Shown: positions 1-64,000 of the stretch, piece after piece | Layout: each line of letters starts with the position of its first letter | Numbering within the stretch: position 1 is the first letter of the stretch | Assembly: GCF_003015185.1 (NCBI RefSeq) | Contig: NZ_CP027860.1 | Location: forward strand, 2,542,001 to 2,606,000 | Direction of reading: 5' to 3' | From: Ahniella affigens | GTDB lineage: Bacteria > Pseudomonadota > Gammaproteobacteria > Xanthomonadales > Ahniellaceae | DNA length: 64,000 bases | Notes under the pieces: generated by a model | What the model was told of the DNA's origin: nothing | Seen by the model: the letters and a program-made list of their open reading frames with translations, nothing else | Databases searched by the model: none | Translations under genes and position numbers: made by a program

Positions 1-91
1 GATGCAGGATCCCACGTAGTACGAACAGCGCGAAACTGGCACTGATGGCACTGACGTGCACAAACTTGATCCACAGGTAGTAGTGGGCCAT
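1..91 (-). CDS. SirB2-family membrane protein, N-terminal fragment (runs off the window)
   Basis: Only the first 30 codons lie in the window; the gene continues past position 1. The start is ATG at 91, with a GGAG element about 6 bases upstream. The visible residues begin MAHYYLWIKFVHVSAI and continue into a hydrophobic stretch ending VLRGIL, which I recognise as the N-terminus of SirB2-family inner-membrane proteins. The family's biochemical role is poorly defined. It lies downstream of the nitric-oxide reductase on the same strand, separated by 111 bp that contain a strong stem-loop, so co-transcription is possible but may be attenuated. The family call is good for such a short fragment; the function is not known from sequence. 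Confidence 0.7.
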   Translation of the reverse strand, partial: MAHYYLWIKFVHVSAISASFALFVLRGILH

Positions 92-143
92 GACCAACTC
101 CATTGGCGGCAGTGAAACAGGCGGATCGTCGATCCATGCGGCA

Positions 144-178
144 TGGTGTTGCGCCCAATGTGTTCAGGCGCAACACCA
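144..178 (-). terminator. 12-bp perfect stem-loop after the nitric-oxide reductase gene
   Basis: TGGTGTTGCGCC at 144-155 is exactly complementary to 167-178, with an 11-base loop. It sits between the reductase stop (203) and the SirB2 start (91). No T-tract follows on the minus strand, so it may attenuate, stabilise a 3' end or act with Rho rather than be a classical intrinsic terminator. Confidence 0.45.
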
Positions 179-202
179 AACGCGCTCCTGCAACCGTACT
201 GT

Positions 203-2482
203 TCAGCCCGGAACTGAGGCGGTCTCGGCCTTTGCAATCATCGGCTTGCCGGACTTCGGCCACCACAACACCGCGACGCTGAAGCTCAGCACCAGCGCGC
301 CGATCGAAAAGATCGTGTCGCCCGGCACTCGCAGCCAGACCAGCAAGTCAAAGATCGGTCGCCCCATGAAGTCGGCCGAGCGGGCATACCAGTAACCGTG
401 CTCCAGCGCTGCCTGTAGCTGCAGCAACCCCATCGGCAGCAAGGTCAACAACGCCATCAAGCTAAGCCCGATATTGAGCGTCCAGAAGGCGGTGCGGAGT
501 CTCGATTCGGACCAGACCGCATCCGGCTTCAGGCAGCGAATGCAGAACAGCATCAAGCCGATTCCGAGCATGCCGTAGACACCGAACAAGGCGGTATGAC
601 CATGGAGTGGCGTGAGGTTCAAGCCTTGCATGTAGTAAAGCGCCATGGGCGTGTTGATCAGGAACCCGAACAACCCGGCGCCCACCAGATTCCAGAACGA
701 CACCGCAATGAAGAACATGATCGGCCAACGATACCGGGCCATCCAGGTCGTCGCCTTACTATGCGTATAGGTCTCGTAGGCTTCAATGCCAATAAAGGCA
801 AGCGGCACTACTTCCAGCGCCGAGAATGCGGCGCCCAACGCCACGACGCCGGTCGTCGTCCCCGTGAAATACAGATGGTGAAACGTGCCAAGCACGCCGC
901 CCGACAAGAACACGATCGTCGCGAACAACACATTTGCCGTCGCCGAACTGCCGCGGACCAATCCGAGCTTGACGAACAAGAAGCTCATCACCGCCACCGC
1001 GAACACTTCGAAGAAGCCCTCCACCCAAAGATGCACGACCCACCAACGCCAGTACTCAACATCACTCAGATGCGTATGCTCGCCCCACATCAGGCCAGCG
1101 CCGTAGAACAAGCCGATCGCAATCGTCGACAAGAACAGCAGCCCGACAATCGAACTCATTTCGTCCTGGCGCTTCAAGGCGGGCCACAGCGCCCGACCCA
1201 TCAGTGCCAGCCAGAGCATCAGGCCGACAAACAAAAAGCATTGCCAGAAGCGACCGATATCGACGTATTCCCAACCTTGATGACCGAACCAGAAGTTGCG
1301 CGCCAAACCTAGTTTTTGCATCACGGCAAACCACTGACCGGCGAACGCCCCGACGACAATGATCAAAAGACACAGAAACAGGAAGTTCACGCCCAGGCGC
1401 TGGAACTTCGGTTCGTATCCCGATATTGCGGGAGCAATGAACAGTCCGGTGCCAAGCCACGCGGTGGCGATCCAGAGTACGGCCAGTTGCGTATGCCAGC
1501 TACGCGTCAGCGAATACGGCAGGAATTCTGCAAGGTTCAAGCCGTAGAAATCGCGACCTTCGACTTGATAGTGAGCCGTGAACGCACCGAGCAGTATCTG
1601 CACGAGAAACAATGCCAGAACGATCCAGAAATACTTTGCCGTGGCGCGCATCGACGGCGTCAGGACGAGTCCGAGTAGCGGATCCTCGTTGGGAGGCGTC
1701 AGCACCTTTTCCTTGCCATGATAGACCGCATAGTGCCAGCCCAGCAGCCCAATGCCCGCGAGCAGAAACAAGACACTGAAAACCGTCCAGATAAAGCTGC
1801 TTGAGGTCGCACGATTGCCGACGATGGGGTCATAGGGCCAGTTGTTGGTATACGACGCCGAACTACCGGGCCGCTCCGTCACGGCCGCCCAACTGGTCCA
1901 GAAAAAGAACGCAGTCAGCTGTTCGCGATGCACCACGGTATCAACCGTGTTGTCGCGCATCGCATAGGTCTCGCGCAGACCGGCGGTGTCGGACCCGGCG
2001 CCAAACAAGCTGACATAGTGCGCCTGCACGCGCTTGATGGCTTCGGCCCGCTCGCCACTCACCGTTAGCACACCGGAATCAGGGTTGTACGAATTCCGCC
2101 GGATCAGCGGCTGCAATTCGGCTTCGAGCTTTGCTTGGACGCCGACGCCAGCATCGGTATAAGCCTTGCCAAGTTCGGCGTTGGCACGCATTTCGAGCCA
2201 GGCAATCGCCTCACGGTGCAGCCAGTCGGCGCTCCAGTCTGGTGCCACCAAGGCGCCGTGGCCCCAGATCGACCCCAGTTGTTGCCCGCCAAAACTCTGC
2301 CAGACCGTGCGTCCGGCCTCAATATCCTCGCGCGTGAACAGCGTCTCGCCTTGTTCGCTCAAGACTTTTGCCGGCACCGGCGGCGCCTGGCGATGGATGT
2401 CGGCGCCCATGTAGAGCAGCACCGAAAACGAAGCCAACAGCAGGGCGCCGAGGCCCCACCATAATCGTCGGGTTTGTGTCAT
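203..2482 (-). CDS. norZ: quinol-dependent nitric-oxide reductase (single-subunit qNOR)
   Basis: Reduces two NO to N2O with electrons from quinol in the inner membrane; used in denitrification or NO detoxification. At 759 residues it has the length of single-subunit qNOR, in which an N-terminal domain replaces the NorC cytochrome. That domain (about 30-220) shows no CxxCH haem-c motif, as expected. The oxidase-like core follows from about 230 to 745 with some 12 hydrophobic segments. All metal ligands are visible: His330 and His629 (low-spin haem b), His627 (haem b3), and His484, His535, His536 with Glu488 (non-haem iron). The ATG at 2482 has AGGAGA six bases upstream. The FNR/DNR-type box upstream fits induction under low oxygen or NO. 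No norD/norE-type accessory gene is nearby; a SirB2-family gene follows. Also called norB in many annotations. Confidence 0.95.
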   Translation of the reverse strand: MTQTRRLWWGLGALLLASFSVLLYMGADIHRQAPPVPAKVLSEQGETLFTREDIEAGRTVWQSFGGQQLGSIWGHGALVAPDWSADWLHREAIAWLEMRANAELGKAYTDAGVGVQAKLEAELQPLIRRNSYNPDSGVLTVSGERAEAIKRVQAHYVSLFGAGSDTAGLRETYAMRDNTVDTVVHREQLTAFFFWTSWAAVTERPGSSASYTNNWPYDPIVGNRATSSSFIWTVFSVLFLLAGIGLLGWHYAVYHGKEKVLTPPNEDPLLGLVLTPSMRATAKYFWIVLALFLVQILLGAFTAHYQVEGRDFYGLNLAEFLPYSLTRSWHTQLAVLWIATAWLGTGLFIAPAISGYEPKFQRLGVNFLFLCLLIIVVGAFAGQWFAVMQKLGLARNFWFGHQGWEYVDIGRFWQCFLFVGLMLWLALMGRALWPALKRQDEMSSIVGLLFLSTIAIGLFYGAGLMWGEHTHLSDVEYWRWWVVHLWVEGFFEVFAVAVMSFLFVKLGLVRGSSATANVLFATIVFLSGGVLGTFHHLYFTGTTTGVVALGAAFSALEVVPLAFIGIEAYETYTHSKATTWMARYRWPIMFFIAVSFWNLVGAGLFGFLINTPMALYYMQGLNLTPLHGHTALFGVYGMLGIGLMLFCIRCLKPDAVWSESRLRTAFWTLNIGLSLMALLTLLPMGLLQLQAALEHGYWYARSADFMGRPIFDLLVWLRVPGDTIFSIGALVLSFSVAVLWWPKSGKPMIAKAETASVPG

Positions 2483-2508
2483 GACGCATCTCCTGTGAAG
2501 TGATGGTC

Positions 2509-2551
2509 ATGCTAGGAAAGCGGGCCCAGGGCGCGCCTTGATATAGATCAG
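2509..2551 (-). promoter_or_regulatory. FNR/DNR-type box and -10 element driving the nitric-oxide reductase gene
   Basis: TTGATATAGATCAG at 2538-2551 matches the FNR/DNR consensus TTGAT-N4-ATCAA at nine of ten positions. A minus-strand TAGCAT at 2509-2514 is a plausible -10 box. Its spacing puts the box centre about 41 bases upstream of the predicted start of transcription, the geometry of a class II FNR promoter. The rest of the 258-bp interval up to 2740 shows no gene. Confidence 0.65.
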
Positions 2552-2740
2552 CCGAGCGTCACTTCGCGGGCATGGATGCGCGGGCACAACCTGGTCGTCA
2601 AGACAAAACGACGCCGACCCGCCAGGTGAACGGGGGTATCGGCGTTTGACAGGCATACCAACAGCGCCGCCAAGAAGGCAGCGCGATGAGGCGATCAACA
2701 CCGTCGCCAGCGGACCACCGGCGACTAACGTTGAGTTGCC

Positions 2741-3163
2741 TTAGCCTTTCAGACCATCGAGCTCACGGCGCAGCTCTCGCTTGCCCTGGGCTCGGATCCA
2801 TGCGATCCGTTGCAGTTGCTCGGGTTTTGGACGCGACTCGCCGGCCAGCCAACGCGTCAGCGTCGGGCCACTGATATCAACGAGCTTGGCGAGTTCCACC
2901 AAGGACAGCCCTTTCTTCTCACGCAAAATGCCAAGGCGTGTCGGCGAAAAACGGCGTTGCTTGTCCTCGGACGTGATCACGGCGCGTTTGGCTTTCGCGC
3001 GATCACTACGAGCCTTCGTTCCTAGTTCGCGAATGGTGCGCTTCAAATCCGCGATTTCATTTCGTTGCCGCTTGGTCAGATCGCGTAGCGGTTTGACCGC
3101 TGCGTTGATCTCTCGTTTGGCGACGCGTTGCACTTCAGCTTTGAGTAGTTTGCCCAGATTCAT
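2741..3163 (-). CDS. XRE-type helix-turn-helix DNA-binding protein with N-terminal coiled coil
   Basis: A 140-residue basic protein. Residues 1-60 are charged and heptad-like, rich in Lys, Arg and Glu, and probably form a coiled coil. Residues about 72-115 (LGILREKKGLSLVELAKLVD, followed by a recognition-helix-like GPTLTRWLAGESRP) are a Cro/XRE-type helix-turn-helix. It therefore probably binds DNA as an oligomer. The ATG at 3163 has GAGGGA five bases upstream. It stands alone: the reductase promoter lies downstream and a 180-bp gap without visible genes lies upstream. A link to nitric-oxide regulation is not supported. Target genes are unknown. Confidence 0.75.
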   Translation of the reverse strand: MNLGKLLKAEVQRVAKREINAAVKPLRDLTKRQRNEIADLKRTIRELGTKARSDRAKAKRAVITSEDKQRRFSPTRLGILREKKGLSLVELAKLVDISGPTLTRWLAGESRPKPEQLQRIAWIRAQGKRELRRELDGLKG

Positions 3164-3343
3164 CGGTATCCCTCGATCGACGACATTCGATAGGTTACCG
3201 TAATTTGTTTCAGAATCGAAGCACTATCGCCTTGCAAGCCTCTGTTTTGCCGAGTGTCTTCCTAACGCGCGAGACAAACACCGGGTTTAGCTTCAGCGCG
3301 AGTCCTTAGATTGACTGCGTTTCAACACCCACTAATCCATCGG

Positions 3344-3859
3344 TCAATCTGCGTCGATGGTCATCTCGGACGCGTTTAGCGCGGGCACAACCGCTTTGAC
3401 TGCCGCGATGATCTCGGCGGCGCGTTCCCGTTGTTTGGCGATCGGAAATGGTGGGATTTCTATGACACCAGATGCCGTCTCGATCCGGAGCCAGCGCATA
3501 CTGCCACCCACGGGGTGCGGTTCGAGTGCCTGCCACCGTGTGGAAAAAGCCTTGAGCTTGCGCAGTTGCTCACTAAGCGCGGCCAGCTTGGCCGCGGCAA
3601 CGACGAAATCCTGTTTGGTGGTGCTGGCCGCATCCACGTGATAGCCCTGCACCAGCGATTGGGTACCTTGACCATTGGCCTCCAGCACTAAACTGCCCGA
3701 CCGGCGGTGCGGTGGTGGCAGGCTCCCATTGTTCCAGAACACCGAGATGCGGGTCCAAGCAGTGTTGTCGGCCATGACGTTGGCGCTCCCCACTGAAGTC
3801 AGCGTTGCCAGCACGATCAGCAGAAACCGGGTGACATCACGTCGAAGCATGGTTGGCAT
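3344..3859 (-). CDS. hypothetical exported protein
   Basis: A 171-residue protein with a typical Sec signal peptide: a basic start (MPTMLRRDVTR), a hydrophobic core (FLLIVLATLTSVG), and probable cleavage after the NVMA segment near residue 30. The mature part is soluble and mixed in character, with no motif I recognise. I would expect a periplasmic location. No strong ribosome-binding site precedes either ATG (3859 or 3850), so the start is uncertain by three codons. It lies 42 bp after a two-helix membrane protein on the same strand and may share its transcript. Confidence 0.6.
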   Translation of the reverse strand: MPTMLRRDVTRFLLIVLATLTSVGSANVMADNTAWTRISVFWNNGSLPPPHRRSGSLVLEANGQGTQSLVQGYHVDAASTTKQDFVVAAAKLAALSEQLRKLKAFSTRWQALEPHPVGGSMRWLRIETASGVIEIPPFPIAKQRERAAEIIAAVKAVVPALNASEMTIDAD

Positions 3860-3901
3860 GTGTATTCATCAGCACCGAGTGTAGCGTCGCCCGACGACGA
3901 A

Positions 3902-4114
3902 TCAGCGCTCTGTTTGCTTCGATGAATTCGGCGGTTGCCAGACCTGCGCCACGCCCAATGCGGTCCAAATGGCGGTCGGCACCGCAATCGTCATTGGCAC
4001 CGAATGCGTCAACACCCACAGAATGCCCGCCGTAATGACGGCTGGCACCGCCATGATTGCCAGCCACACTAATCGTTGCCGGAACGACTGCGTCTGCTCT
4101 GAGTTGCCGGTCAT
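3902..4114 (-). CDS. small inner-membrane protein with two predicted helices
   Basis: A 70-residue protein with two hydrophobic segments (about 15-34 and 38-57) separated by a short turn, and short polar ends; it is probably a helical hairpin in the inner membrane. The start is well supported: AGGAGG lies six bases before the ATG at 4114. The start codon overlaps the stop of the upstream reading frame in an ATGA arrangement, implying translational coupling. I do not recognise the family. Confidence 0.6.
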   Translation of the reverse strand: MTGNSEQTQSFRQRLVWLAIMAVPAVITAGILWVLTHSVPMTIAVPTAIWTALGVAQVWQPPNSSKQTER

Positions 4115-4471
4115 CGCTTGCCTCCTGGTGCGGCGCCTGAAGTGATGGCACTGTGCGCCCGATCAATGGCGACCACCAGGGCCAAAGGTTGACTGCCTAA
4201 TTGGCGCTTGACGATCAAGCTGGCAAGCCATGATCCCGTGCTGGACCCGTTGGCATCCGGGCTGATACACGCGTTCCGCGCGTCGACCGCCAGCACGATC
4301 GTTGGCAGATGTACGGGCGGCTGACTTGACAAGTGGCACGTACTGGCCAACATTCGGGGCGACGTCGGGCAAACCGTTTGACGTCCAATCGATGGAATCA
4401 TTGTCACGCCAGGCCGTTTCGCATTCTCGCCGAACCCGTCTGGCCGCGGTCTCCATCGCCCACCGAATCAT
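4111..4471 (-). pseudogene. unrecognised small gene, apparently split by a +1 frame change
   Basis: From an ATG at 4471, preceded by AAGGAG, one frame reads a plausible protein (MIRWAMETAARRVRRECETA and onward) for about 50 residues. The coding character (third-position GC bias, residue composition) then moves to the +1 frame, which reads LPTIVLAVDARNACISPDAN and onward and ends at 4111. That end overlaps the next gene's start by ATGA, which argues that the second frame is truly translated. The crossover is near positions 4300-4325. Either there is a frameshift mutation or sequence error, or only the distal frame (possible GTG at 4407) is real. A join would give roughly 115 residues. I do not recognise the product. 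It starts only 24 bp from the divergent quinoprotein oxidase gene. Confidence 0.4.
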
Positions 4472-4495
4472 CACACTCCTTGGGGGAGTTCGAGC

Positions 4496-6358
4496 ATGAA
4501 ACGCAGCAAGCAGAGTCTGGACGACGTGGTGTACGCAAAGATCCATCCATCGATTGGCATCGCCCGCGTTGGCAACTCGAAAAAGGCGGACGGCTATTAC
4601 ATTGGCCCCCAAGTCACGCACCCAGAACCGCAGGCACCCGGCTACTACCGGGACAGTACCGGCGCGCTGAAGCGCGAAGTCGCGGAATTCCGAATCTACG
4701 GCTACAACGCGCATGGGGTTGCTGTTTGCGAGCTGACCATGGCGGATGGCATCGACATTGAGTGGCAAGTGGAACTCGCGAATCACAAGGCCGCCTGGTA
4801 CAACTTTGAGCTCGCGCTCGATATCCCCGAAGCCGCGACTGCGCCCCCGTCAACGCGTCGCAATGCCAAGGTCAAGGATCGCTTGAAGCTGTCGATCACA
4901 CCGGGCTTTCGACGAATCAGCAAGCCGGATGCGTCCGGCAAGGCGTACCGATTCGATTCCGGAACCTTCATGGATATTCCGGTCGGGCTCGGCGAACTGC
5001 GAACCGATGCGGCCGGCCGGCTGCTGGTTTTTGGCGGCCACGGCAAATCGGCCTCGATTGACAAGAAGCCACCGACCACGTTTGCGAACAATGACGGCTG
5101 GTACGACGATACGAGTGACGGCCCCGTACAGGCCAGCGTGCGCGTCGGGAGTCGCAATATCCCCGTTGCGCCCGCATGGGTGGTGGTGGCACCGCCGAAC
5201 TATGGCCCGCAGCAAAAATCGGTGCGCACACTTTTCGCACTGCTGACCGATGTCGCAATTCAGGCCGGCCAACTCAAGGCCCCTACCCGCCCTTCGTTCC
5301 AGCATGATCTGCTGCCGATCTTTACGGCGCTTTGTGATCTCCAATGGGTCAATGCTGGATTTGCGGCCGGCTTTGGCTACGGCATGCCGCAACACTTTCT
5401 GGACCCGGACTACCTCGCCAAATTGGCCGATCCGGGCAAGACCTACGAAGAGCTCAGGCGAACGATCGCCAATAGTTTCCGGAATCCGGAAAACGGCGAC
5501 ATCTCCATGAAACCTTGGCCCTGGGTCTATGGTGATGCGATGGACGTCCCGATGCCACCGTTGCAGAACGCAATGAATGCGCTGACGACGACGCAGCTCT
5601 ATCTCTTGCAGCGGTGGGCCGTTGGCGATTTCATCGCCGACTACGATCCGGCGCCGAAGTATCCGCAGCGTATCGGCGACCTACCGATCGCCGAACAACC
5701 CGAGATGCTCGATCGGGCAGCATTGGAGTTCTGCATTGCCGATGCCTTCCACCCTGGCTGCGAAATGACGTGGCCGGTGCGCCACGCCACCATGTACAGC
5801 GAGCCCTACCGCTGGCGGCATCGTCCGGCTGATCAACCCGAGCCCGATTACGGCAGCACCCTGACGCCCCAAGAGGTCAAGTCCTTCAACGGCCCACTTT
5901 ATGCGCAGTTCGCCGGCTCGATCACCCGGTGGATGGCGATTCCTTGGCAAACGGATACCGCCAGCTGCCGCTCCGGCTACGACCGCAACTACGACCCGTA
6001 TCTGCCGACGTTCTGGCCGGCGCGCGTACCGAACCAGGTTCTGACCGAGGAGAATTATCGGAAGGCGATTGATCCCAAATTGAGCCGGGCCAAACGACTC
6101 GCGGCCTACTTTGATCGAACCGACTGGGACAACACGCTTGGCACGGTCTACCAACAGCAACTGGAAAACATGGTCAAGCATTTCGATGGCCAGGGTATTG
6201 TCGAAGTGCGCCCAGGCGTTCCAGGCGACCCAGACTTGCCGCCAATCATGCAAGTCGCAGACCGCGGCGGTCAGGATATGAGCACCGCACAACGCGAGAC
6301 TGTGGATCGCGAGATGCGACGCATCGCGCGTCTCGGCACGCCGAAACCTCAGGGCTGA
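4496..6358 (+). CDS. LodA/GoxA-like cysteine tryptophylquinone amino-acid oxidase
   Basis: A 620-residue member of the LodA family, whose characterised members oxidise L-lysine (LodA) or glycine (GoxA) and release H2O2 and ammonia. The N-terminus (VVYAKIHPSIGIARVGNS) is the family hallmark. The likely cofactor residues are Cys491, in IPWQTDTASC, and Trp507, in PTFWPARVPN. The Cys-Trp distance is only 16 residues; as I recall, the LodA pair is Cys516-Trp581. No signal peptide is visible, as in LodA, which is nevertheless exported. The ATG at 4496 has GGGGAG seven bases upstream. The gene is one base upstream of its lodB partner and the two form an operon. It is shorter than LodA (about 726 residues). 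Substrate cannot be predicted. Known relatives act as antibacterial, biofilm-related peroxide generators. Confidence 0.88.
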   Translation: MKRSKQSLDDVVYAKIHPSIGIARVGNSKKADGYYIGPQVTHPEPQAPGYYRDSTGALKREVAEFRIYGYNAHGVAVCELTMADGIDIEWQVELANHKAAWYNFELALDIPEAATAPPSTRRNAKVKDRLKLSITPGFRRISKPDASGKAYRFDSGTFMDIPVGLGELRTDAAGRLLVFGGHGKSASIDKKPPTTFANNDGWYDDTSDGPVQASVRVGSRNIPVAPAWVVVAPPNYGPQQKSVRTLFALLTDVAIQAGQLKAPTRPSFQHDLLPIFTALCDLQWVNAGFAAGFGYGMPQHFLDPDYLAKLADPGKTYEELRRTIANSFRNPENGDISMKPWPWVYGDAMDVPMPPLQNAMNALTTTQLYLLQRWAVGDFIADYDPAPKYPQRIGDLPIAEQPEMLDRAALEFCIADAFHPGCEMTWPVRHATMYSEPYRWRHRPADQPEPDYGSTLTPQEVKSFNGPLYAQFAGSITRWMAIPWQTDTASCRSGYDRNYDPYLPTFWPARVPNQVLTEENYRKAIDPKLSRAKRLAAYFDRTDWDNTLGTVYQQQLENMVKHFDGQGIVEVRPGVPGDPDLPPIMQVADRGGQDMSTAQRETVDREMRRIARLGTPKPQG

Positions 6359-6359
6359 A

Positions 6360-7511
6360 ATGCCCACGACAGACTGGGATGTCGTGATCTTGGGCGCCGG
6401 CCCGGCTGGGGCGGCGCTTGCGTTGGCATTGCCGGACGACTGCCGCGTGCTGCTGATCGATCGCCCGAAACCAGAACGGACAGGTATCAAGATCGGCGAG
6501 TCGCTCCCGGGTGCAGCGCTGCGTCTGCTGGATGAACTTCGGTTGGGCCCGGCATTCCTGGCTGAACCGCATCTGGAGCGCGTACAGAGCTGGCAACGAT
6601 GGCAGACAACCGTACCGCACGCGGTGGACCCGATCCGTGATCCAGAAGGTCCGGGCTGGCACCTGGATCGTGCGCGCTTTGAACATTGGCTTCGCGACCA
6701 CATGCACCCGCGCGGTCGAATGCTGGTGGAGACCGCATCCGCGCCATCATTTGATCGGCGCGACGGTCATTGGCTGATAGGCATCGGCATCGGCAACGAC
6801 CGCAACGCGCATCGCGCGCCATGGCTCGTTGACGCCAGTGGACGCTACGCCAAGATGAGCCGCCTCCTCGGACTACCTCGCTGGCACGGCCCGGCCTTGC
6901 AATGCGTGCATGCCTGTTACACGGTGCCCTCTGGCGACGAGGATGCTGCAAATCACTTGGTCGCAGACACCGATGGTTGGTGGTATGCCGTTCGCCTACC
7001 CGGACAGACCCGAATGGTTGCGTTGCACACGGACCCGCAGCATTTGCACTGGCGTGACCTGAGAACCACGGGCGTCTGGCAAGCAGCAGTGCGCCAAGCG
7101 CTTCCGGAACTCGACCAAAGTCGTTGGCACCTGAGCAACGACATCGCCGTTTTTCCGGCCGACTCAAGCGGCCTGGATTGGACGGCGCTGCGCGCCGATC
7201 AAGGGCTGTTGGTCATTGGCGATGCGGGGCTCTGTTTCGACCCGCTGTCGGCCCAAGGTTTGTTCCACGCCCTCGCCTCCGCCGTATCGGCCAGCAGGGT
7301 CATTCGCGCATCCGGCGAGACCAGCCTGCATGCGTGGCGACGGTGGCAACAGGAAATGTGCTCGGTGACAAACCGCTATCTGATGCACATTAACGACGCG
7401 TACCGGGCGCCGAGGCACGTTGCTGACAGGCGCTTTTGGCAGACCCAGCAAGATGGCTGGGCCAGCGTCGTCAGAGCCGTCACGGGGTATATAGAAAGGC
7501 CTGCAGCTTGA
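6360..7511 (+). CDS. LodB-like FAD-dependent oxidoreductase for quinone cofactor maturation
   Basis: A 383-residue flavoprotein of the tryptophan-halogenase/geranylgeranyl-reductase type. A Rossmann motif GAGPAG lies at residues 12-17, and a second FAD motif (LLVIGDAGLCFDPLSAQG) is near residue 285. In characterised pairs LodB is needed for post-translational formation of the cysteine tryptophylquinone in LodA and acts in the cytoplasm. Position supports this: the ATG is one base after the oxidase stop. Its last 32 bp overlap the 3' end of the convergent glutaredoxin-like gene. The partner role is inferred from family and context. Confidence 0.88.
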   Translation: MPTTDWDVVILGAGPAGAALALALPDDCRVLLIDRPKPERTGIKIGESLPGAALRLLDELRLGPAFLAEPHLERVQSWQRWQTTVPHAVDPIRDPEGPGWHLDRARFEHWLRDHMHPRGRMLVETASAPSFDRRDGHWLIGIGIGNDRNAHRAPWLVDASGRYAKMSRLLGLPRWHGPALQCVHACYTVPSGDEDAANHLVADTDGWWYAVRLPGQTRMVALHTDPQHLHWRDLRTTGVWQAAVRQALPELDQSRWHLSNDIAVFPADSSGLDWTALRADQGLLVIGDAGLCFDPLSAQGLFHALASAVSASRVIRASGETSLHAWRRWQQEMCSVTNRYLMHINDAYRAPRHVADRRFWQTQQDGWASVVRAVTGYIERPAA

Positions 7512-7713
7512 TCAGATCGAACGGCCAGTCCAGTTCGCGATTCAAGTCAGCAATACGGACAACTGGAATGCGCCAGCCATACTGGTCAACGAGCTCAGGA
7601 TCGTCCTCAAGATAGCGCTCAATGACCTGGAGCTCCGGAATCTGCGCCAAGATGTCCTGCGCCAACACACAGAGGCCGCAATTCTCGCGCCGAATCAGTT
7701 GGACCGGCCCCAT
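7480..7713 (-). CDS. glutaredoxin-like (DUF836) thioredoxin-fold protein
   Basis: A 77-residue protein with a thioredoxin-fold pattern: the beta strand VQLIRREN is followed by the redox motif Cys-Gly-Leu-Cys (residues 12-15), then a helix, and later the cis-proline segment WRIPVVRI. This fits the small glutaredoxin family (DUF836/YruB-like) found as short single-domain proteins. It may reduce disulfides in the cytoplasm; its substrate is unknown. The start ATG at 7713 overlaps the upstream stop (TGATG), indicating coupling to the YjbR-family gene. Its 3' end overlaps the convergent flavoprotein gene by 32 bp. Confidence 0.8.
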   Translation of the reverse strand: MGPVQLIRRENCGLCVLAQDILAQIPELQVIERYLEDDPELVDQYGWRIPVVRIADLNRELDWPFDLIKLQAFLYTP

Positions 7714-8066
7714 CAGTTCGCGCCGAGCTCGCGCTGCGTCTTTTTGGGCAACCGGGCGCGGACGAGTTGATACGCGTGCAGGAGCACCTTCTTGAACTCC
7801 GCCGGCGACCAGGCGGCTGAAGGCAGTACCGACACCCAATGCGCGCGCGCCATATACGGCGCCGGAATCACGTGTGGTTGGTCGGTGAGCTCCAGGAATC
7901 GGGTCTCTTCGACTTTGAAACTGATCTGGCCATGGTTCTTGCCCTGAAAGCAATAGACCGCGAACATCTTCCCGGCGACCATGTATACCAGGTCGTCCTG
8001 CCACTTGATATCGTGACTGACACCCGGCAATGGGTCCAGCCAAGCGTGCAATGTGGTCTGATCCAT
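7713..8066 (-). CDS. MmcQ/YjbR-family protein
   Basis: A 117-residue protein of the YjbR/CyaY-like DNA-binding fold. Typical features are an early Lys-Trp segment (SHDIKWQDDLVYMVAGKMFA), the middle strand pattern ISFKVEE, and the C-terminal WVSVLPSAAWSPAEFKKVLL block. The family is widespread and functionally undefined; a DNA-binding role has been suggested from structure. The ATG at 8066 is chosen because GAAGGAG lies six bases upstream; a longer in-frame reading to 8105 lacks one. It forms a two-gene unit with the glutaredoxin-like gene. Confidence 0.8.
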   Translation of the reverse strand: MDQTTLHAWLDPLPGVSHDIKWQDDLVYMVAGKMFAVYCFQGKNHGQISFKVEETRFLELTDQPHVIPAPYMARAHWVSVLPSAAWSPAEFKKVLLHAYQLVRARLPKKTQRELGAN

Positions 8067-8127
8067 GTAGCGCTCCTTCAGTGAGCTTTCGCTGCCGCTG
8101 CACACTGTACCAAGACTTCAGTGAGCC

Positions 8128-8177
8128 GGTGCCGGACGCACGCGATGCGACTGGCGCACGGCGTCCGGATTGGCACC
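8128..8177 (-). repeat. long imperfect inverted repeat in the 158-bp intergenic region
   Basis: GGTGCCGGACGC at 8128-8139 pairs with GCGTCC (8161-8166) and GGCACC (8172-8177), with a five-base bulge on the right arm. The result is a roughly 12-bp bulged stem. It follows the stop of the receiver-like gene (8225, minus strand) and may end that transcript, though no T-tract follows. Confidence 0.35.
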
Positions 8178-8224
8178 AGATTCACTACCGCCTGAACGCC
8201 CCGGGCACCTTGTCGTGACCTGAC

Positions 8225-9256
8225 CTACGGGCTCGGTGCCGGGTCGCGACTGGCTTCCGCCCGCGTCACGATCGGGTGCACACGCTCTATGACCTGCGTG
8301 TCGGTAATGGGCCAGCAAACCAGGCCCTGGCTACCCGCATAGGCGGCGCGAGCGCGTTCGATGGGACGAAGATCGTTGGCAACCATGATCAGCGGGACCC
8401 GGCCACGGGCCGGATGATGGGACAGCGCGCGACAGGCTTTGTAGCCTGCTTCGTCGGGCATGCGAGCATCGATCAAAACGAGGTCCACGCGCTTGTTCTT
8501 GAAGACCTCATGCAGTTCCTTCTCCTTGCCAAACAGCGTCACCTCGGCACCCAGCTGACGCAGGTTGGCCACGTTCTGAGCCAAATCCGGGCGTGCCTCG
8601 GCCAAGAGCGCCACGCGGACCTGACTGAGTGGCTGTAAGGGTAAAGGTGGGGGTTGCGCTGCTGCGGCCCGGGTCGCGGGTGCCGGAGGCGCAACGCGAG
8701 GCGTCTTGCGCTGGCCCGTTTCGACTTGATCGCCTGGAATCGGCGGCGGCGCAGCGCGCACACGAGGTGGTTCGCTGCCTTCGGTAACCGCTCGCTGTTC
8801 GGCGGTGATCCGACCGCGAATTTCCAACGCGACGTTGGTGCTGAGTTCGGGATCGCCGGAACCATCAACCCACGTCCGGCGAACGCTGAGCCAGGACACA
8901 TATTCAGGCGGCTTGGCCCGGGCTGCGGGCTCGATTCCTTGTATCGCTTCGTACACCAAGGCTGGTAACGACTGCAGCATCAAGTCTTCGTTTGTGCAGA
9001 GGCCGGGTTGTCCCAGCACGCCCGTTTCAGATACCGAGATCAAGGGCAGTTCGGGCACGCGCTGCACCAGGAAAGCCTGCGTGCGCTCAATATTCAACGT
9101 ACTCCAATTGACGATCACCACATCTGCCGGCTGCGCGGCGTTGACGATCTGAAAGCCCCTGGGCAGCGTGTGGGCAGCCGCCTCCATTGCCAAATTGATG
9201 AGGCGCAGTTCTGGACGCGCAAATCCAAGGCAAAGGATGCGAATTGGATCGGTCAT
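8225..9256 (-). CDS. two-lobed receiver-like signalling protein with proline-rich linker
   Basis: A 343-residue cytoplasmic protein. The C-terminal domain (about 212-335) follows a response-regulator receiver pattern: strand VRVALLAE, then VDLVLIDARMPDEAG with Asp263 as candidate phosphate acceptor, and strand VPLIMVAND. The N-terminal domain (about 5-108) has an alternating strand/helix outline but no clear acceptor Asp. A linker at about 160-210 is rich in Pro, Ala and Arg. There is no DNA-binding or enzymatic output domain. No kinase is adjacent. The ATG at 9256 lacks a strong ribosome-binding site. The product probably works through protein contacts; the partner is unknown. Confidence 0.6.
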   Translation of the reverse strand: MTDPIRILCLGFARPELRLINLAMEAAAHTLPRGFQIVNAAQPADVVIVNWSTLNIERTQAFLVQRVPELPLISVSETGVLGQPGLCTNEDLMLQSLPALVYEAIQGIEPAARAKPPEYVSWLSVRRTWVDGSGDPELSTNVALEIRGRITAEQRAVTEGSEPPRVRAAPPPIPGDQVETGQRKTPRVAPPAPATRAAAAQPPPLPLQPLSQVRVALLAEARPDLAQNVANLRQLGAEVTLFGKEKELHEVFKNKRVDLVLIDARMPDEAGYKACRALSHHPARGRVPLIMVANDLRPIERARAAYAGSQGLVCWPITDTQVIERVHPIVTRAEASRDPAPSP

Positions 9257-9715
9257 GAAGCAGTCAGCCCAAGCAACGGTAGTGGAAGGCTACGCGAGGA
9301 TGCCCGAAGCAAGTGCGAATTTCGACACGTTTTGGTATCCACAGACCCGAGCGTTTCGATGCCTCACAATTGTGTCGTGATGCGTCTGGTCAAGCCGTTT
9401 CATACACATGCAATCGGCGTGCCAAGAAGTCTGGTGTGGTACTTGGACGAATCAGTCATCGGCAGGGGCTCGCCAGTGCGGCCCACCCTGCCCGAGAATC
9501 TCCACGCATCCGACCGATTTCAAGCTGGTCTTGTGGCGGTGATCCTGCAAGAGTTCGGGACGCGCGTTGGCGATCGCCTGATCCAGCATGTGCCTGGCGG
9601 GCATGGTCATGTTCGATCACAACTCAGGTCCAGTAATAGGCGATCAGCGCGGCGCACGTGCTGTGCTCGGTAGCAACCTCCTTCCACCTCTCCATGACGG
9701 ACGCGCACTTCGGCA
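9257..9715 (+). other. 459-bp region with no confidently coding gene
   Basis: This lies between the divergent starts of the receiver-like gene and the DUF817 gene, so it should hold both promoters; I could not pick a convincing one. Two short minus-strand frames look mildly protein-like: one of 23 codons starting MERWKEVATEHST near 9695, and one of about 52 codons starting MTMPARHMLDQAIANARPEL near 9609. Neither has a good ribosome-binding site for its own start. I do not call either a gene. Confidence 0.3.
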
Positions 9716-10558
9716 ATGTTGAACCAACTTGATGCTTTCTTGATTCAGCCTGGCGCGCCAAAAGCCAGGCTTGCCTGGCAACGCGGACTCACGGAGTTCT
9801 GGTTCTTTGGTATCAAGGAAGCGCGTGCCTGCCTGTTTGCGGGGTTGTTTTTTGTTTCTGTGTTCTTGGTGCCGCGAACCGGCCTCTTTGGCATTCCCCG
9901 CTACGACGCCCTATTGCTGATTGCGCTGGCCATCCAAGCGTGGATGCTTTGGTCGGGGCTTGAAACCTGGGACGAACTGAAAGCGATCACGCTGTTTCAT
10001 GTCGTGGGCTTTGCGCTCGAAGCATTCAAGACGTCCAGCGGCATTCGATCCTGGAGTTATCCGGATGAGGCGTTTACCAAGATCTATGGCGTTCCTTTGT
10101 TTTCGGGCTTCATGTATGCCGCGATCGGCAGCTATGTGATCCAGGCATGGCGCTTGTTCTCGCTCCGAATCGAACATCACCCGCCGGTTTGGATGGCAAC
10201 CACCATTGCGATCCTCATCTATCTGAACTTTTTCACGCACCATTACATCGGCGACTACCGCTGGTATCTGGCCGCATGTGCTCTCGGACTCTACGCTCGC
10301 ACGACGGTCTACTTTCGACCCATGCAGGCCGAACGGCGGATGCCATTGCTGCTGAGCTTCGTGTTGATCGGCTTCTTCATCTGGCTGGCTGAGAACTTCA
10401 ACACGTTCTTTGGCATCTGGAAGTACCCGAACCAGATGGGCGCCTGGTCGGTCGTACATGTCAGCAAGTGGAGTTCGTGGTCGTTGCTCGTCATCATGAC
10501 CTTTACGATCGTCGCCAATCTGAAGCACATTCGCGCCACGATCCGCGTTCCGGATTGA
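9716..10558 (+). CDS. DUF817-family integral membrane protein
   Basis: A 280-residue polytopic protein with about eight hydrophobic segments. It contains patterns I associate with DUF817: FWFFGIKEARACLFAGLFF near the start, GVPLFSGFMYAAIGSYV in the middle, and ENFNTFFGIWKYPNQ near the end. The many conserved Trp, His and Glu residues within helices suggest binding of a small molecule or metal, but the family has no assigned function. The ATG at 9716 lacks a clear ribosome-binding site. It is a single gene, followed by a 247-bp gap that contains the terminator of the convergent surface-protein gene. Confidence 0.8.
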   Translation: MLNQLDAFLIQPGAPKARLAWQRGLTEFWFFGIKEARACLFAGLFFVSVFLVPRTGLFGIPRYDALLLIALAIQAWMLWSGLETWDELKAITLFHVVGFALEAFKTSSGIRSWSYPDEAFTKIYGVPLFSGFMYAAIGSYVIQAWRLFSLRIEHHPPVWMATTIAILIYLNFFTHHYIGDYRWYLAACALGLYARTTVYFRPMQAERRMPLLLSFVLIGFFIWLAENFNTFFGIWKYPNQMGAWSVVHVSKWSSWSLLVIMTFTIVANLKHIRATIRVPD

Positions 10559-10753
10559 GCGTTACGCGCAATGCCAGCGATCCATTACCAAACTCCTTTT
10601 GGTGCTCACAAGGGTGATTGACCAAGCGCAACCCCGGCGCACTGGCTTGACCCGCGATGCAGCCAGCAGCTGCCTTCCTTCTGGTTACGAGAGCCTGTCA
10701 CGGCCAGCACCATCTCCAGCACCAAATGCGCTAATCGCCCTGCCTCAAATGAC

Positions 10754-10777
10754 TCAGCCCCGGTTTCCCGGGGCTGA
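10754..10777 (-). terminator. GC-rich stem-loop terminator of the large surface-protein gene
   Basis: TCAGCCCCGG at 10754-10763 pairs perfectly with CCGGGGCTGA at 10768-10777 around a four-base loop. It lies 29 bases beyond the stop of the minus-strand gene ending at 10806. On that strand a weak T-containing stretch (GTCATTTGAGG) follows. It could also stop transcription from the DUF817 side. The rest of the 10559-10805 gap shows nothing coding. Confidence 0.65.
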
Positions 10778-10805
10778 ATCGACTTACTAATGACTGCGGC
10801 AATCG

Positions 10806-13800
10806 TCAATGCGTCGAACGCGCCCGGAACCAGAGGAGTCCGAACACGCCAAGCACCAGCATCAGCAGACCGATCCGATCGAGCGTTGGCACCGTCGCGG
10901 CGATCTGGAAGCCCGTCGGGTCAGCACCGCCAACAACGGCAGGATCGTCGGTCGACCGTGCGGTCTCATTGCTGCCATTGCCATCAAGATCCGTATTGAC
11001 GGTGCCCTGGTTCAGGATCGTGCCGCTGGCCCCAAGGTTGATCGATGCCGGAATCGTGATGGTCACGGAACCACCTGCGGGAATGGTGCCATCCCAACTA
11101 ATGGTGCCCGCTGTATTCACCACCACGCCCGTCGTTGCCGTCGGCACGCCGCCCGTCACTTGCGCTGGCAATACATCGACAAATTCGCTACCGGCATTGT
11201 CGCCTTGGGCCGACGAGCCCGAATTGGTCAGCACGATTGTGTAGACAATATTGCCGCCTGGGAAGAACGAGCCCGATACGGTCTTCGTTCCGCTGACATC
11301 CGGATTACCCTGAATGTCGGTCGTGTCGGTCGCAGTATTGCTGCCGCCAATGGTGACGCCATTGCTGACCAGAACATCGGCCGAATTCGTGACCGTCACA
11401 TTGGAAAGCGCGGGATTCAGCACACAGGTCGCGGTGTAGGTCGCAGAACTGCCTACGAACAAGTCAGCGGCATCGTTGATGGACCCCGAACCCGAGGCGC
11501 CGCAGCTACCGGAGCCGGTCATCGCGCAGGTCCAGTTGAAGCTCTGGCACTCGGTTGGCGCCGTATCGGTCACGGCCATCGTAGCGCGACTCGGCCCAGT
11601 CGGATTGCTGGCAACAATGACATAGGTCAACGTAGCGCCGGGGCTCACGGTGGTCTGTGAGTCGGTCTTGGTGATGCTCGGGTCCGCGGCCGCGGTGAAG
11701 TTATCCGTATCGGCAGCCGAATTGTTTGACGGATCCAACTCCGTGACGCCAGCGCTGGTTGCGATCGTGGCTGTCGCGGTGAACATGCCGAGGGTATTCG
11801 GATCGCTGGCACAAACTGCCGTATAAGTCGCTGTGCCACCAGCTGGCAAGTTCACGGTATCCGAAATATCGCCGGAGCCCGATGCGGTGCACGTCGCACC
11901 ACCCGCGCCAACGCAGGTCCAGTTGCATGTCAGATTCGCCGGGAAGGTATCCGTGACCTGTGCAGCAGGATCACTGCTCGGGCCCGCGTTGCTGGCGATG
12001 ATCGTATAGGTAGTCGAGGCGCCCGCGTTGATTCCGGCAATCCCGTCCGTATTAGTGATGGCCAGATCCGCTTGCGGCGTCAGCGTATCGGTATCGGTGG
12101 CACTGTTGTTGCCAGGCGTCGGATCCGTAATGGCATTGGAAACCGTCGCCGTGTTCGACAGCGAACCCGTCGCACCCGCAGCCACTTGGCAGACCGACGT
12201 ATAAGTGACCGAACCACCCACGGGCAGGTCCGCTGTGTCATTGAGGTTGCCCGCAACCGGACCTGCGGTGCAGGTACCACCACCCGCGCCCACACAGGTT
12301 GTTGAGCAGGTCAGCGTGGCCGGGAAGGTGTCGGCGATCGTGCTGCCGGTGGCCGGATCGGGACCGGCGTTACTGGCCGTGATCGTATACGTCACGGACT
12401 GGCCCGGCACCGCGCTTGTGACGCCATCAGTCTTGGTGATGGCGAGGTCTGCCGAGGCCGCGCGACACGCGGTGACCGATACGTCATCGATCGCCACGCC
12501 CGTCAGTTGCACCGTGGTATCCGAATCCAGATGGAACTCCAATTCGGTGTTCTGGCCAGCCAGGGCGTCCAAGGCTGCGCCGGTGGCAATATATTCCGAC
12601 CAACCCGAGGACTCATTGATGGTGACCGCCGGATTGCCGACCGTGTTGTTCATGGTCCCGTCCAGCCACTCGAACAGGTTGACGTTCGAGGCAGGCGCGC
12701 CCACCGGCCGGAAATTGACGTTGTAGTGATCAAAGTTGGCCGACTCAATATGGTGCCGCTGATTCCAGCGCACAGTCACCGGCCCGCTCAGACCAGCCAG
12801 ATTGATATTGGGCGACAGCAGGTTTTGCGAGCTGCTGACGTCGTAGGTGTTGTCCAGGTCGGTCTTGAAGCAATTGGTGCCGCTGTTGCAAGTGGTGATG
12901 GGCGCAAAGGTGGGCAAACCGCGCTCCCACTCATCAGCCGTCCCGGAATGTGTAAAGCCACCGTCACCCGCTTCGAAGTCGGTGCTGTAGACCGTTTGCG
13001 GAACAAAGCCAACCGGGCAAGAAGGCGGCGGCACAGGCTCGCACACCGTGATGCTCCAACCATTCAACGTGCCGCCATCGCCGGTTGCGTCGTCGCGCAA
13101 CGTCAGCGTCCAGGTACCGCCCGCATTTTCGCCATCAAACCACTTCAGGCGATAGGCCAATTCAGGCTGCGCGCGGAACGGCGCACTCAACGCAAATGCT
13201 GGCGGCAACGCCGCTTCGTCATCGAACACCACATCCATCAAGGTCTGCGGGCCACCGACCGTTGCGCCACCGATATCGGTGAACAGACCGTTGTCGTTGC
13301 CAGCCGGCGATACCAGATGGGCATCGATATCCTGCATGAATGTATGGTTCAGATTGATCGCAACATCAATGTCCGCAATCCGCGGGTTGCCGGGCACGGT
13401 GATGGTTGAACTGACCTGACCTGGGCCCGTTGGAATGGTTTGCGGCACATCAGTCGATGTGTAGGTGGTGCACATGCTGCCGGCTGGCTGTTGCTGCGGC
13501 CGCACAGACACACTCAAGTTGTACGTCGCTGTCGCACCGAGCCCCGCCGCAACAATCGAATCGACGTACACGAAGTAGGTGCCAGCGTCCTTGACGGTGA
13601 AAAAGAACGCCTCGGAATTCGGATCGGTGGCGGAGGCGCCCGCATTGGCGTCATTGGCGAGGATGATCTGGTTCGCCGGCGGATTACCGAACAGACCAAG
13701 ACCGAGGCGGCCATTCCAGACCGAGGCGTCACGCTCAGGATTCATGTCTAAGGACAGAAACACGGTGTCGCCAGCATTCAAATTGATCGAGTAGAAGTCC

Positions 13801-14486
13801 GCTTCGCCCGGCGAAACCGCCGTAGCCGTTCCGCTAACGTGGCCGTCGACCGGCAGCGGCGTCGCTTGTGCCGTCGTGTTGTTCGGCTCGACTTCGGCCG
13901 TCGGTGCGGCACTCGACTGCAGCCTGAAATTCAGCCCATAAGGCCGGATGGTGCCGGTTGCCACGTTGTGGCGCACCCGAATGAAGTAGGTACCCGCTGC
14001 CGGCAGAACCCGCCCGGCAATCGAGGAACTGTTGGCATTGAAGGTGCCGTCATTCGGGTCGTTCTCCAGCACGGTCGTGCCGTCCACGTCGAGCACATCC
14101 AGCACCGAATCGCCGCTGGCAGAAGCATCAAACAGGGTTTGTACGGCCACATAGACCCGCTCGTTGGCCGCTGCGGTAAACGAATAGAAGTCGACATCAT
14201 TGACGGGAAATACCGTGCCGCTGACGAAGGTATTGCTACCCACAATCGGCGTCGCGGTTGCGCTCGTGCCGTTTGGCTCGACCTCAAAACTGCCGCCGTT
14301 GGCGCCGCGCAAGGATTGGCCGCGAAAACCCAGCGGCGCGGGTGACCCAGCACGCTCGACTGTCGCCGAAGGCTCTTGATATTCGATCAATTGAATCGAG
14401 CTCGACTGCGCGCCGGCCACGACAGCGACCGTCGACAACAAAGTCAAAATACTCAAATTTGTGATGTAAGCCCTTGTTTTATTCAC
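10806..14486 (-). CDS. large multidomain surface protein with IPTL-type exosortase signal
   Basis: A 1226-residue secreted protein. The start is GTG at 14486 (GGGGA seven bases upstream), because the signal peptide MNKTRAYITNLSILTLLSTV begins there. Domains in order: two pre-peptidase C-terminal (PPC) domains (about 68-190 and 197-330, each beginning VEPN), a proprotein-convertase P-like domain (about 345-482), a beta-rich domain resembling the immune-inhibitor-A/MAM type (about 495-660), then four DUF11 repeats (about 665-1150, beginning ADLAITKTDG). The tail reads VPTLDRIGLLMLVLGVFGLL followed by Arg residues, an IPTL-CTERM-type sorting signal. PPC and P domains usually accompany proteases, but no catalytic domain is present. 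It is probably processed by the exosortase H encoded at 24.6-25.1 kb and displayed at the surface. An adhesion role is inferred. Confidence 0.85.
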   Translation of the reverse strand: MNKTRAYITNLSILTLLSTVAVVAGAQSSSIQLIEYQEPSATVERAGSPAPLGFRGQSLRGANGGSFEVEPNGTSATATPIVGSNTFVSGTVFPVNDVDFYSFTAAANERVYVAVQTLFDASASGDSVLDVLDVDGTTVLENDPNDGTFNANSSSIAGRVLPAAGTYFIRVRHNVATGTIRPYGLNFRLQSSAAPTAEVEPNNTTAQATPLPVDGHVSGTATAVSPGEADFYSINLNAGDTVFLSLDMNPERDASVWNGRLGLGLFGNPPANQIILANDANAGASATDPNSEAFFFTVKDAGTYFVYVDSIVAAGLGATATYNLSVSVRPQQQPAGSMCTTYTSTDVPQTIPTGPGQVSSTITVPGNPRIADIDVAINLNHTFMQDIDAHLVSPAGNDNGLFTDIGGATVGGPQTLMDVVFDDEAALPPAFALSAPFRAQPELAYRLKWFDGENAGGTWTLTLRDDATGDGGTLNGWSITVCEPVPPPSCPVGFVPQTVYSTDFEAGDGGFTHSGTADEWERGLPTFAPITTCNSGTNCFKTDLDNTYDVSSSQNLLSPNINLAGLSGPVTVRWNQRHHIESANFDHYNVNFRPVGAPASNVNLFEWLDGTMNNTVGNPAVTINESSGWSEYIATGAALDALAGQNTELEFHLDSDTTVQLTGVAIDDVSVTACRAASADLAITKTDGVTSAVPGQSVTYTITASNAGPDPATGSTIADTFPATLTCSTTCVGAGGGTCTAGPVAGNLNDTADLPVGGSVTYTSVCQVAAGATGSLSNTATVSNAITDPTPGNNSATDTDTLTPQADLAITNTDGIAGINAGASTTYTIIASNAGPSSDPAAQVTDTFPANLTCNWTCVGAGGATCTASGSGDISDTVNLPAGGTATYTAVCASDPNTLGMFTATATIATSAGVTELDPSNNSAADTDNFTAAADPSITKTDSQTTVSPGATLTYVIVASNPTGPSRATMAVTDTAPTECQSFNWTCAMTGSGSCGASGSGSINDAADLFVGSSATYTATCVLNPALSNVTVTNSADVLVSNGVTIGGSNTATDTTDIQGNPDVSGTKTVSGSFFPGGNIVYTIVLTNSGSSAQGDNAGSEFVDVLPAQVTGGVPTATTGVVVNTAGTISWDGTIPAGGSVTITIPASINLGASGTILNQGTVNTDLDGNGSNETARSTDDPAVVGGADPTGFQIAATVPTLDRIGLLMLVLGVFGLLWFRARSTH

Positions 14487-14556
14487 AGCGACGTCCCCGC
14501 AGTTTCCCAAACCGGAATCTATGACAAAGACGTGAAGGTGACAATACCGTCCAGGC

Positions 14557-14997
14557 TTAGATTTGGGGCGGCGCACCGAATGTGGACCAGCACCGCCACA
14601 GCTCCCGCAAGGTGCCCTGGAAGTACCACACCAGCCCGCAGGCCAGATAGAGGCAAAACGACGCTGGCGCATTTGCGGATCGCATCCAGGCCAGGGCGGC
14701 TGGATCCATGATCGACCAATAGAGCGCATAGCAGCCGTCGACCGTCCACCATGTCCAGAACAACGCCAGAGGCAGGGCGCGCCAACGCCGGGTCACCACC
14801 ACCCGGAGGCTCCAGGCTGCCGTCAGGTAGGCAAACAAGGCCATGATCAGACTGACCCCGACATCCCAGTCAGGCGCCCGATACCAATAGGCGCCCGCAA
14901 TCAACAGTGCCAGACCAACGCCCAAACTGAGCAATTTCCAAGGGCGCCGATATTCCCGAAGCAAGGGCGCCAGGCGCGACGAACGGGGCAGGTTCAC
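14557..14997 (-). CDS. hypothetical four-helix inner-membrane protein
   Basis: A 146-residue protein with four or five hydrophobic segments, rich in Trp and aromatic residues (AYWYRAPDW, FWTWWTVDGCYALYW). I do not recognise the family. The likely start is GTG at 14997, eleven bases after the stop of the upstream HAD-family gene and with a GGCGGG element before it; a longer reading to 15111 would overlap that gene by 103 bp. It is the third gene of an operon with the E1 dehydrogenase and HAD genes. A metabolic link to them is not evident. Confidence 0.6.
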   Translation of the reverse strand: MNLPRSSRLAPLLREYRRPWKLLSLGVGLALLIAGAYWYRAPDWDVGVSLIMALFAYLTAAWSLRVVVTRRWRALPLALFWTWWTVDGCYALYWSIMDPAALAWMRSANAPASFCLYLACGLVWYFQGTLRELWRCWSTFGAPPQI

Positions 14998-15008
14998 CGT
15001 TGCCCGCC

Positions 15009-15710
15009 TCAGGCGAAGCGATCCAACAATGCTGGAATCTGGCGGATGTCCGCCACCTGCGCGAATCGCGGCGTATCGGGCGAAATGGGTTCGCTCCGCT
15101 CCATCTCCCACAAAATGGGATACGGAATCAACACACCATGTCCGCCGAGCGCCAGCACCGGCTGGATATCCGATTTCGGCGAGTTACCGACCATCATGAA
15201 GCGGTCTGGGCTGACATTCAGTTCTTCGAGCAGGCGCTGATAGGTCGGTACGTCCTTCTCGCTGACGATCTCGATTCGCCGGAAATAGCGACCCATGCCA
15301 GAGCGGGCCACTTTGGCCTCCTGATGAAACAGATCACCCTTCGTGATCAGCACCAGGACCTGACGCTTGGCCAGCTCAGCAACCGTCTCTTCGACATGCG
15401 GCAACAGTTCGACCGGGTGCTCCAGAACGCCGTGGCCGATTTCCAGAATGGCTTGCACGTGGTGCCCACTGATGCGTCCTTCCGTCAACGTGATGGCGGC
15501 TTCGATCATGGACAAGGTCATGCCCTTTGCACCATAACCAAAGCGCTTCACGTTGCGCCGTTCGACTTCCAACAGGCGCTGGTGCACGACCGCATCAGCG
15601 ACATCGAGATAGTGCGCCAGAATGCGCTCGTAGGCCTGCTGCGCGTCGCGAAAGTGAATCTCGCTATGCCAGAGCGTGTCGTCCGCGTCGAAGGCGAGGA
15701 TCTCGATCAT
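15009..15710 (-). CDS. HAD-superfamily hydrolase
   Basis: A 233-residue cytoplasmic phosphatase-type protein. The nucleophile motif FDADDTLW lies at residues 7-14 (Asp8, Asp10). Motif II is VLVLITKGD, motif III is the conserved Lys near KVARSG, and motif IV is MMVGNSPKSDI. An alpha-helical cap (about 20-95) makes it a subfamily I HAD hydrolase. The substrate is unknown; phosphoglycolate-like or nucleotide monophosphates are typical. Its ATG overlaps the last four bases of the E1 dehydrogenase gene (ATGA), so the two are translationally coupled. Confidence 0.85.
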   Translation of the reverse strand: MIEILAFDADDTLWHSEIHFRDAQQAYERILAHYLDVADAVVHQRLLEVERRNVKRFGYGAKGMTLSMIEAAITLTEGRISGHHVQAILEIGHGVLEHPVELLPHVEETVAELAKRQVLVLITKGDLFHQEAKVARSGMGRYFRRIEIVSEKDVPTYQRLLEELNVSPDRFMMVGNSPKSDIQPVLALGGHGVLIPYPILWEMERSEPISPDTPRFAQVADIRQIPALLDRFA

Positions 15711-17989
15711 GACTGCGCCAGTTTGAGCGCGGCATCTAGCACGGTTGCATCGGTTGGCAGAATCAGGTTTGCTGCCGCCGCGAGTGGCGTATAGGTGTCG
15801 TCACCAACCACGCGCACGAGCGGCTTGCCGCCCTGCCCGCCTTCCACAATGGCGGTGATCACGCCCTCGCCAACGCCGGCGCTGCGCCGACCTTCATCGA
15901 GTACCAGAATGCGTGCACAGTCGCGCGCGTGTTTGACGATCGCGTCGCCATTCAGTGGCTGCAGCCACCGCAGGTCAATGACGCGGGTTTTCTTGCCGGT
16001 CTGCTTCTCGACTTCCTTCGCCGCGCGCAGCGCAAACAGCACGCCGTTGCCGAACGTAAAGATCACCATGTCTGTGGCGTCGGGATGATAGACGCGCTCT
16101 TCGCCAAGCGTCATTGCCTGATCCGGACTCGGATACGCCGTCAGCCACTGACCGTCGCCGGCTTCGTACAAGTCTTTCGTCATGTAGAGCGCGATTGGTT
16201 CCAAGAACGCCGTGACCCGGCCATCGACCTTGGCCAGCGCGGTCAGGGTTCGCAGCATGGTGGCGGCGTCGTCACCGCGACTCGGGCAACCCACGATCAG
16301 GCCCGGTATGTCGCGCAACGCCGTCACCGAATTGTCGTTGTGGAAGTGCCCACCAAAACCACGCTGATAGCCGAGGCCGGCCATGCGCATAACCATCGGA
16401 TTGCGATACTGGTTGTTCGAAAAAAACTGGAGCGAGCAGGCCTCGCCGCGGATCTGATCGCAAGCGTTGTGGAAGTACGCGAGGTACTGAATCTCCGGAA
16501 TCGGCAGCATGCCCATGTTCGCAAAACCCTGGGCCAGACCGAGGATGGTCGTCTCATCGAGCAAGGTGTTGAACACCCGATTGCCCTTGAACGACTTGTA
16601 CAAGCCCTTGGTCACCGTATACACACCACCCTTCTGCGCCACGTCCTCGCCGAACAACAGCGTCTCCGGGTACTTGCAGAACAGGTCGTGCAGTGCCTGA
16701 TTGATCTGGATCGCCAAATGACGCGGCGGCTGGTTCTCGGGCAGCTGCTTTTCCGAGCCGAACACGGCCAGACGCTTGTCGGCATAGTCGAATCGGCTCG
16801 CCTCTTTGGCAACCGCTTCCGGCGAATATGGCGCCAGCGGCGCCATCACTTCTTCCTTGCTCATCAGCTTCGGGCGCTGATCCGCTTCGATCGCACCGTC
16901 CATGCAACGCTTGCGGAAACTCTCGTACCAGGCAAGCAGGCTGTCCTTCGTGAACAGACCAGACTGCAGTGCGATTTCTGCCGACCGCAGCAGCGGGTCC
17001 GTTGCCTCAACAGCGAGGAGCTCTTCTAGAGCCCGATATTCGATCTCGAAGTCAGTACCGGCGTGCCCCATGATGCGGGTTGTCTTCAAATGCAGAAACG
17101 TCGGTCGGCGCGTGCTGCGGCAGTGATACACCGCGCGGGCGACTTGCTCGTAGCCTTCGGCCAGGTCCAGGCCGTTGGCGTAGAAGTAGTCGAGGCCGTC
17201 GCGATTCCGGAACGCGTTGCCCACCCAGCCACCCGGCGTCTTGACGGAAATGCCGATGCCATTGTCTTCGCAGACAAACAAGACCGGCGCTGGCAGCTTC
17301 TGATAGGCCGTCCATTGCGCGGTATTGAAGGCACACTGGGCCGTGGCATGGTTGCTCGACGCGTCGCCGAACGAGCAGACCGTGATCGAATCGTCCGGCA
17401 CGGGCAGTTGATGGCCTATGCGGCGCGCAGTTTCGATGGCGACCGCCGTGCCGAGTGCCTTCGGCAGGTGCGACGCAATCGTCGAGGTTTGCGGCAGCAC
17501 CCAAAGTGCCTTGGAGCCCCATACCTTGTGCCGACCGCCCGAGGCCGGATCGTCTTTGCTGGCGGCGAAACTCAGCGCCGAATCCATCACGGGATCCATG
17601 CCCGGTAGCTTGCGGAAGCGTTCGGCCATGAACCCGCCGCTGCGGTAGTGCAAGAAAGCTGGATCCGTGTGCCGAGTCAGGCGCGCGACCATCGCGTTGC
17701 CTTCATGGCCAGACGAGCCGATGGTGTAGTAGACCTTGTTCTGGACGCGCAGGACGCGTGCCATCAGATCGAGATGCCGCGAAATCAGTTGCGACTCGAA
17801 CAACTCCAGAAAATCCCGAGCGCTGAGCAGACTGCCTGGCAATACGGCATCGTCGCCACTTGGCTTCTGCGCGGCCACCGGGCCCACGTAGTTGCGGACA
17901 AACTCCTGGAAGTTCTCGTCACAGACCTTGGCGCGGTTGACGTCTTTCAGGCGGGCGGGAATCGGGTTTGGAATGTGTATGGCAGACAT
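15707..17989 (-). CDS. fused alpha-beta E1 component of a branched-chain 2-oxoacid dehydrogenase
   Basis: A 760-residue thiamine-diphosphate enzyme in which the alpha and beta E1 chains are joined. Residues about 20-395 are E1-alpha: the thiamine-diphosphate motif starts at CSFGDASSNHATAQ and continues to CEDNGIGIS. Residues about 425-760 are E1-beta, with LLFGEDVAQKGGVYTVTKGL and the C-terminal transketolase domain. Such E1 proteins decarboxylate 2-oxoisovalerate and related acids and acylate the E2 lipoyl domain. No E2 or E3 gene is adjacent. The ATG at 17989 (MSAIHIPNPIPARL) is chosen by family length; the reading frame is open for 49 more codons and no clear ribosome-binding site is seen. 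First gene of a three-gene operon. Exact 2-oxoacid substrate uncertain. Confidence 0.88.
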   Translation of the reverse strand: MSAIHIPNPIPARLKDVNRAKVCDENFQEFVRNYVGPVAAQKPSGDDAVLPGSLLSARDFLELFESQLISRHLDLMARVLRVQNKVYYTIGSSGHEGNAMVARLTRHTDPAFLHYRSGGFMAERFRKLPGMDPVMDSALSFAASKDDPASGGRHKVWGSKALWVLPQTSTIASHLPKALGTAVAIETARRIGHQLPVPDDSITVCSFGDASSNHATAQCAFNTAQWTAYQKLPAPVLFVCEDNGIGISVKTPGGWVGNAFRNRDGLDYFYANGLDLAEGYEQVARAVYHCRSTRRPTFLHLKTTRIMGHAGTDFEIEYRALEELLAVEATDPLLRSAEIALQSGLFTKDSLLAWYESFRKRCMDGAIEADQRPKLMSKEEVMAPLAPYSPEAVAKEASRFDYADKRLAVFGSEKQLPENQPPRHLAIQINQALHDLFCKYPETLLFGEDVAQKGGVYTVTKGLYKSFKGNRVFNTLLDETTILGLAQGFANMGMLPIPEIQYLAYFHNACDQIRGEACSLQFFSNNQYRNPMVMRMAGLGYQRGFGGHFHNDNSVTALRDIPGLIVGCPSRGDDAATMLRTLTALAKVDGRVTAFLEPIALYMTKDLYEAGDGQWLTAYPSPDQAMTLGEERVYHPDATDMVIFTFGNGVLFALRAAKEVEKQTGKKTRVIDLRWLQPLNGDAIVKHARDCARILVLDEGRRSAGVGEGVITAIVEGGQGGKPLVRVVGDDTYTPLAAAANLILPTDATVLDAALKLAQS

Positions 17990-18142
17990 GGCGGCGTTTG
18001 ATCGACAACGGAATCCACCATTGTACGATCTGCCCGGAATACGGGTAAGGCGAATTCCGGGCAAGGCCGCCAACACAAACCAAGCCAGACGGCGGCCAAG
18101 CGGCGTATCGTGTGGATGCGCCATCGGCGCACCCAAAGCTCA

Positions 18143-18730
18143 TCACGGAAACAGGTAGTCCTGCTGCCACTGCCCGTCCATCAGCACATAGCATTCGCGC
18201 TCATGCAGGCGAAAACGCGCGCCAAACCAGAATTCCATGCGCTCCGGCAAGACCCGATAACCCGACCAATGCGGTGGTCTCGGCACCGTCTGGCCATCGA
18301 ACCGCTGTTCCACCTCGGCGATTCGATCCTCAAATGTGCTGCGTGCAGGCATCGGCTGCGACTGCTCCGACGCCCAGGCACCGATCTGGCTGCCGCGCGG
18401 TCGCGTCGCAAAATAGGCATCCGCCTCTTCCGGGGTCACTGCTTCGACCAGACCCTCTGCCCGAACTTGCACGCCATCACGGAGCTGCTTCCAGTGAAAA
18501 CACACCGCTGCCCGTGGATGCGCCGCGAGTGCCTGGCCCTTGCGGCTCAAGGTATTGGTGTAAAACACCATGCCCCGGGCATCGAACCCTTTCAGCAGCA
18601 CAACGCGTGAGGACAAACGACCATCGGGATCAAGCGTGGCCACATTCATGGCTTCCGGCTCAGGTTCGCCGGACGCACGGGCTTCGTTGATCAATTGATT
18701 GAACTTTTCGACCAGATCATGAGACAGCAC
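18143..18730 (-). CDS. pdxH: pyridoxamine 5'-phosphate oxidase
   Basis: A 195-residue FMN enzyme that oxidises pyridoxine or pyridoxamine 5'-phosphate to pyridoxal 5'-phosphate, using O2. Family blocks are clear: NVATLDPDGRLSSRVVLLKG and FYTNTLSRKGQAL (FMN binding), ARPRGSQIG-type residues (here TRPRGSQIGAWASEQSQ), and PPHWSGYRVLPERMEFW near the end. The start is GTG at 18730, with GAGGA overlapping the stop of the upstream kinase gene five bases away. It is therefore the likely last gene of the GTPase/kinase operon, although vitamin B6 synthesis has no evident link to it. Confidence 0.93.
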   Translation of the reverse strand: MLSHDLVEKFNQLINEARASGEPEPEAMNVATLDPDGRLSSRVVLLKGFDARGMVFYTNTLSRKGQALAAHPRAAVCFHWKQLRDGVQVRAEGLVEAVTPEEADAYFATRPRGSQIGAWASEQSQPMPARSTFEDRIAEVEQRFDGQTVPRPPHWSGYRVLPERMEFWFGARFRLHERECYVLMDGQWQQDYLFP

Positions 18731-18735
18731 TGCAC

Positions 18736-20286
18736 TTAATCCTCAAGGACAGAAGGCGGACGCGAAGCCTGGCGCACAGCGCGGACAAAGGCTTCGATTT
18801 GAATAGGTTTAGGCAGAAACAGATCGGCGCCAGCCGCGAGCGCCCCGCGCCGGGCTTCGGCATCGGTCTGTGCGGAGATCGCGAGAATCGGCCCAAGGTA
18901 ACCATGCGCACGGAGCTTGAAGCTCGCCACATTGCCAGACAGGCCCGGCAAGTTGAGATCGACGACCACCAGGTCGGGCACCAGGCACTGCGCGCGCTCA
19001 AAGCCCTCATTGGCAGTGACGCTGAGTTCGACGCTGAACCCCAAGTCTTCAAGCAACAGACGGAGCAATTCGCGGAGGTCGGGATCATCGTCGATGACCA
19101 ACGCCGTGCCGCCACTGAGCCACGAGTCCGCTGGCATCGACGTTTGCGTACCGGATGCGTTAGCTGGTCGTCCCACCTGCAAGGACGGCAGGCTGACCGT
19201 AAAAGCGCTGCCCTCGCCCGGCCGTGACCGAAAGTGCATCTGACCATGCATTTGCTCGACCAATCGCCGGCTGATCGACAACCCAAGTCCTGCACCGCGC
19301 TGTCCGGCCGGACCATTGCGATGAAACGGCTTGAAAATACTGTTCACCAACTCTTCGGGAATGCCAATGCCAGTGTCTTCGATCTGCGCCTCGAAGCGCT
19401 GGCCGTTCCAACGCAATTGCACCAGGACACGCCCGCGCGGGGTGAATCGGACGGCATTGGACAACAGATTGATCAGAACTTGCTTGAGCTTGATTTCGTC
19501 GAGACACAGCTCAAGTGGCACCCGCTCGATCTGAAACTCCAGCAACAACCCTTGCTCATCGGCAAGCGGCCCGAACATGATGCGGAGGTCGTCCGCCAAT
19601 GTATGGAGATCGATACGGACGATATTGAGGCGATGCGCCTCGGCTTCTGGCTTGCCGTACTCCAGCAGATTCTCGGCCAGGCCAAAAAGATGCGTCGCAC
19701 CGCGCCTTATCGCGCGCAACGCATATTGCGACTCGCTGTCAGGCTGCAGGCGGCGTTCCAGTAGATGGAGGTACCCGAAGATGGCCGTGAGCGGTGTACG
19801 GAACTCGTGTGACAGCGTGCTTAGAAACGCCGTCTTCAACGCATCAGCCTCTTCCAGTTGGGTCTGCCGACGCTCCAACTCGTGCTTGACTTTACGCAGA
19901 CGGTCGATTGCCTTGCCGCGCTCAGCGCTGGCGAGTTCGGCGTCGTGGCTTTCCTGCTGCTTCTGCCGTTGCTGCTCAAGCTCCATCCGGGCATCGAGCA
20001 GAATCACATCGATCCCATCCGCGCGACCATGCCAATGAACATGCGCCAGACGCTGTCCGGCCAACTCAACAGCCCGGAGTTCACCGCGACCTTGCAGTGG
20101 CATTCCAAGCAACACGTCACGCACCGCTTGCGCCAGCGATTCTGCATCATCGACCCGCCACGCGTTCCGCTGACCTTCGATCCCCAACAGACCGAGCTTT
20201 TGGTCAAATCGCAGAAACAGCGGTTTGGTCTGTTCGAGCAGGATGTCGAACAGCAGCGATTCCAGTTGCGGATCGGTCCCGCTCAT
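18736..20286 (-). CDS. soluble hybrid histidine kinase with C-terminal receiver
   Basis: A 516-residue protein without membrane segments. Residues 1-100 form an unrecognised sensory region, and 101-150 a coiled coil rich in Gln and Glu. HisKA follows with His160 (STLSHEFRTPLTAIFG). The ATPase domain (about 225-370) has an N-box at LINLLSNAVRF and G-boxes at EDTGIGIP and GAGLGLSIS. The C-terminal receiver (about 394-510) has Asp443 in VVDLNLPGLS. The receiver may be an internal relay or a phosphate sink. Its ATG overlaps the GTPase gene stop by four bases (ATGA), so kinase and GTPase are made together. That coupling suggests the kinase senses or is controlled by the GTPase. The partner regulator is perhaps the OmpR-type protein encoded at the head of the region. 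Confidence 0.9.
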   Translation of the reverse strand: MSGTDPQLESLLFDILLEQTKPLFLRFDQKLGLLGIEGQRNAWRVDDAESLAQAVRDVLLGMPLQGRGELRAVELAGQRLAHVHWHGRADGIDVILLDARMELEQQRQKQQESHDAELASAERGKAIDRLRKVKHELERRQTQLEEADALKTAFLSTLSHEFRTPLTAIFGYLHLLERRLQPDSESQYALRAIRRGATHLFGLAENLLEYGKPEAEAHRLNIVRIDLHTLADDLRIMFGPLADEQGLLLEFQIERVPLELCLDEIKLKQVLINLLSNAVRFTPRGRVLVQLRWNGQRFEAQIEDTGIGIPEELVNSIFKPFHRNGPAGQRGAGLGLSISRRLVEQMHGQMHFRSRPGEGSAFTVSLPSLQVGRPANASGTQTSMPADSWLSGGTALVIDDDPDLRELLRLLLEDLGFSVELSVTANEGFERAQCLVPDLVVVDLNLPGLSGNVASFKLRAHGYLGPILAISAQTDAEARRGALAAGADLFLPKPIQIEAFVRAVRQASRPPSVLED

Positions 20287-20786
20287 GCGCCCTGTCTGAG
20301 ATCCTCAGCCAACCTGGTAAACGCCGCCTCGACGCCATCGCCCGTCCGGGCACTGGTTTCAAACACCGGCACGGTCTTGCGCAATTCGGTCAGTGTACCG
20401 GGCAGAATCTCCCAACGATCGATGAGGTCCAGCTTGTTGATCAACACCACACAGGCCGGATCCTGCAACAGCGACTTGGCCTGCATCATCAGGTATAGCG
20501 CCGCGCGCAGCGTGGGCTCGCGCGTGCCGTCGGCAACCAGCATCAGCCCGCTGGCACCACGCAGGTAAGTCTGATTCAGGTGATCAAGCGCGCTCTTGCC
20601 GGCGATATCCCAAATCACCAATTTGCTTGGCCCGGCGGCCGTCTGTACTTCTTTTGAGTCGACCTTGACGCCGACCGTCGTCAAGTATTTTTCGGAAAAC
20701 GTGTTCCGCACGTAGCGCGCCACGAGGCTGGTTTTGCCAACCCCGAAATCACCGAGCAGACAGATCTTGCGCGCGAAATCAGTCAT
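20283..20786 (-). CDS. Ras/Rab-like small GTPase
   Basis: A 167-residue bacterial Ras-superfamily GTPase. G1 is GDFGVGKTS (residues 12-20). The switch I region YLTTVGVKV (34-42) resembles Rab. G3 is WDIAGK (59-64), G4 is NKLD, and G5 is ETSAR. The residue after the G3 glycine is Lys64 instead of the usual catalytic Gln. That predicts slow intrinsic GTP hydrolysis, so control may depend on a partner. There is no lipid-anchor motif, so it is probably recruited by the neighbouring membrane protein. Start and stop each overlap a neighbour by four bases, with the OmpA-like gene upstream and the hybrid kinase downstream. The chosen ATG (20786) sits in that overlap. Confidence 0.9.
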   Translation of the reverse strand: MTDFARKICLLGDFGVGKTSLVARYVRNTFSEKYLTTVGVKVDSKEVQTAAGPSKLVIWDIAGKSALDHLNQTYLRGASGLMLVADGTREPTLRAALYLMMQAKSLLQDPACVVLINKLDLIDRWEILPGTLTELRKTVPVFETSARTGDGVEAAFTRLAEDLRQGA

Positions 20787-22615
20787 GACGGATCGATGAG
20801 CTCCAGGCGAACGTAAGCCGTTCTTTCGCGTATTGTAGCGCGATCGGGGCTGGCCGCCGCCTCCCATTGCAATCCAGGCATCGACAGATCGAGTTCGCGC
20901 CGCAACTCATTGCAGAGCCGGGTCGCACGGGCGAGTTCCAGCCGCAAATTGCCAGTCTCGGCGCCGCTTGGGTCGCTGCCGCCAACGCATTGCACGCGCA
21001 ACGCCTTGGTCTGGCCGGCCCAAGGCTGCAACAAGTCGGGCAGCCCCGCGAGCAACGCAGGCAGTCCATCGATACGATCGGATCGCGCTTGCTCAAAATG
21101 GACAGGCAACGCGGCCAACTCGGCGTTGACCGCAACGATCTGGGCCGGCCAACTATCGGACAAGCCCGTCAAATCAATCGAACGCGACCAGCTGGCCGCC
21201 CGAAGACGCGCACTGGCCGCTTGAATCCAAGGTCGCGGCGCAAACGCTGATAAGCGAACGCGCGTGCCATCAAACTCCGTGTGCAAATCTTCCGGCAACT
21301 CACCCAGATCGCCTAGTTCCGTCGACCAGTCCACTAGCGCGGTGCGAAAATCCAGCTGCTGAACGCCCGGCACACGCCGGCCTTGCTGATGCAACTTGAG
21401 CGCCGCCCGAGCCGGCAGACTGCCGTGAATTTCGGTGCGATCAGCGACTTGGAGAATTTGCAGCGTCGACGGCAGATCGAAGGTGTCCCGAAGGCGCTGC
21501 GCCACGATAGGACCATCGGCCGACACAAACGCTTCTTCATCAAGCGTCAGATCAATCGCATCACCGAGATGGGCCCGAACCACAGGCGCAATCGGCTCTG
21601 CCACGGGATCTCTCAGAACCGTGAACCGAACCGACGACCCGGGCCAGCTGGATCGTGCCAAGACGCGTACGCCTGGCATGTCTTGAAGCTTGGCCTCCAA
21701 AGCATCGAGCCGCCGATCCCAATGCCACAACCAGCCGAGTATCAGCAGTAGCAGCAACAGCAGCCCCGCGCCGAGCCACAGCACGGGTCGCATGGAACGA
21801 TTGTTCGCCGGGACATCGCGAGTGGCTTTCAAATCGGCCGGCGTCAACGCGTCGCGCAGGCCCGGTATCGCCTGCAACTGCGCCGGATCAAGACCGAGTT
21901 GGTCGCCGTAGTCGGCGTGCACCCGTTCCAATCGCGCCGCGAGTTCGGTCTTCAAAGACTCCGGTGGCACGCCCTGGATCCAGGCCGCGAGCTTGGCCTT
22001 TGGCCCACTGAGCACCCAAATCAGATGCTCGCCGACAGTCGCCGACGACAACTCGGCCTGACCTTCGCCAACCGAATCCCGGACAAAATCGCCGATCGCG
22101 GTCAGCATGCCGGCCACCGCATCGGCATCGAGCTCGGCCAATCCAGGCGCCGATTCGCGATCGAGAATCAAGCCCGACTCACGTTGAATCAGGAACAAGT
22201 GATCGACTTGATACAACAAGCTGTGCCGCAACGCGATGGCGGCATAGGACACCCCCAACCGACGCGCTTCCAGACGCCACTTCAAGCCGCGCCACGTCAA
22301 CGAGCTTTCGAAAATGCGGTTCAAATCGCTCGAAACGGCGCGCAAGTACTCGGTGATCGAGCGTCGGATCGCGGGCATGATGACTGGAAACAACGCATCA
22401 ACCAGCTGTTGTCGACGCGCTTGCACCGCACCGCCAAGCGCTTCCGCCACCGGCGTGGCCAACGCTTTCGCCAGTGCATCGGGTTGCTGTTGCTGCGATT
22501 GCTCGATCAGCGCTGGCAGCTGCGCGGGCAAGTCCTGCTGATGGGACTCGAGTGCCGCGAGACGGGCTTGCTCTGAGCCAAGCAGAATGGACTTGAGGCG
22601 CTCAAGCTCGCTCAT
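20783..22615 (-). CDS. trans-envelope protein: cytoplasmic domain, one membrane helix, OmpA-like C-terminus
   Basis: A 610-residue protein. Residues 1-270 are predicted cytoplasmic and contain a block (LVDALFPVIMPAIRRSITEY; then SLTWRGLKWRLEARRLG) that I recall from OmpA-type proteins encoded beside Ras-like GTPases in cyanobacteria and other bacteria. A single helix (277-298, rich in Leu) crosses the membrane. Residues about 300-480 look like two BON-type alpha/beta repeats (DMPGVRVLARSSWPG). Residues about 490-605 resemble a diverged OmpA/Pal peptidoglycan-binding domain (CVGGSDPSGAETGNLRLELA, with the D-x-x-G and N-x-x-L-x-x-x-R-A pattern). It could link the cell wall to the cytoplasmic GTPase. 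ATGA overlap with the GTPase gene. The OmpA and BON calls are moderate. Confidence 0.7.
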   Translation of the reverse strand: MSELERLKSILLGSEQARLAALESHQQDLPAQLPALIEQSQQQQPDALAKALATPVAEALGGAVQARRQQLVDALFPVIMPAIRRSITEYLRAVSSDLNRIFESSLTWRGLKWRLEARRLGVSYAAIALRHSLLYQVDHLFLIQRESGLILDRESAPGLAELDADAVAGMLTAIGDFVRDSVGEGQAELSSATVGEHLIWVLSGPKAKLAAWIQGVPPESLKTELAARLERVHADYGDQLGLDPAQLQAIPGLRDALTPADLKATRDVPANNRSMRPVLWLGAGLLLLLLLILGWLWHWDRRLDALEAKLQDMPGVRVLARSSWPGSSVRFTVLRDPVAEPIAPVVRAHLGDAIDLTLDEEAFVSADGPIVAQRLRDTFDLPSTLQILQVADRTEIHGSLPARAALKLHQQGRRVPGVQQLDFRTALVDWSTELGDLGELPEDLHTEFDGTRVRLSAFAPRPWIQAASARLRAASWSRSIDLTGLSDSWPAQIVAVNAELAALPVHFEQARSDRIDGLPALLAGLPDLLQPWAGQTKALRVQCVGGSDPSGAETGNLRLELARATRLCNELRRELDLSMPGLQWEAAASPDRATIRERTAYVRLELIDPS

Positions 22616-22654
22616 GTCCAGAGTCCGCGTCGTCGCGTCGCGTCAGTGGCCGAC

Positions 22655-23242
22655 TCAGCTCAACTGCCCCAGGTCAAACTGGCCGCGCAGACGCAGCGCC
22701 ACCTCGCCTAACATGGCTGCCAGATCTTCTCGCGATACTTTGTCCTTGCGCAGTTCATCGCGCGTCTGGGTCAGATTGCCGTCGGCCCGATCCGCGCTCT
22801 TTTGCAGCGCCGCCTGCAATTCGGCGAGCGCTTTGCGCAGCCGTTCATCGGCAGCGTTCAGATCGCCACCGACACTCGCAATACTGGCGCTGAGCTCCGT
22901 ACGCTGGGTACGCGCCGCCTGTTGCAGCCGCGATTCCAGATCATCAAGGCTCTGGCCACGGTCCTGAATCTCTTGGCGAAGCGCTTTTTGCAGGCGATCG
23001 AACAGCTCGTCGAGCCGTTTTTCAAGCGCGGCCACTCGGGTTTCGGTGTCGTGCCGCAATCGCTGCGCCTCTTGGTCGAGACGTTCGCTGAGCTCAGTGA
23101 AGCGGCGCTCGTAGTCCCGCATCTGACCGCCGAACAGAATGTCGCGAATCTGATCGACATTTCGATCGGCCGACGCGGCCTGCGCGGGTTCTTCAGCGGG
23201 CTTCTGGTCCTGCTCTTTGGCGTGTGCGTGTGACTTTGACAT
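22655..23242 (-). CDS. long coiled-coil protein heading the GTPase operon
   Basis: A 195-residue, highly charged protein. After a His- and Ala-rich leader, residues about 30-185 form nearly continuous heptads rich in Leu, Glu, Arg and Gln (RDYERRFTELSERLDQEAQR and onward), which predicts an elongated coiled-coil oligomer. There is no signal peptide or membrane segment. The start at 23242 is supported by GGGAG six bases upstream; an open reading to 23338 lacks support. It is 39 bp upstream of the OmpA-like gene on the same strand and probably the first gene of the operon. It may be a scaffold or an effector of the GTPase; this is inferred from position only. Confidence 0.7.
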   Translation of the reverse strand: MSKSHAHAKEQDQKPAEEPAQAASADRNVDQIRDILFGGQMRDYERRFTELSERLDQEAQRLRHDTETRVAALEKRLDELFDRLQKALRQEIQDRGQSLDDLESRLQQAARTQRTELSASIASVGGDLNAADERLRKALAELQAALQKSADRADGNLTQTRDELRKDKVSREDLAAMLGEVALRLRGQFDLGQLS

Positions 23243-23414
23243 GGCGCGCTCCCTGACCCTCATCCCACGACCCTTGCTGGCGAATGGGCGAATAGCCACC
23301 GACCAGCAAGTCCGAATCATGTGGCAGTGGCTCAACACGAGTCATCCAGCACTGCCTCACGCTGAATCGTTCGCGCCGGGCCCGGCACCAACCCGGGCCG
23401 GGCACGAGACGACG

Positions 23415-24119
23415 TTACTTGATTTGTTCGAGCCGATAGCCGTGCTGGTAGACCGCACTCAGCACCCAGCCGTTTTCGCCGCCCATGCCAAGCTTCTTGC
23501 GAAGACGGCTGACATGCGTATCAACCGTGCGCGTGTTCACATCGGCACTCAGATTCCAGACGTTTTCAAGCAACGACTCACGGCTCACGATGCGACCGTG
23601 ACGGCGAAACAGGTAGCACGCCAGATCAAACTCGCGATCAGTCAACTCAATACGCTCGCCTTTGATCGAAATCTGCCGGCGATCGAGGTTGATCTCGTAG
23701 GGTTCGAGCTCTTTGATCCAGGTGTTGTCCTGGACAGCCAAACCGCTACGCCGGAGCACCGCGTTGGTGCGGGCAACGAGCTCGGCCTGCTTGGCCGGCT
23801 TCGGAATATAGTCATCGGCACCGGCCTGCAAACCCGAGACGACGTCTTGCTCGGAAATGCGCGCGGTCAGAAAGATCACCGGCAATTTGCTGTGCGCAGA
23901 TTGGCGAATCCATTCCAACACTTCGAGACCCGAGCCTTCACCCAGGACCCAATCGAGCAGCAGGATGTCAATCGACTCGGCACCGAGTTTGCGGCGGAAG
24001 TCCTTGGTATCCGGAAACCAGCGAACTTGAAAGCCTGCGCCTTCCAACCAGGCCTGATAGAGCTGTGCCTGCTCGGCATCATCTTCCAAGATTCCAACAA
24101 TGACTGAATTTCTGGACAT
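23415..24119 (-). CDS. OmpR/PhoB-type response regulator
   Basis: A 234-residue two-component transcription factor. The receiver domain (about 5-122) has an acidic pair LEDD, phosphate-acceptor Asp56 in DILLLDWVLG, the Thr of FLTARIS, and Lys in YIPKPAK. A winged-helix DNA-binding domain follows (about 135-232: RRQISIKGERIELTDREFDL, then the recognition helix NTRTVDTHVSRLRKKLG). The ATG at 24119 has GGGAG nine bases upstream. It lies 172 bp upstream of the coiled-coil/GTPase/kinase operon on the same strand. The downstream hybrid kinase is the nearest candidate partner, which suggests one signalling unit, but the pairing is inferred. Confidence 0.92.
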   Translation of the reverse strand: MSRNSVIVGILEDDAEQAQLYQAWLEGAGFQVRWFPDTKDFRRKLGAESIDILLLDWVLGEGSGLEVLEWIRQSAHSKLPVIFLTARISEQDVVSGLQAGADDYIPKPAKQAELVARTNAVLRRSGLAVQDNTWIKELEPYEINLDRRQISIKGERIELTDREFDLACYLFRRHGRIVSRESLLENVWNLSADVNTRTVDTHVSRLRKKLGMGGENGWVLSAVYQHGYRLEQIK

Positions 24120-24157
24120 GCACTTGTTCTCCCTCGATTGTCCCAGTTCGTGCCCGC

Positions 24158-24367
24158 TCAGCTGACGACGAAACTGATCTTCATGTTGACGCGCCATTCC
24201 GTGACCTTGCCATCATCAGCGGTCACCACACTCATCTCGTTGATCCAGGCACCCTTGATCAGCTTGACGGTCTTGGCCACCTTCTTGAGGCCTTGTTGAA
24301 CGGCGTCCTCCAAACCCTTCGGCGAGGATGAACTGATTTCGATCACTTTTGCAATGGTTGTTGCCAT
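24158..24367 (-). CDS. dodecin (flavin-storage protein)
   Basis: A 69-residue protein of the dodecin family: MATTIAKVIEISSSSPKGLE opens the typical beta-alpha-beta-beta fold, and AWINEMSVVTADDGKVTEWR carries the Trp and strand residues that stack flavins. Dodecins assemble into hollow dodecamers in the cytoplasm that bind riboflavin, FMN or FAD and buffer free flavin. The ATG at 24367 has GGAGG four bases upstream. The gene is independent of its neighbours, although pdxH and the flavoproteins in this window are flavin users. The 259-bp stretch up to the exosortase gene stop holds no further gene I can see. Confidence 0.9.
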   Translation of the reverse strand: MATTIAKVIEISSSSPKGLEDAVQQGLKKVAKTVKLIKGAWINEMSVVTADDGKVTEWRVNMKISFVVS

Positions 24368-24626
24368 AAGCCCTCCGTCAGTTGTCAAAACACCCTGCTG
24401 TGGCGTCGAGTGTCGCAAAATCAATCCTGCCGGACAATGGCTTAGCGTCGAAAGATCGAAGGGATATGAAGTCTCCCCGCCGATTTGGGCAGCCCGAGTT
24501 GCGACCCATTCCGATTTAGAACAGGTCTTTCACAAACATGAAGTAATGGCCAGGCGAATCAGGCGCCGACAACCTGCGGCAAACTCTGCCGCGTAACCAT
24601 CAGCGGTTCCAGGCGGGAGGCCAGCG

Positions 24627-25133
24627 TCAGGCCAGCTTAGCGGCAGGCGGCAAGTGCGCCGGACGCGGCAAATACCGGAGCCAGATCAACCACACGACCA
24701 GCGCATCGATGATGATCAAGGCCTGCCACAGATACAGGTGGAACCACTCGAACCACGTCTGGCTCCATTGGCCCAGATAGAACAGGCTGATGATTCGAAC
24801 CACATTCAGCGATTGGATGGCGACAAAGCCAATCATGAACCCAACCGCGCGATGCTTCCACGGCGCCGGAAACGCCAGCACGGCCGCAACCAGGATAATG
24901 ACCGCCTCGACGCCGTTGCAGCCACGCTCAATCGAGACCGCAAAGCCGCTCTGTGCCTGAATGACCTTGCCATAAGTCACGACGGAGTCATCGAACACTT
25001 GAATGAGCCAAGTACAGAAGCGCGCCAAGCCCTCCGTAAACGGAAAGATGACGTGATCCTCAACCGGGCGCAGCACTTCGAGACCAAACAAGGCCATCAA
25101 GTACACCATGAACAACACGGCAAATCGAATCAT
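24627..25133 (-). CDS. xrtH: exosortase H (IPTL-CTERM-type transpeptidase)
   Basis: A 168-residue polytopic inner-membrane cysteine transpeptidase. The catalytic residues are visible: Cys72 in SIERGCNGVEA, Arg113 in NVVRIIS and His132 in WFHLYLWQ. The short length and lack of a C-terminal periplasmic domain match exosortase H, which pairs with IPTLxxWG-type C-terminal sorting signals. It recognises the signal, cleaves it and transfers the protein to a surface anchor. It stands apart from any polysaccharide gene cluster. Two proteins in this window, ending at 10806 and 39134, carry related signals. A 17-codon frame overlaps its ATG (ATGA). The subfamily name is from motif memory. Confidence 0.85.
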   Translation of the reverse strand: MIRFAVLFMVYLMALFGLEVLRPVEDHVIFPFTEGLARFCTWLIQVFDDSVVTYGKVIQAQSGFAVSIERGCNGVEAVIILVAAVLAFPAPWKHRAVGFMIGFVAIQSLNVVRIISLFYLGQWSQTWFEWFHLYLWQALIIIDALVVWLIWLRYLPRPAHLPPAAKLA

Positions 25134-25183
25134 AAGAACTTGTTCAACGCCGCAATTGCGGCCAGGATCAGCAATGCTAGCAT
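25130..25183 (-). CDS. possible 17-residue hydrophobic micro-ORF coupled to xrtH
   Basis: A frame of 17 codons reads MLALLILAAIAALNKFL and stops inside the xrtH start codon (ATGA overlap). The peptide looks like a short membrane helix or a leader. The ribosome-binding site is weak (GGACGG, six bases upstream). It could be a translational-coupling leader for xrtH, a membrane micropeptide, or chance. The adjacent 25184-25358 stretch, upstream of aroK, holds only an 18-base palindrome at 25271-25288. Confidence 0.25.
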   Translation of the reverse strand: MLALLILAAIAALNKFL

Positions 25184-25358
25184 TCCTGACCGTCCAATTT
25201 GCGAGTGAACTGTGATCCTGGCTGAACCGAGTCTCTGCCCGCTACCCTGCCCCCTGACCTGCTTGCTGATGGCCGGTCAGGACCGGCCCGACGAGCCCGT
25301 CTACCGCGGTCTTTCGACCTCTTGCTGGTCGACGTATTGCTGACTTGGGGTGGACCGA

Positions 25359-25901
25359 ATGAATCCATCGGCCAACCTGTTTCTGATCGGCCCCATGGGC
25401 GCGGGCAAGACCACGCTCGGCAAGAAGCTGGCCGAGCACTATGGACTGCAATTCATCGACCTGGACGATGAAATCGAGCGGCGCTGCGGCGTATCGGTCG
25501 CAACGGTTTTTGAGATTGAAGGCGAGCCCGGGTTCCGCCAGCGCGAGAGCAAGTGCTTGGCCGAAATGTGCCAATTGCGCGGCATCGTGCTGGCGACGGG
25601 TGGCGGCAGCGTGCTGCTGCCTGAGAACCGGGCCATGCTGAGCGCTCACGGCTTTGTCCTATACCTGCCGGTTACCGTCGATCAGCAGTTGAGCCGACTA
25701 GCCCGCGATCGCAAGCGTCCCCTGCTGCAGGCGCCAGACCGACGCGAACGCCTGACCGCCATGGCCACCGTCCGCACGCCGCTTTACGAGGCCACGGCCG
25801 ATCTGCGTCTGGACGCCGATTCCAATCAAATCATTAAAGTCATGGAGACTGCCGTGCAGCAACTCGACGCTCGTTGGCAGATCTTGGGACAAGCCGCATG
25901 A
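25359..25901 (+). CDS. aroK: shikimate kinase
   Basis: A 180-residue enzyme that phosphorylates shikimate at the 3-hydroxyl with ATP, the fifth step of chorismate synthesis, in the cytoplasm. The P-loop is GPMGAGKTT (Walker A). The substrate-binding Asp is in FIDLDDEIERRCG, and the glycine-rich shikimate site is LATGGGSVL. The LID Arg is in ARDRKRPLLQ. The ATG at 25359 is preceded by GGGGTGG; a GTG at 25350 is also possible. The stop overlaps the aroB start by ATGA, a common aroKB arrangement. The pilus secretin gene often found upstream of aroK is absent. Confidence 0.95.
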   Translation: MNPSANLFLIGPMGAGKTTLGKKLAEHYGLQFIDLDDEIERRCGVSVATVFEIEGEPGFRQRESKCLAEMCQLRGIVLATGGGSVLLPENRAMLSAHGFVLYLPVTVDQQLSRLARDRKRPLLQAPDRRERLTAMATVRTPLYEATADLRLDADSNQIIKVMETAVQQLDARWQILGQAA

Positions 25902-26968
25902 ATCATCGACTCGCTGTGGATCTGGGCGAACGCTCGTATCCCATCATCATCGGCAGTGGCCTGCTCGGGGCCGACCGCTTGCGCCCACACCTCGACGGCC
26001 GCCAGGTTCTGGTGGTCAGCAATGAAACGATTGCCCCGCTTTACCTGGACAAGGTTCTCGCCGACTTGCACGGCTACCGGGTGGGGCAACACATTCTTCG
26101 CGATGGCGAACCGTTCAAGACGTGGGACGAGTTGGGCGGGATCTTGGCCGCGCTTGCCGGAATCAGAGCCAGCCGCGATGCGGTCATCATCGCGCTGGGT
26201 GGTGGCGTCGTCGGCGACATGAGTGGCTTCGCCGCATCCGTCTGGATGCGCGGCATCGAGTTCCTCCAGATACCCACTACGCTGCTGGCCATGGTGGACT
26301 CATCGGTAGGCGGCAAGACCGGCGTCAATCTCCCTGAAGGCAAGAACCTGGTCGGGGCATTTCATCAACCGCGTGCCGTCATAGCCGACCTCGACACCCT
26401 GAATACGCTCCCAGAACGCGAGTTTCGTGCGGGCCTCGCCGAAGCGATCAAATATGGCGCGATTGTCGACGCGGGACTCTTCGAATGGTACGAGCGGCAT
26501 CTGGACGCCATTCTTGCCCGTGATCCGATGGCCCTGCTGGAAGTCGTCAAGACCAGTTGTACGATCAAGGCCGACATCGTCAAACGCGACGAGCACGAAC
26601 ACGGTGATCGCGCCCTGCTCAATTTTGGCCACACCTTCGGACACGCCATCGAAACGCTGGGCGGCTACAGCCAGCATCTGCACGGCGAGGCCGTCGCCCT
26701 GGGCATGGTGCTTGCCGCCCGCTTGTCAACAGCGCTGAAGCGAGCGCCCGCTGCCGACAGCGGCCGACTGACGGCATTGATCGAGCGACTCGGCATGCCG
26801 ACGACCTTGCCACCGGGTTTCAGCCCCGCCGCAATGGTGGCCGCGATGCGTCTCGACAAGAAAGTCCTGAACGATACCTTGCGCCTGATTCTCTGGCGAG
26901 GCATCGGGCAGGCCGACATCGTGCCGGGCGTGCCCGAAGCGGACATTCTCGCAACGCTTAGCGCTTAA
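25898..26968 (+). CDS. aroB: 3-dehydroquinate synthase
   Basis: A 356-residue NAD- and metal-dependent enzyme converting DAHP to 3-dehydroquinate, step two of the shikimate pathway. Motifs: the NAD-binding GGGVVGDMSGFAAS, the substrate loop PTTLLAMVDSSVGGKTGVN, the metal-ligand Glu in GLAEAIKYG, and the metal His in NFGHTFGHAIE and HGEAVALGM. Length matches the family. Translation is coupled to aroK by a four-base overlap. A weak stem-loop at 27021-27042 lies between it and the convergent dehydrogenase gene. Confidence 0.96.
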   Translation: MNHRLAVDLGERSYPIIIGSGLLGADRLRPHLDGRQVLVVSNETIAPLYLDKVLADLHGYRVGQHILRDGEPFKTWDELGGILAALAGIRASRDAVIIALGGGVVGDMSGFAASVWMRGIEFLQIPTTLLAMVDSSVGGKTGVNLPEGKNLVGAFHQPRAVIADLDTLNTLPEREFRAGLAEAIKYGAIVDAGLFEWYERHLDAILARDPMALLEVVKTSCTIKADIVKRDEHEHGDRALLNFGHTFGHAIETLGGYSQHLHGEAVALGMVLAARLSTALKRAPAADSGRLTALIERLGMPTTLPPGFSPAAMVAAMRLDKKVLNDTLRLILWRGIGQADIVPGVPEADILATLSA

Positions 26969-27020
26969 GAATCAATCACTTAGGTAACGGAACCGAGACA
27001 GCCCGTTTCTGGCTTGCATC

Positions 27021-27042
27021 GACGCTGAACGTGTACAGCGTC
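27021..27042. terminator. short stem-loop between convergent aroB and acyl-CoA dehydrogenase genes
   Basis: GACGCTG at 27021-27027 pairs with CAGCGTC at 27036-27042 around an eight-base loop. It sits in the 77-bp space between two convergent genes and could act on either strand. There is no clear T-tract. Confidence 0.3.
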
Positions 27043-27045
27043 AAC

Positions 27046-28263
27046 TTAGCGCGTCTTGAACCGGGCGAGCTCATTCTTGGCAATGCTCGCTCGATGCACT
27101 TCGTCCGGGCCATCGGCAATGCGAAGCGCCCGCGCCTGCATATAGAAGTCGGCCAGTGGCCAGTCCTGGCTCAGGCCACCAGCGCCAAACGCCTGAATCG
27201 CCAGATCCACGGCGTCACAAGCAAGCTTTGGCGCCACGACCTTGATCATCGCGATCTCGTTCTTCGCGACCTTGTTGCCGACCGTGTCCATCATCCACGC
27301 GGCTTTCAGTGTCAGAAGCCGCGCCTGCTCAATGCTGCAGCGCAGGTCGCCAATCCGCTCGTGCCAGATCGACTGCGTGGCAATGGGCTTGCCAAACGCC
27401 ACCCGGGTCAAGAGGCGTTCGCACATCAGCGCCATCGCCCGTTCGGCCACGCCGATCAGCCGCATGCAGTGATGGATCCGACCCGGCCCCAACCGACCCT
27501 GAGCGATCTCAAAGCCGCGACCCTCACCCAGAAGGATGTTGGCGGCCGGCACGCGCACGTTGTCAAAACGCATCTCGCAATGTCCGTGAGGCGCATCGTC
27601 CAGACCAAATACCGGCAGCGGCCGCAGGACGGTGAGCCCCTGCGCATCCGCCGGCACCAACACCATGCTTTGCTGATGGTGCACATCGGCCGACGGATCG
27701 GTCTTGCCCATGACGATATAGACCTTGCAGCGCGGGTCGCCGGCACCGGAGATCCACCATTTACGACCGTTGATCACGTAGTCGCCGCCCTCTCGCGCGA
27801 TCAACGTTTCCACGTTGGTCGCATCGCTGGATGCGACTTGCGGCTCGGTCATCGCAAACCCGGACCGGATGGCGCCTTTCAGCAGCGGCGCGAGCCATTG
27901 GGCTTGCTGTGCCGGCGTGCCGTAGCGCGCGAGGACTTCCATGTTGCCGGTGTCTGGCGCCGAGCAATTGAACACCTCGCTCGCCCAAAACACTTTGCCC
28001 ATTTCCTCAGCCAAGGGCGCGTATTCGTAGTTCGTCAGCCCGGCGCCATGCTCGGACTCGGGAAGAAACAAGTTCCAGAGGCCTGCAGCCTGAGCCTTGG
28101 GCTTGAGTGATTCAATCAGCTGAGTCGGCGTCCAGCGCCTGCCCGCGGCCGTATTGGCCTCCACCTCGGCGCGAAATTCGTGCTCGCGCGGGTAGATCTC
28201 GGCCTGCATGAAGGCTTTCAGTTGACTCAAGTAGTCGTTGCAACGGTCGGTGTACAAAAACAT
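27046..28263 (-). CDS. acyl-CoA dehydrogenase (ACAD10/11-like)
   Basis: A 405-residue FAD-dependent dehydrogenase forming the alpha-beta double bond in acyl-CoA. Motifs: FAD-binding [15 protein letters not shown], the WWISGAG segment, the [15 protein letters not shown] helix, and the C-terminal GPDEVHR substrate/FAD block. The opening residues ([16 protein letters not shown]) and length match the group related to the ACAD10/11 C-terminal domain, which acts on 4-hydroxy or long-chain acyl-CoAs. It begins three bases after the stop of a phosphotransferase-family gene. Together the two resemble the split form of the fused eukaryotic ACAD10/11, in which the kinase-like domain phosphorylates the 4-hydroxy group before elimination. 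Substrate is inferred. Confidence 0.92.
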
Positions 28264-28266
28264 GGC

Positions 28267-29301
28267 TCAGGCGCGCTCCGCAAATGACCAGCCCAATGCA
28301 GCGACTTTCGCCGCCAAGGCGCCTTGTTCGGCAGCCTTGGCACTGGCCGCCGTCCCTTCCAATACCCGCTTGGCAATACCCTGGGCAATGGCCGCCAGGC
28401 GGAACAGGTTGTAGGCAAGATAGAAGTTGAAATGCCCAATCGGCGGCAAACCGCGCGCATTGGCATAGGCTGCCACGTGGGCTTCCAGGCTCGGAATACC
28501 CAGTGCGGCCAGATCGATGCCAGCGAGGCCGCGCATCGGGCCCGGCGGCGTAAACCAGGCCAGGCAGTTGTAAGCGAAATCGGCCAACGGATCGCCGAGC
28601 GTCGAGAGTTCCCAATCAAGCACGGCACGGACCGTGAGCGTTTCCGCATCAAAAATCAGATTGTCGAGCCGGAAATCACCGTGCACCAGACGCGTTTCCG
28701 AAATGGCCGGAATATGGGCTGGCAACCAATTCATTAGTTGATCCATCGCCGGAATCGGCTCAGTAACCGAGGCCAGATACTGCTTGCTCCACCGGCCGAT
28801 CTGTCGCTCGAAGAAGTTGCCCGGCTTGGCGTAGTCAGCCAGGCCGATCTGCTCCGGGTCCAACGCATGGAGTTTGGCAATCGTCTCGTTCATCCCCGCA
28901 AATACCTGCGCGCGCTGATCCGGCTCCAGTTCGGGCAGACGCGGATCAAAGAACACCCGGCCAGGCACGTGCGCCATCAAGTAAAACGCGCGTCCGATGA
29001 TCGCCTCGTCCTCGCAGAGCAATACGGTCTGGGCGACCGGCACAGGTGTTGGCAAAAGCGCCTCCAGCACTCGGTACTCGCGTTCGATCGCATGCGCCGA
29101 GGGCAACAGCTTCGCGACCGGCCCAGGCTTGCAGCGCATCACCCAATCAGCGTGGCGGCACTGCAGGCGGTAGGTCGGATTGGATTGTCCACCCTCAAAC
29201 CGAGTCAGCGATTCCAGCGTGCCTGCATCCGGAAAGCGCTCGGCCAGGAACCTTTCTAGCGCCTGGCGAACGTCGGGTTCCTGGATCGGGTCATGTCTCA
29301 C
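28267..29301 (-). CDS. APH-family phosphotransferase paired with the acyl-CoA dehydrogenase
   Basis: A 344-residue aminoglycoside-phosphotransferase-fold protein. The nucleotide loop is FEGGQSNPTYRL, with a Lys in the VMRCKPGPVAKLL strand. The catalytic block RLVHGDFRLDNLIFD carries the Brenner motif Asp and Asn, and VLDWELSTLGDPLADFAY holds the metal-binding Asp. This variant occurs with ACAD10/11 dehydrogenases and is thought to phosphorylate 4-hydroxyacyl-CoA. The start is GTG at 29301, with AGGAG five bases upstream; a longer frame to 29481 lacks one. First gene of a two-gene operon. Confidence 0.88.
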   Translation of the reverse strand: MRHDPIQEPDVRQALERFLAERFPDAGTLESLTRFEGGQSNPTYRLQCRHADWVMRCKPGPVAKLLPSAHAIEREYRVLEALLPTPVPVAQTVLLCEDEAIIGRAFYLMAHVPGRVFFDPRLPELEPDQRAQVFAGMNETIAKLHALDPEQIGLADYAKPGNFFERQIGRWSKQYLASVTEPIPAMDQLMNWLPAHIPAISETRLVHGDFRLDNLIFDAETLTVRAVLDWELSTLGDPLADFAYNCLAWFTPPGPMRGLAGIDLAALGIPSLEAHVAAYANARGLPPIGHFNFYLAYNLFRLAAIAQGIAKRVLEGTAASAKAAEQGALAAKVAALGWSFAERA

Positions 29302-29634
29302 GAAAGCTCCTGTTGAAATGAGTCGGTGATGGTTCGTCACCAAAAACTGGTGTAGTAGCGAGGTGCGGATTCCGGCAACCCCCTGAGTGTAGCGTTTTGC
29401 CCAGCCCCGTCGGCTTTGCGATAATGCTGGGGTGACGCCCGTTTTGAATGGCCGGCGGCTGCCAAACGAATTTTCGAACAAGAATCACGTTTGTTTAGCA
29501 AATATATGATTTATAAATATTTTGTTCGAAGGTTCAAGAACGATTTCTGGCACCAGTAGAGGTTCATTTCGACCGGCGCCGCGCGATAACCGATTGATCG
29601 GCCTATGAGCCGATCAACATGACGATGACCTGAC
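29302..29634 (+). promoter_or_regulatory. 333-bp divergent control region with two inverted repeats
   Basis: This lies between the divergent phosphotransferase and glycosyltransferase genes. TTCGAACAA (29473-29481) and TTGTTCGAA (29522-29530) form perfect nine-base arms 40 bp apart. They flank the most AT-rich stretch nearby (ATATATGATTTATAAATATT), where -10-like elements sit. A second perfect repeat, TTGATCGGC (29594-29602) and GCCGATCAA (29609-29617), has a six-base loop and ends 17 bases before the GTG start at 29635. The first pair resembles a looped operator; the second could be an operator or a 5'-leader hairpin. Confidence 0.5.
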
Positions 29635-32600
29635 GTGAGTCCAACCCGCCCTCTCGGCATAGCCGTTTTCGGCCATGCCGTCCCGGAATCCTTGACGCGC
29701 CAGCTGGCGACGGGCCGCTTTGCGGGCGTCCCGGTCAAGACGCTCCCCTTTTTGCCTCCGGATGTCGTGGCGGCACCGCTCGAGATCCGCGAACACGTTC
29801 GGCTGCTACGCGCCGACTGGCCCGCGCACGACATTTTGCTGTTGTCGGCAGTCGCCGTGTTCCCTGATACCGCCTTGAGCCGGATCGACGCGGCCCGCGC
29901 GCTATTGCCCGAATGCGCCGTGCTGAGCCCCCTCTGCACCGGGCTTGCGTCGCTGAATCCGCTGGCGCCCGGCCTTGTCTTGAGTGCCGAATACGCGGCA
30001 CTGGATCGCCTTCTGGCGCACATCGCGCCCGGCGAAGTTCTGCCAGTCGAGACGTTCCAAACCGCTTGCAGCGTCTGGACTCCCGGTGCCGAGACTGCGG
30101 CCAATCCTGATTGCTACGCACTGGCCAACTGCCTGATTGACGAGCCTCGCGAACGGTGGGTCGGGCAATGCATTCCCGACGACTGGCGCGAGTTACCGCC
30201 CGAAAATCGTCTCGCGAGCCTGCGCGCCCGACTCAAGCGACACGTCAATGACGGCGGTCTGCTCGCAACGGAGACACGCTACCCCGGCCACGATGACCGG
30301 CCCGTCTACCTGCACGTGCTGCACGGTTGGGGCGGCGGCGCTGAACAGTTCGTGCTCGACTTCGCACGCGCCCGGGCATCGGAGCATCACTTGCTTTTGC
30401 GCAGCCATGGCGATGTCGGCCGCAAGTCATATGGCGAGGCGATCAGCTTGGCGTTGATCGAACGTGACCAAGTGCGGGAGCTCGGCCGCTGGCCGCTGGC
30501 GCCCGCGATTGCCGACACGGTTCTGGAGCATCCCGCGTACCGGGCAAGGTTGCAGCAGTTGGTCGCCGCTTATGGGGTCGGTCGAATACTCGTGTCGTCG
30601 CTGATCGGCCACAGCCTGGATGCGCTCCGCCTCAACCGTCCGACCCTGTTCATCAGCCACGATTACTATCCGTTCTGGCCCATTCTGCATCAGAACTTCG
30701 ACGCGCCCGACGTCGATGACCAAGCGCAATCGCTGCGGACGGCGTTACAACAGTGCCAACATCCGTTCGCCGCGAACACCGCAGACTACTGGCTGACATT
30801 GCGCAATGCCCTGGTCGAAACGTTAGCCGAGCAGTCGATCAAGGGCGTGGTGCCAAGCGCCAGTGTCGCGCGCAATCTCCAGCGAATTGCGCCTACCCTG
30901 CCCACGCCAAGCCTGATCGAGCACGGTCATTCGCCATTTGCCGAATCGCGCGCCGTCACGCCGCATGGCGGCAGCAGCCTGCGGATCCTGATTTTGGGAC
31001 GCATCAATGGCGGCAAGGGTGAATGGCTGCTCAAGCACGTCCTGCCACGTGTGACCAAAGACCACAGCGTTTGGTTGATTGGCTGCGGCCGGCCGGGCAT
31101 GCAGTACTTCGGTCAGCGCAACGTACATGTCCAGTTGAACTATGAACGCAGCGAACTGCCCGCCCTGCTAGCCACGGTGCAACCTGACCTTGCCCTGATG
31201 CCGGTCAGCGTCGCTGAGAGCTTCAGCTTCACGCTGAGCGAGCTGTGGTCACTCCGTATTGTCCCGGTTGCAAGCCGCATGGGCAGTCTGGCCGAGCGCA
31301 TTCGCGATGACCAGACGGGTATTCTGTTTGATCCTGATGCCGATTCGCTGCTGCAAACCATCAACGCGCTGGAACACGATCGCCAACGGTTGGACCGCAT
31401 TCGAAAAAACTTAGCGACGCTCCGCCTCCGCGATTTGGAAGCGATGCGCCAGGACTACGACGCCCGCTTCGGTGCGCCCTGCCCCATCGCGATTGCCGCC
31501 GCCAGTTTTGATGCGTCAGCGCCTGATCTGCTGCAGTTCGTGTCTGAGCAGTACTTGCGTGAATCCGCGCAACGCCAGCACTGGCAGACTCAGGCCGCGG
31601 CCCTGGCTGCCGAATCCAAACGGCGTGCCGAATGGGGTTTTGATCTGGATCGCCAGGTCGGCCAACTGACACGCGCCCGCGATCAAGCCTTGGCGACGAT
31701 CGTGGACAAAGATCGCGCGCTTGCCGATCGCGAGCACTGGGTCGACGAATTGGAGACCGAGCGCGCGCGCCTGGCTGAACTGCTGCAAGACGAACAACGA
31801 CAACTGCGTGATGCCCATGCTGGCTGGTCCAAAGAAGTGGACCGTCTCGAAGCCGAGCGCTCTCGCTTTGAGCGCGAGCTGAATAGCGTGTATCAATCGA
31901 CTTCCTGGAAACTGACCCGCCCCATGCGCCTTTTGATGTCCAAAGCCCGCGCCTGGCGCAGCCGTCTGGGCTATGCCATCCAACGCACCCTTGGCAATTG
32001 GCGCCGCCTGCAGGGTTACTGGCAACGCCATGGCGTCTCGGCGACGCTGGATCGTGCCCGCCAGGAATTCACCAGTGCCGAACCCAAGCTGCAACCGATC
32101 CTGCCTGCCGAACCGGTTGCGGTGGCGATGACCGACCTCCTTTTCCCGGCGCACGACACCGCCCCGGACGTCAGCATCATCATTCCGGTCTACAACAAGT
32201 TTGCTTACACCGCCGCGTGCCTCGCATCGGTCCAGAACGTGGGCGCGACGCGATCGTTTGAAGTGATCGTGGTAGACGACGGATCGAGCGACGAAACCGA
32301 AGCGCAGTTGCGCACCGTTCCGGGGCTCCGTTATCACCGCAACGCCCAGAACCTAGGCTTCGTTGGGGCCTGCAATGCCGGCGCCGAGCGGTCACGAGGC
32401 ACCTATCTCGTGTTCCTGAACAACGATACGGTGGTGTGTCCGGGTTGGCTCGACGCGCTGATCGACACGTTTGAGAAGCATGAGCGCGTCGGGTTGGTCG
32501 GCGCCAAGCTCGTCTACCCGGACGGCCGGCTGCAGGAAGCCGGCGGCATCATCTTCGCTGACGGCTCCGGCTGGAACTATGGGCGGTTTGGTGATCCCGC

Positions 32601-34041
32601 CAATCCTGCGTTCAATTATGTTCGTGAGGTGGACTACTGTTCGGGCGCGGCGATCGCGATCACGACCGACTTGTTCCGCATGCTCGGTTGCTTTGACCAG
32701 CGCTATGCACCCGCCTACTACGAGGACACCGATCTGGCGTTCAAGGTTCGCGAGCATGGCCAAAGAGTGATGTACCAACCAGGGTCGACGGTGATCCATT
32801 TCGAAGGCATCACGTCGGGCACCGACACCAGTAGCGGTACGAAGCGTTATCAGGTCATCAATCAGGCCAAGTTTCTCGAACGGTGGCAGTCGGTACTGCC
32901 CGCCCAGCCACAACCTGGCAGCGACATCGACGTTGCGAAAGAGCATCGGATCAAGGGCCGGATCCTGGTGATCGATGCGACCACACCTGAACCAGATAAG
33001 GATTCTGGTTCGGTGCGGCTCGTGAATCTGCTGAAGAGCATGGTCGAACTCGGTTACAAACCCACGTTCTTTGCCGAGAACCGCCTCTACCTCAACGGAT
33101 ACAGCGACGCCCTCGAGGCGTTGGGCGTCGAAGTGCTGCATGGCAACTGGCTTGACCCCATTACCTTGCTCCGGAGTCAGGGCAACCGCTTTCAGGCCAT
33201 TCTGGTCAGCCGCCATTATGTGCTACAGCCCTTGCTGAAGCTGATTCGCGAGTATGCGCCCCGCGCCCGCCTGATTTTTGACACGGTCGATTTGCACTAT
33301 CTGCGCGAGCGCCGGGCGGCCGAGCTGGAACAAAAGCCGGACATGCTGCGCGCTGCCGCGAGAACGCAGTTGGCTGAGCTCAGACTGATTCGCGCGAGCG
33401 ACATCACACTGGTCGTCAGCCCCGTCGAGAAAACGCTTCTGGCACAAGAAGTTCCAGAGGCCCGGGTCGAAGTGCTGTCCAACGTCCACGAGGTCGCCGG
33501 GCCTGGGCCCGCTTACGCAGAACGGCACGACCTGTACTTCGTGGGCGGCTTTCAGCATACGCCCAATGTCGACGCGGTCACGTGGTTCGTGCAGTCCATT
33601 TGGCCGCTGATCGTGCCGGAATTGCCCGGAGTACGTTTTCACATTGTCGGCAGCCGAATGCCCGACAGCATCCGCGCGCTGGCCAGCGAGACCGTCGAGG
33701 TCGCGGGCTTTGTACCCAGCATGGAGCCGTACCTGAACGGCTTTCGGTTGTCGGTCGCGCCACTCCGGTACGGTGCGGGCGTCAAGGGCAAGGTCAACCA
33801 GAGCATGGCTCATGGGCAACCCGTGGTTGCCACGACCATCGCCGCAGAGGGCATGAACCTCCAGCATGAACGGGACGTTCTGATTGCCGACGCGGCCGAG
33901 GCGTTTGCCCGCGCCGTGATTCGTCTGTATCGCGACGAAACCCTGTGGAAACAGTTGGCCGCCAACGGCCTGGCCAACATCGAGCGCCATTTTTCGACCG
34001 AAACCGCCAAGTTGACACTGAGAAATCTGCTGCCAACATAA
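29635..34041 (+). CDS. giant three-module glycosyltransferase
   Basis: A 1468-residue cytoplasmic protein. Residues 1-200 are unrecognised. The first glycosyltransferase module (about 220-590, GT4-like) opens HVLHGWGGGAEQFVLDFARA and contains ILGRINGGKG and a nucleotide-sugar segment PVSVAESFSFTLSELWSL. A coiled-coil linker (about 640-755) ends in the recurrent motif SVYQSTSWKLTRPMR. A GT2 module (about 845-1080) has IIIPVYNK, VVDDGSSDET, the FLNNDTVV metal-site block and the EDTDLAFK catalytic acid. A final GT4-like module (about 1110-1468) has FVGGFQHTPNVDA and PLRYGAGVKGKVNQSMAHG. Such enzymes build O-antigen-like or glycoprotein side chains. The start is GTG with a weak ribosome-binding site. 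No other glycan genes are nearby. Confidence 0.88.
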   Translation: MSPTRPLGIAVFGHAVPESLTRQLATGRFAGVPVKTLPFLPPDVVAAPLEIREHVRLLRADWPAHDILLLSAVAVFPDTALSRIDAARALLPECAVLSPLCTGLASLNPLAPGLVLSAEYAALDRLLAHIAPGEVLPVETFQTACSVWTPGAETAANPDCYALANCLIDEPRERWVGQCIPDDWRELPPENRLASLRARLKRHVNDGGLLATETRYPGHDDRPVYLHVLHGWGGGAEQFVLDFARARASEHHLLLRSHGDVGRKSYGEAISLALIERDQVRELGRWPLAPAIADTVLEHPAYRARLQQLVAAYGVGRILVSSLIGHSLDALRLNRPTLFISHDYYPFWPILHQNFDAPDVDDQAQSLRTALQQCQHPFAANTADYWLTLRNALVETLAEQSIKGVVPSASVARNLQRIAPTLPTPSLIEHGHSPFAESRAVTPHGGSSLRILILGRINGGKGEWLLKHVLPRVTKDHSVWLIGCGRPGMQYFGQRNVHVQLNYERSELPALLATVQPDLALMPVSVAESFSFTLSELWSLRIVPVASRMGSLAERIRDDQTGILFDPDADSLLQTINALEHDRQRLDRIRKNLATLRLRDLEAMRQDYDARFGAPCPIAIAAASFDASAPDLLQFVSEQYLRESAQRQHWQTQAAALAAESKRRAEWGFDLDRQVGQLTRARDQALATIVDKDRALADREHWVDELETERARLAELLQDEQRQLRDAHAGWSKEVDRLEAERSRFERELNSVYQSTSWKLTRPMRLLMSKARAWRSRLGYAIQRTLGNWRRLQGYWQRHGVSATLDRARQEFTSAEPKLQPILPAEPVAVAMTDLLFPAHDTAPDVSIIIPVYNKFAYTAACLASVQNVGATRSFEVIVVDDGSSDETEAQLRTVPGLRYHRNAQNLGFVGACNAGAERSRGTYLVFLNNDTVVCPGWLDALIDTFEKHERVGLVGAKLVYPDGRLQEAGGIIFADGSGWNYGRFGDPANPAFNYVREVDYCSGAAIAITTDLFRMLGCFDQRYAPAYYEDTDLAFKVREHGQRVMYQPGSTVIHFEGITSGTDTSSGTKRYQVINQAKFLERWQSVLPAQPQPGSDIDVAKEHRIKGRILVIDATTPEPDKDSGSVRLVNLLKSMVELGYKPTFFAENRLYLNGYSDALEALGVEVLHGNWLDPITLLRSQGNRFQAILVSRHYVLQPLLKLIREYAPRARLIFDTVDLHYLRERRAAELEQKPDMLRAAARTQLAELRLIRASDITLVVSPVEKTLLAQEVPEARVEVLSNVHEVAGPGPAYAERHDLYFVGGFQHTPNVDAVTWFVQSIWPLIVPELPGVRFHIVGSRMPDSIRALASETVEVAGFVPSMEPYLNGFRLSVAPLRYGAGVKGKVNQSMAHGQPVVATTIAAEGMNLQHERDVLIADAAEAFARAVIRLYRDETLWKQLAANGLANIERHFSTETAKLTLRNLLPT

Positions 34042-34206
34042 GCTTGGTATCAAGCCAGGAATCGGCGCCCATTCATGTTTGAGCCGCGGTCAACGTCCGC
34101 ACTGCTGCCTTCCCACTCGCGGGTCTCTGTGCTTGCTGGCCACGGCTGGTTCGCCTTTTGCCCATGTTGCCATTCTTCACCTGCGGTACCACGGCGCTTT
34201 CGCGTG

Positions 34207-34228
34207 GATTGTGGGTGCCGTCACAATC
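34207..34228 (+). promoter_or_regulatory. inverted repeat 34 bp upstream of the DUF1631 gene
   Basis: GATTGTG at 34207-34213 and CACAATC at 34222-34228 are perfect seven-base arms with an eight-base spacer. This suits a small operator or a short 5'-leader hairpin for the gene at 34263. The rest of the 34042-34262 gap shows nothing coding. Confidence 0.3.
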
Positions 34229-34262
34229 ACGACATCCGGTCCGCCGATAGCATGGCGGTGCG

Positions 34263-36590
34263 ATGATGGCCAACAGTCAGGACCCCGTGAACTCCGGCAA
34301 CATAGTTCCGTTCTCGCGTACCGCTACAGAAACGGAAGGCCTGCGTGAACGCTGCGCTGTTCGGGTTCTGGAAGCGATTCGCGAGACGCTCGACAAACTC
34401 TACTCGGACGCGCTCCAGGCGGGCGACGACGCCCTGTTTGATCGGGCCGAAAAAGCCTTCAACTCGTCTCAGCAAGCTGACTTCTTCGATACCATGCGGC
34501 GGCTGCGGCTCGCCAAACCGGATCTGGCTGGGCGGGCGCTGAGTGCATGCAAGCAAGAGATCGAACTCTGCTTTCGCGTGGGTCGGGCGGCTAGCAAGGC
34601 TTACGCTGCAAAGACCAGTCTGGATGAACTGGCGCTCGTCGACGCCGACACCATTGAGTCCGATATTGCCATCACGACCGCTGCCACCCGTGCCCGCTCC
34701 AAGTTTTCTCGCGAGTGGCAGCAGTTGGAACTGCGTATCGACGGAATCTTCTCGGGTCAGCCCGAGACCGACACCGCTGGTCGCCGTTTTGGACCAGAGG
34801 TCATCGCCGAAGCGTTCGGAAAAGCAGTCCAACAGTTCGAGTGTTCGATCGAAATCCGACTCACGCTGCTCAAGTTCATGGAGCGCGAGCTCGTTCAGCA
34901 TTCCGAAGCGTTGCTACAACTGACCCACCAAGCGCTCACCGATTGCGGCGTTGCCCAACCGGCTGCCTATGTTCCGACCTTTCGGCCGCTGCGCGGCCCA
35001 GCAGGTCCGGCAACACCGGGCGGGCTGTCGGCCAACCCAGGTTTGACTGGCGCCGGCGCAGTTGGCGGGATTCAACCACCAGGCGCCATGATGCCGCTCA
35101 GCGCCCAAGAGCTCGATCCGGCGCTCGGCCGCAGCATGCAAGAGTTCCTGAGTGGATTTTCGGCGTTGCCGGCCGGCGCGGTCGGCGGCGCGATGGTTGG
35201 TGGCGCAGGTGCGGCCTACCCTGAAGCCAACATTGGCGACGTGCTTCGCGCCCTGAGCAGTCTGGACCATAAGTTCAAGATGCTAGATCAGGCGATGCCG
35301 GTTGGCGGTGACGTGGCGTCCGCCCTGCGCGAACAACTGACTGTTGGCGCTGACGGCAGTGCGACCAAGTTGCGTCCGCTCGACGCTGGCGTGATCGACT
35401 TGATCTCGCTGATGTTTGAGTACGCGATCAACGACAAGCATCTGCCCCCGGTGCTGCAGGCCTCGCTCGCGCGCTTGCAGATTCCGTATCTGAAACTGGC
35501 GCTGATCGATCCGCAGTTCCTAGCGAAGCGCGAACACCCGGCCCGACGCTTGCTCGATGAACTAGCGCAGGCGGCGGTTGGTTGGACCGAACAGAACGAT
35601 AAAGGATTGCGCCAGCATATCGATGGGATCGTTCATCACCTGGTGGACGGCTTCAAGGACGATACGAGCGTCTTCGAAAAACAGCGCGCCTTATTGGCTG
35701 AGTTTACGAAGAAGGATGTCGCGCGCACCGAGATCGCCGAAAAGCGGGCGGTGCAAGCGGCTGATGGCAAGAGCAAGATGGAAGCTGCCCAGCGCGACGC
35801 TGCGGCCGTGATGAAGCAGAAGCTCGAAGGGTCGCTGTTGCCAAAGGCGCTGGGCAGCATGGTCCGTGAACGCTGGAGCAACTACATGGTGCTGACGTTG
35901 TTGCGCCATGGACAGGACTCCGGTGCGTGGTCTGAAGCCGTTCGGCTGCTCGAATTCATGGCGCGCTTTCCGCGCGGCGATGCCGGACTTGCCGATCGTG
36001 CCGAATGGCGCAAAGAACTGGAGCAATGCGAGCCGATCATGCGCAAGGGTCTGGCCGCCACGGGCGTTCACGATGCCGACATCGATGAAGTGCTGAACGG
36101 TTTGCAGGAGTTGGTCTACTCGTCCGACCGCAAACCGGCGGCACCGGTCAATGTCGGCGATCTGGCCGCATCGGCGGCCATGCTTGGGATTGCAACGCCA
36201 ACGGTCGCCGCGCCAGAGCCCACGCCAGCCATTCTGGAGCCGGTCATCATCGACGTGCCGAACGCCGAGCCGCCGCCAAGTACCGATTCACCATTGCAAA
36301 CCGAAATTGACGAAATTCATAAACTTGCGACGGGTACCTGGATCGAAATGCAGCTGAGCCCGGACAAGCGCGAACGCGTCAAGCTGCTCTGGGTGAGTGG
36401 CGATCGCCGCAACTATTTGTTCGTCAATGCGAACGGTATCAAGGTCGCCGACAAGAAGATGCTCGATCTCGCCGAAGATCTCAAGGCCAATCGCATCACG
36501 ATTCTGGACAAGAAACCGCTGGTCGAGCGTGCATTCGAAGCCGCGATGGCCAAGGTCCGCCTGTTCCGCGCTGAGGCCAAGAAGGGCTGA
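34263..36590 (+). CDS. DUF1631-family cytoplasmic protein
   Basis: A 775-residue protein without signal peptide or membrane segments, matching DUF1631 in length and layout (older annotations call such proteins thymidine phosphorylase, without support). The N-terminal part (about 20-225) is helical and charged. A Gly/Ala/Pro-rich linker (about 235-320) follows, then a conserved helical core (about 330-610) including LRPLDAGVIDLISLMFEYAI and LPPVLQASLARLQIPYLKLA. The C-terminal region (about 675-775, including RERVKLLWVSGDRRNYLFVN) has a beta-barrel outline reminiscent of PilZ-type domains but no RxxxR motif that I can see. Function unknown. The start is ATG at 34263 or 34266. It is a single gene, convergent with the beta-helix gene. 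Confidence 0.82.
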   Translation: MMANSQDPVNSGNIVPFSRTATETEGLRERCAVRVLEAIRETLDKLYSDALQAGDDALFDRAEKAFNSSQQADFFDTMRRLRLAKPDLAGRALSACKQEIELCFRVGRAASKAYAAKTSLDELALVDADTIESDIAITTAATRARSKFSREWQQLELRIDGIFSGQPETDTAGRRFGPEVIAEAFGKAVQQFECSIEIRLTLLKFMERELVQHSEALLQLTHQALTDCGVAQPAAYVPTFRPLRGPAGPATPGGLSANPGLTGAGAVGGIQPPGAMMPLSAQELDPALGRSMQEFLSGFSALPAGAVGGAMVGGAGAAYPEANIGDVLRALSSLDHKFKMLDQAMPVGGDVASALREQLTVGADGSATKLRPLDAGVIDLISLMFEYAINDKHLPPVLQASLARLQIPYLKLALIDPQFLAKREHPARRLLDELAQAAVGWTEQNDKGLRQHIDGIVHHLVDGFKDDTSVFEKQRALLAEFTKKDVARTEIAEKRAVQAADGKSKMEAAQRDAAAVMKQKLEGSLLPKALGSMVRERWSNYMVLTLLRHGQDSGAWSEAVRLLEFMARFPRGDAGLADRAEWRKELEQCEPIMRKGLAATGVHDADIDEVLNGLQELVYSSDRKPAAPVNVGDLAASAAMLGIATPTVAAPEPTPAILEPVIIDVPNAEPPPSTDSPLQTEIDEIHKLATGTWIEMQLSPDKRERVKLLWVSGDRRNYLFVNANGIKVADKKMLDLAEDLKANRITILDKKPLVERAFEAAMAKVRLFRAEAKKG

Positions 36591-36622
36591 TACCAACGGG
36601 CGGCCGTCGCGGGGTTTTGCCC

Positions 36623-38089
36623 TCACGGCCCTTCGAAACTGTTGCCAAAGAGCGCATCGTCGACGAATTCGATGGCGCCGAGGTCGCAGCGTTCGACACC
36701 ATCCTGATCTCCGTCCTGAGGCCGGCGCGTGGTCCATTGATCAACCACCAGATTGGTGTCCTGAGTACCGAGGCAGCCCGCTGGATCACCCGCATCGATG
36801 GCTGGACTGGTTGGAGTCGGCGCAGCGGCTGATGTTCCCTGATTGTCACTGATCGCAGCCAATAGCGGGTCGGCGCTGAAATCGTGCGTGCCGAGCACAC
36901 AGCCGCTATTGCTTTGAACAAGGTTGTACTGGCTGTCAGTCAACGTACCGCTGCAATCATCCGCCACCGTGCCATGATGATTGCCGGCCAGAATACTGTT
37001 CAGCACGCGCGCGCTGCTACCGTTGAGTTGCGCGCCGCCCGCTGTGCCACTGGCATTCGCGTCGGCGTCGGCCAGGTTCGCGTGGATGGTGACATTGCGC
37101 AGCACCACATCACCCGTTTGTACTTGCAAGCCACCGCCGCTGCCATTCGCGCGGTTTCCGAGCACGCTGGTGTTGACCAACTCCAGGTTGCCGCTCAGCA
37201 CGCGAATGCCGCCACCTTGCTGGCTGGCCAAATTGTCTCGAACGGAGCTGGCGTTGATGAATGCCTCGCCCGACGATTGGAGGATACCCGCCCCATTCGT
37301 CGCGATATTGCCCCGTACATCGGTCGTCGACATTTGCAACAGCACACTAGTCGCCAGTCCGCCGCCTAAGCTTTGAATACCAATCGCACGGTTGTTTTCA
37401 ACCCGGGCGCCGTTCAAGCTCAGCGCAGTGAGCGAATAGATGCCGCCGCCCGTTGCACCAACCTGGTTGCTTGCGCCGACGCGGTTGTCGGCAATCACCG
37501 ACACACTCAGCGCCAGCGCACCACTGTTGTACACACCGCCGCCCAGGCGAATGGGGCCGGCGTCGCTACCATTGAATTCGATCCGGCAGCCTTGCACGGC
37601 CAAGGTTCCGGCATTCGCAATGCCACCGCCGGTATCGACGCCGGCACCGCCACGAATCGACATCGCAGAGATCGTGGCATTGACGCCGCTCGCGACGTGG
37701 AACACGCGGTCCAAGCCGGCCGCATCAATAATGGTCTGATCCGGCCCCGCGCCAGTCAGCAGCAAATTGGCCAGCACATCGAGATCGCCGCTGAGCGATT
37801 GATCGTCGTTTCGTCCGGCGATGCTGAGCACATACTGTCCAGCGGGAACTTGTATGGTGTCGACCGAAGGCACGGCATTCGCTTCGATGATTGCGGCACG
37901 CAGCGTGCATGAGCCGGCCGCTGTTTGGCACACCCCGTCGCCCGGCGTTTGGTCAATCGCGTCGCTGGTGCTGTCCACCTGGAAACTCGCAGCATGGCCA
38001 CGCCCGGCCAATGCCAGCCAACCAACACTGACCAGCAACCAGAACGCCGAGCCACCGAACCCCCAGCCACCCACACCAGACTTCCCCAT
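36623..38089 (-). CDS. secreted CSLREA/choice-of-anchor-Q beta-helix protein
   Basis: A 488-residue exported protein. Signal peptide at residues 1-34 (MGKSGVGGWGFGGSAFWLLV start). A CSLREA-type domain follows (FQVDSTSDAIDQTPGDGVCQ; CTLRAAIIEANA). A right-handed parallel beta-helix extends over about 120-400, made of repeating GGGI, GGGV and NSSV-like turns. The C-terminal choice-of-anchor-Q region has SPAIDAGDPAGC and RCDLGAIEFVDD. The last residues, LFGNSFEGP, resemble a recurring C-terminal motif of Xanthomonadales secreted proteins. The ATG at 38089 has GGAGG six bases upstream. It probably acts outside the cell as an adhesin-like or structural protein. Convergent with DUF1631, divergent from an IPTL-signal protein gene. 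Confidence 0.85.
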   Translation of the reverse strand: MGKSGVGGWGFGGSAFWLLVSVGWLALAGRGHAASFQVDSTSDAIDQTPGDGVCQTAAGSCTLRAAIIEANAVPSVDTIQVPAGQYVLSIAGRNDDQSLSGDLDVLANLLLTGAGPDQTIIDAAGLDRVFHVASGVNATISAMSIRGGAGVDTGGGIANAGTLAVQGCRIEFNGSDAGPIRLGGGVYNSGALALSVSVIADNRVGASNQVGATGGGIYSLTALSLNGARVENNRAIGIQSLGGGLATSVLLQMSTTDVRGNIATNGAGILQSSGEAFINASSVRDNLASQQGGGIRVLSGNLELVNTSVLGNRANGSGGGLQVQTGDVVLRNVTIHANLADADANASGTAGGAQLNGSSARVLNSILAGNHHGTVADDCSGTLTDSQYNLVQSNSGCVLGTHDFSADPLLAAISDNQGTSAAAPTPTSPAIDAGDPAGCLGTQDTNLVVDQWTTRRPQDGDQDGVERCDLGAIEFVDDALFGNSFEGP

Positions 38090-38300
38090 CGCACGCCTCC
38101 ATGACGAAACTGGAAGGCACGTTGGCAGCAAGGCGTGAGGCGCTTATTGCAGAACAAGGTGCAATTGTAAGCAGGTGTAATCGCGATCCGGCCAACGGCC
38201 ATCGCAGCGCCAGCAACCACTCAATTGAGGGGTGGGCGATCGGGCAGCGCAAAACCAGAATGCAAATCTTCCCGACCCCCTACTTCCCTTCGAGGCACCA

Positions 38301-39134
38301 ATGGCTGCGCGCAACGTTCGACTCACCAACCTCCTCGTCGCTACCCTGATCGGCCTTGCGGGCTCCGGTTCGGCGTTGGCGATCTTTCCGAATGGCGGTT
38401 TCGAGCAGGGTGATTTCAGTAGCTGGACGATCGGCGGTGGCAGCAACCAAGGGCTATTGGGCGCCACGCCGTTTACCAGCGCCAGCATTTCGATCACGCC
38501 AGGCGGGCCTGGTCCGACGGCATTGATTGGCACGCTGACCGACCCCAATGCGCCGACGCTGGTGCTGCCACGTCTCGGTTCCGTCACGGCGCAACTGAAC
38601 AATGCTGCGGGCGGTTCTCTGGTGACGACGCTGAAGCAGGTCGACACGGTGACCAGCGCCGACGTCGACAGCAGCGACGGATTGCCGCACATTCGCTTCT
38701 CGTTCGCGCCCGTGCTCGAAGATCCGAATCACACTCCGAATGAGCAGCCTTACTTCTATGTCGCCCTGCGCCGCGTTTCAGACAATAGCTTGTTGTTCGA
38801 ACAGTTTGCCTACTCCGGTCAGGCGGGCGTGAACTTCCTGACCGCGCCAACGGGCTGGAAATACCTGCCGTTTCAAGACGTCGATGTCTCGTTGCCGGCC
38901 AATGCCGTCGGCGAGCAGATCGAATTGACGGTCATTGCCGCAGACTGCTCACTCAGCGGCCACGGCGGCTACGTGTATGTCGATGGCTTTGGTTCGCAGG
39001 CATTGCCACCTGCTGGTGGCGGCCAGGGTAGCGGCGTGCCGCAGGAAGTCCCCAGTCTGAGCCCACTCGGGCTGCTTGGCCTGATTGCTGGCGTGCTCGG
39101 GCTGACTGCGATCCTGCGCCGCAAGGCCGCCTGA
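38301..39134 (+). CDS. exported protein with IPTL-type exosortase signal
   Basis: A 277-residue protein. Signal peptide MAARNVRLTNLLVATLIGLA, probably cleaved after SGSALA. The mature domain begins IFPNGGFEQGDFSSWTIGGG, a carbohydrate-binding-like jelly-roll opening seen in choice-of-anchor proteins. It contains two Cys-poor beta-sandwich halves and the late strand GGYVYVDGFGS. The C-terminus EVPSLSPLGLLGLIAGVLGL, followed by an Arg-Arg-Lys end, is an IPTL-CTERM-type sorting signal (VPSLSPLG for IPTLSEWG). It is therefore a likely substrate of the exosortase H encoded at 24.6-25.1 kb. The ATG at 38301 has GAGG five bases upstream. A 211-bp divergent promoter region separates it from the beta-helix gene. 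Confidence 0.8.
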   Translation: MAARNVRLTNLLVATLIGLAGSGSALAIFPNGGFEQGDFSSWTIGGGSNQGLLGATPFTSASISITPGGPGPTALIGTLTDPNAPTLVLPRLGSVTAQLNNAAGGSLVTTLKQVDTVTSADVDSSDGLPHIRFSFAPVLEDPNHTPNEQPYFYVALRRVSDNSLLFEQFAYSGQAGVNFLTAPTGWKYLPFQDVDVSLPANAVGEQIELTVIAADCSLSGHGGYVYVDGFGSQALPPAGGGQGSGVPQEVPSLSPLGLLGLIAGVLGLTAILRRKAA

Positions 39135-39157
39135 ACGCCCGGTCGGCACGTACCGAC

Positions 39158-39973
39158 TCAGAACAGGTGCCGTTGAATACCGAGCGTCTGCAGGATTTTG
39201 CTGGCGATTTCTTCGATCGACGTATGGGTCGTCGACAGCACCGGCAGACGCTCGCGCTTGAACAGCTTTTCCGCCTCCGTGACTTCATAGCGGCATTGAT
39301 CCAATGTCGCATAGCGACTGCCCGGTTTCCGCGACTCCCGCACCTGCCGAAGCCGCATCGGGTCAATCGTCAGCGCGAACAGACGCTGCCGTTGCGCGAG
39401 CAGTTTTGGCGGCAATACGCCCTTCTCCAGATCATCTGGCGTCAACGGGTAATTGCCCGCGCGAATGCCAAAGTGCAGCGCGAGATACAGGCAGGTTGGC
39501 GTCTTGCCGGAGCGCGACACACCAACCAGGATCACCTCGGCCTCGTTGAAGTTCGGATCAATGCCATCGTCATGCGAGAGTGCATAGTTGGTGGCATTGA
39601 TGCGCGACTCGTATTCCTGGAAGTTCACCAGACCATGGGCCTTGCCGACCCGGTTCTGGCGCTTCATGCCGAGCTCCTGCTCCAGGGGCGCAATGAATGG
39701 GGCGAACACATCGAGCATCAACGCACCACTCTCGGCGATGAGCCTGGACATTTCCGGATCCACGACGGTGTTGACCACGATGGGTCGGCAACCACAGGCC
39801 TCGCTTTCGTGCCGAACCCGGTCAGCTGCTTCACGGGCCTTATCCATCGAATCGACGAAGGGCAATCGCGTCGTTGTGAACTCGACGCCCTCAAACTGCG
39901 TCAAGACGCTGTGGCCAATCGTTTCGGCGGTAATGCCGGTACCGTCTGAGATATAGAAGACTGTGCGTTTCAT
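39158..39973 (-). CDS. ppsR: phosphoenolpyruvate synthase regulatory protein (kinase/pyrophosphorylase)
   Basis: A 271-residue bifunctional regulator that inactivates PEP synthase by ADP-dependent phosphorylation and reactivates it by Pi-dependent pyrophosphorylation. The N-terminus [20 protein letters not shown] and the P-loop [12 protein letters not shown] (about residue 150) are diagnostic of this family. The C-terminal block [14 protein letters not shown] is also typical. The ATG at 39973 fits family length and has AAGG nine bases upstream. It is divergently transcribed from ppsA across a 215-bp region, which supports the functional pairing. Confidence 0.95.
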
Positions 39974-40188
39974 GGCCGCCAACCTTAGCAGCTTGGCCGC
40001 CCGCCCGGGACGCGATCATGACGCCTGGCATGTGGCTGAAACTGCGGCGGGCGGACGCGCAAGTATTTGATTATCGCGCCGCCATGAGGCAGGTTTCTGA
40101 CGATTTGGACTAAGCACCGGCATTTTGCTTGCTCGCTCCAGAACAAATCCGGATCATTCGCGGCCTTATGCCCTATCCGGAGTTGGCA

Positions 40189-42564
40189 ATGTCTGAGCGT
40201 GTGCTTTGGCTGGACGATCTGCGCCTTGGCGATCTGCATCGAGTCGGTGGCAAGAATGCCTCGTTGGGCGAAATGATCGGAGGCCTGAGTCAGCTCGGCG
40301 TATCGGTCCCGACCGGGTTTGCGACCACGGCCGAAGCCTTCCGCGAATTTGTTGCCCACGGCCAGGTTCACGAACGAATTTTCCAGCGCCTGAACGCGCT
40401 CGACATTGACGATGTCGATGCGCTGACGAAGGCCGGCCAGGAAATTCGTGGCTGGGTCGCCGAAACGCCGCTGCCGCCCACCCTCGATGCCGAGATTCGC
40501 ACCGCGTATCAAGCACTCTGCCAACGCGCAGGCGGTGTTGATGTCAGCGTGGCCGTGCGCTCGTCAGCTACGGCCGAAGATTTGCCCGATGCGTCGTTTG
40601 CCGGTCAGCAGGAAACATTCTTGAACGTGACCGGTGCGGACGACGTCGTCCTGAAGGTCAAGGAAGTGTTCGCGTCGCTCTACAACGACCGTGCGATCGC
40701 GTACCGCGTGCATCACGGCTTCAAGCATGAGGACGTCTATCTGTCGGCGGGCGTGCAGCTGATGGTGCGCTCTGATGTTGGTGCATCCGGCGTGCTGTTC
40801 ACGCTTGACACCGAATCGGGTTTCCGCGATGTCGTGTTCATTACCGCCAGTTACGGTCTGGGCGAAACCGTCGTCCAAGGCGCGGTCAACCCGGACGAGT
40901 TTTACGTCTACAAGCCGATCCTCACGGCCGGCAACCCGTCCATCATTCGCCGAACCCTGGGCGACAAGCAGATTCGGATGGTGTACTCGAACGTTCCGGG
41001 CGAGCGCGTGCGCACCGAGAACGTGCCGGACGCCGTGCGCCGCCAGTTCTCCATCAGCGATGCCGACGTTGAGGAACTTGCGCGACAAGCCCTCAAGATC
41101 GAAGCCCACTACGGCCGACCGATGGATGTGGAATGGGCGAAGGATGGCAATACGGGCAAGATCTACGTGGTCCAGGCGCGCCCGGAAACGGTCAAGTCGC
41201 GCGCCCACGCCACACAGATCGAGCGATTCCACCTGCATCAGCGCGGCGAAGTAGTCTGCGAAGGCCGGGCGATCGGCCACAAGATCGGTGCCGGCGTCGC
41301 GCGCGTCATCCGTTCCATTGACGAAATGAACAAACTGAATCCGGGCGATGTGCTGATCGCCGACATGACCGATCCCGATTGGGAACCGATCATGAAGCGC
41401 GCGTCGGCCATTGTGACCAATCGCGGCGGGCGCACGTGCCATGCCGCGATCATTGCCCGCGAACTCGGCGTGCCAGCAGTCGTGGGCTGTAACGACGCAA
41501 CCCGCACGATCCAGGATGGCCAGGACGTAACCGTGTCGTGCGCGGAGGGTGACACCGGCTTCATCTATGCAGGCAAGCTGGCCTTTGAGCGCGTGACCGC
41601 CGACCTCGGCACCATGCCCAAAGCCCCGTTGAAGATCATGATGAACGTCGCAAACCCCGAGCGCGCGTTCGACTTTGCGATGCTGCCGAATGCCGGTGTC
41701 GGCTTGGCCCGTCTGGAGATGATCATTGCGAGCCACATCGGCGTGCACCCACGGGCACTGCTCGAGTTCGATCGCCAGGATGCCGAAACGCGTCGTCGCA
41801 TCGAAGAACGCATGGCCGGTTACAAGAGCCCGGTTGACTTCTACGTCGACCGCCTGGCCGAGGGTATCGCCAGCATCACCGCTGCGTTTGCGCCGAATCC
41901 GGTGATTGTCCGGCTGTCCGACTTCAAGTCGAACGAGTATGCCAATCTGATCGGCGGCCATCAGTACGAGCCGCACGAAGAGAACCCGATGATTGGCTAC
42001 CGCGGTGCAAGCCGCTATGTCGACCCGGGCTTTGCCGACTGTTTCGAACTCGAATGCCGCGCCGTTCGCAAAGTCCGCGAGACCATGGGCCTCGACAATG
42101 CCTGGGTCATGATTCCGTTCGTGCGCACCGTTTCGGAAGGCCAGCGCGTCATCGAAACATTGGCCCGCTATGGCCTGAAGCGCGGCGAGAAGGGACTAAA
42201 GCTGATCATGATGTGCGAGCTGCCGTCCAACGCGCTGCTCGCCGATCAATTCCTGGATCTGTTCGACGGCTTTTCGATCGGGTCGAACGATCTCACGCAG
42301 TTGACGTTGGGGCTGGATCGCGACTCGGCCTTGGTGGCGCCGCTGTTTGATGAGCGCAACGACGCCGTCAAGATGCTGCTGTCGATGGCGATCAAAGCCT
42401 GTCGCGCACGTGGCAAATACATCGGCATTTGCGGTCAAGGCCCGTCTGATCATCCGGACTTGGCCGAGTGGCTGCTCGACCAGGGTATCGAATCGGTGTC
42501 GCTGAATCCGGATACCGTCGTCGATACGTGGCTGCGTCTCGCCAAGCACGCCCGCGGGGCCTGA
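40189..42564 (+). CDS. ppsA: phosphoenolpyruvate synthase (pyruvate, water dikinase)
   Basis: A 791-residue gluconeogenic enzyme making PEP from pyruvate and ATP, with AMP and phosphate as products. N-terminal ATP-grasp domain (about 10-350: [32 protein letters not shown]). The swivelling phosphohistidine domain has the catalytic His in [20 protein letters not shown]. The C-terminal PEP/pyruvate barrel has [31 protein letters not shown] and the catalytic Cys in GICGQGPSD. The ATG at 40189 has GGAG six bases upstream. It is regulated post-translationally by the divergently encoded PpsR. Confidence 0.96.
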
Positions 42565-42568
42565 TCGT

Positions 42569-43309
42569 TCAGGCCGACTCATCACGCCGGATCGCCTTGA
42601 GATCCGGCGTCAGCGCCTCACGCTGATCAAACACAAAACAGCTGCCGACATAGTCCTGCTCGGCGTCCGGCTGCTGCATGAAGTAGTTCAGGATGCCACC
42701 CTGCAATTGATAGACCGGTAGCCCCAGCGTTTGCTTCATCCAGGCGCTGGTCTTCTCGCACCGAATGCCTCCGGTGCAGTACATCGCAATAGTCTTGCCT
42801 TCGGCCTGCCACGCGGGCAGGCGTTCCTGAATCCATTCCGAGAACTCGCGAAAGTTCGTCACACCAGGGTCCAGTGCGCCCACAAAGTGTCCGTACTCGA
42901 ATTCGAAGTGATTGCGGTTGTCGATCACCACCACATCGTCGCGCCGAATCAAGCGCCGCCATTCGGCTGGCGGCACATCGATCCCGGTGTCGGCACCGTT
43001 TACCCCCACGATGCCAAGCGGCACGATTTCCGGCCGGATCCGCACCTTCATCCGCTGGAACGGTTGCGTGGCCGAATCCGTACGCTTGAATACCGTGCCC
43101 ACAAACACGCCATTGCAAAAGCCCGGGTCCGTCAGCTTGGCCTCGAACGCATCCAAGGCTTCAGCCTGCCCGGCCAGCATGCCATTGATACCCTCGGCGG
43201 CGAGCAACACACTGCCCAGCAGCGCGTCGCACCAGGCCGAAAGCGTGGCCTGCAGTGACGGCAAGTCCTGCAATGGCGTGAATTTGTAGAAGGCGATGTG
43301 CTGGTACAT
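42569..43309 (-). CDS. trhO: tRNA uridine-34 hydroxylase (rhodanese-domain TrhO)
   Basis: A 246-residue protein that, in characterised relatives, uses O2 to form 5-hydroxyuridine at tRNA position 34. An N-terminal acylphosphatase-like domain (YQHIAFYKFTPLQDL; GSVLLAAEGINGMLAGQ) is followed by a rhodanese domain (about 120-225: VVVIDNRNHFEFEYGHFVGA). The catalytic Cys is in MYCTGGIRCEKTSAWM, followed by VYQLQGGILNYF. The start is uncertain: 43309 (MYQH) matches family N-termini, while an in-frame ATG at 43321 also exists; neither has a strong ribosome-binding site. Convergent with ppsA, with only four bases between stops. Confidence 0.93.
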   Translation of the reverse strand: MYQHIAFYKFTPLQDLPSLQATLSAWCDALLGSVLLAAEGINGMLAGQAEALDAFEAKLTDPGFCNGVFVGTVFKRTDSATQPFQRMKVRIRPEIVPLGIVGVNGADTGIDVPPAEWRRLIRRDDVVVIDNRNHFEFEYGHFVGALDPGVTNFREFSEWIQERLPAWQAEGKTIAMYCTGGIRCEKTSAWMKQTLGLPVYQLQGGILNYFMQQPDAEQDYVGSCFVFDQREALTPDLKAIRRDESA

Positions 43310-43440
43310 GGCGAGAACCATTCCGAAAAAATGGCCCGAACGGGCTTCCGATAACCGCCTATTGTGACTGGTTTCTGGCCGGGATCAAAAATGTGCCAGG
43401 AGCAGCGCCACGACCGACCCCAAACTGCTACGCTTTTTGG

Positions 43441-44271
43441 ATGACTATTCGATCCCCGTTTCCTGTGCTGTTGTGTTTGTGTGCCGGCTTGTCGGCGCCA
43501 ATGATCACCCAAGCCACCACCGCCGATCTACCCGACACGGCTGAAGCCGGCAGTCTGGTCATCGGACGAACCGACGCCAATGCGGTGGTCCGGATCGGTG
43601 ATCGTACGATCCGCGTCACCGACGATGGCACCTTCGTGTTCGGGGTCGGACCAGAGGCACCCGCCGAGGTCGTCGTGATGATCACCCGACCCGGAGCGAC
43701 GGCCGAGCCTTACCGAATTAAGGTCCCGGCTCGCGATTACGCGATCGAGCGCGTCAACGGCCTACCCCAACAAACCGTGACGCCTGATCCAAAGACCGAA
43801 GCCCGAATCGCCGCTGAGCAGGCCCGAGTCACCAAGGCACGCGAGCGGGACGACGCCCGCACGAGTTGGCTCGGCGGCTTTGAGTGGCCCGCCAAAGGCC
43901 GCATCAGTGGCGTTTATGGCAGCCAACGCATTCTGAACGGCGTACCAAAGAATCCGCACTACGGTGTGGATCTGGCGGCCAAGTCGGGCACGCCGATCCG
44001 TGCGCCGCAGGCGGGTGTCGTCAGTTTTGCCGAGACCGGCTTGGTGCTGACCGGTGGAACCGTCATTGTCGATCATGGTCATGGCGTCTCCAGCGTATTC
44101 GTGCACATGAGCCGCCTCGATGTGAAAGTCGGCGACGCGATCGCGCAGGGTCAAGTGCTTGGCGCAGTCGGCATGACCGGTCGGGCAACTGGCCCGCACT
44201 TGCACTGGGGCATGAATTGGTTTGGCGTGCGCCTCGATCCGCAGTTGATTGCAGCCCCCATGGAGCCTTGA
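43441..44271 (+). CDS. exported M23-family peptidoglycan endopeptidase
   Basis: A 276-residue periplasmic protein with a signal peptide (MTIRSPFPVLLCLCAGLSAP). A beta-sandwich region (about 35-105) resembles a small immunoglobulin-like substrate-positioning domain. The lysostaphin-type metallopeptidase domain (about 150-265) has zinc ligands in PHYGVDLAAKSG and in the H-x-H of GPHLHWGMNWFG, with the third His in SVFVHMSRLD. It probably cleaves peptide crosslinks in peptidoglycan or activates amidases. The ATG at 43441 lacks a clear ribosome-binding site. It directly abuts a pseudouridine synthase gene (GTG immediately after TGA), so the two are co-transcribed. Confidence 0.9.
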   Translation: MTIRSPFPVLLCLCAGLSAPMITQATTADLPDTAEAGSLVIGRTDANAVVRIGDRTIRVTDDGTFVFGVGPEAPAEVVVMITRPGATAEPYRIKVPARDYAIERVNGLPQQTVTPDPKTEARIAAEQARVTKARERDDARTSWLGGFEWPAKGRISGVYGSQRILNGVPKNPHYGVDLAAKSGTPIRAPQAGVVSFAETGLVLTGGTVIVDHGHGVSSVFVHMSRLDVKVGDAIAQGQVLGAVGMTGRATGPHLHWGMNWFGVRLDPQLIAAPMEP

Positions 44272-45039
44272 GTGCTGCGCGCCACGGATCTGCTCTACCA
44301 GGACGATCACCTGGTTCTGGTGAACAAGCCCGCGGGGCTCGTCGTGCATCGCAGCTGGATGGCCAGAGATGTCGATACCACATTGCTGGAAGAACTCGCC
44401 CCGTTGGTCCCAGGTCAGCTGATGCCGGTGCATCGATTGGATCGCGCGACCAGTGGCATCATGCTGCTGGCTCGGCATTCACAAGCTGCGAGTCTGCTCG
44501 GCAAGCAATTGATGGCGCATGGTATGGACAAATGCTACCTCGCCGTTTGCCGCGGCTGGCCGCGCTCGCCGGGCGAGATTCTGTACGATCTCCCGGACGA
44601 GGATGGGAATCGCAAACAGGCCGCACTCACGTGCTATCACACGCTCGCGCAGGCCACGGTGCCAATCGCCGTCAACAAGTATCCGACTCAACGCTACGCC
44701 CTGGTGCAGGTTTGGCCCAAGACGGGCCGCTATCGGCAGATCCGTCGCCATTTCCACCATATCTCGCACCATTTGATCGGTGACACGAGCCATGGGCGAA
44801 CCGAACACAATTACTTGTTCCGGGATCACTTCCAGTGCGAGCGGCTGTTGCTACACGCGCAGTCGCTCCGATTCAAGCACCCCGAATCCAACGCCGACCT
44901 GACGGTGGCGGCGCCATTGGATGCGACTTTCGAGCGGATCCTGGCGACCTTGTTTCCCGATCGCATCGCAATGCAGCCCGCACCCGTGCCGCAATCACAA
45001 TGGCCGCGGTTGCGGCCTGACGACGCGCACACAGGCTAA
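44272..45039 (+). CDS. truC: TruC-like tRNA pseudouridine synthase
   Basis: A 255-residue RluA-family pseudouridine synthase. The catalytic Asp is in MPVHRLDRATSGIMLLA. Other family blocks are LVLVNKPAGLVVHRS near the start, KCYLAVCRG, and KTGRYRQIRRHFHHISHHLI. The last two and the short length without an S4 domain match TruC, which modifies uridine 65 of tRNA. Starts with GTG at 44272, with GGAG six bases upstream inside the M23 peptidase gene, and has no intergenic space. A modest stem-loop follows at 45092-45119. Another RluA-family target cannot be excluded. Confidence 0.88.
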   Translation: MLRATDLLYQDDHLVLVNKPAGLVVHRSWMARDVDTTLLEELAPLVPGQLMPVHRLDRATSGIMLLARHSQAASLLGKQLMAHGMDKCYLAVCRGWPRSPGEILYDLPDEDGNRKQAALTCYHTLAQATVPIAVNKYPTQRYALVQVWPKTGRYRQIRRHFHHISHHLIGDTSHGRTEHNYLFRDHFQCERLLLHAQSLRFKHPESNADLTVAAPLDATFERILATLFPDRIAMQPAPVPQSQWPRLRPDDAHTG

Positions 45040-45091
45040 CTGTAATCATGATCTGCCAATCGCGCGGATAGCGTTCTCGCCGTGCAAGGCC

Positions 45092-45119
45092 AGGCACCGC
45101 GCGCGCGTTGCGCGTGCCT
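45092..45119 (+). terminator. bulged GC stem-loop after the pseudouridine synthase gene
   Basis: AGGCAC (45092-45097) pairs with GTGCCT (45114-45119), and an inner GCGC pairs with GCGC across one bulged base, giving about ten pairs. No T-tract follows. It lies in the 154-bp gap before the next gene's start. Confidence 0.3.
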
Positions 45120-45193
45120 TGGTCAGGTTCGTTCGATACCCGGCTGACGCGCAGGACCGCCACCGACGTGCGGCGGGTTGTCAGGGCGACGCA

Positions 45194-46903
45194 ATGCCGA
45201 TACAAGGTCACAGCCCTTTCGCAAAAAGCCATGTCGGCATGGATCGTGACAGCCAAAAACTGAAAGCATTGATCCAGATGGTCGAGGACGTGTCCAGCGA
45301 ACTCGAACTGACGCCTTTGCTCACGCGCCTCATCCAGAATGCCTGCGAACTGATTGGCGCGGACGATGGCACCGTTGGGCTATACGACCCCGACAAGAAT
45401 GTGATCCGAACCGAAGCAGTCTATCGCATGCCCGCCCGCGAGCTTGGCGCTGAAATGGCTCCAGGCGTGGGGCTTGCCGGCAAGGTGCTGGCCACGCGTG
45501 AGCCGGTCTACGCGCGCTACGGCGATCTGGCCGATATCCCGCTGCCCGAACTGGCCGAGAATGAAGTCGTCGGAATGCCGGTATTCTGGCGCGAGCAAAT
45601 GATCGGGTTCTTCGGCGTTGGCGCGCATGCCGGTCACAGCTTCAGCGAGCAGGACTTGACCATGCTGCTGCTGTTTGCGCGCCATGCCGGCATCGCCATC
45701 GAAAATGCCCGTCGTTACGCCGCCGAACGCCGCCGTGCGCAACGCTTTGCGCTGATCGCCCAAGTAGCGAGCATGGCGGCCAGCGCCGATACCGAGTTGA
45801 GCCTGCTGCAGCAAGTCGCCGACGCGATGCACGATATGCTCGGCTTTCCAAATATCGATATCCCCCTCGTTGATCCGGAGGATCGGAACATCCTGGTCAT
45901 CCGGGTTCGGGGCGGCGACTACAAACATCGGATCAAGCACATCGATCGAATTCCGGTGTCTCGCGGCATCATGGGTGCGGCGATCACCGAGCAGCGCTCG
46001 CAATGTGTCAACGATGTCCGCGCGGACCCCCGCTACATCACGCCGCCTGGGGTCATCCCCCCGCAGGCCGAGTTGGCCGTGCCGATCCTGCTCCGCGGCG
46101 ACGCGATCGGCGTCATCAATGTCGAATCCGAACAGCGCTTTGACGATCTCGACGTCGTCAGCCTGGAGATCATCGCCTCGGCACTTGCTGTCGGCCTCGA
46201 AAACAGTCGATTGTTTCGCGAGGCGCAGCAGGCCGCGATTACTGCAGAACGGGGACGCCTGGCGCGTGACTTGCATGACAACGTCACGCAGATTCTGTCG
46301 TCGATCAGCCTGATGGCGCAAAGCTTGCCTCTCGCCTGGAAGCGTGACGCGAGCGAAGGCGAACGGCGGTCGCTGCGTCTGCATGAACTGGCGCAGACCG
46401 GGTTTGCTGAACTCCGTGCATTGCTGAAAGAACTCTCCCCGAGTGACGTGCGCCCTGATATTTCGAAGAGCGGCCTCGCCTTTCTCGGGCTGGAGCGACT
46501 CAAGGACTTGGGCTTGCCAGCGGCCATCGAGCCTTTGCTGAAGCGAATGGCCCAAGACTCCCATCAGCTGCGCTTTGAATTCAGCGACTACGTGCCGCAA
46601 TCGTTGGAGCATGAGGAAGCGCTCTATCGCATCTGTCAGGAAGCCGTATCGAACGTGCTGAAACATGCGGAGGCGGCGAGTATTGCCGTCTCCACGCGCG
46701 TTGGCCCTCAAATCGTGACCCTGCGGATCGTCGACGACGGCAAAGGCATCCAACAAACACGGCGCGATGGCCTGGGACTCGAGAGCATGCGAACCCGTAT
46801 GAAGCACCTCGGCGGCGTCTTTCGCGCCATCGCGAATACCCCGCGCGGCACGATCATCGAGGTGGCGCTGCCTCGGCAGGACCGCGTTCTGGCACCGGGA
46901 TAA
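45194..46903 (+). CDS. double-GAF histidine kinase of the NarX/LiaS output type
   Basis: A 569-residue soluble kinase. Two GAF domains (about 35-175 and 195-345) open ELTPLLTRLIQNACELIGAD and LSLLQQVADAMHDMLGFPN; they may bind a small ligand, haem or a redox signal. HisKA_3 follows with the phosphorylated His in GRLARDLHDNVTQILSSI. The HATPase domain (about 470-560) has the N-box ICQEAVSNVLKHA and the G-box IVDDGKGI. The ATG at 45194 has AGGG seven bases upstream; an alternative ATG at 45239 has none. The LuxR-type regulator 100 bp downstream is the natural partner. Confidence 0.92.
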   Translation: MPIQGHSPFAKSHVGMDRDSQKLKALIQMVEDVSSELELTPLLTRLIQNACELIGADDGTVGLYDPDKNVIRTEAVYRMPARELGAEMAPGVGLAGKVLATREPVYARYGDLADIPLPELAENEVVGMPVFWREQMIGFFGVGAHAGHSFSEQDLTMLLLFARHAGIAIENARRYAAERRRAQRFALIAQVASMAASADTELSLLQQVADAMHDMLGFPNIDIPLVDPEDRNILVIRVRGGDYKHRIKHIDRIPVSRGIMGAAITEQRSQCVNDVRADPRYITPPGVIPPQAELAVPILLRGDAIGVINVESEQRFDDLDVVSLEIIASALAVGLENSRLFREAQQAAITAERGRLARDLHDNVTQILSSISLMAQSLPLAWKRDASEGERRSLRLHELAQTGFAELRALLKELSPSDVRPDISKSGLAFLGLERLKDLGLPAAIEPLLKRMAQDSHQLRFEFSDYVPQSLEHEEALYRICQEAVSNVLKHAEAASIAVSTRVGPQIVTLRIVDDGKGIQQTRRDGLGLESMRTRMKHLGGVFRAIANTPRGTIIEVALPRQDRVLAPG

Positions 46904-47003
46904 GCCGCAATCCCGGTCCAGATCAATCGGGTCTTCGCACCTGTCTTTCGTCAGTGGTAAAACAGGCCGTCGCCACCGAGCATTGACCCATTCGGGAGAA
47001 CGC

Positions 47004-47639
47004 ATGAGTCCGGCATCCATTCGCATCATGTTGGTCGATGATCACGCGGTCGTCCGCGAGGGCATGCGGGCGCTGCTCGAAGCTTTTGAGGAAATGGCCG
47101 TCGTCGGCGAGGCCGCTAACGGCGACGAGGCCATTCAGGCCCTGCCGCGGATCAAGCCGGATCTGCTGCTCAGCGATCTGAAAATGCCGGGAATGCCGGC
47201 CGCCGACCTGATTCGCCGCGCCAAGGCCGCCCAGACGGGGCTCCGTGTTCTGGCGTTCACAAGCTTCGCCGAGGCGCAACATGTACGCAATCTGATGGAA
47301 GCCGGGGCCGATGGCTACCTGCTGAAAGATGCGAGCAAGGACGAGATACGGCGCGCCATCAATACGGTCGTGACTGGTGTCCGCTACTTGCATCCCGCAG
47401 CACAGCAGGCCATCGACGAAGCGGCCGGCAACGGCCCGCTCGGCAACCTCACCCAGCGTGAGCGCGATGTGCTGCGCGAGTTGGCCAAAGGCAAGTCAAA
47501 CAAGGAAATCGGCCGCATTCTGGATCTGACCGAAGGCACGGTGAAGGGCTATGTCAGCGCCATCTTCGAAAAGATCGGCGTTAACGATCGCACCCAGGCG
47601 GCCTTGTTCGCGCACCGCAGTGGCATGGTGGTGAGTTGA
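47004..47639 (+). CDS. NarL/LuxR-type response regulator
   Basis: A 211-residue two-component transcription factor. The receiver domain (1-120) has the acidic pair in MLVDDHAVVREGM, acceptor Asp58 in DLLLSDLKMPG, Thr/Ser in LAFTSFAE and Lys in GYLLKDASK. The C-terminal LuxR helix-turn-helix (about 148-208) reads LTQRERDVLRELAKGKSNKE and then TEGTVKGYVSAIFEKIGVND. The ATG at 47004 has GGGAG five bases upstream. It is the cognate partner, by position and subtype, of the GAF/HisKA_3 kinase upstream. Target genes are unknown. Confidence 0.93.
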   Translation: MSPASIRIMLVDDHAVVREGMRALLEAFEEMAVVGEAANGDEAIQALPRIKPDLLLSDLKMPGMPAADLIRRAKAAQTGLRVLAFTSFAEAQHVRNLMEAGADGYLLKDASKDEIRRAINTVVTGVRYLHPAAQQAIDEAAGNGPLGNLTQRERDVLRELAKGKSNKEIGRILDLTEGTVKGYVSAIFEKIGVNDRTQAALFAHRSGMVVS

Positions 47640-47893
47640 TCCCGGCGACGCTCGCTCGCTTATCGCAAAAGCGCGCGTAGCCACTGCGCTCGCGTGTTGC
47701 AGGCCGCACTTCCCGATGCGGCGAGTCGGCTGCTTGCATCAACAGCCCAACCCAGCCGTTTGAAGCGCTCTTAGGCTCATTGGCTCGCGCCAAGGTCGCT
47801 AGAGCCGGCCAGTGCCCGCTAGAGCCGGCCAGTGCTGGCTAAGCAGCCGGCTAAACGGCCGGCTAAACACCCGGCACGTCCGCCCCTTGTGGG
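47640..47893. repeat. 254-bp convergent gap with short tandem repeats
   Basis: Between the LuxR-type gene and the convergent S8 protease gene. CGCTAGAGCCGGCCAGTGC occurs twice in tandem at 47797-47815 and 47817-47835 (period 20). GCCGGCTAAAC then occurs twice at 47846-47856 and 47858-47868 (period 12). The shared GCCGGC cores are self-complementary, so alternative hairpins are possible that could serve as a bidirectional terminator. No gene is seen. Confidence 0.55.
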
Positions 47894-50800
47894 TCAGGGG
47901 CAAGCCAGACTCGGGGTCAACTTGAGCCACGCCACGTTGTTTTGCTCCCAGCTGCCAATCGCGCCGTTGGTGAACACGAAATTGCTGCTAAATGTGCCTT
48001 GCGTGCTGCTGTTCAGCGTCCGGGAAGCGGTACCAACCTGCGTTCGGGTGGTCGCGACAACGTCGCAAGTCGGACAGAATCCACTTACCTGGAACAAATT
48101 CTTCTGCAGCGTGGTCGCATACGTGCCCTCACCAATCACCCAGCGCGGCAAACCATTGCTGTCATAGACGTAGATTGCCTCCGCCTCAAAGTTACCAGCG
48201 AAATTCAGAAAGTAGCTGCCCCAACCTGTTTGATCCGGGCGCAGCCAACCACCACCCACGGACAAATTGGCGTTCGCGCAGACTGGCGCACCGATCGGCA
48301 CGAACGGTTCGCTGCCGTATTGTCCGTCCAAGAACCACGAGTACCTGAAGCTGCCAGTACCATCGAAAGTCAGCAGTACCTCGCCCACCTGCTGCGGATT
48401 GTCGCGGACGCCGTTCCACGTCGACCGATAAATCGGCGCGGTCCACGTGCTGTCCGCGGCACCCGCCGCGGCACCCTGCGCGGTGTACCAGATCGGGCGA
48501 CCACTCGAGTCGAAGGTGTACCAGGCCAACGCCCACACGTCTGGTGTCCGGGCGAGAAACACACCGTGCCCGCTGCGGGCAGGATTGAAGTAGCCATTTG
48601 CCGCCGGCTGGGTCAGCACGCCCGCGAACTCCGTGCGCGCGTTGACACTCACCGCTGCCGCACTGGCGCCAACATTTACGGGCGTCACGAAGTATCGACC
48701 CGGCGTCAAGTCCGTGCCCTCTAACGCCACCACTTCATCACTTCCGGCCGTGATGGAGCGGAACGGTTGCTGATCGCGTGCTGGCGCCGTCGGAATACCA
48801 GGTCCTGGTCCCGCGTCGTCGACCTTGGACACATACAAGTCGATGTCGCCCCCAACGGCCGACGTTCGCAGAATCAGCGCACTGGCATTGGCCGGTACAT
48901 CAATGATCATACGGTCCTGCGCCTGCCCGGGCTGAAGCGCCAGTGCCCTGCTGTCGTTGGCGATGGCCTTGAGCATCATGGGTGGCAAACGACTTGTGCC
49001 ATCGCGCTTGAACAAAATCGGCATCAGCCCAAGGTTCGTTGGGCTCTCGCGCCTGCTTCCGAAAGCGATCATTGCCATTGCCGAAGTGTTTGGCCCGAAT
49101 GCCGGCAGGTTCCAACTGATCTCTACGGGAACAAACTGACCGGCCGTCAACTTGCCCCGCAGACTCTGTGCGGAGAACTGCAAGTCGGCACCACCGTCGA
49201 GCGCGCCGTTATAGACACCCAGCACGGGCTGATCATTGGCGGCTCCGGAGTTGGCGCGATTTTGCACCATGATCCAATACTGCCTCCCGGCTTGGGTGAA
49301 ATCACCCAGCAGCAAGCATTGCTCGCTGGCGCCAGCGGTGGTGCGACGGCACAGTTCCTCAGCCTGTTGGGGGCGGCCATCACCGTTCGAGTCGATCCCA
49401 ATAAACAGATCGAGGTTCTGGCTGTTGTTCGAACCCGTTTCGACAAAGATGGCCGTCTTGGTGGCGTCCACGCCGGGTGCCGCGCTCGGCTTGCTCACTA
49501 GGCGAGTGAAGTTTTGCGTCGTAATGTCATAGGGATCACCGGGCGTCGCGTCGAGCCCCACATTGATCGGTGCGAGCTCAAATGGCTTCAACTCGGCATC
49601 CCGAATGACTACCTCGTCCACGGCGACACCGGGCAACAAGTTCACCGTGCCATCGCCCGAAGACGCCACGTTCTCGACGGTCGTCAACAGGTTGGTGAAC
49701 TCAATCGGCGCGAACACCGAGATCGGCAGGTCCGTTGACGCGATTTGATTCGGATTGCTGGTACTGACGAAACTCACCACGCCCTCGATCCAACCTGCGC
49801 CGCCGGCCGGCGGCGTCACGGTGATGCTCACCGTGGCCGACTGTCCCTGTGCCAACGCCAGGCTGTTCGGCTGCACCGACACCGTCCCCACCGGGACCGT
49901 ACCCTGCGCGATCCAGGTTCCGCCGACATTGGCGGTCAGCGTGCGCGTAAAGCTGCAACTTGGTACGCACAGCTGGCGATGCAGTGCGGGCAAATTCAAG
50001 GTGACCGGCTGACCGCCAATTGCCGGATTTGCAGCCGCAAACTCCGCGCCCGTGACTCGAAGGTGCAATCCGGCCTTGACGGCGCGGGGCAAGCTCAACG
50101 TGCCATTGCCGCCTTGATAGAACGGCGCATCGGTCTGGCCGTCGCTCAACTTGACGTTACGGACGGCGGTAGCAACCAAAGCCGAACTGACCTGATCGAC
50201 GGTCCAAGTCGGATTCAAACCGATCAGCAACGCCGCCGCACCGGCGATGGCGGGTGCCGCCATCGACGTGCCCGAGAGGCTATCGATGCTGGTCGCATCG
50301 GGGATGTGGGGCGCCAAGATATCCGTACCGGGTGCAGCGAGATCCGGCTTTTGGACGCCGGAATACACACTGACCGGCCCAATGTTGCTCGAACTGCTCA
50401 ACACACTGCCCTGGCCATCGGTTGACCAAACAACGCCATCGATCCGCGCCCGCACACTGCCGCTGGCTTGCCGCGCTGCGCGAACGGCGGCCTTCAGCGT
50501 ATCGCCATTCGCGAAGCTCAGATGCACGGCCGGAAGGTAGTGCTGATCGGTCACCAGCGATCCACCTTCGGCCGATGTATTGGCCAGAACGTAACCCACC
50601 GCCCCGGATTGTCTGACGTTGAAGCCCTTCTCGACGCGGGCATAGGTGCCACGGTCGCAGATGACGATCTTGCCGGTAAATGTGCCGGCCGGGAACGGAT
50701 TGCTTGCGCCTGTGGGCGCGACGCCTTGGCTGGTTCCGGTGCCGCAAAGCGCGTTGCCAAAGTCACCGGCGTAAACGACCTCAGAATCGGCAACACCACC

Positions 50801-52117
50801 GGTCACCGCCGAGCCGAACAACGTAAACGGCGTCGTGATGCCGGTGCCGTGGATGTCGGCCAAAGTGGTTCGGAATTGCGCGTTGCTGGTGACGTTCGCC
50901 GCGGCAATTACCCAGGGCGAATAAGCAGGCGACGCGACCGCCGACGGCTCGTCCACACTATGATTGCCGGCTGCGACGACGGCAACAATGCCCGCGTTTC
51001 GCAGATTCAGAAATGCCTGCGCGTCGGCATCGTTTGGCGACCAGGGCGTCTCCGAACTGAATCCGCCGATGCTGTAATTGACTACATCGACGCCATCTGC
51101 CACGGCCTGATTGATGGCAGCGACGGTCGCCCCACCAGGGCAGACACCATTGCCTTCCGCATTGGCGATGCAGGCCTTATAAGCAATCAGATTGGCGCGC
51201 GGCGCGGTGCCGGTGATCGACATCGCGATGGAAAATCCATCACCATTCAAGCTGAAGTCAATCGAATTGCCAATCGCTATGCCGGCGACGTGAGTGCCAT
51301 GCCCCACCAAGTCCTTGCCCGCATTGGCACCGGTCGCGTTGTTCTCATTGACGAAGTCATAGAGGCCGATGACTTTATCGCTGCATCGGGCCTCCCCCAC
51401 GTTGTTACAAATTCCGTAGCGCTGTCCACGTGGATTGCTGTGGTTGTAGCCGTCAGGCGAGACATCTGCGAACGCGGGGTGACTGGTATTGAGGCCAGAG
51501 TCGATCACACCGACCACAACGCCTTCGCCGCGGCTGCTCCGGAAGTAATCCGGCACGGTACCGTTCCACACTTGATCGGCGCCAACGTAGCGCGCGCCAA
51601 TCCCCGATTGCAGGTAACGAATCTGCTCCGGCGCGACACTCAACACACCGGGCAAGCGCGCAATCTGCATTGCCTCATCCGCCGACAAGACCATGGCCAT
51701 GCCATTGCCAACCAAATCCCACTGGGCGGTGACTGCGGGTTTGCGACCGAGACTCGCGGCAATCCGATCGACAGCCTGCTGTTGTCGGCCAGCGAGGTAG
51801 CTTCGATAGGCGCGGACTGCGCTCGACGTCGCATCCAGCTTGCGCGCACCAGTCACTTGAATCGAAGTCGGACGCAGCACCGAGGCCTTTTGCTGATCTT
51901 CAATCTGGTGTCGGTCCGTAAATGCGGCTGCGGCCGGTTCAGTCAGTGTGATCAGGTACACCCGTTGGTTGCTGACAATCGGCGCATCGGGACCGGCCGC
52001 ATCGGCGCACAAACCAACGCTACCGACACCCAACATCAGACAAGCACGGGCCAACGGTTTCAGCAGACTCAGAGACCGGGCGACTGGCTGGCGATCCAAC
52101 GGCGCAATTCGACGCAT
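47894..52117 (-). CDS. large secreted S8 (subtilisin-like) serine protease
   Basis: A 1407-residue exported protease. Signal peptide within residues 1-41; an I9-type propeptide (about 50-170). The catalytic domain has Asp206 (VVGVIDSGLN), His273 (GHGTHVAGI), the oxyanion Asn385 and Ser618 (LSGTSMAAP). A protease-associated (PA) domain is inserted at about 425-550 (FTGKIVICDRGTYARVEKGF). A fibronectin-like region (about 690-810), further beta domains and a PPC-like segment (about 1060-1160) follow. The end (about 1175-1400) carries two copies of a WY-rich repeat: SGHGVFLARTPDVWALAWYT and TGWGSYFLNFAGNFEAEAIY. The ATG at 52117 has AAGGA nine bases upstream. Probably secreted for protein degradation. 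The terminal repeats are unnamed to me. Confidence 0.92.
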   Translation of the reverse strand: MRRIAPLDRQPVARSLSLLKPLARACLMLGVGSVGLCADAAGPDAPIVSNQRVYLITLTEPAAAAFTDRHQIEDQQKASVLRPTSIQVTGARKLDATSSAVRAYRSYLAGRQQQAVDRIAASLGRKPAVTAQWDLVGNGMAMVLSADEAMQIARLPGVLSVAPEQIRYLQSGIGARYVGADQVWNGTVPDYFRSSRGEGVVVGVIDSGLNTSHPAFADVSPDGYNHSNPRGQRYGICNNVGEARCSDKVIGLYDFVNENNATGANAGKDLVGHGTHVAGIAIGNSIDFSLNGDGFSIAMSITGTAPRANLIAYKACIANAEGNGVCPGGATVAAINQAVADGVDVVNYSIGGFSSETPWSPNDADAQAFLNLRNAGIVAVVAAGNHSVDEPSAVASPAYSPWVIAAANVTSNAQFRTTLADIHGTGITTPFTLFGSAVTGGVADSEVVYAGDFGNALCGTGTSQGVAPTGASNPFPAGTFTGKIVICDRGTYARVEKGFNVRQSGAVGYVLANTSAEGGSLVTDQHYLPAVHLSFANGDTLKAAVRAARQASGSVRARIDGVVWSTDGQGSVLSSSSNIGPVSVYSGVQKPDLAAPGTDILAPHIPDATSIDSLSGTSMAAPAIAGAAALLIGLNPTWTVDQVSSALVATAVRNVKLSDGQTDAPFYQGGNGTLSLPRAVKAGLHLRVTGAEFAAANPAIGGQPVTLNLPALHRQLCVPSCSFTRTLTANVGGTWIAQGTVPVGTVSVQPNSLALAQGQSATVSITVTPPAGGAGWIEGVVSFVSTSNPNQIASTDLPISVFAPIEFTNLLTTVENVASSGDGTVNLLPGVAVDEVVIRDAELKPFELAPINVGLDATPGDPYDITTQNFTRLVSKPSAAPGVDATKTAIFVETGSNNSQNLDLFIGIDSNGDGRPQQAEELCRRTTAGASEQCLLLGDFTQAGRQYWIMVQNRANSGAANDQPVLGVYNGALDGGADLQFSAQSLRGKLTAGQFVPVEISWNLPAFGPNTSAMAMIAFGSRRESPTNLGLMPILFKRDGTSRLPPMMLKAIANDSRALALQPGQAQDRMIIDVPANASALILRTSAVGGDIDLYVSKVDDAGPGPGIPTAPARDQQPFRSITAGSDEVVALEGTDLTPGRYFVTPVNVGASAAAVSVNARTEFAGVLTQPAANGYFNPARSGHGVFLARTPDVWALAWYTFDSSGRPIWYTAQGAAAGAADSTWTAPIYRSTWNGVRDNPQQVGEVLLTFDGTGSFRYSWFLDGQYGSEPFVPIGAPVCANANLSVGGGWLRPDQTGWGSYFLNFAGNFEAEAIYVYDSNGLPRWVIGEGTYATTLQKNLFQVSGFCPTCDVVATTRTQVGTASRTLNSSTQGTFSSNFVFTNGAIGSWEQNNVAWLKLTPSLACP

Positions 52118-52260
52118 GAGGCGATGTCCTTCACAATACTTCGACAGACGGAGCTGTCAGAGGCTCCAATCATGGCAAAAACCGTGGCGGGTGCGCGAGC
52201 CACGGTGGTCACGGTTTGGATGCACGCTTGAATCTGATCAGGAACAGTCAGAGACGACCC

Positions 52261-52299
52261 GCGGGTCTGATCGTCCAGAAAGGACGGATTCAGACCCGC
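52261..52299 (-). terminator. long stem-loop downstream of the BtuB-like receptor gene
   Basis: GCGGGTCTGA (52261-52270) pairs perfectly with 52290-52299, and inner CGTCC/GGACG pairs extend the stem around an AGAAA loop with a small bulge. It lies 22 bases beyond the receptor stop. A 12-base palindrome GACCCGCGGGTC (52256-52267) overlaps its edge, so an alternative pairing exists. No T-tract follows. Confidence 0.45.
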
Positions 52300-52320
52300 C
52301 GGATCGCCACAACACTGATC

Positions 52321-54123
52321 TCAGCGGCCGAAAACCAGACTGAGACTGACCGTGGTACCTGGCGTATTGAACCCACGTGCCAATTCGTAGTTCTGATCAA
52401 AGAGATTCTCAACGCGGGCTCGAAGCCATAGATCATTCCTGAGCGCGTAGCCGGCACTCAGGTGCACCAGCCCAAAGCCAGGCAGATCACCACCAAACTC
52501 CGCCCGCTGACTGACGAGTTCGCCCTCGGCACCGACGCGCCAACGTTCGTTGATGTCGTAATCAGCCGTCAGATTCAGCTTTCGCGGCGCGCGTCGAAGC
52601 AGGTCGGCGCCAGTATCGCGATTCTCCGGATTTTGCACCGTGATATTGCCAGCCCAATGCCAGGCGCCTTGCTGCAAGTGGTAGCGAAGCTCAGCGCCCT
52701 CAATGCGGGCTCGCGCAATATTGATCGCCTGAAAATTCTCACCTTGGAACGCGATCAGATCATCGACCAGGTTCTGGTAAAGGTTGAGCCCCAAGTCCTG
52801 GTTCGCGGCGATCTGCCACCGCACGGAAAGCTCCAGAGCCTGCGATTGTTCCGGGTCCAGGTCCGGGTTGCCGGCGAACAGGCCACCGAAACCAGGCGAG
52901 AACTGCTCGGACAACGTCGGGCTGCGAAACCCTTCGCCATATTGCGCCCGAAGTTGCCAGTCGGCATCGATTTGCCAAGCCCACGCGGCTTGCACCGTTT
53001 CGGCACTGCCAAACCGCGAGTTGTCGTCAAATCGTCCGGTCAACTCAAAGGAATGCGCACCAATGTCGCCAAGCCAGCCCAGATACGCTGCCTGATGGTG
53101 CCGATGTTCGCGATAAACATCCGAGCCACCAAACGTTTCCACTTCACCACCGCGCTCCTGATTCCAATTGACGCCGAACGCCAGGTCGTTGCCGTCGTTC
53201 AGCCTGTAGCGGTGATTCCAGTCGAGGGTTTCGCGACTCGATTCGTAGCGGCTGAAATAAGCAGGCGTGTCGACTTCATCGCGGTTGTGACCCAGGCTGA
53301 GCCGGTGCGACCAGCGCTCCGACCATGCGCCCTGCAACGACAGCGCCGTGTTCAGATTGCTGAAATCAGAACGCCCCTGATCAAATTCGACATCGGCATC
53401 TGATGACAGGCCGTGCAACGCCAAGGTTTGACCGAACACTTCGGTCTCGGCCGCAAGGCTGACATGGGTGTTGTTGAACGCGTCGTCATCAGGATTAAAC
53501 CCGAAGCCGTTCGGATTGCTGGCCGAGAACCCGCCCGAATGCTGCCGACCTGCGGTAACGCTGATTAGCCCGCGCTCGCCGCGCAGACTGTAAGCGGCAA
53601 ATGCATCGCGCTGATCCTTTGAACCAACGCGGATCCCAACGAGCCCCTGCTCTGGCTTACGGAGAAAAAACTGCACGACGCCGCCGATGGCATCCGAGCC
53701 CCAATTGGCAGCGCGCGGGCCATACACAATCTCGACCCGCTCAATCAGGTCCGTCGGCAACTGCGAGAAGTCGTAGAAGCCGGTGTTGGCCGATGACACG
53801 CGCACACCATCAATCAGAACCAGCGCGTGGTTCGAATTGCCACCGCGGAGAAACAACGTCGTCAGGCTCCCGCGACCACCGGTACGCGAGAACTCCACGC
53901 CGGCTTCCAGGCGCAGCAATTCGAGCACGTCAGCGGTCTGCCTCGCATCGATTCGGGCGCGATCGATCACGACCACGGTGGCGCGCGTGGCATCAACGGT
54001 TTCGGCGAGGCCAGTGGCCGTCACCACGACTTGCTCGCCGCGCGATTCGGTCGGTACGGCGTGCGCGTGAAACGCGAGACCCATGGCGGCAGCCAGGGCA
54101 CTCTGTTGAAAAGGGTTTTTCAT
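52321..54123 (-). CDS. btuB: TonB-dependent vitamin B12 receptor (BtuB-like)
   Basis: A 600-residue outer-membrane beta-barrel that imports cobalamin using TonB energy. Signal peptide MKNPFQQSALAAAMGLAFHA. A TonB-box-like segment (EQVVVTATG) lies at the mature N-terminus. The plug domain includes GRGSLTTLFLRGGNSNHALV and LIDGVRVSSANTGFYDFSQL, then VEIVYGPRAANWGSDAIGGV, all BtuB-like. The barrel ends with the terminal aromatic-type strand SLVFGR. The ATG at 54123 has CGGAG six bases upstream. The upstream cobalamin riboswitch makes the substrate assignment firm. A strong stem-loop follows. Confidence 0.93.
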   Translation of the reverse strand: MKNPFQQSALAAAMGLAFHAHAVPTESRGEQVVVTATGLAETVDATRATVVVIDRARIDARQTADVLELLRLEAGVEFSRTGGRGSLTTLFLRGGNSNHALVLIDGVRVSSANTGFYDFSQLPTDLIERVEIVYGPRAANWGSDAIGGVVQFFLRKPEQGLVGIRVGSKDQRDAFAAYSLRGERGLISVTAGRQHSGGFSASNPNGFGFNPDDDAFNNTHVSLAAETEVFGQTLALHGLSSDADVEFDQGRSDFSNLNTALSLQGAWSERWSHRLSLGHNRDEVDTPAYFSRYESSRETLDWNHRYRLNDGNDLAFGVNWNQERGGEVETFGGSDVYREHRHHQAAYLGWLGDIGAHSFELTGRFDDNSRFGSAETVQAAWAWQIDADWQLRAQYGEGFRSPTLSEQFSPGFGGLFAGNPDLDPEQSQALELSVRWQIAANQDLGLNLYQNLVDDLIAFQGENFQAINIARARIEGAELRYHLQQGAWHWAGNITVQNPENRDTGADLLRRAPRKLNLTADYDINERWRVGAEGELVSQRAEFGGDLPGFGLVHLSAGYALRNDLWLRARVENLFDQNYELARGFNTPGTTVSLSLVFGR

Positions 54124-54269
54124 GGACAACTCCGGAATAACGCGCACCCGCGTGAAACACGCAGACGAACGAAGACCGAAGCGAGGACGCGAAGGACCGC
54201 ACATCGCCCTCGCCCACCGCGGGGTTTCATGAGCAAGGCCCTGGCTGGACACGCGACAAGCGCCAGACG

Positions 54270-54450
54270 CCTAGACCAAGCCGGTCTCCGGGCTCGCAGC
54301 GCATGATCGCTCATGCCCTCATTCACCTTCCCGCTTACGCAGTGGTTTGAAGCCTTGGCGCGATGAAGTCTTGCGCGTGCCTCGCGAATGAGTTGTTCTG
54401 CTTACCGTTGCGGGGGCAGCGTTGGCTTTGCACCAACTTCCCGTTTCATT
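54270..54450 (-). ncRNA. cobalamin riboswitch controlling btuB
   Basis: On the minus strand the leader contains, in order, the conserved elements of the adenosylcobalamin riboswitch. These are GGGAAGTTGGTGCAAAGCC near 54445, GCTGCCCCCGCAACGGTAA near 54410, CCACTGCG then AAGCGGGAAGGTG (54350-54325), and the B12-box end GAGCCCGGAGACCGGC (54297-54282). The expression platform must lie in the 146 bases between it and the btuB start, probably occluding the CGGAG ribosome-binding site when cobalamin is bound. Boundaries are approximate. Confidence 0.93.
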
Positions 54451-54487
54451 CTGAATGACGTGGCCAATCAGAACACTTGGTCCAGGC

Positions 54488-54516
54488 ATCATAGACAAAG
54501 CACCGAGCCAACTCAA
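54488..54516 (-). promoter_or_regulatory. sigma-70 promoter of the btuB riboswitch transcript
   Basis: On the minus strand TTGAGT (54511-54516) and TATGAT (54488-54493) are 17 bases apart. Transcription would begin near 54481, about 30 bases before the first conserved riboswitch element. Confidence 0.7.
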
Positions 54517-54570
54517 ATCACGTTTTGACGAACAACGGCGATTTACTCGACCAAACGAATTTCAGGCAAC

Positions 54571-54595
54571 AAAAAAGGCCGCCGAAGCGACCTTT
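54571..54595 (-). terminator. intrinsic terminator of rpmJ
   Basis: On the minus strand AAAGGTCGC, loop TTCG, GCGGCCTTT (one G-T pair) is followed immediately by a run of six T's that partly overlaps the stem. It sits 27 bases beyond the rpmJ stop. This is the clearest intrinsic terminator in the window. Confidence 0.9.
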
Positions 54596-54622
54596 GTTGC
54601 GACCAGCAGAAGCTGGCTTCGC

Positions 54623-54748
54623 TCAGCGCTGACGCGCCTTGAAGCGAGGATTCGATTTGCAGATCACAAAGACTTTGCCGCGGCGACGGACAATCTTGCA
54701 ATCGCGGTGACGGGCCTTGGCCGATTTGAGGGAAGACAGGACTTTCAT
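54623..54748 (-). CDS. rpmJ: 50S ribosomal protein L36, type B
   Basis: A 41-residue basic ribosomal protein. It begins [20 protein letters not shown] and continues with an [20 protein letters not shown] block, the type-B L36 form that is usual in Xanthomonas and relatives. It has two Cys rather than the full zinc-binding CCCH set of type-A L36. It has its own sigma-70 promoter (54783-54811) and intrinsic terminator (54571-54595), so it is a single-gene unit outside any ribosomal operon. It is too short for most gene-length cut-offs. Confidence 0.95.
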
Positions 54749-54782
54749 GGTTTAGGCTCGAGCTGAAGATGGAAAGCGCGCG

Positions 54783-54811
54783 ACTATAGCGAGCCGATCC
54801 TGAACATGCAA
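54783..54811 (-). promoter_or_regulatory. sigma-70 promoter of rpmJ
   Basis: On the minus strand TTGCAT (54806-54811) and TATAGT (54783-54788) are 17 bases apart, placing the transcription start about 28 bases upstream of the rpmJ ATG. Confidence 0.75.
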
Positions 54812-54949
54812 GTCTTTCCTGCAATTCAGTTTTTTGCCGCCGGACCCGATGTTACGGCGCGGCGGCGACAACCAACCCAGCTCGCAATCACCAACGCGAG
54901 ACCGCTGACTCGCTGGCATTCGAGTCATTTCCTGAACAAGACGCTTCTT

Positions 54950-55795
54950 CTAGTCCTCAACCAGCCAGTTGACCTGGTGCTGGCTGAACCGACCTTGAGC
55001 AAGATGTTGGGCCAGCACAGGCAGAATTTCGGCCAGGGTCCGATCCAGCTTGAACGGCGCGTTCAAGATCGCGATGCCGCAACCATTCAAACGGAGTGCC
55101 GAGTTGTCCGGATGCAGCAAGAGCTCAACGTTCAATACTTTCCGAAAGCCCGATTCGCGCAGGAACCGATGAAAGCGTTGAATCGGTGCGCGCAGTTTGA
55201 TCGGGTACCAGATCGCGAACACGCCCGTCGGCCATTTGGCCTGCGCTTTGCTCAGAGCCTGTTCGATAATCCGGAATTCGTCCTCCTGCGCCTCGAACGG
55301 CGGATCAATCAACACCAGACCGCGCTTTTCCTTGGGCGGCAGCAATGCATTCAGCGCATCGTAGCCGTCCCGGGCATGCACGCTTACCCGCTGATCGGTG
55401 CGAAACAAGCGCTTCAGCTCCATCAGTTCCTCGTCCTGGAGCTCGCACAACGTCAAGCGATCCTGATCCCGCAGCAGCAGGCGACTGATCTGCGGGCTGC
55501 CCGGATAAACCTGCATGCCGCTACTCTGGGTCTGCTGGGAGCGCACCAAGTTCAGATACGCATGGATGAGCGTGGGTAATCGTTCGACCCCTAACAGCCG
55601 TCCGATCCCCTCCCGGTACTCGCCTGTCTTCTGGGCTTCCGCTTGGCTCAGGTCATACCGCCCGGCACCGGCATGGGTGTCAATCACATGAAAGGCCGTC
55701 TGTTTTTGCTTGAGCGACTCGATCAACGCCACCAGCACCGCGTGTTTGACCACGTCGGCAAAATTCCCTGCATGATAGGCGTGGCGGTAATTCAT
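54950..55795 (-). CDS. rlmJ: 23S rRNA (adenine-2030 N6)-methyltransferase
   Basis: A 281-residue S-adenosylmethionine-dependent rRNA methyltransferase. The N-terminus MNYRHAYHAGNFADVVKHAV is diagnostic of RlmJ. The cofactor site is VIDTHAGAGRYDL, and the catalytic N6-adenine motif is LVLIDPPFEAQEDEF (DPPF). The ATG at 55795 has GGGA seven bases upstream; the frame is open further upstream but the family start is here. It stands alone between the rpmJ promoter region and carA. Confidence 0.95.
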   Translation of the reverse strand: MNYRHAYHAGNFADVVKHAVLVALIESLKQKQTAFHVIDTHAGAGRYDLSQAEAQKTGEYREGIGRLLGVERLPTLIHAYLNLVRSQQTQSSGMQVYPGSPQISRLLLRDQDRLTLCELQDEELMELKRLFRTDQRVSVHARDGYDALNALLPPKEKRGLVLIDPPFEAQEDEFRIIEQALSKAQAKWPTGVFAIWYPIKLRAPIQRFHRFLRESGFRKVLNVELLLHPDNSALRLNGCGIAILNAPFKLDRTLAEILPVLAQHLAQGRFSQHQVNWLVED

Positions 55796-55981
55796 CCTGC
55801 GTTCCCGTCGTTGATTGGTTCGTTCTGAGCTCGGTCTGGCACCGGTATGGGCCACACCACAAATGTCGAATCGGCAGCAAAGCATCCAGCCTTGCGGCCC
55901 AAGGCGCGGCCTTGAGCGTCCGATTCTGACGCACAACCAAGGCGAGAACGCCAACCGTTTGCTGGCGCACCACCGAATCGT

Positions 55982-56113
55982 TTGCCGTTAGGCATCGAAC
56001 TCCCTGCACTGTCGCCCGAGTATCTGAAGCCCGGCCTGGAACCGCAAGACCAGATCATGACGTTTTGTCCCGGGACAATCCTGGAACTGGTCCAAGGTTT
56101 CGAGTGTGCGTGA
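55982..56113 (+). CDS. possible 43-residue small gene in the rlmJ-carA gap
   Basis: The 368-bp space 55796-56163 contains one plus-strand frame with strong third-position GC bias. It ends LSPEYLKPGLEPQDQI, then MTFCPGTILELVQGFECA and a stop at 56113. No ATG precedes the internal Met; TTG at 55982 is the best start and lacks a ribosome-binding site. It could be a small protein, the tail of a decayed gene, or chance. The rest of the gap shows nothing else convincing. Function unrecognised. Confidence 0.25.
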   Translation: MPLGIELPALSPEYLKPGLEPQDQIMTFCPGTILELVQGFECA

Positions 56114-56163
56114 CGCCAAAACCGGGCTGGGTCGTCGAAATGAACGCCCGCGCCGCCTGGTTC

Positions 56164-57321
56164 TCAGGCCGCCTGCTGCGTCAGGACGTCGATAAACCGA
56201 TCGAACAGGCCTTCCACATCCTTCGGACCCGGGCTGGCTTCCGGATGCCCTTGGAAGCTAAACGCCGGCGCGTCGGTCAGCGCGATACCCTGCAGCGATC
56301 CGTCAAAAAGCGAGCGATGCGTCGCCCGCACGTTAGCGGGCAGGCTCGCCTCGTCCACGGCAAACCCGTGGTTCTGGCTCGAAATCATGACTTTGCGCGT
56401 GTCCAGATCCACGACCGGGTGATTCGCGCCGTGGTGGCCGAATTTCATCTTCATGGTCTTGGCGCCCGCGGCGAGACCAAGGAGCTGGTGACCCAGGCAA
56501 ATCCCAAACACGGGCAGCTTTTCAGCCAGGAACGTCTTGATGGCGGCAATCGCGTAATCGCAAGGCTCCGGATCGCCGGGACCATTCGACAAGAACACGC
56601 CATCTGGCTTCAGCGCCAACACGTCGGCAGCCGTGGTCTGGGCCGGCACGACGGTCAGGCGGCAGCCACGATCGGCCAGCAGGCGCAGAATATTGGCCTT
56701 GACCCCAAAGTCGTACGCGACAACATGAAACCGCGCGTCGGTTTGACGGAACGCGCACTGGTCGAGCTCGTAGCTCCCTTCGTGCCACGCCCGCTGATCC
56801 TGCCGCGATACGACTTTTGCTAGATCCATCCCCTTCAAGCCCGGGAACGCCTGCGCCTTGGCAATGGCCGCAGCCTCATCCAACGCTGCCGGTCCAGCGA
56901 CCAAGCAACCATTCTGGGCGCCTTTTTCGCGCAGGATGCGGGTCAACTTACGAGTATCCAGATCCGCAATCGCCGGCACGCCCTGCTCGCGCAGATAGTC
57001 CCCGAGGCTTTGGGTGGCGCGCCATTGGCGGGCGCCCTGGGTCGCGGCGCGGACAATGAGTCCGGCGGCGTGAATCCGATTCCCTTCGGCCTCACTGTCG
57101 ACCGGGTTGATACCCGTGTTGCCGATATGGGGGTAAGTCAGCGTAACGAGCTGCTGGCTGTAACTCGGATCAGTCAGGATCTCTTGATAGCCGGTCATCG
57201 CCGTGTTGAAGACCACTTCGCCAACCCGCTCGGTTTCTGCACCAAACGACTGACCTCGAAACACCGTACCGTCGGCCAGAGCCAGCAGCGCGGGCACGCG
57301 CTTCGGAAAAATCGTAGGCAT
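56164..57321 (-). CDS. carA: carbamoyl-phosphate synthase small subunit (glutaminase)
   Basis: A 385-residue subunit that hydrolyses glutamine and channels ammonia to CarB for carbamoyl phosphate, used in arginine and pyrimidine synthesis. The N-terminal domain ([35 protein letters not shown]) is followed by a class-I glutaminase domain. The nucleophile Cys is in [13 protein letters not shown] and the His/Glu pair in [11 protein letters not shown], so it looks active. The ATG at 57321 has AAGG seven bases upstream. carB, normally next downstream, is absent; rlmJ lies there instead. Confidence 0.96.
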
Positions 57322-57375
57322 GTTCGATCCTTGTCCAGTTGACCCGGACAAGTCCATTTGGTTGGGAGCTCAGCG

Positions 57376-57405
57376 ATTTTAGCGCTCTTGGGGCAATTGC
57401 CGCAA
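57376..57405 (-). promoter_or_regulatory. candidate carA promoter
   Basis: On the minus strand TTGCGG (57400-57405) and TAAAAT (57376-57381) are 18 bases apart, with the start of transcription predicted about 50 bases before the carA ATG. The -35 match is weak. No obvious ARG box was seen. Confidence 0.4.
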
Positions 57406-57537
57406 TGCAATAGCGCATCTGGCCATAACGGATCGAACGTGCATTCTGGGCTCCTGGCTGCCGCCCCAAGCTGGCCGTAACGGGCAGCCGCAGCGCGCCA
57501 GGCATTACACTGCGCCGTTCTTCAACCTGGAAACACC

Positions 57538-57903
57538 ATGCCGCAACCGTTTCAGCCACCTGAAGCGCGCCTGACCGAATCCGAGGCCCCCAAGCGACGC
57601 TGGATTCAGCTGGGGATCGGTTTCGGATTACCGATCCTCCTCATGGCGGCCATCGTGGTAGCGTCTTTCATCAGCTTCCAAGTGACCTACCCAAAAGAAA
57701 TTCCGTTGTTTCTGCCGGAGATCTGGTTGTTCTGGTTCTTGGGCTTGCCACCGCTCGTCAACCTTTGCCTGATCGGGTATTTCGCTTTTCGGCGCCAGCG
57801 CGATTTAGCGATCGGTGCCGCGTTTAGCAGTGGCGCCTTGCTGCTTTTTGAAATTCTCTTGATGCTTCGGCTTTCTGGCCTGCTCAGTGCGGGCGGCTCG
57901 TAA
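57538..57903 (+). CDS. small membrane protein, paralogue A
   Basis: A 121-residue protein with a polar, proline-rich N-terminus (MPQPFQPPEARLTESEAPKR) and three hydrophobic segments (about 24-47, 62-84 and 90-115). The central turn FAFRRQRDLAIGAAFSSGAL resembles that of the next gene (FIVKKYRELALGVAFSVGTI), so the two are probably an old tandem duplication. The ATG at 57538 has a weak GGAAA upstream. I do not recognise a family. Confidence 0.65.
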   Translation: MPQPFQPPEARLTESEAPKRRWIQLGIGFGLPILLMAAIVVASFISFQVTYPKEIPLFLPEIWLFWFLGLPPLVNLCLIGYFAFRRQRDLAIGAAFSSGALLLFEILLMLRLSGLLSAGGS

Positions 57904-57997
57904 TCGCAATCGCGTCGGGCTCTGATCGCGTCAACCAACCATCGCCACCGCGGCGCAGGCCCGATAAGCTCCTAGTCCCAACCCGTTGCCAGCCACC

Positions 57998-58351
57998 ATG
58001 ACCGACCCCTACGAGCCGCCTCAGGCCGACGTCAATGACACCGGCAAGCCACCGTTCTCAGTCCCGAAGTTTCTGCTGGGGCTGGTCATTCCGTTCGTGC
58101 TGCTCGGCATCAGTTACGTCGCCTTCGCGGTCATCATCGCCATGATGTACGACAAGGTCGGCAGCGGGGTCGGCGATGCGCTCGCCATTATCGCGCTGGC
58201 CACACCGCCGCTGCTCTTGGTGGCACTCGAGATCTATTTCATCGTCAAGAAGTACCGAGAGCTGGCCTTGGGCGTCGCGTTTTCCGTCGGCACCATCTTG
58301 CTGCTGGTCGCGGCCTGCTTCGGGCTGGTCTTTGTCGGCTCGACGTTCTAA
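57998..58351 (+). CDS. small membrane protein, paralogue B
   Basis: A 117-residue protein with a polar N-terminus containing YEPPQADVND, followed by three hydrophobic segments (about 22-50, 59-78 and 84-110). The YEPPQ-type tail ahead of membrane helices recurs in small uncharacterised Xanthomonadales membrane proteins, from memory. It shares its helix-turn-helix layout and the RELALGVAFS-type segment with the preceding gene, 94 bp upstream. No ribosome-binding site is clear for the ATG at 57998. Convergent with the alcohol dehydrogenase gene, with six bases between stops. Confidence 0.65.
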   Translation: MTDPYEPPQADVNDTGKPPFSVPKFLLGLVIPFVLLGISYVAFAVIIAMMYDKVGSGVGDALAIIALATPPLLLVALEIYFIVKKYRELALGVAFSVGTILLLVAACFGLVFVGSTF

Positions 58352-58357
58352 CCAGCG

Positions 58358-59512
58358 CTACCCGTGCCAGGCCGCATCAAAGATGGCGCGCGTGGCGGAC
58401 ACATCCAGCGGGATCGGATTGCCTCCCGCCGACGGGTCTTGCACGGCCATTTCGGCAACCTGTGCCGCCGCTGTTGCATCGAGTCCCAAGTCGCGCAGCG
58501 TATGCGGCACGCCAACGGTTTCACGTAGCGTCAGGACAAACTTCAGAAAGCCATCGAAACTGGCCTCGGCAAGTTCCAGGTATGCCGCCAAGCGCGCGAT
58601 CCGCGGCGCAATGGCATCGCGATTGAACTGCAGCACATAGGGCATCAACGTGGCATTCGTCATCCCGTGATGCGTATCGAATAGTGCACCGATCGGATGC
58701 GCGAGGGCATGCATGCCGCCGAGACCCTTCTGGAATGCCGTAGCACCCATCGCCGCAGCGGCCATCATGAACGCGCGCGCTTCAAGATCCTGCGGGTCCT
58801 TCATGACCCGTGGCAGCGCCTGGGCCACCAGTCGCATGCCTTCGACCGCGATGCCATCGGCCATCGGATGAAACCCGGGTGCGCAGTACGCTTCCAAACA
58901 ATGTGATAGCGCATCCATGCCCGTCCCGGCGGTGATCTTTGGCGGCATCCCCACGGTCAGCTCCGGGTCGCAGATCACGACCTTCGGCATCATCTTCGGG
59001 TGAAAGATGATCTTCTTGGTGTGTGTCGCCTCGTCCGTCAACACGCCTGCCCGGCCAACTTCGGAGCCAGTGCCCGCGGTGGTCGGCACGGCAATGACGG
59101 GCGCAATGCCGTCTGGATTCGCGCGCGTCCACCAGTCACCAATGTCTTCGTAGTCCCATACCGGCCGCGTCTGACCACTCATGAACGCAATCAGCTTGCC
59201 CATGTCGAGGCCACTACCACCGCCAAACGCGACCACACCATCGTGCCCACCCTGGCGATAGGCAGCTAGTCCAGCCTCCAAGTTGGCGCCGATTGGATTC
59301 GGTTTCAAATCGGCGAACAGTGCCGCCGGCATGCCGGCATCCTGCAGCGACTGCAGGGCCGCAAGCGTCATCGGGGCGCGAGCAAGGCCCGCATCAGTGA
59401 CCAACAAGGGTTGCTTGATGCCATGAATGCGGCACTGCTCGGCGAGCTCTTTGATGCGGCCCGCGCCAAAGCGCACTGCCGTGGGGTAGTTCCAGTTCGA
59501 AGTCGGGCTCAT
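58358..59512 (-). CDS. iron-containing alcohol dehydrogenase
   Basis: A 384-residue group III dehydrogenase. The NAD(P)-binding motif is GGGSGLDMGK, followed by PTTAGTGSEVGRAGV. The iron ligands are Asp and His in GMDALSHCLEAY, and the two His of GMHALAHPIGALFDTHHG. It probably oxidises an amino-alcohol-derived alcohol to the aldehyde. It is the last gene of a four-gene set after the permease, glutamine-synthetase-like ligase and aldehyde dehydrogenase, which points to oxidation of gamma-glutamylethanolamide. The start at 59512 is by family length. Confidence 0.9.
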   Translation of the reverse strand: MSPTSNWNYPTAVRFGAGRIKELAEQCRIHGIKQPLLVTDAGLARAPMTLAALQSLQDAGMPAALFADLKPNPIGANLEAGLAAYRQGGHDGVVAFGGGSGLDMGKLIAFMSGQTRPVWDYEDIGDWWTRANPDGIAPVIAVPTTAGTGSEVGRAGVLTDEATHTKKIIFHPKMMPKVVICDPELTVGMPPKITAGTGMDALSHCLEAYCAPGFHPMADGIAVEGMRLVAQALPRVMKDPQDLEARAFMMAAAAMGATAFQKGLGGMHALAHPIGALFDTHHGMTNATLMPYVLQFNRDAIAPRIARLAAYLELAEASFDGFLKFVLTLRETVGVPHTLRDLGLDATAAAQVAEMAVQDPSAGGNPIPLDVSATRAIFDAAWHG

Positions 59513-59566
59513 GGCGGTCTCGTCAGAAGGCAATTCGGTGCAGCAGGCAAACAGGTTCGGGGCACA

Positions 59567-60958
59567 TCACACGCGATGGCGCAAATGAAACGACTTCGGC
59601 CGGGTCAGGTGTTCATAGCCAATCCGCGACAAGGTCGCGCCATGGCCCGTATCCTTGACGCCCGTCCAAGCCAGCGCCGGATCCAGATAGTCGCAACGGT
59701 TCATGAACACCGTTCCCGTCTCAATCAGATCGCCAATCCGCTCGGCCCGCTCCAGATCAGACGTCCAGATCGATGCCGTCAAGCCATAGTCGCTGTCGTT
59801 CATCAACCGCACCGCCTCATCGTCATCCGTCACGGACATGATGCCGACAACCGGCCCGAAGTTCTCCTCGCGCATCAGCGACATCTCGTGATTGACCGCG
59901 ATGCACACCTGCGGCGCGAGATATGCACTGCCCACAACGTCGGCGGCAAACCGTTTCGGATCAATCAGTGCCCGCGCGCCTTGCGCGATCGCCTGCTTGA
60001 CTTCGTCGCGCACAAAGTTTGCCGCGCGTGCATGCACCATTGGCCCAAGCGTGGTTGCCTGATCCAACGGCGAGCCGAGTACATAGTCGTAGGTCATGGC
60101 CTCGAACCGCTCAACAAACTGCTGATAAAGCGGTGCTGCGACGTAGATTCGCTCAATCCCGCAGCAACTCTGGCCCGAATTGAAAAAGCTCCCGTCAACC
60201 AGATTGGCGACGGCATACTCGAGATCGGCATCCGCACACACGTACGCTGGGTCTTTGCCGCCAAGTTCCAGGCCCACGCCCAGAAACTGTTCCGCAGCCA
60301 ATTGTGCGATGGTGCGACCACCTGCGACCGACCCCGTGAAGTTGACCTGGTGCACTTGGCCGGATCGAACAATGGCTGCCGCCTGATCGTGATCGACGAG
60401 CAGGTTCCGGAACAGGCCGGCCGGGAGGCCCGCTCGGTCCAGTGCCATCTGAAACCGCTCGCCCACCAATAGGGTTTGCGTCGCGTGTTTCAGCAACACT
60501 GCATTCCCAGCCATCAATGCCGGAATCACGGCGTTCACCGCCGTCAAGTAAGGATAGTTCCAAGGTGCGATGACAAACACCACACCCAGCGGCTCGCGCC
60601 TGATGTAGCGGCGAAATCCATCGATCGGGTCTGGCAGCACGGGCGCCAGCGCGGATTCGGCCATCGCAATCATTTGCCGGGCGCGATCGGCAAAACCGCG
60701 CAATTCGCCTGCGCCGTAGCGCACGGGCCGACCCATCTGCCACGCGAGCTCGGTGACAATGTCGTCCTGCATGGCGAGCATGGCGTCGACAGCCTTCAGG
60801 CACACTGCCGCGCGCTCGGCGATTGGCACCGACCGCCATAACTGCTGCGCCTGCCGCGCGGCTTGCAGCGCTAACGCTACGCTCGCGGTAGACGCGTATT
60901 CGCGCTCGGCGTAGACAGAACCATCGACAGGCGACACGATTTTGGCGGTGTGACTCAT
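59567..60958 (-). CDS. NAD(P)-dependent aldehyde dehydrogenase
   Basis: A 463-residue aldehyde dehydrogenase. Motifs: VIAPWNYPYLTAVNAVIPAL (cofactor site), FTGSVAGGRTIAQLA, the general-base Glu in LELGGKDPAYV, and the nucleophile in NSGQSCCGIERIYV (one of the two adjacent Cys). GPVVGIMSVTDDDEAVRL closes the fold. In context it would oxidise a gamma-glutamyl amino-aldehyde to the acid. The ATG at 60958 has GAAGAG six bases upstream. It sits between the ligase gene (57 bp away) and the alcohol dehydrogenase gene. Confidence 0.92.
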   Translation of the reverse strand: MSHTAKIVSPVDGSVYAEREYASTASVALALQAARQAQQLWRSVPIAERAAVCLKAVDAMLAMQDDIVTELAWQMGRPVRYGAGELRGFADRARQMIAMAESALAPVLPDPIDGFRRYIRREPLGVVFVIAPWNYPYLTAVNAVIPALMAGNAVLLKHATQTLLVGERFQMALDRAGLPAGLFRNLLVDHDQAAAIVRSGQVHQVNFTGSVAGGRTIAQLAAEQFLGVGLELGGKDPAYVCADADLEYAVANLVDGSFFNSGQSCCGIERIYVAAPLYQQFVERFEAMTYDYVLGSPLDQATTLGPMVHARAANFVRDEVKQAIAQGARALIDPKRFAADVVGSAYLAPQVCIAVNHEMSLMREENFGPVVGIMSVTDDDEAVRLMNDSDYGLTASIWTSDLERAERIGDLIETGTVFMNRCDYLDPALAWTGVKDTGHGATLSRIGYEHLTRPKSFHLRHRV

Positions 60959-61014
60959 AGGCAACTCTTCAGGGCAGCAATCAGGACAGTTCGTTCAACA
61001 GCCAAAGCATCGGG

Positions 61015-62385
61015 TCAATAGCGCTCAAAGCCGCGCTTCAGTTCCCAGTCGGTGACGCGGCGGTCGTACTCGAACTGTTCCCATTCGGCGGTGTGGTGAT
61101 AGTGCTCAACCACTTCGTCGCCGAGTGCTTGCCGCAACATGCTGGACCCGGCCAGAGCATCCGCTGCCGCGCGCAAAGTCTTTGGCACCTCCGGCAGACT
61201 GGCACCATAGTAGGCATCGCCCTCAAAAGGCGCTGGCAGTTCGAGTTGTTCATCGATCCCGGCAAGGCCCGCGGCGATCAATCCGGTGTAGGCCAGATAC
61301 GGGTTCAAGTCGGCGCCACCGATTCGGCATTCGATCCGAATGCCTTTACTGCCCTCGGCGCACAGCCGAAATCCGGCCGTGCGGTTGTCGCGGCTCCAAA
61401 CCGCCCGAGTCGGCGCAAACGTCCCGACCTGGAAACGCTTGTACGAGTTGATGTACGGCGCCAGAAACCAGGTGATGTCACGGGCATACTTGATCTGCCC
61501 AGCGACCCAAGACCGCATCAGTGCAGACATGCCGTATGGCGCATTGGGGTCAAAGAATTTCGAGGTCTTGCCCTCCAGGTCCCACAGCGAATTGTGGATA
61601 TGACTGCTGGATCCCGCCAAGTCGTAGCGCCACTTCGCCATGAACGTAATCGCCTTGCCCTGCAGCATCGCGATTTCCTTGCAGGCATTCTTCAGGATCG
61701 CATGCCGATCTGCCATCGTCAGCGCATCGCAGTAGCGGATATTGATCTCCTCCTGTCCCGGCCCCCACTCGCCTTTCGAGTTTTCGACCGGGATCCCGGC
61801 GGCCTGCAATCCCTTGCGCATCGCGCGCATGACGCCTTCCTCGCGCGTGGTCTGCAGGATGTTGTAGTCCTCGATGTAGTGCCCGGCGGTCTTGGGGTTC
61901 GCGTAGTGTCCCTCGCGGATCGACTCGTAGCTCTCATCAAACAGATAAAACTCGAGCTCCGACGCGAACATGCCCAGGAATCCACGCTCGGTCAGCCGTG
62001 CGATCTGGCGCTTCAACATCGCGCGCGGACTGTGCGGCAAATCGGCATGGGTGTGGTGATCCAGCACATCGCAAAGCACTAACGCGGTGCCTTCCAGCCA
62101 GGGCGTCAAGCGCAGCGTCGACAAGTCCGGCTTCAGCACGAAATCGCCGTAGCCTTTGCTCCAACTCGCCGCCTGGTAACCCGGCACCGGCTCCATATCG
62201 ATATCGTCAGCCAGCAAGTAATTGCAGCAATGCGTTTCTTCATACGCGCTGTCGACAAAATACTCTGCCTGAAACCGCTTGCCGACCAGCCGCCCTTGCA
62301 TATCGACCATGCACGCCAACACCGTGTCGATCGTCCCTGCCGCTACTGCCTGCTTCAATGCCTCGAAGCTCAACGCTGCTGCCAT
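61015..62385 (-). CDS. glutamine-synthetase-family gamma-glutamyl-amide ligase
   Basis: A 456-residue class-III glutamine-synthetase-like enzyme. The metal Glu residues lie in FASELEFYLFDES and ENSKGEWGPGQEEINIRY. The ATP/substrate His is in AGSSSHIHNSLW, and the glutamate-binding Arg segments in RAVWSRDNRTAGFRLC and IRIECRIGGADLNPYLAY. Relatives ligate glutamate to polyamines or ethanolamine (PuuA, GlnA3/GlnA4 types) rather than ammonia. Beside an ethanolamine-type permease, gamma-glutamylethanolamide synthesis is the best guess; polyamine is the alternative. The ATG at 62385 has AGGAG six bases upstream. Confidence 0.9.
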   Translation of the reverse strand: MAAALSFEALKQAVAAGTIDTVLACMVDMQGRLVGKRFQAEYFVDSAYEETHCCNYLLADDIDMEPVPGYQAASWSKGYGDFVLKPDLSTLRLTPWLEGTALVLCDVLDHHTHADLPHSPRAMLKRQIARLTERGFLGMFASELEFYLFDESYESIREGHYANPKTAGHYIEDYNILQTTREEGVMRAMRKGLQAAGIPVENSKGEWGPGQEEINIRYCDALTMADRHAILKNACKEIAMLQGKAITFMAKWRYDLAGSSSHIHNSLWDLEGKTSKFFDPNAPYGMSALMRSWVAGQIKYARDITWFLAPYINSYKRFQVGTFAPTRAVWSRDNRTAGFRLCAEGSKGIRIECRIGGADLNPYLAYTGLIAAGLAGIDEQLELPAPFEGDAYYGASLPEVPKTLRAAADALAGSSMLRQALGDEVVEHYHHTAEWEQFEYDRRVTDWELKRGFERY

Positions 62386-62494
62386 TGCCCTCTCCTGGTC
62401 TGCCTGATCTCGGATTCCCGTTGCGGCGCGCGCCCCGCCTGATGCAGAACGCGCGCCCGAGCACTACGTCATGTCTAGTGTTGGCGACGCACGA

Positions 62495-63979
62495 TCAATG
62501 CGCCGACGCGTTCTTGTCGAGCGCGAATTCCTCTTCCGGCGACAGGATCAGCTTGTGCCGACCCACAAACAGGAAGTACAGAATGCACAGCACAAACCAC
62601 ACCGCGACGTACACCACACCTTGGCGGTAGGCCGCGTCACCAGTGACTTGCACATACAGCGTGACGACCGAAATGATCATCGTCAGTGCCGCGCCTAGAA
62701 TCCCGAACGGGCTCTTGTACGGACGCGTCATGTTGGGCCGCTTGACTCGCAACAGGATGAACGACAGCGCCTGCATGAAATACGAAAACATCGCGCCAAA
62801 CACGGCCATGTTGAGCAACACGCCACCAATGATCTTGCCGCCATTTTCGGCGCCCAGGCCAAACCACAGCGCAAACATTACCGCCAACGCGACCAAGCTG
62901 CCGCCAACCATCGCCACATGCGGGGTTTTGCGCGTGCCATGGGTGACCGACAAACCGGACGGGAAGTAGCCCGCTCGGCTCAGGGAGTAAATCTGCCGAC
63001 CCTTCGCGAAAATGATCGTATGGAAGCTCGCAACCAAACCGAGTACAGCGACCAACGCCAGCACGGCGGCCACATTGGAGCCCTCCCCCAGCAGCGCGCG
63101 CAAGCCATCCAGCAGTGGCTCGGCCGACGTACCGAGTTTGAATGATCCAACGCCCGCGACCGAGGCATTCAACCACAGAATCATGAACGCCGAGATGATC
63201 AGTGTGAACATGCCAGCCAGAATCCCCTTCGGCATATCACGCTTCGGATCGACCGACTCCTCAGCCGCCAGCGGCAGCTGCTCGATCGCTAGGAACAGCC
63301 ACACCGCAAACGGCAGACCGGCGAGCACGCCCGCAATGCCGTTGGGCAGAAACGGCCCATTACCTTCTGGCAATTCCACGCCGCCTGGGCCAACGTTCAT
63401 CGCCCAGCGGTTGAAGTCGAGGTGCCCAACCGACAGGATCCAGAACGCGACCAGACACGCCAGCGCGAGCAATGTCACCACGAGCCCAACGCGGAACGAC
63501 AATTCGACCCCGACGATATTGAGCCCGACAAACAGGATGTAAAATCCGATCCACCAGAGCGGCTGCATCTCGGGTGCGGTCCCGACAATGCTGCCCATGT
63601 AGCTGCCAATGAAGAACACGATGACGGCAGGCGTCAGCACGTATTCAACATTTTCAGACAGGCCCGTCAGGAATCCACCCCAAGGCCCCATCGCGGTACG
63701 CGCGAAGGAGTAGGCGCCGCCCGTGTGCGGCAACGCCGGGGATAGTTCGGCCAGGCAGAACGTCAATCCGAGATACATCACCGAGATGATGACCGTCGCC
63801 ACAAACATGCTGCCCCAGCCATTGGCCAGGCCAAAATTCCAGCCTGAGAAATGCCCGGAGATGACCGCCCCGACGCCTAGCGCCCAGAGCGACCACACCC
63901 CGGCGTATCGGCGCAAGCCACGTTTTTCGAAATAGCTCTGATCAACTTTGGTGTAGGTAACGCCCGCTGCTTCCGACAT
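62495..63979 (-). CDS. APC-family permease, ethanolamine permease-like
   Basis: A 494-residue inner-membrane transporter with about 12 helices. The N-terminal polar segment (SYFEKRGLRRYAGVWSLWAL) and the first-helix motif GVGAVISGHFSGWNFGL are typical of ethanolamine permeases. Other APC signatures are LPHTGGAYSFARTAMGPWGG and the EQLPLAAEESVDPKRDMPKG loop. It would import ethanolamine or a related amine for the ligase encoded next. The ATG at 63979 has GGGGGA four bases upstream. It heads the four-gene cluster. The substrate rests on family memory and context. Confidence 0.88.
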   Translation of the reverse strand: MSEAAGVTYTKVDQSYFEKRGLRRYAGVWSLWALGVGAVISGHFSGWNFGLANGWGSMFVATVIISVMYLGLTFCLAELSPALPHTGGAYSFARTAMGPWGGFLTGLSENVEYVLTPAVIVFFIGSYMGSIVGTAPEMQPLWWIGFYILFVGLNIVGVELSFRVGLVVTLLALACLVAFWILSVGHLDFNRWAMNVGPGGVELPEGNGPFLPNGIAGVLAGLPFAVWLFLAIEQLPLAAEESVDPKRDMPKGILAGMFTLIISAFMILWLNASVAGVGSFKLGTSAEPLLDGLRALLGEGSNVAAVLALVAVLGLVASFHTIIFAKGRQIYSLSRAGYFPSGLSVTHGTRKTPHVAMVGGSLVALAVMFALWFGLGAENGGKIIGGVLLNMAVFGAMFSYFMQALSFILLRVKRPNMTRPYKSPFGILGAALTMIISVVTLYVQVTGDAAYRQGVVYVAVWFVLCILYFLFVGRHKLILSPEEEFALDKNASAH

Positions 63980-64000
63980 GCGATCCCCCGGCTAGTGATT

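Follow-up and report, generated by a model that had tools for sequence, protein, structure and literature searches.

A predicted group III LodA-like oxidase and its LodB-like flavoprotein partner in Ahniella affigens

Introduction

The closest characterized relatives of the protein considered here are LodA, a lysine ε-oxidase (PDB 3weu, 2ymw), and the glycine oxidase GoxA, represented by PlGoxA (PDB 6byw). The cofactor of LodA is formed by C516 and W581, and a Cys together with a Trp is given as the cofactor pair of LodA-like proteins in general (PMC4417212). According to PMC7876137, the first hydroxyl group on the Trp of LodA and GoxA is thought to be introduced autocatalytically, with a conserved Asp participating, although cysteine tryptophylquinone (CTQ) is still present when Asp678 of GoxA is mutated; the second oxygen and the crosslink are introduced in the flavoprotein step. 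The mature quinone oxidizes the amine, releasing ammonium and H2O2 (PMC4699246). In the 2015 survey of Campillo-Brocal et al. (PMC4417212) all catalase-domain fusions were assigned to group III, among them the tabulated LodA-like proteins of Oceanospirillum beijerinckii DSM 7166 and Streptomyces afghaniensis 772; the catalase-like fusion occurs in some group III members only and does not define the group, to which the third LodA-like gene of M. mediterranea also belongs. A lod/gox double mutant of M. mediterranea showed neither lysine nor glycine oxidase activity (PMC3948610).

In the literature searched (most subscription journals lay outside the search), no characterized group III enzyme was found and no group III substrate was stated; the passages available of PMC12172471 and PMC8929069 mention LodA-like proteins and contain no enzyme assay. 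The present analysis concerns a gene pair in a stretch of 64,000 nucleotides from Ahniella affigens (contig NZ_CP027860.1, positions 2,542,001 to 2,606,000), called the window in the following; all coordinates of the pair refer to this window. An earlier note on this DNA had described a LodA/LodB-type pair whose candidate cofactor residues lie unusually close together.

Sequence sets and methods

The family alignment consisted of 126 rows, namely the window protein, two paralogs from its own genome, 42 rows from profile searches and 81 rows from a scan. The profile searches gave matches in 2 of 10 genomes for the family, 26 of 299 for the order, 10 of 369 for the class and 12 of 398 for the phylum, the sets overlapping in part. 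The scan rows cover 80 named loci, the best 80 of 337 relatives retrieved with two patterns, one of them FHPGCEM; one frame is split in two. This frame (L112:5944-7845) is LodA-like and lies in two pieces on a metagenome-derived contig; its N-terminal half does not cover the Cys and Trp columns, and both halves were kept outside the tree. Before counting, L001-L004 (copies of the organism's own loci), L026 and L052 (second, partial stretches) as well as L008 and L029 (identical to scan rows) were dropped. Group III counts refer to 90 rows (89 clade rows plus one half of L112), set against 35 other rows. Ten group III rows from outside the scan are reported separately; over the core, one of these ten, L032, has the same sequence as scan row L117.

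The tree of 124 rows was calculated by a quick method with SH-aLRT as its only support measure, is midpoint-rooted and contains ten rows flagged as long. An AlphaFold2 model of the window protein was built from a 40-row alignment (mean pLDDT 83.8, pTM 0.89) and compared with solved structures by VIA-align. Codon coordinates of pocket and cofactor residues were calculated from the residue numbers.

The gene pair

The first gene (4496..6358, + strand) encodes a protein of 620 residues, a predicted LodA-like CTQ oxidase, and the second (6360..7511, + strand) a protein of 383 residues, a LodB/GoxB-like FAD monooxygenase and predicted CTQ maturase, with a single base between the stop of the former and the start of the latter. 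In the 620-residue protein the Pfam match to LodA_N (274.4 bits, cut-off 26.3) starts at residue 17, and that to LodA_C (145.6 bits, cut-off 25) ends on Trp507, scores which place its assignment to the LodA family far beyond chance. Both domains, together with the adjacent LodB-like flavoprotein gene, bear out the pair as previously described. No signal peptide was seen by eye in the 620-residue protein. All 11 of the 11 PDB sequences matching it are GoxA or LodA. The best NCBIfam model is GoxA (NF038173), with 386.6 bits against an equivalog cut-off of 750; the LodA model (NF038172) scores 156.2 bits against a cut-off of 600; strict membership in either GoxA or LodA was consequently rejected, neither cut-off being reached.

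Two further LodA-like paralogs (L006, L007) are present in the same genome, at C1:4051742-4052176 (−) and C1:2482473-2482787 (+). In the tree both stand well apart from the window protein, one with a Cys–Trp spacing of 24 and the motif WSWPA, the other with a spacing of 5 and WWPA, and both adjoin a LodB-like match, which in one case is weak and partial (24.2 bits). Three LodA-like copies were recorded in only two bacteria in the 2015 survey (PMC4417212).

Assignment to group III

In the tree the window protein belongs to a clade of 31 rows (SH-aLRT 100), itself part of a larger one comprising 89 rows (SH-aLRT 99). The larger clade includes the proteins of O. beijerinckii DSM 7166 (L116) and S. 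afghaniensis 772 (L104), which were matched to the published proteins by strain and size rather than by locus tag: the open frames measure 977 and 1024 residues, the published sizes being 973 and 999 (PMC4417212). The lodB-like gene of O. beijerinckii is said to be split in two in the same survey, and in agreement with this a LodB-like frame of 293 residues begins 281 bases after the oxidase frame of L116. The best reading of these alignments is that the window protein is a group III LodA-like protein, placed by two anchors identified through strain and size within a clade whose four parts branch in an order that the tree leaves without resolution. The earlier suggestion of a subgroup distinct from LodA, which may have its own substrate, is thus upheld in the form of group III, a type published in 2015.

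Members of the 31-row subclade share 62-78% identity with the window protein (the scan being limited to the best 80 of 337 relatives), and 29 of the 31 open frames span 610-674 residues, the other two measuring 776 and 848 from stop to stop. With LodA_N starting at residue 17, the window protein lacks the fused catalase-like domain and the N-terminal extension by which the catalase-fused members of the group differ from it. Among the N-terminal parts of five relatives, Pfam Catalase gave weak matches below its cut-off for L116 (21.4 bits) and L085 (15.7 bits), and was absent from L104, L107 and L124.

With group III, whose published members include O. beijerinckii H579DRAFT_00201 and Marme_2396, the window protein shares the clade (through the two matched rows L104 and L116), a Phe before the cofactor Trp, a Cys–Trp spacing of 16-20, the HPGC motif and a LodB-like partner. 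Immediately before the cofactor Trp, 90 of 90 group III rows carry a Phe (full FWPA in 88), whereas the 35 others have W in 17, S in 16, F in 1 and A in 1. His419 (codon 5750..5752, + strand) is found in 90/90 group III rows versus 5/35, and Cys422 (codon 5759..5761, + strand) in 90/90 versus 0/35, counts that are biased in the scan rows because one of the two scan patterns was FHPGCEM. In the ten non-scan group III rows, the window protein included, Phe506, His419 and Cys422 are each present in 10/10.

Outside the 89-row clade, beside group III, branches L023, which at 1185 bits was the sole row among ten tested to exceed the GoxA equivalog cut-off, with a spacing of 15 and the motif WWPA; its exact place is unsure since its branch is long. 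Three other rows (L025, L048, L049) form a separate clade (SH-aLRT 99) that combines a GoxA-type HPG motif with a Cys–Trp spacing of just 5.

The active-site pocket and the substrate

The earlier note proposed modeling against the LodA structure; the fold of the AlphaFold2 model matches LodA and, with higher best scores, GoxA. Entries of PlGoxA were aligned to the model with Z 32.7-45.7 (6byw_D: 45.3 over 562 residues, 2.8 Å) and entries of LodA with Z 29.0-36.3 (2ymw_B: 36.3 over 500 residues, 3.3 Å). The next match, a chain of quinohemoprotein amine dehydrogenase, reached Z 6.3, with the remainder lower or equal; this likeness of the model may reflect only a common arrangement.

PDB titles document solved structures of PlGoxA mutants at F316, H583, D678, Y766 and H767. 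At the first three of these positions the window protein carries Phe196 (codon 5081..5083, + strand), His419 of the HPG motif and Asp487 (codon 5954..5956, + strand). LodA has Tyr211, Cys448 and Asp512 at the same positions (counted on 3weu), so that it shares the Asp with the window protein and differs in the other two; the Asp487 column is invariant (125 of 125 rows). No Tyr-His, and hence no Y766-H767 loop, is present towards the C-terminus of the window protein. In PlGoxA, residues 766 and 767 are contributed by the neighboring subunit. The corresponding motif YHAE is present in L023 and in 0/90 group III rows. The core of the pocket is accordingly GoxA-like, the Phe/His/Asp set being kept, but another part differs, the Y766-H767 loop being missing. 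Further likenesses to PlGoxA are the positions of the cofactor Cys and Trp and the short loop between them, whereas the identity in the structure alignment is only about 30%, PlGoxA comprises 816 residues versus 620, the GoxA Trp before the cofactor Trp is replaced by Phe, and Cys422 occupies the position of GoxA Val586.

A strict glycine oxidase, functionally equivalent to GoxA, is one possible, if rather doubtful, interpretation. GoxA provides both the best NCBIfam model and the best solved match, its three pocket residues are kept, and L023, which passes the GoxA cut-off, branches beside group III on its long and unsurely placed branch; yet the window protein scores far below that cut-off, and the YHAE motif of L023 is missing throughout group III. 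Glycine is also mildly disfavored by the M. mediterranea double mutant, which carries a group III gene and was devoid of glycine oxidase activity (PMC3948610), an argument that counts only if this gene is expressed. As a single first guess at the substrate glycine may nevertheless be named tentatively, on account of the GoxA Phe316/His583/Asp678 set and with the missing Tyr766-His767 loop as counterargument. On the other hand, group III might constitute a third catalytic type, in which HPGC (with Cys422 three residues after the His), Phe506 and the missing Tyr766-His767 loop would reshape the pocket for a substrate that is neither glycine nor lysine, and in which Cys422 may join in cofactor formation or catalysis; this proposal is speculative and is viewed with similar reserve.

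The partner flavoprotein and the gene neighborhood

The 383-residue protein matches Pfam FAD_binding_3 with 25.4 bits, just over the cut-off of 22, and its best NCBIfam models are LodB (NF038171; 155.2 bits, E 2.4e-45, cut-off 400), GoxB (NF038174; 145.5 bits, cut-off 400) and QhpG. It resembles these maturases as an FAD-binding monooxygenase encoded next to its oxidase, but it stays below the cut-off of every one of these equivalogs and is therefore assigned to the superfamily only, as a relative rather than an equivalog.

At 79 of 81 loci (the scan comprising the best 80 of 337 relatives) the oxidase gene is followed on its own strand by a LodB-like gene, recognized at 64 loci by ORF search within 500 bases and at a further 15 by tblastn; the two loci without it, L060 and L095, run out at a contig edge. 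Among the 25 largest neighbor clusters listed for the 81 loci, the largest is this LodB-like gene, the second and third consist of minus-strand frames overlying it (36 and 15 loci), the fourth comprises 9 loci at scattered places, and the remaining ones at most 7 loci. Kept neighbors that might point to a substrate or a peroxide-handling partner were sought among these clusters, and no other family recurs at a constant position beyond a few loci. Elsewhere in the window, 203-2482 (−) encodes a nitric oxide reductase with NorB cytochrome c-like and COX1 domains in a single chain, 29635-34041 (+) a protein of 1468 residues with several glycosyltransferase domains in a single chain, and 20783-22615 (−) an open reading frame of 610 residues with no Pfam match at E 0.01.

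That the window protein is a non-enzymatic or inactive relative appears very improbable. Apart from the fact that no characterized group III enzyme was found in the literature searched, nothing speaks for it, while the Cys, Trp and Asp are invariant in the alignment and the maturase gene accompanies the oxidase at nearly all loci, in records that bear names from five phyla and include metagenome bins.

Cofactor residues and their spacing

The residues named in the earlier note are present as described: Cys491 (codon 5966..5968, + strand), the predicted CTQ cysteine, and Trp507 (codon 6014..6016, + strand), the predicted CTQ tryptophan, lie 16 apart, the latter preceded by Phe506 in the context PTFWPARVPN, and the LodA pair C516/W581 given there is correct (PMC4417212; numbering counted on 3weu). 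Cys491 aligns with LodA C516 and PlGoxA residue 682, and Trp507 with PlGoxA residue 697 and, via the family alignment, with LodA W581. An alignment that places the cofactor Trp at a position missing here had been named as refuting evidence; it was run, and Trp507 occupies the column. PlGoxA residues 682 and 697, which we take to be its cofactor pair, here on the strength of their alignment with LodA C516/W581, are 15 apart as counted from the alignments. In LodA (3weu) the two residues are 65 apart, with WWP at the cofactor Trp.

The cofactor Cys and Trp are invariant (125 of 125 rows covering both columns, the scan part being the best 80 of 337 relatives), and the distance between them ranges from 5 to 37, which identifies the stretch as a loop of variable length. 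The same range is spanned by the 42 profile-search rows, where 16 is the commonest value (8/42). Within group III the spacing is 16 in 86 of 90 rows, 20 in three and 19 in one; in the ten non-scan rows it is 16 in nine and 20 in one. Judged from these sequences, it is LodA that sits at the long end of the loop lengths. The model is unsure precisely at this loop, residues 493-509 having pLDDT below 50.

Along these lines, neither the claim of an unusually close Cys and Trp nor that of a replaced cofactor Trp is sustained, and the short spacing was rejected as an abnormal trait, 16 being normal within the clade of the window protein. The Phe-Trp-Pro-Ala segment was correctly noticed, and the variation concerns the position preceding the Trp; Phe506 is a mark of the group, so the cofactor Trp itself is unaffected. 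A changed cofactor, for which the 65-residue distance and the Trp-Trp-Pro of LodA could be cited, is thus negligibly probable in view of PlGoxA, the family range, the group III spacing and the universally kept Trp.

Proposed function

The gene pair very probably encodes a CTQ oxidase of group III that acts on a primary amine or an amino acid, releases H2O2 and is matured by its LodB-like partner. The 620-residue protein would be the apo-oxidase of an operon of the lodA-lodB type, as in LodA, and the 383-residue flavoprotein would help to oxygenate Trp507, which would then be crosslinked to Cys491 to give CTQ. The mature enzyme would use O2 to oxidize the primary amine of a small substrate (amino acid or amine), with ammonia, H2O2 and either an aldehyde or a keto acid as products. 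Family, fold, the kept Cys, Trp and Asp, the GoxA-type Phe and His, the partner gene and the group III placement are directly supported. We infer CTQ formation, the role of the flavoprotein, the oxidase chemistry and H2O2 release in the window protein by analogy with the described enzymes, as the literature searched contained no characterized one from group III.

The initial observation is sound and its explanation ordinary: a LodA-like oxidase of group III, a type known since 2015, together with its maturase. In the LodA-like family, an odd cofactor cannot be deduced from the Cys–Trp spacing. A Phe before the cofactor Trp, the HPGC motif and the missing YHAE loop, on the other hand, provide markers for recognizing and assaying the uncharacterized oxidases of group III.
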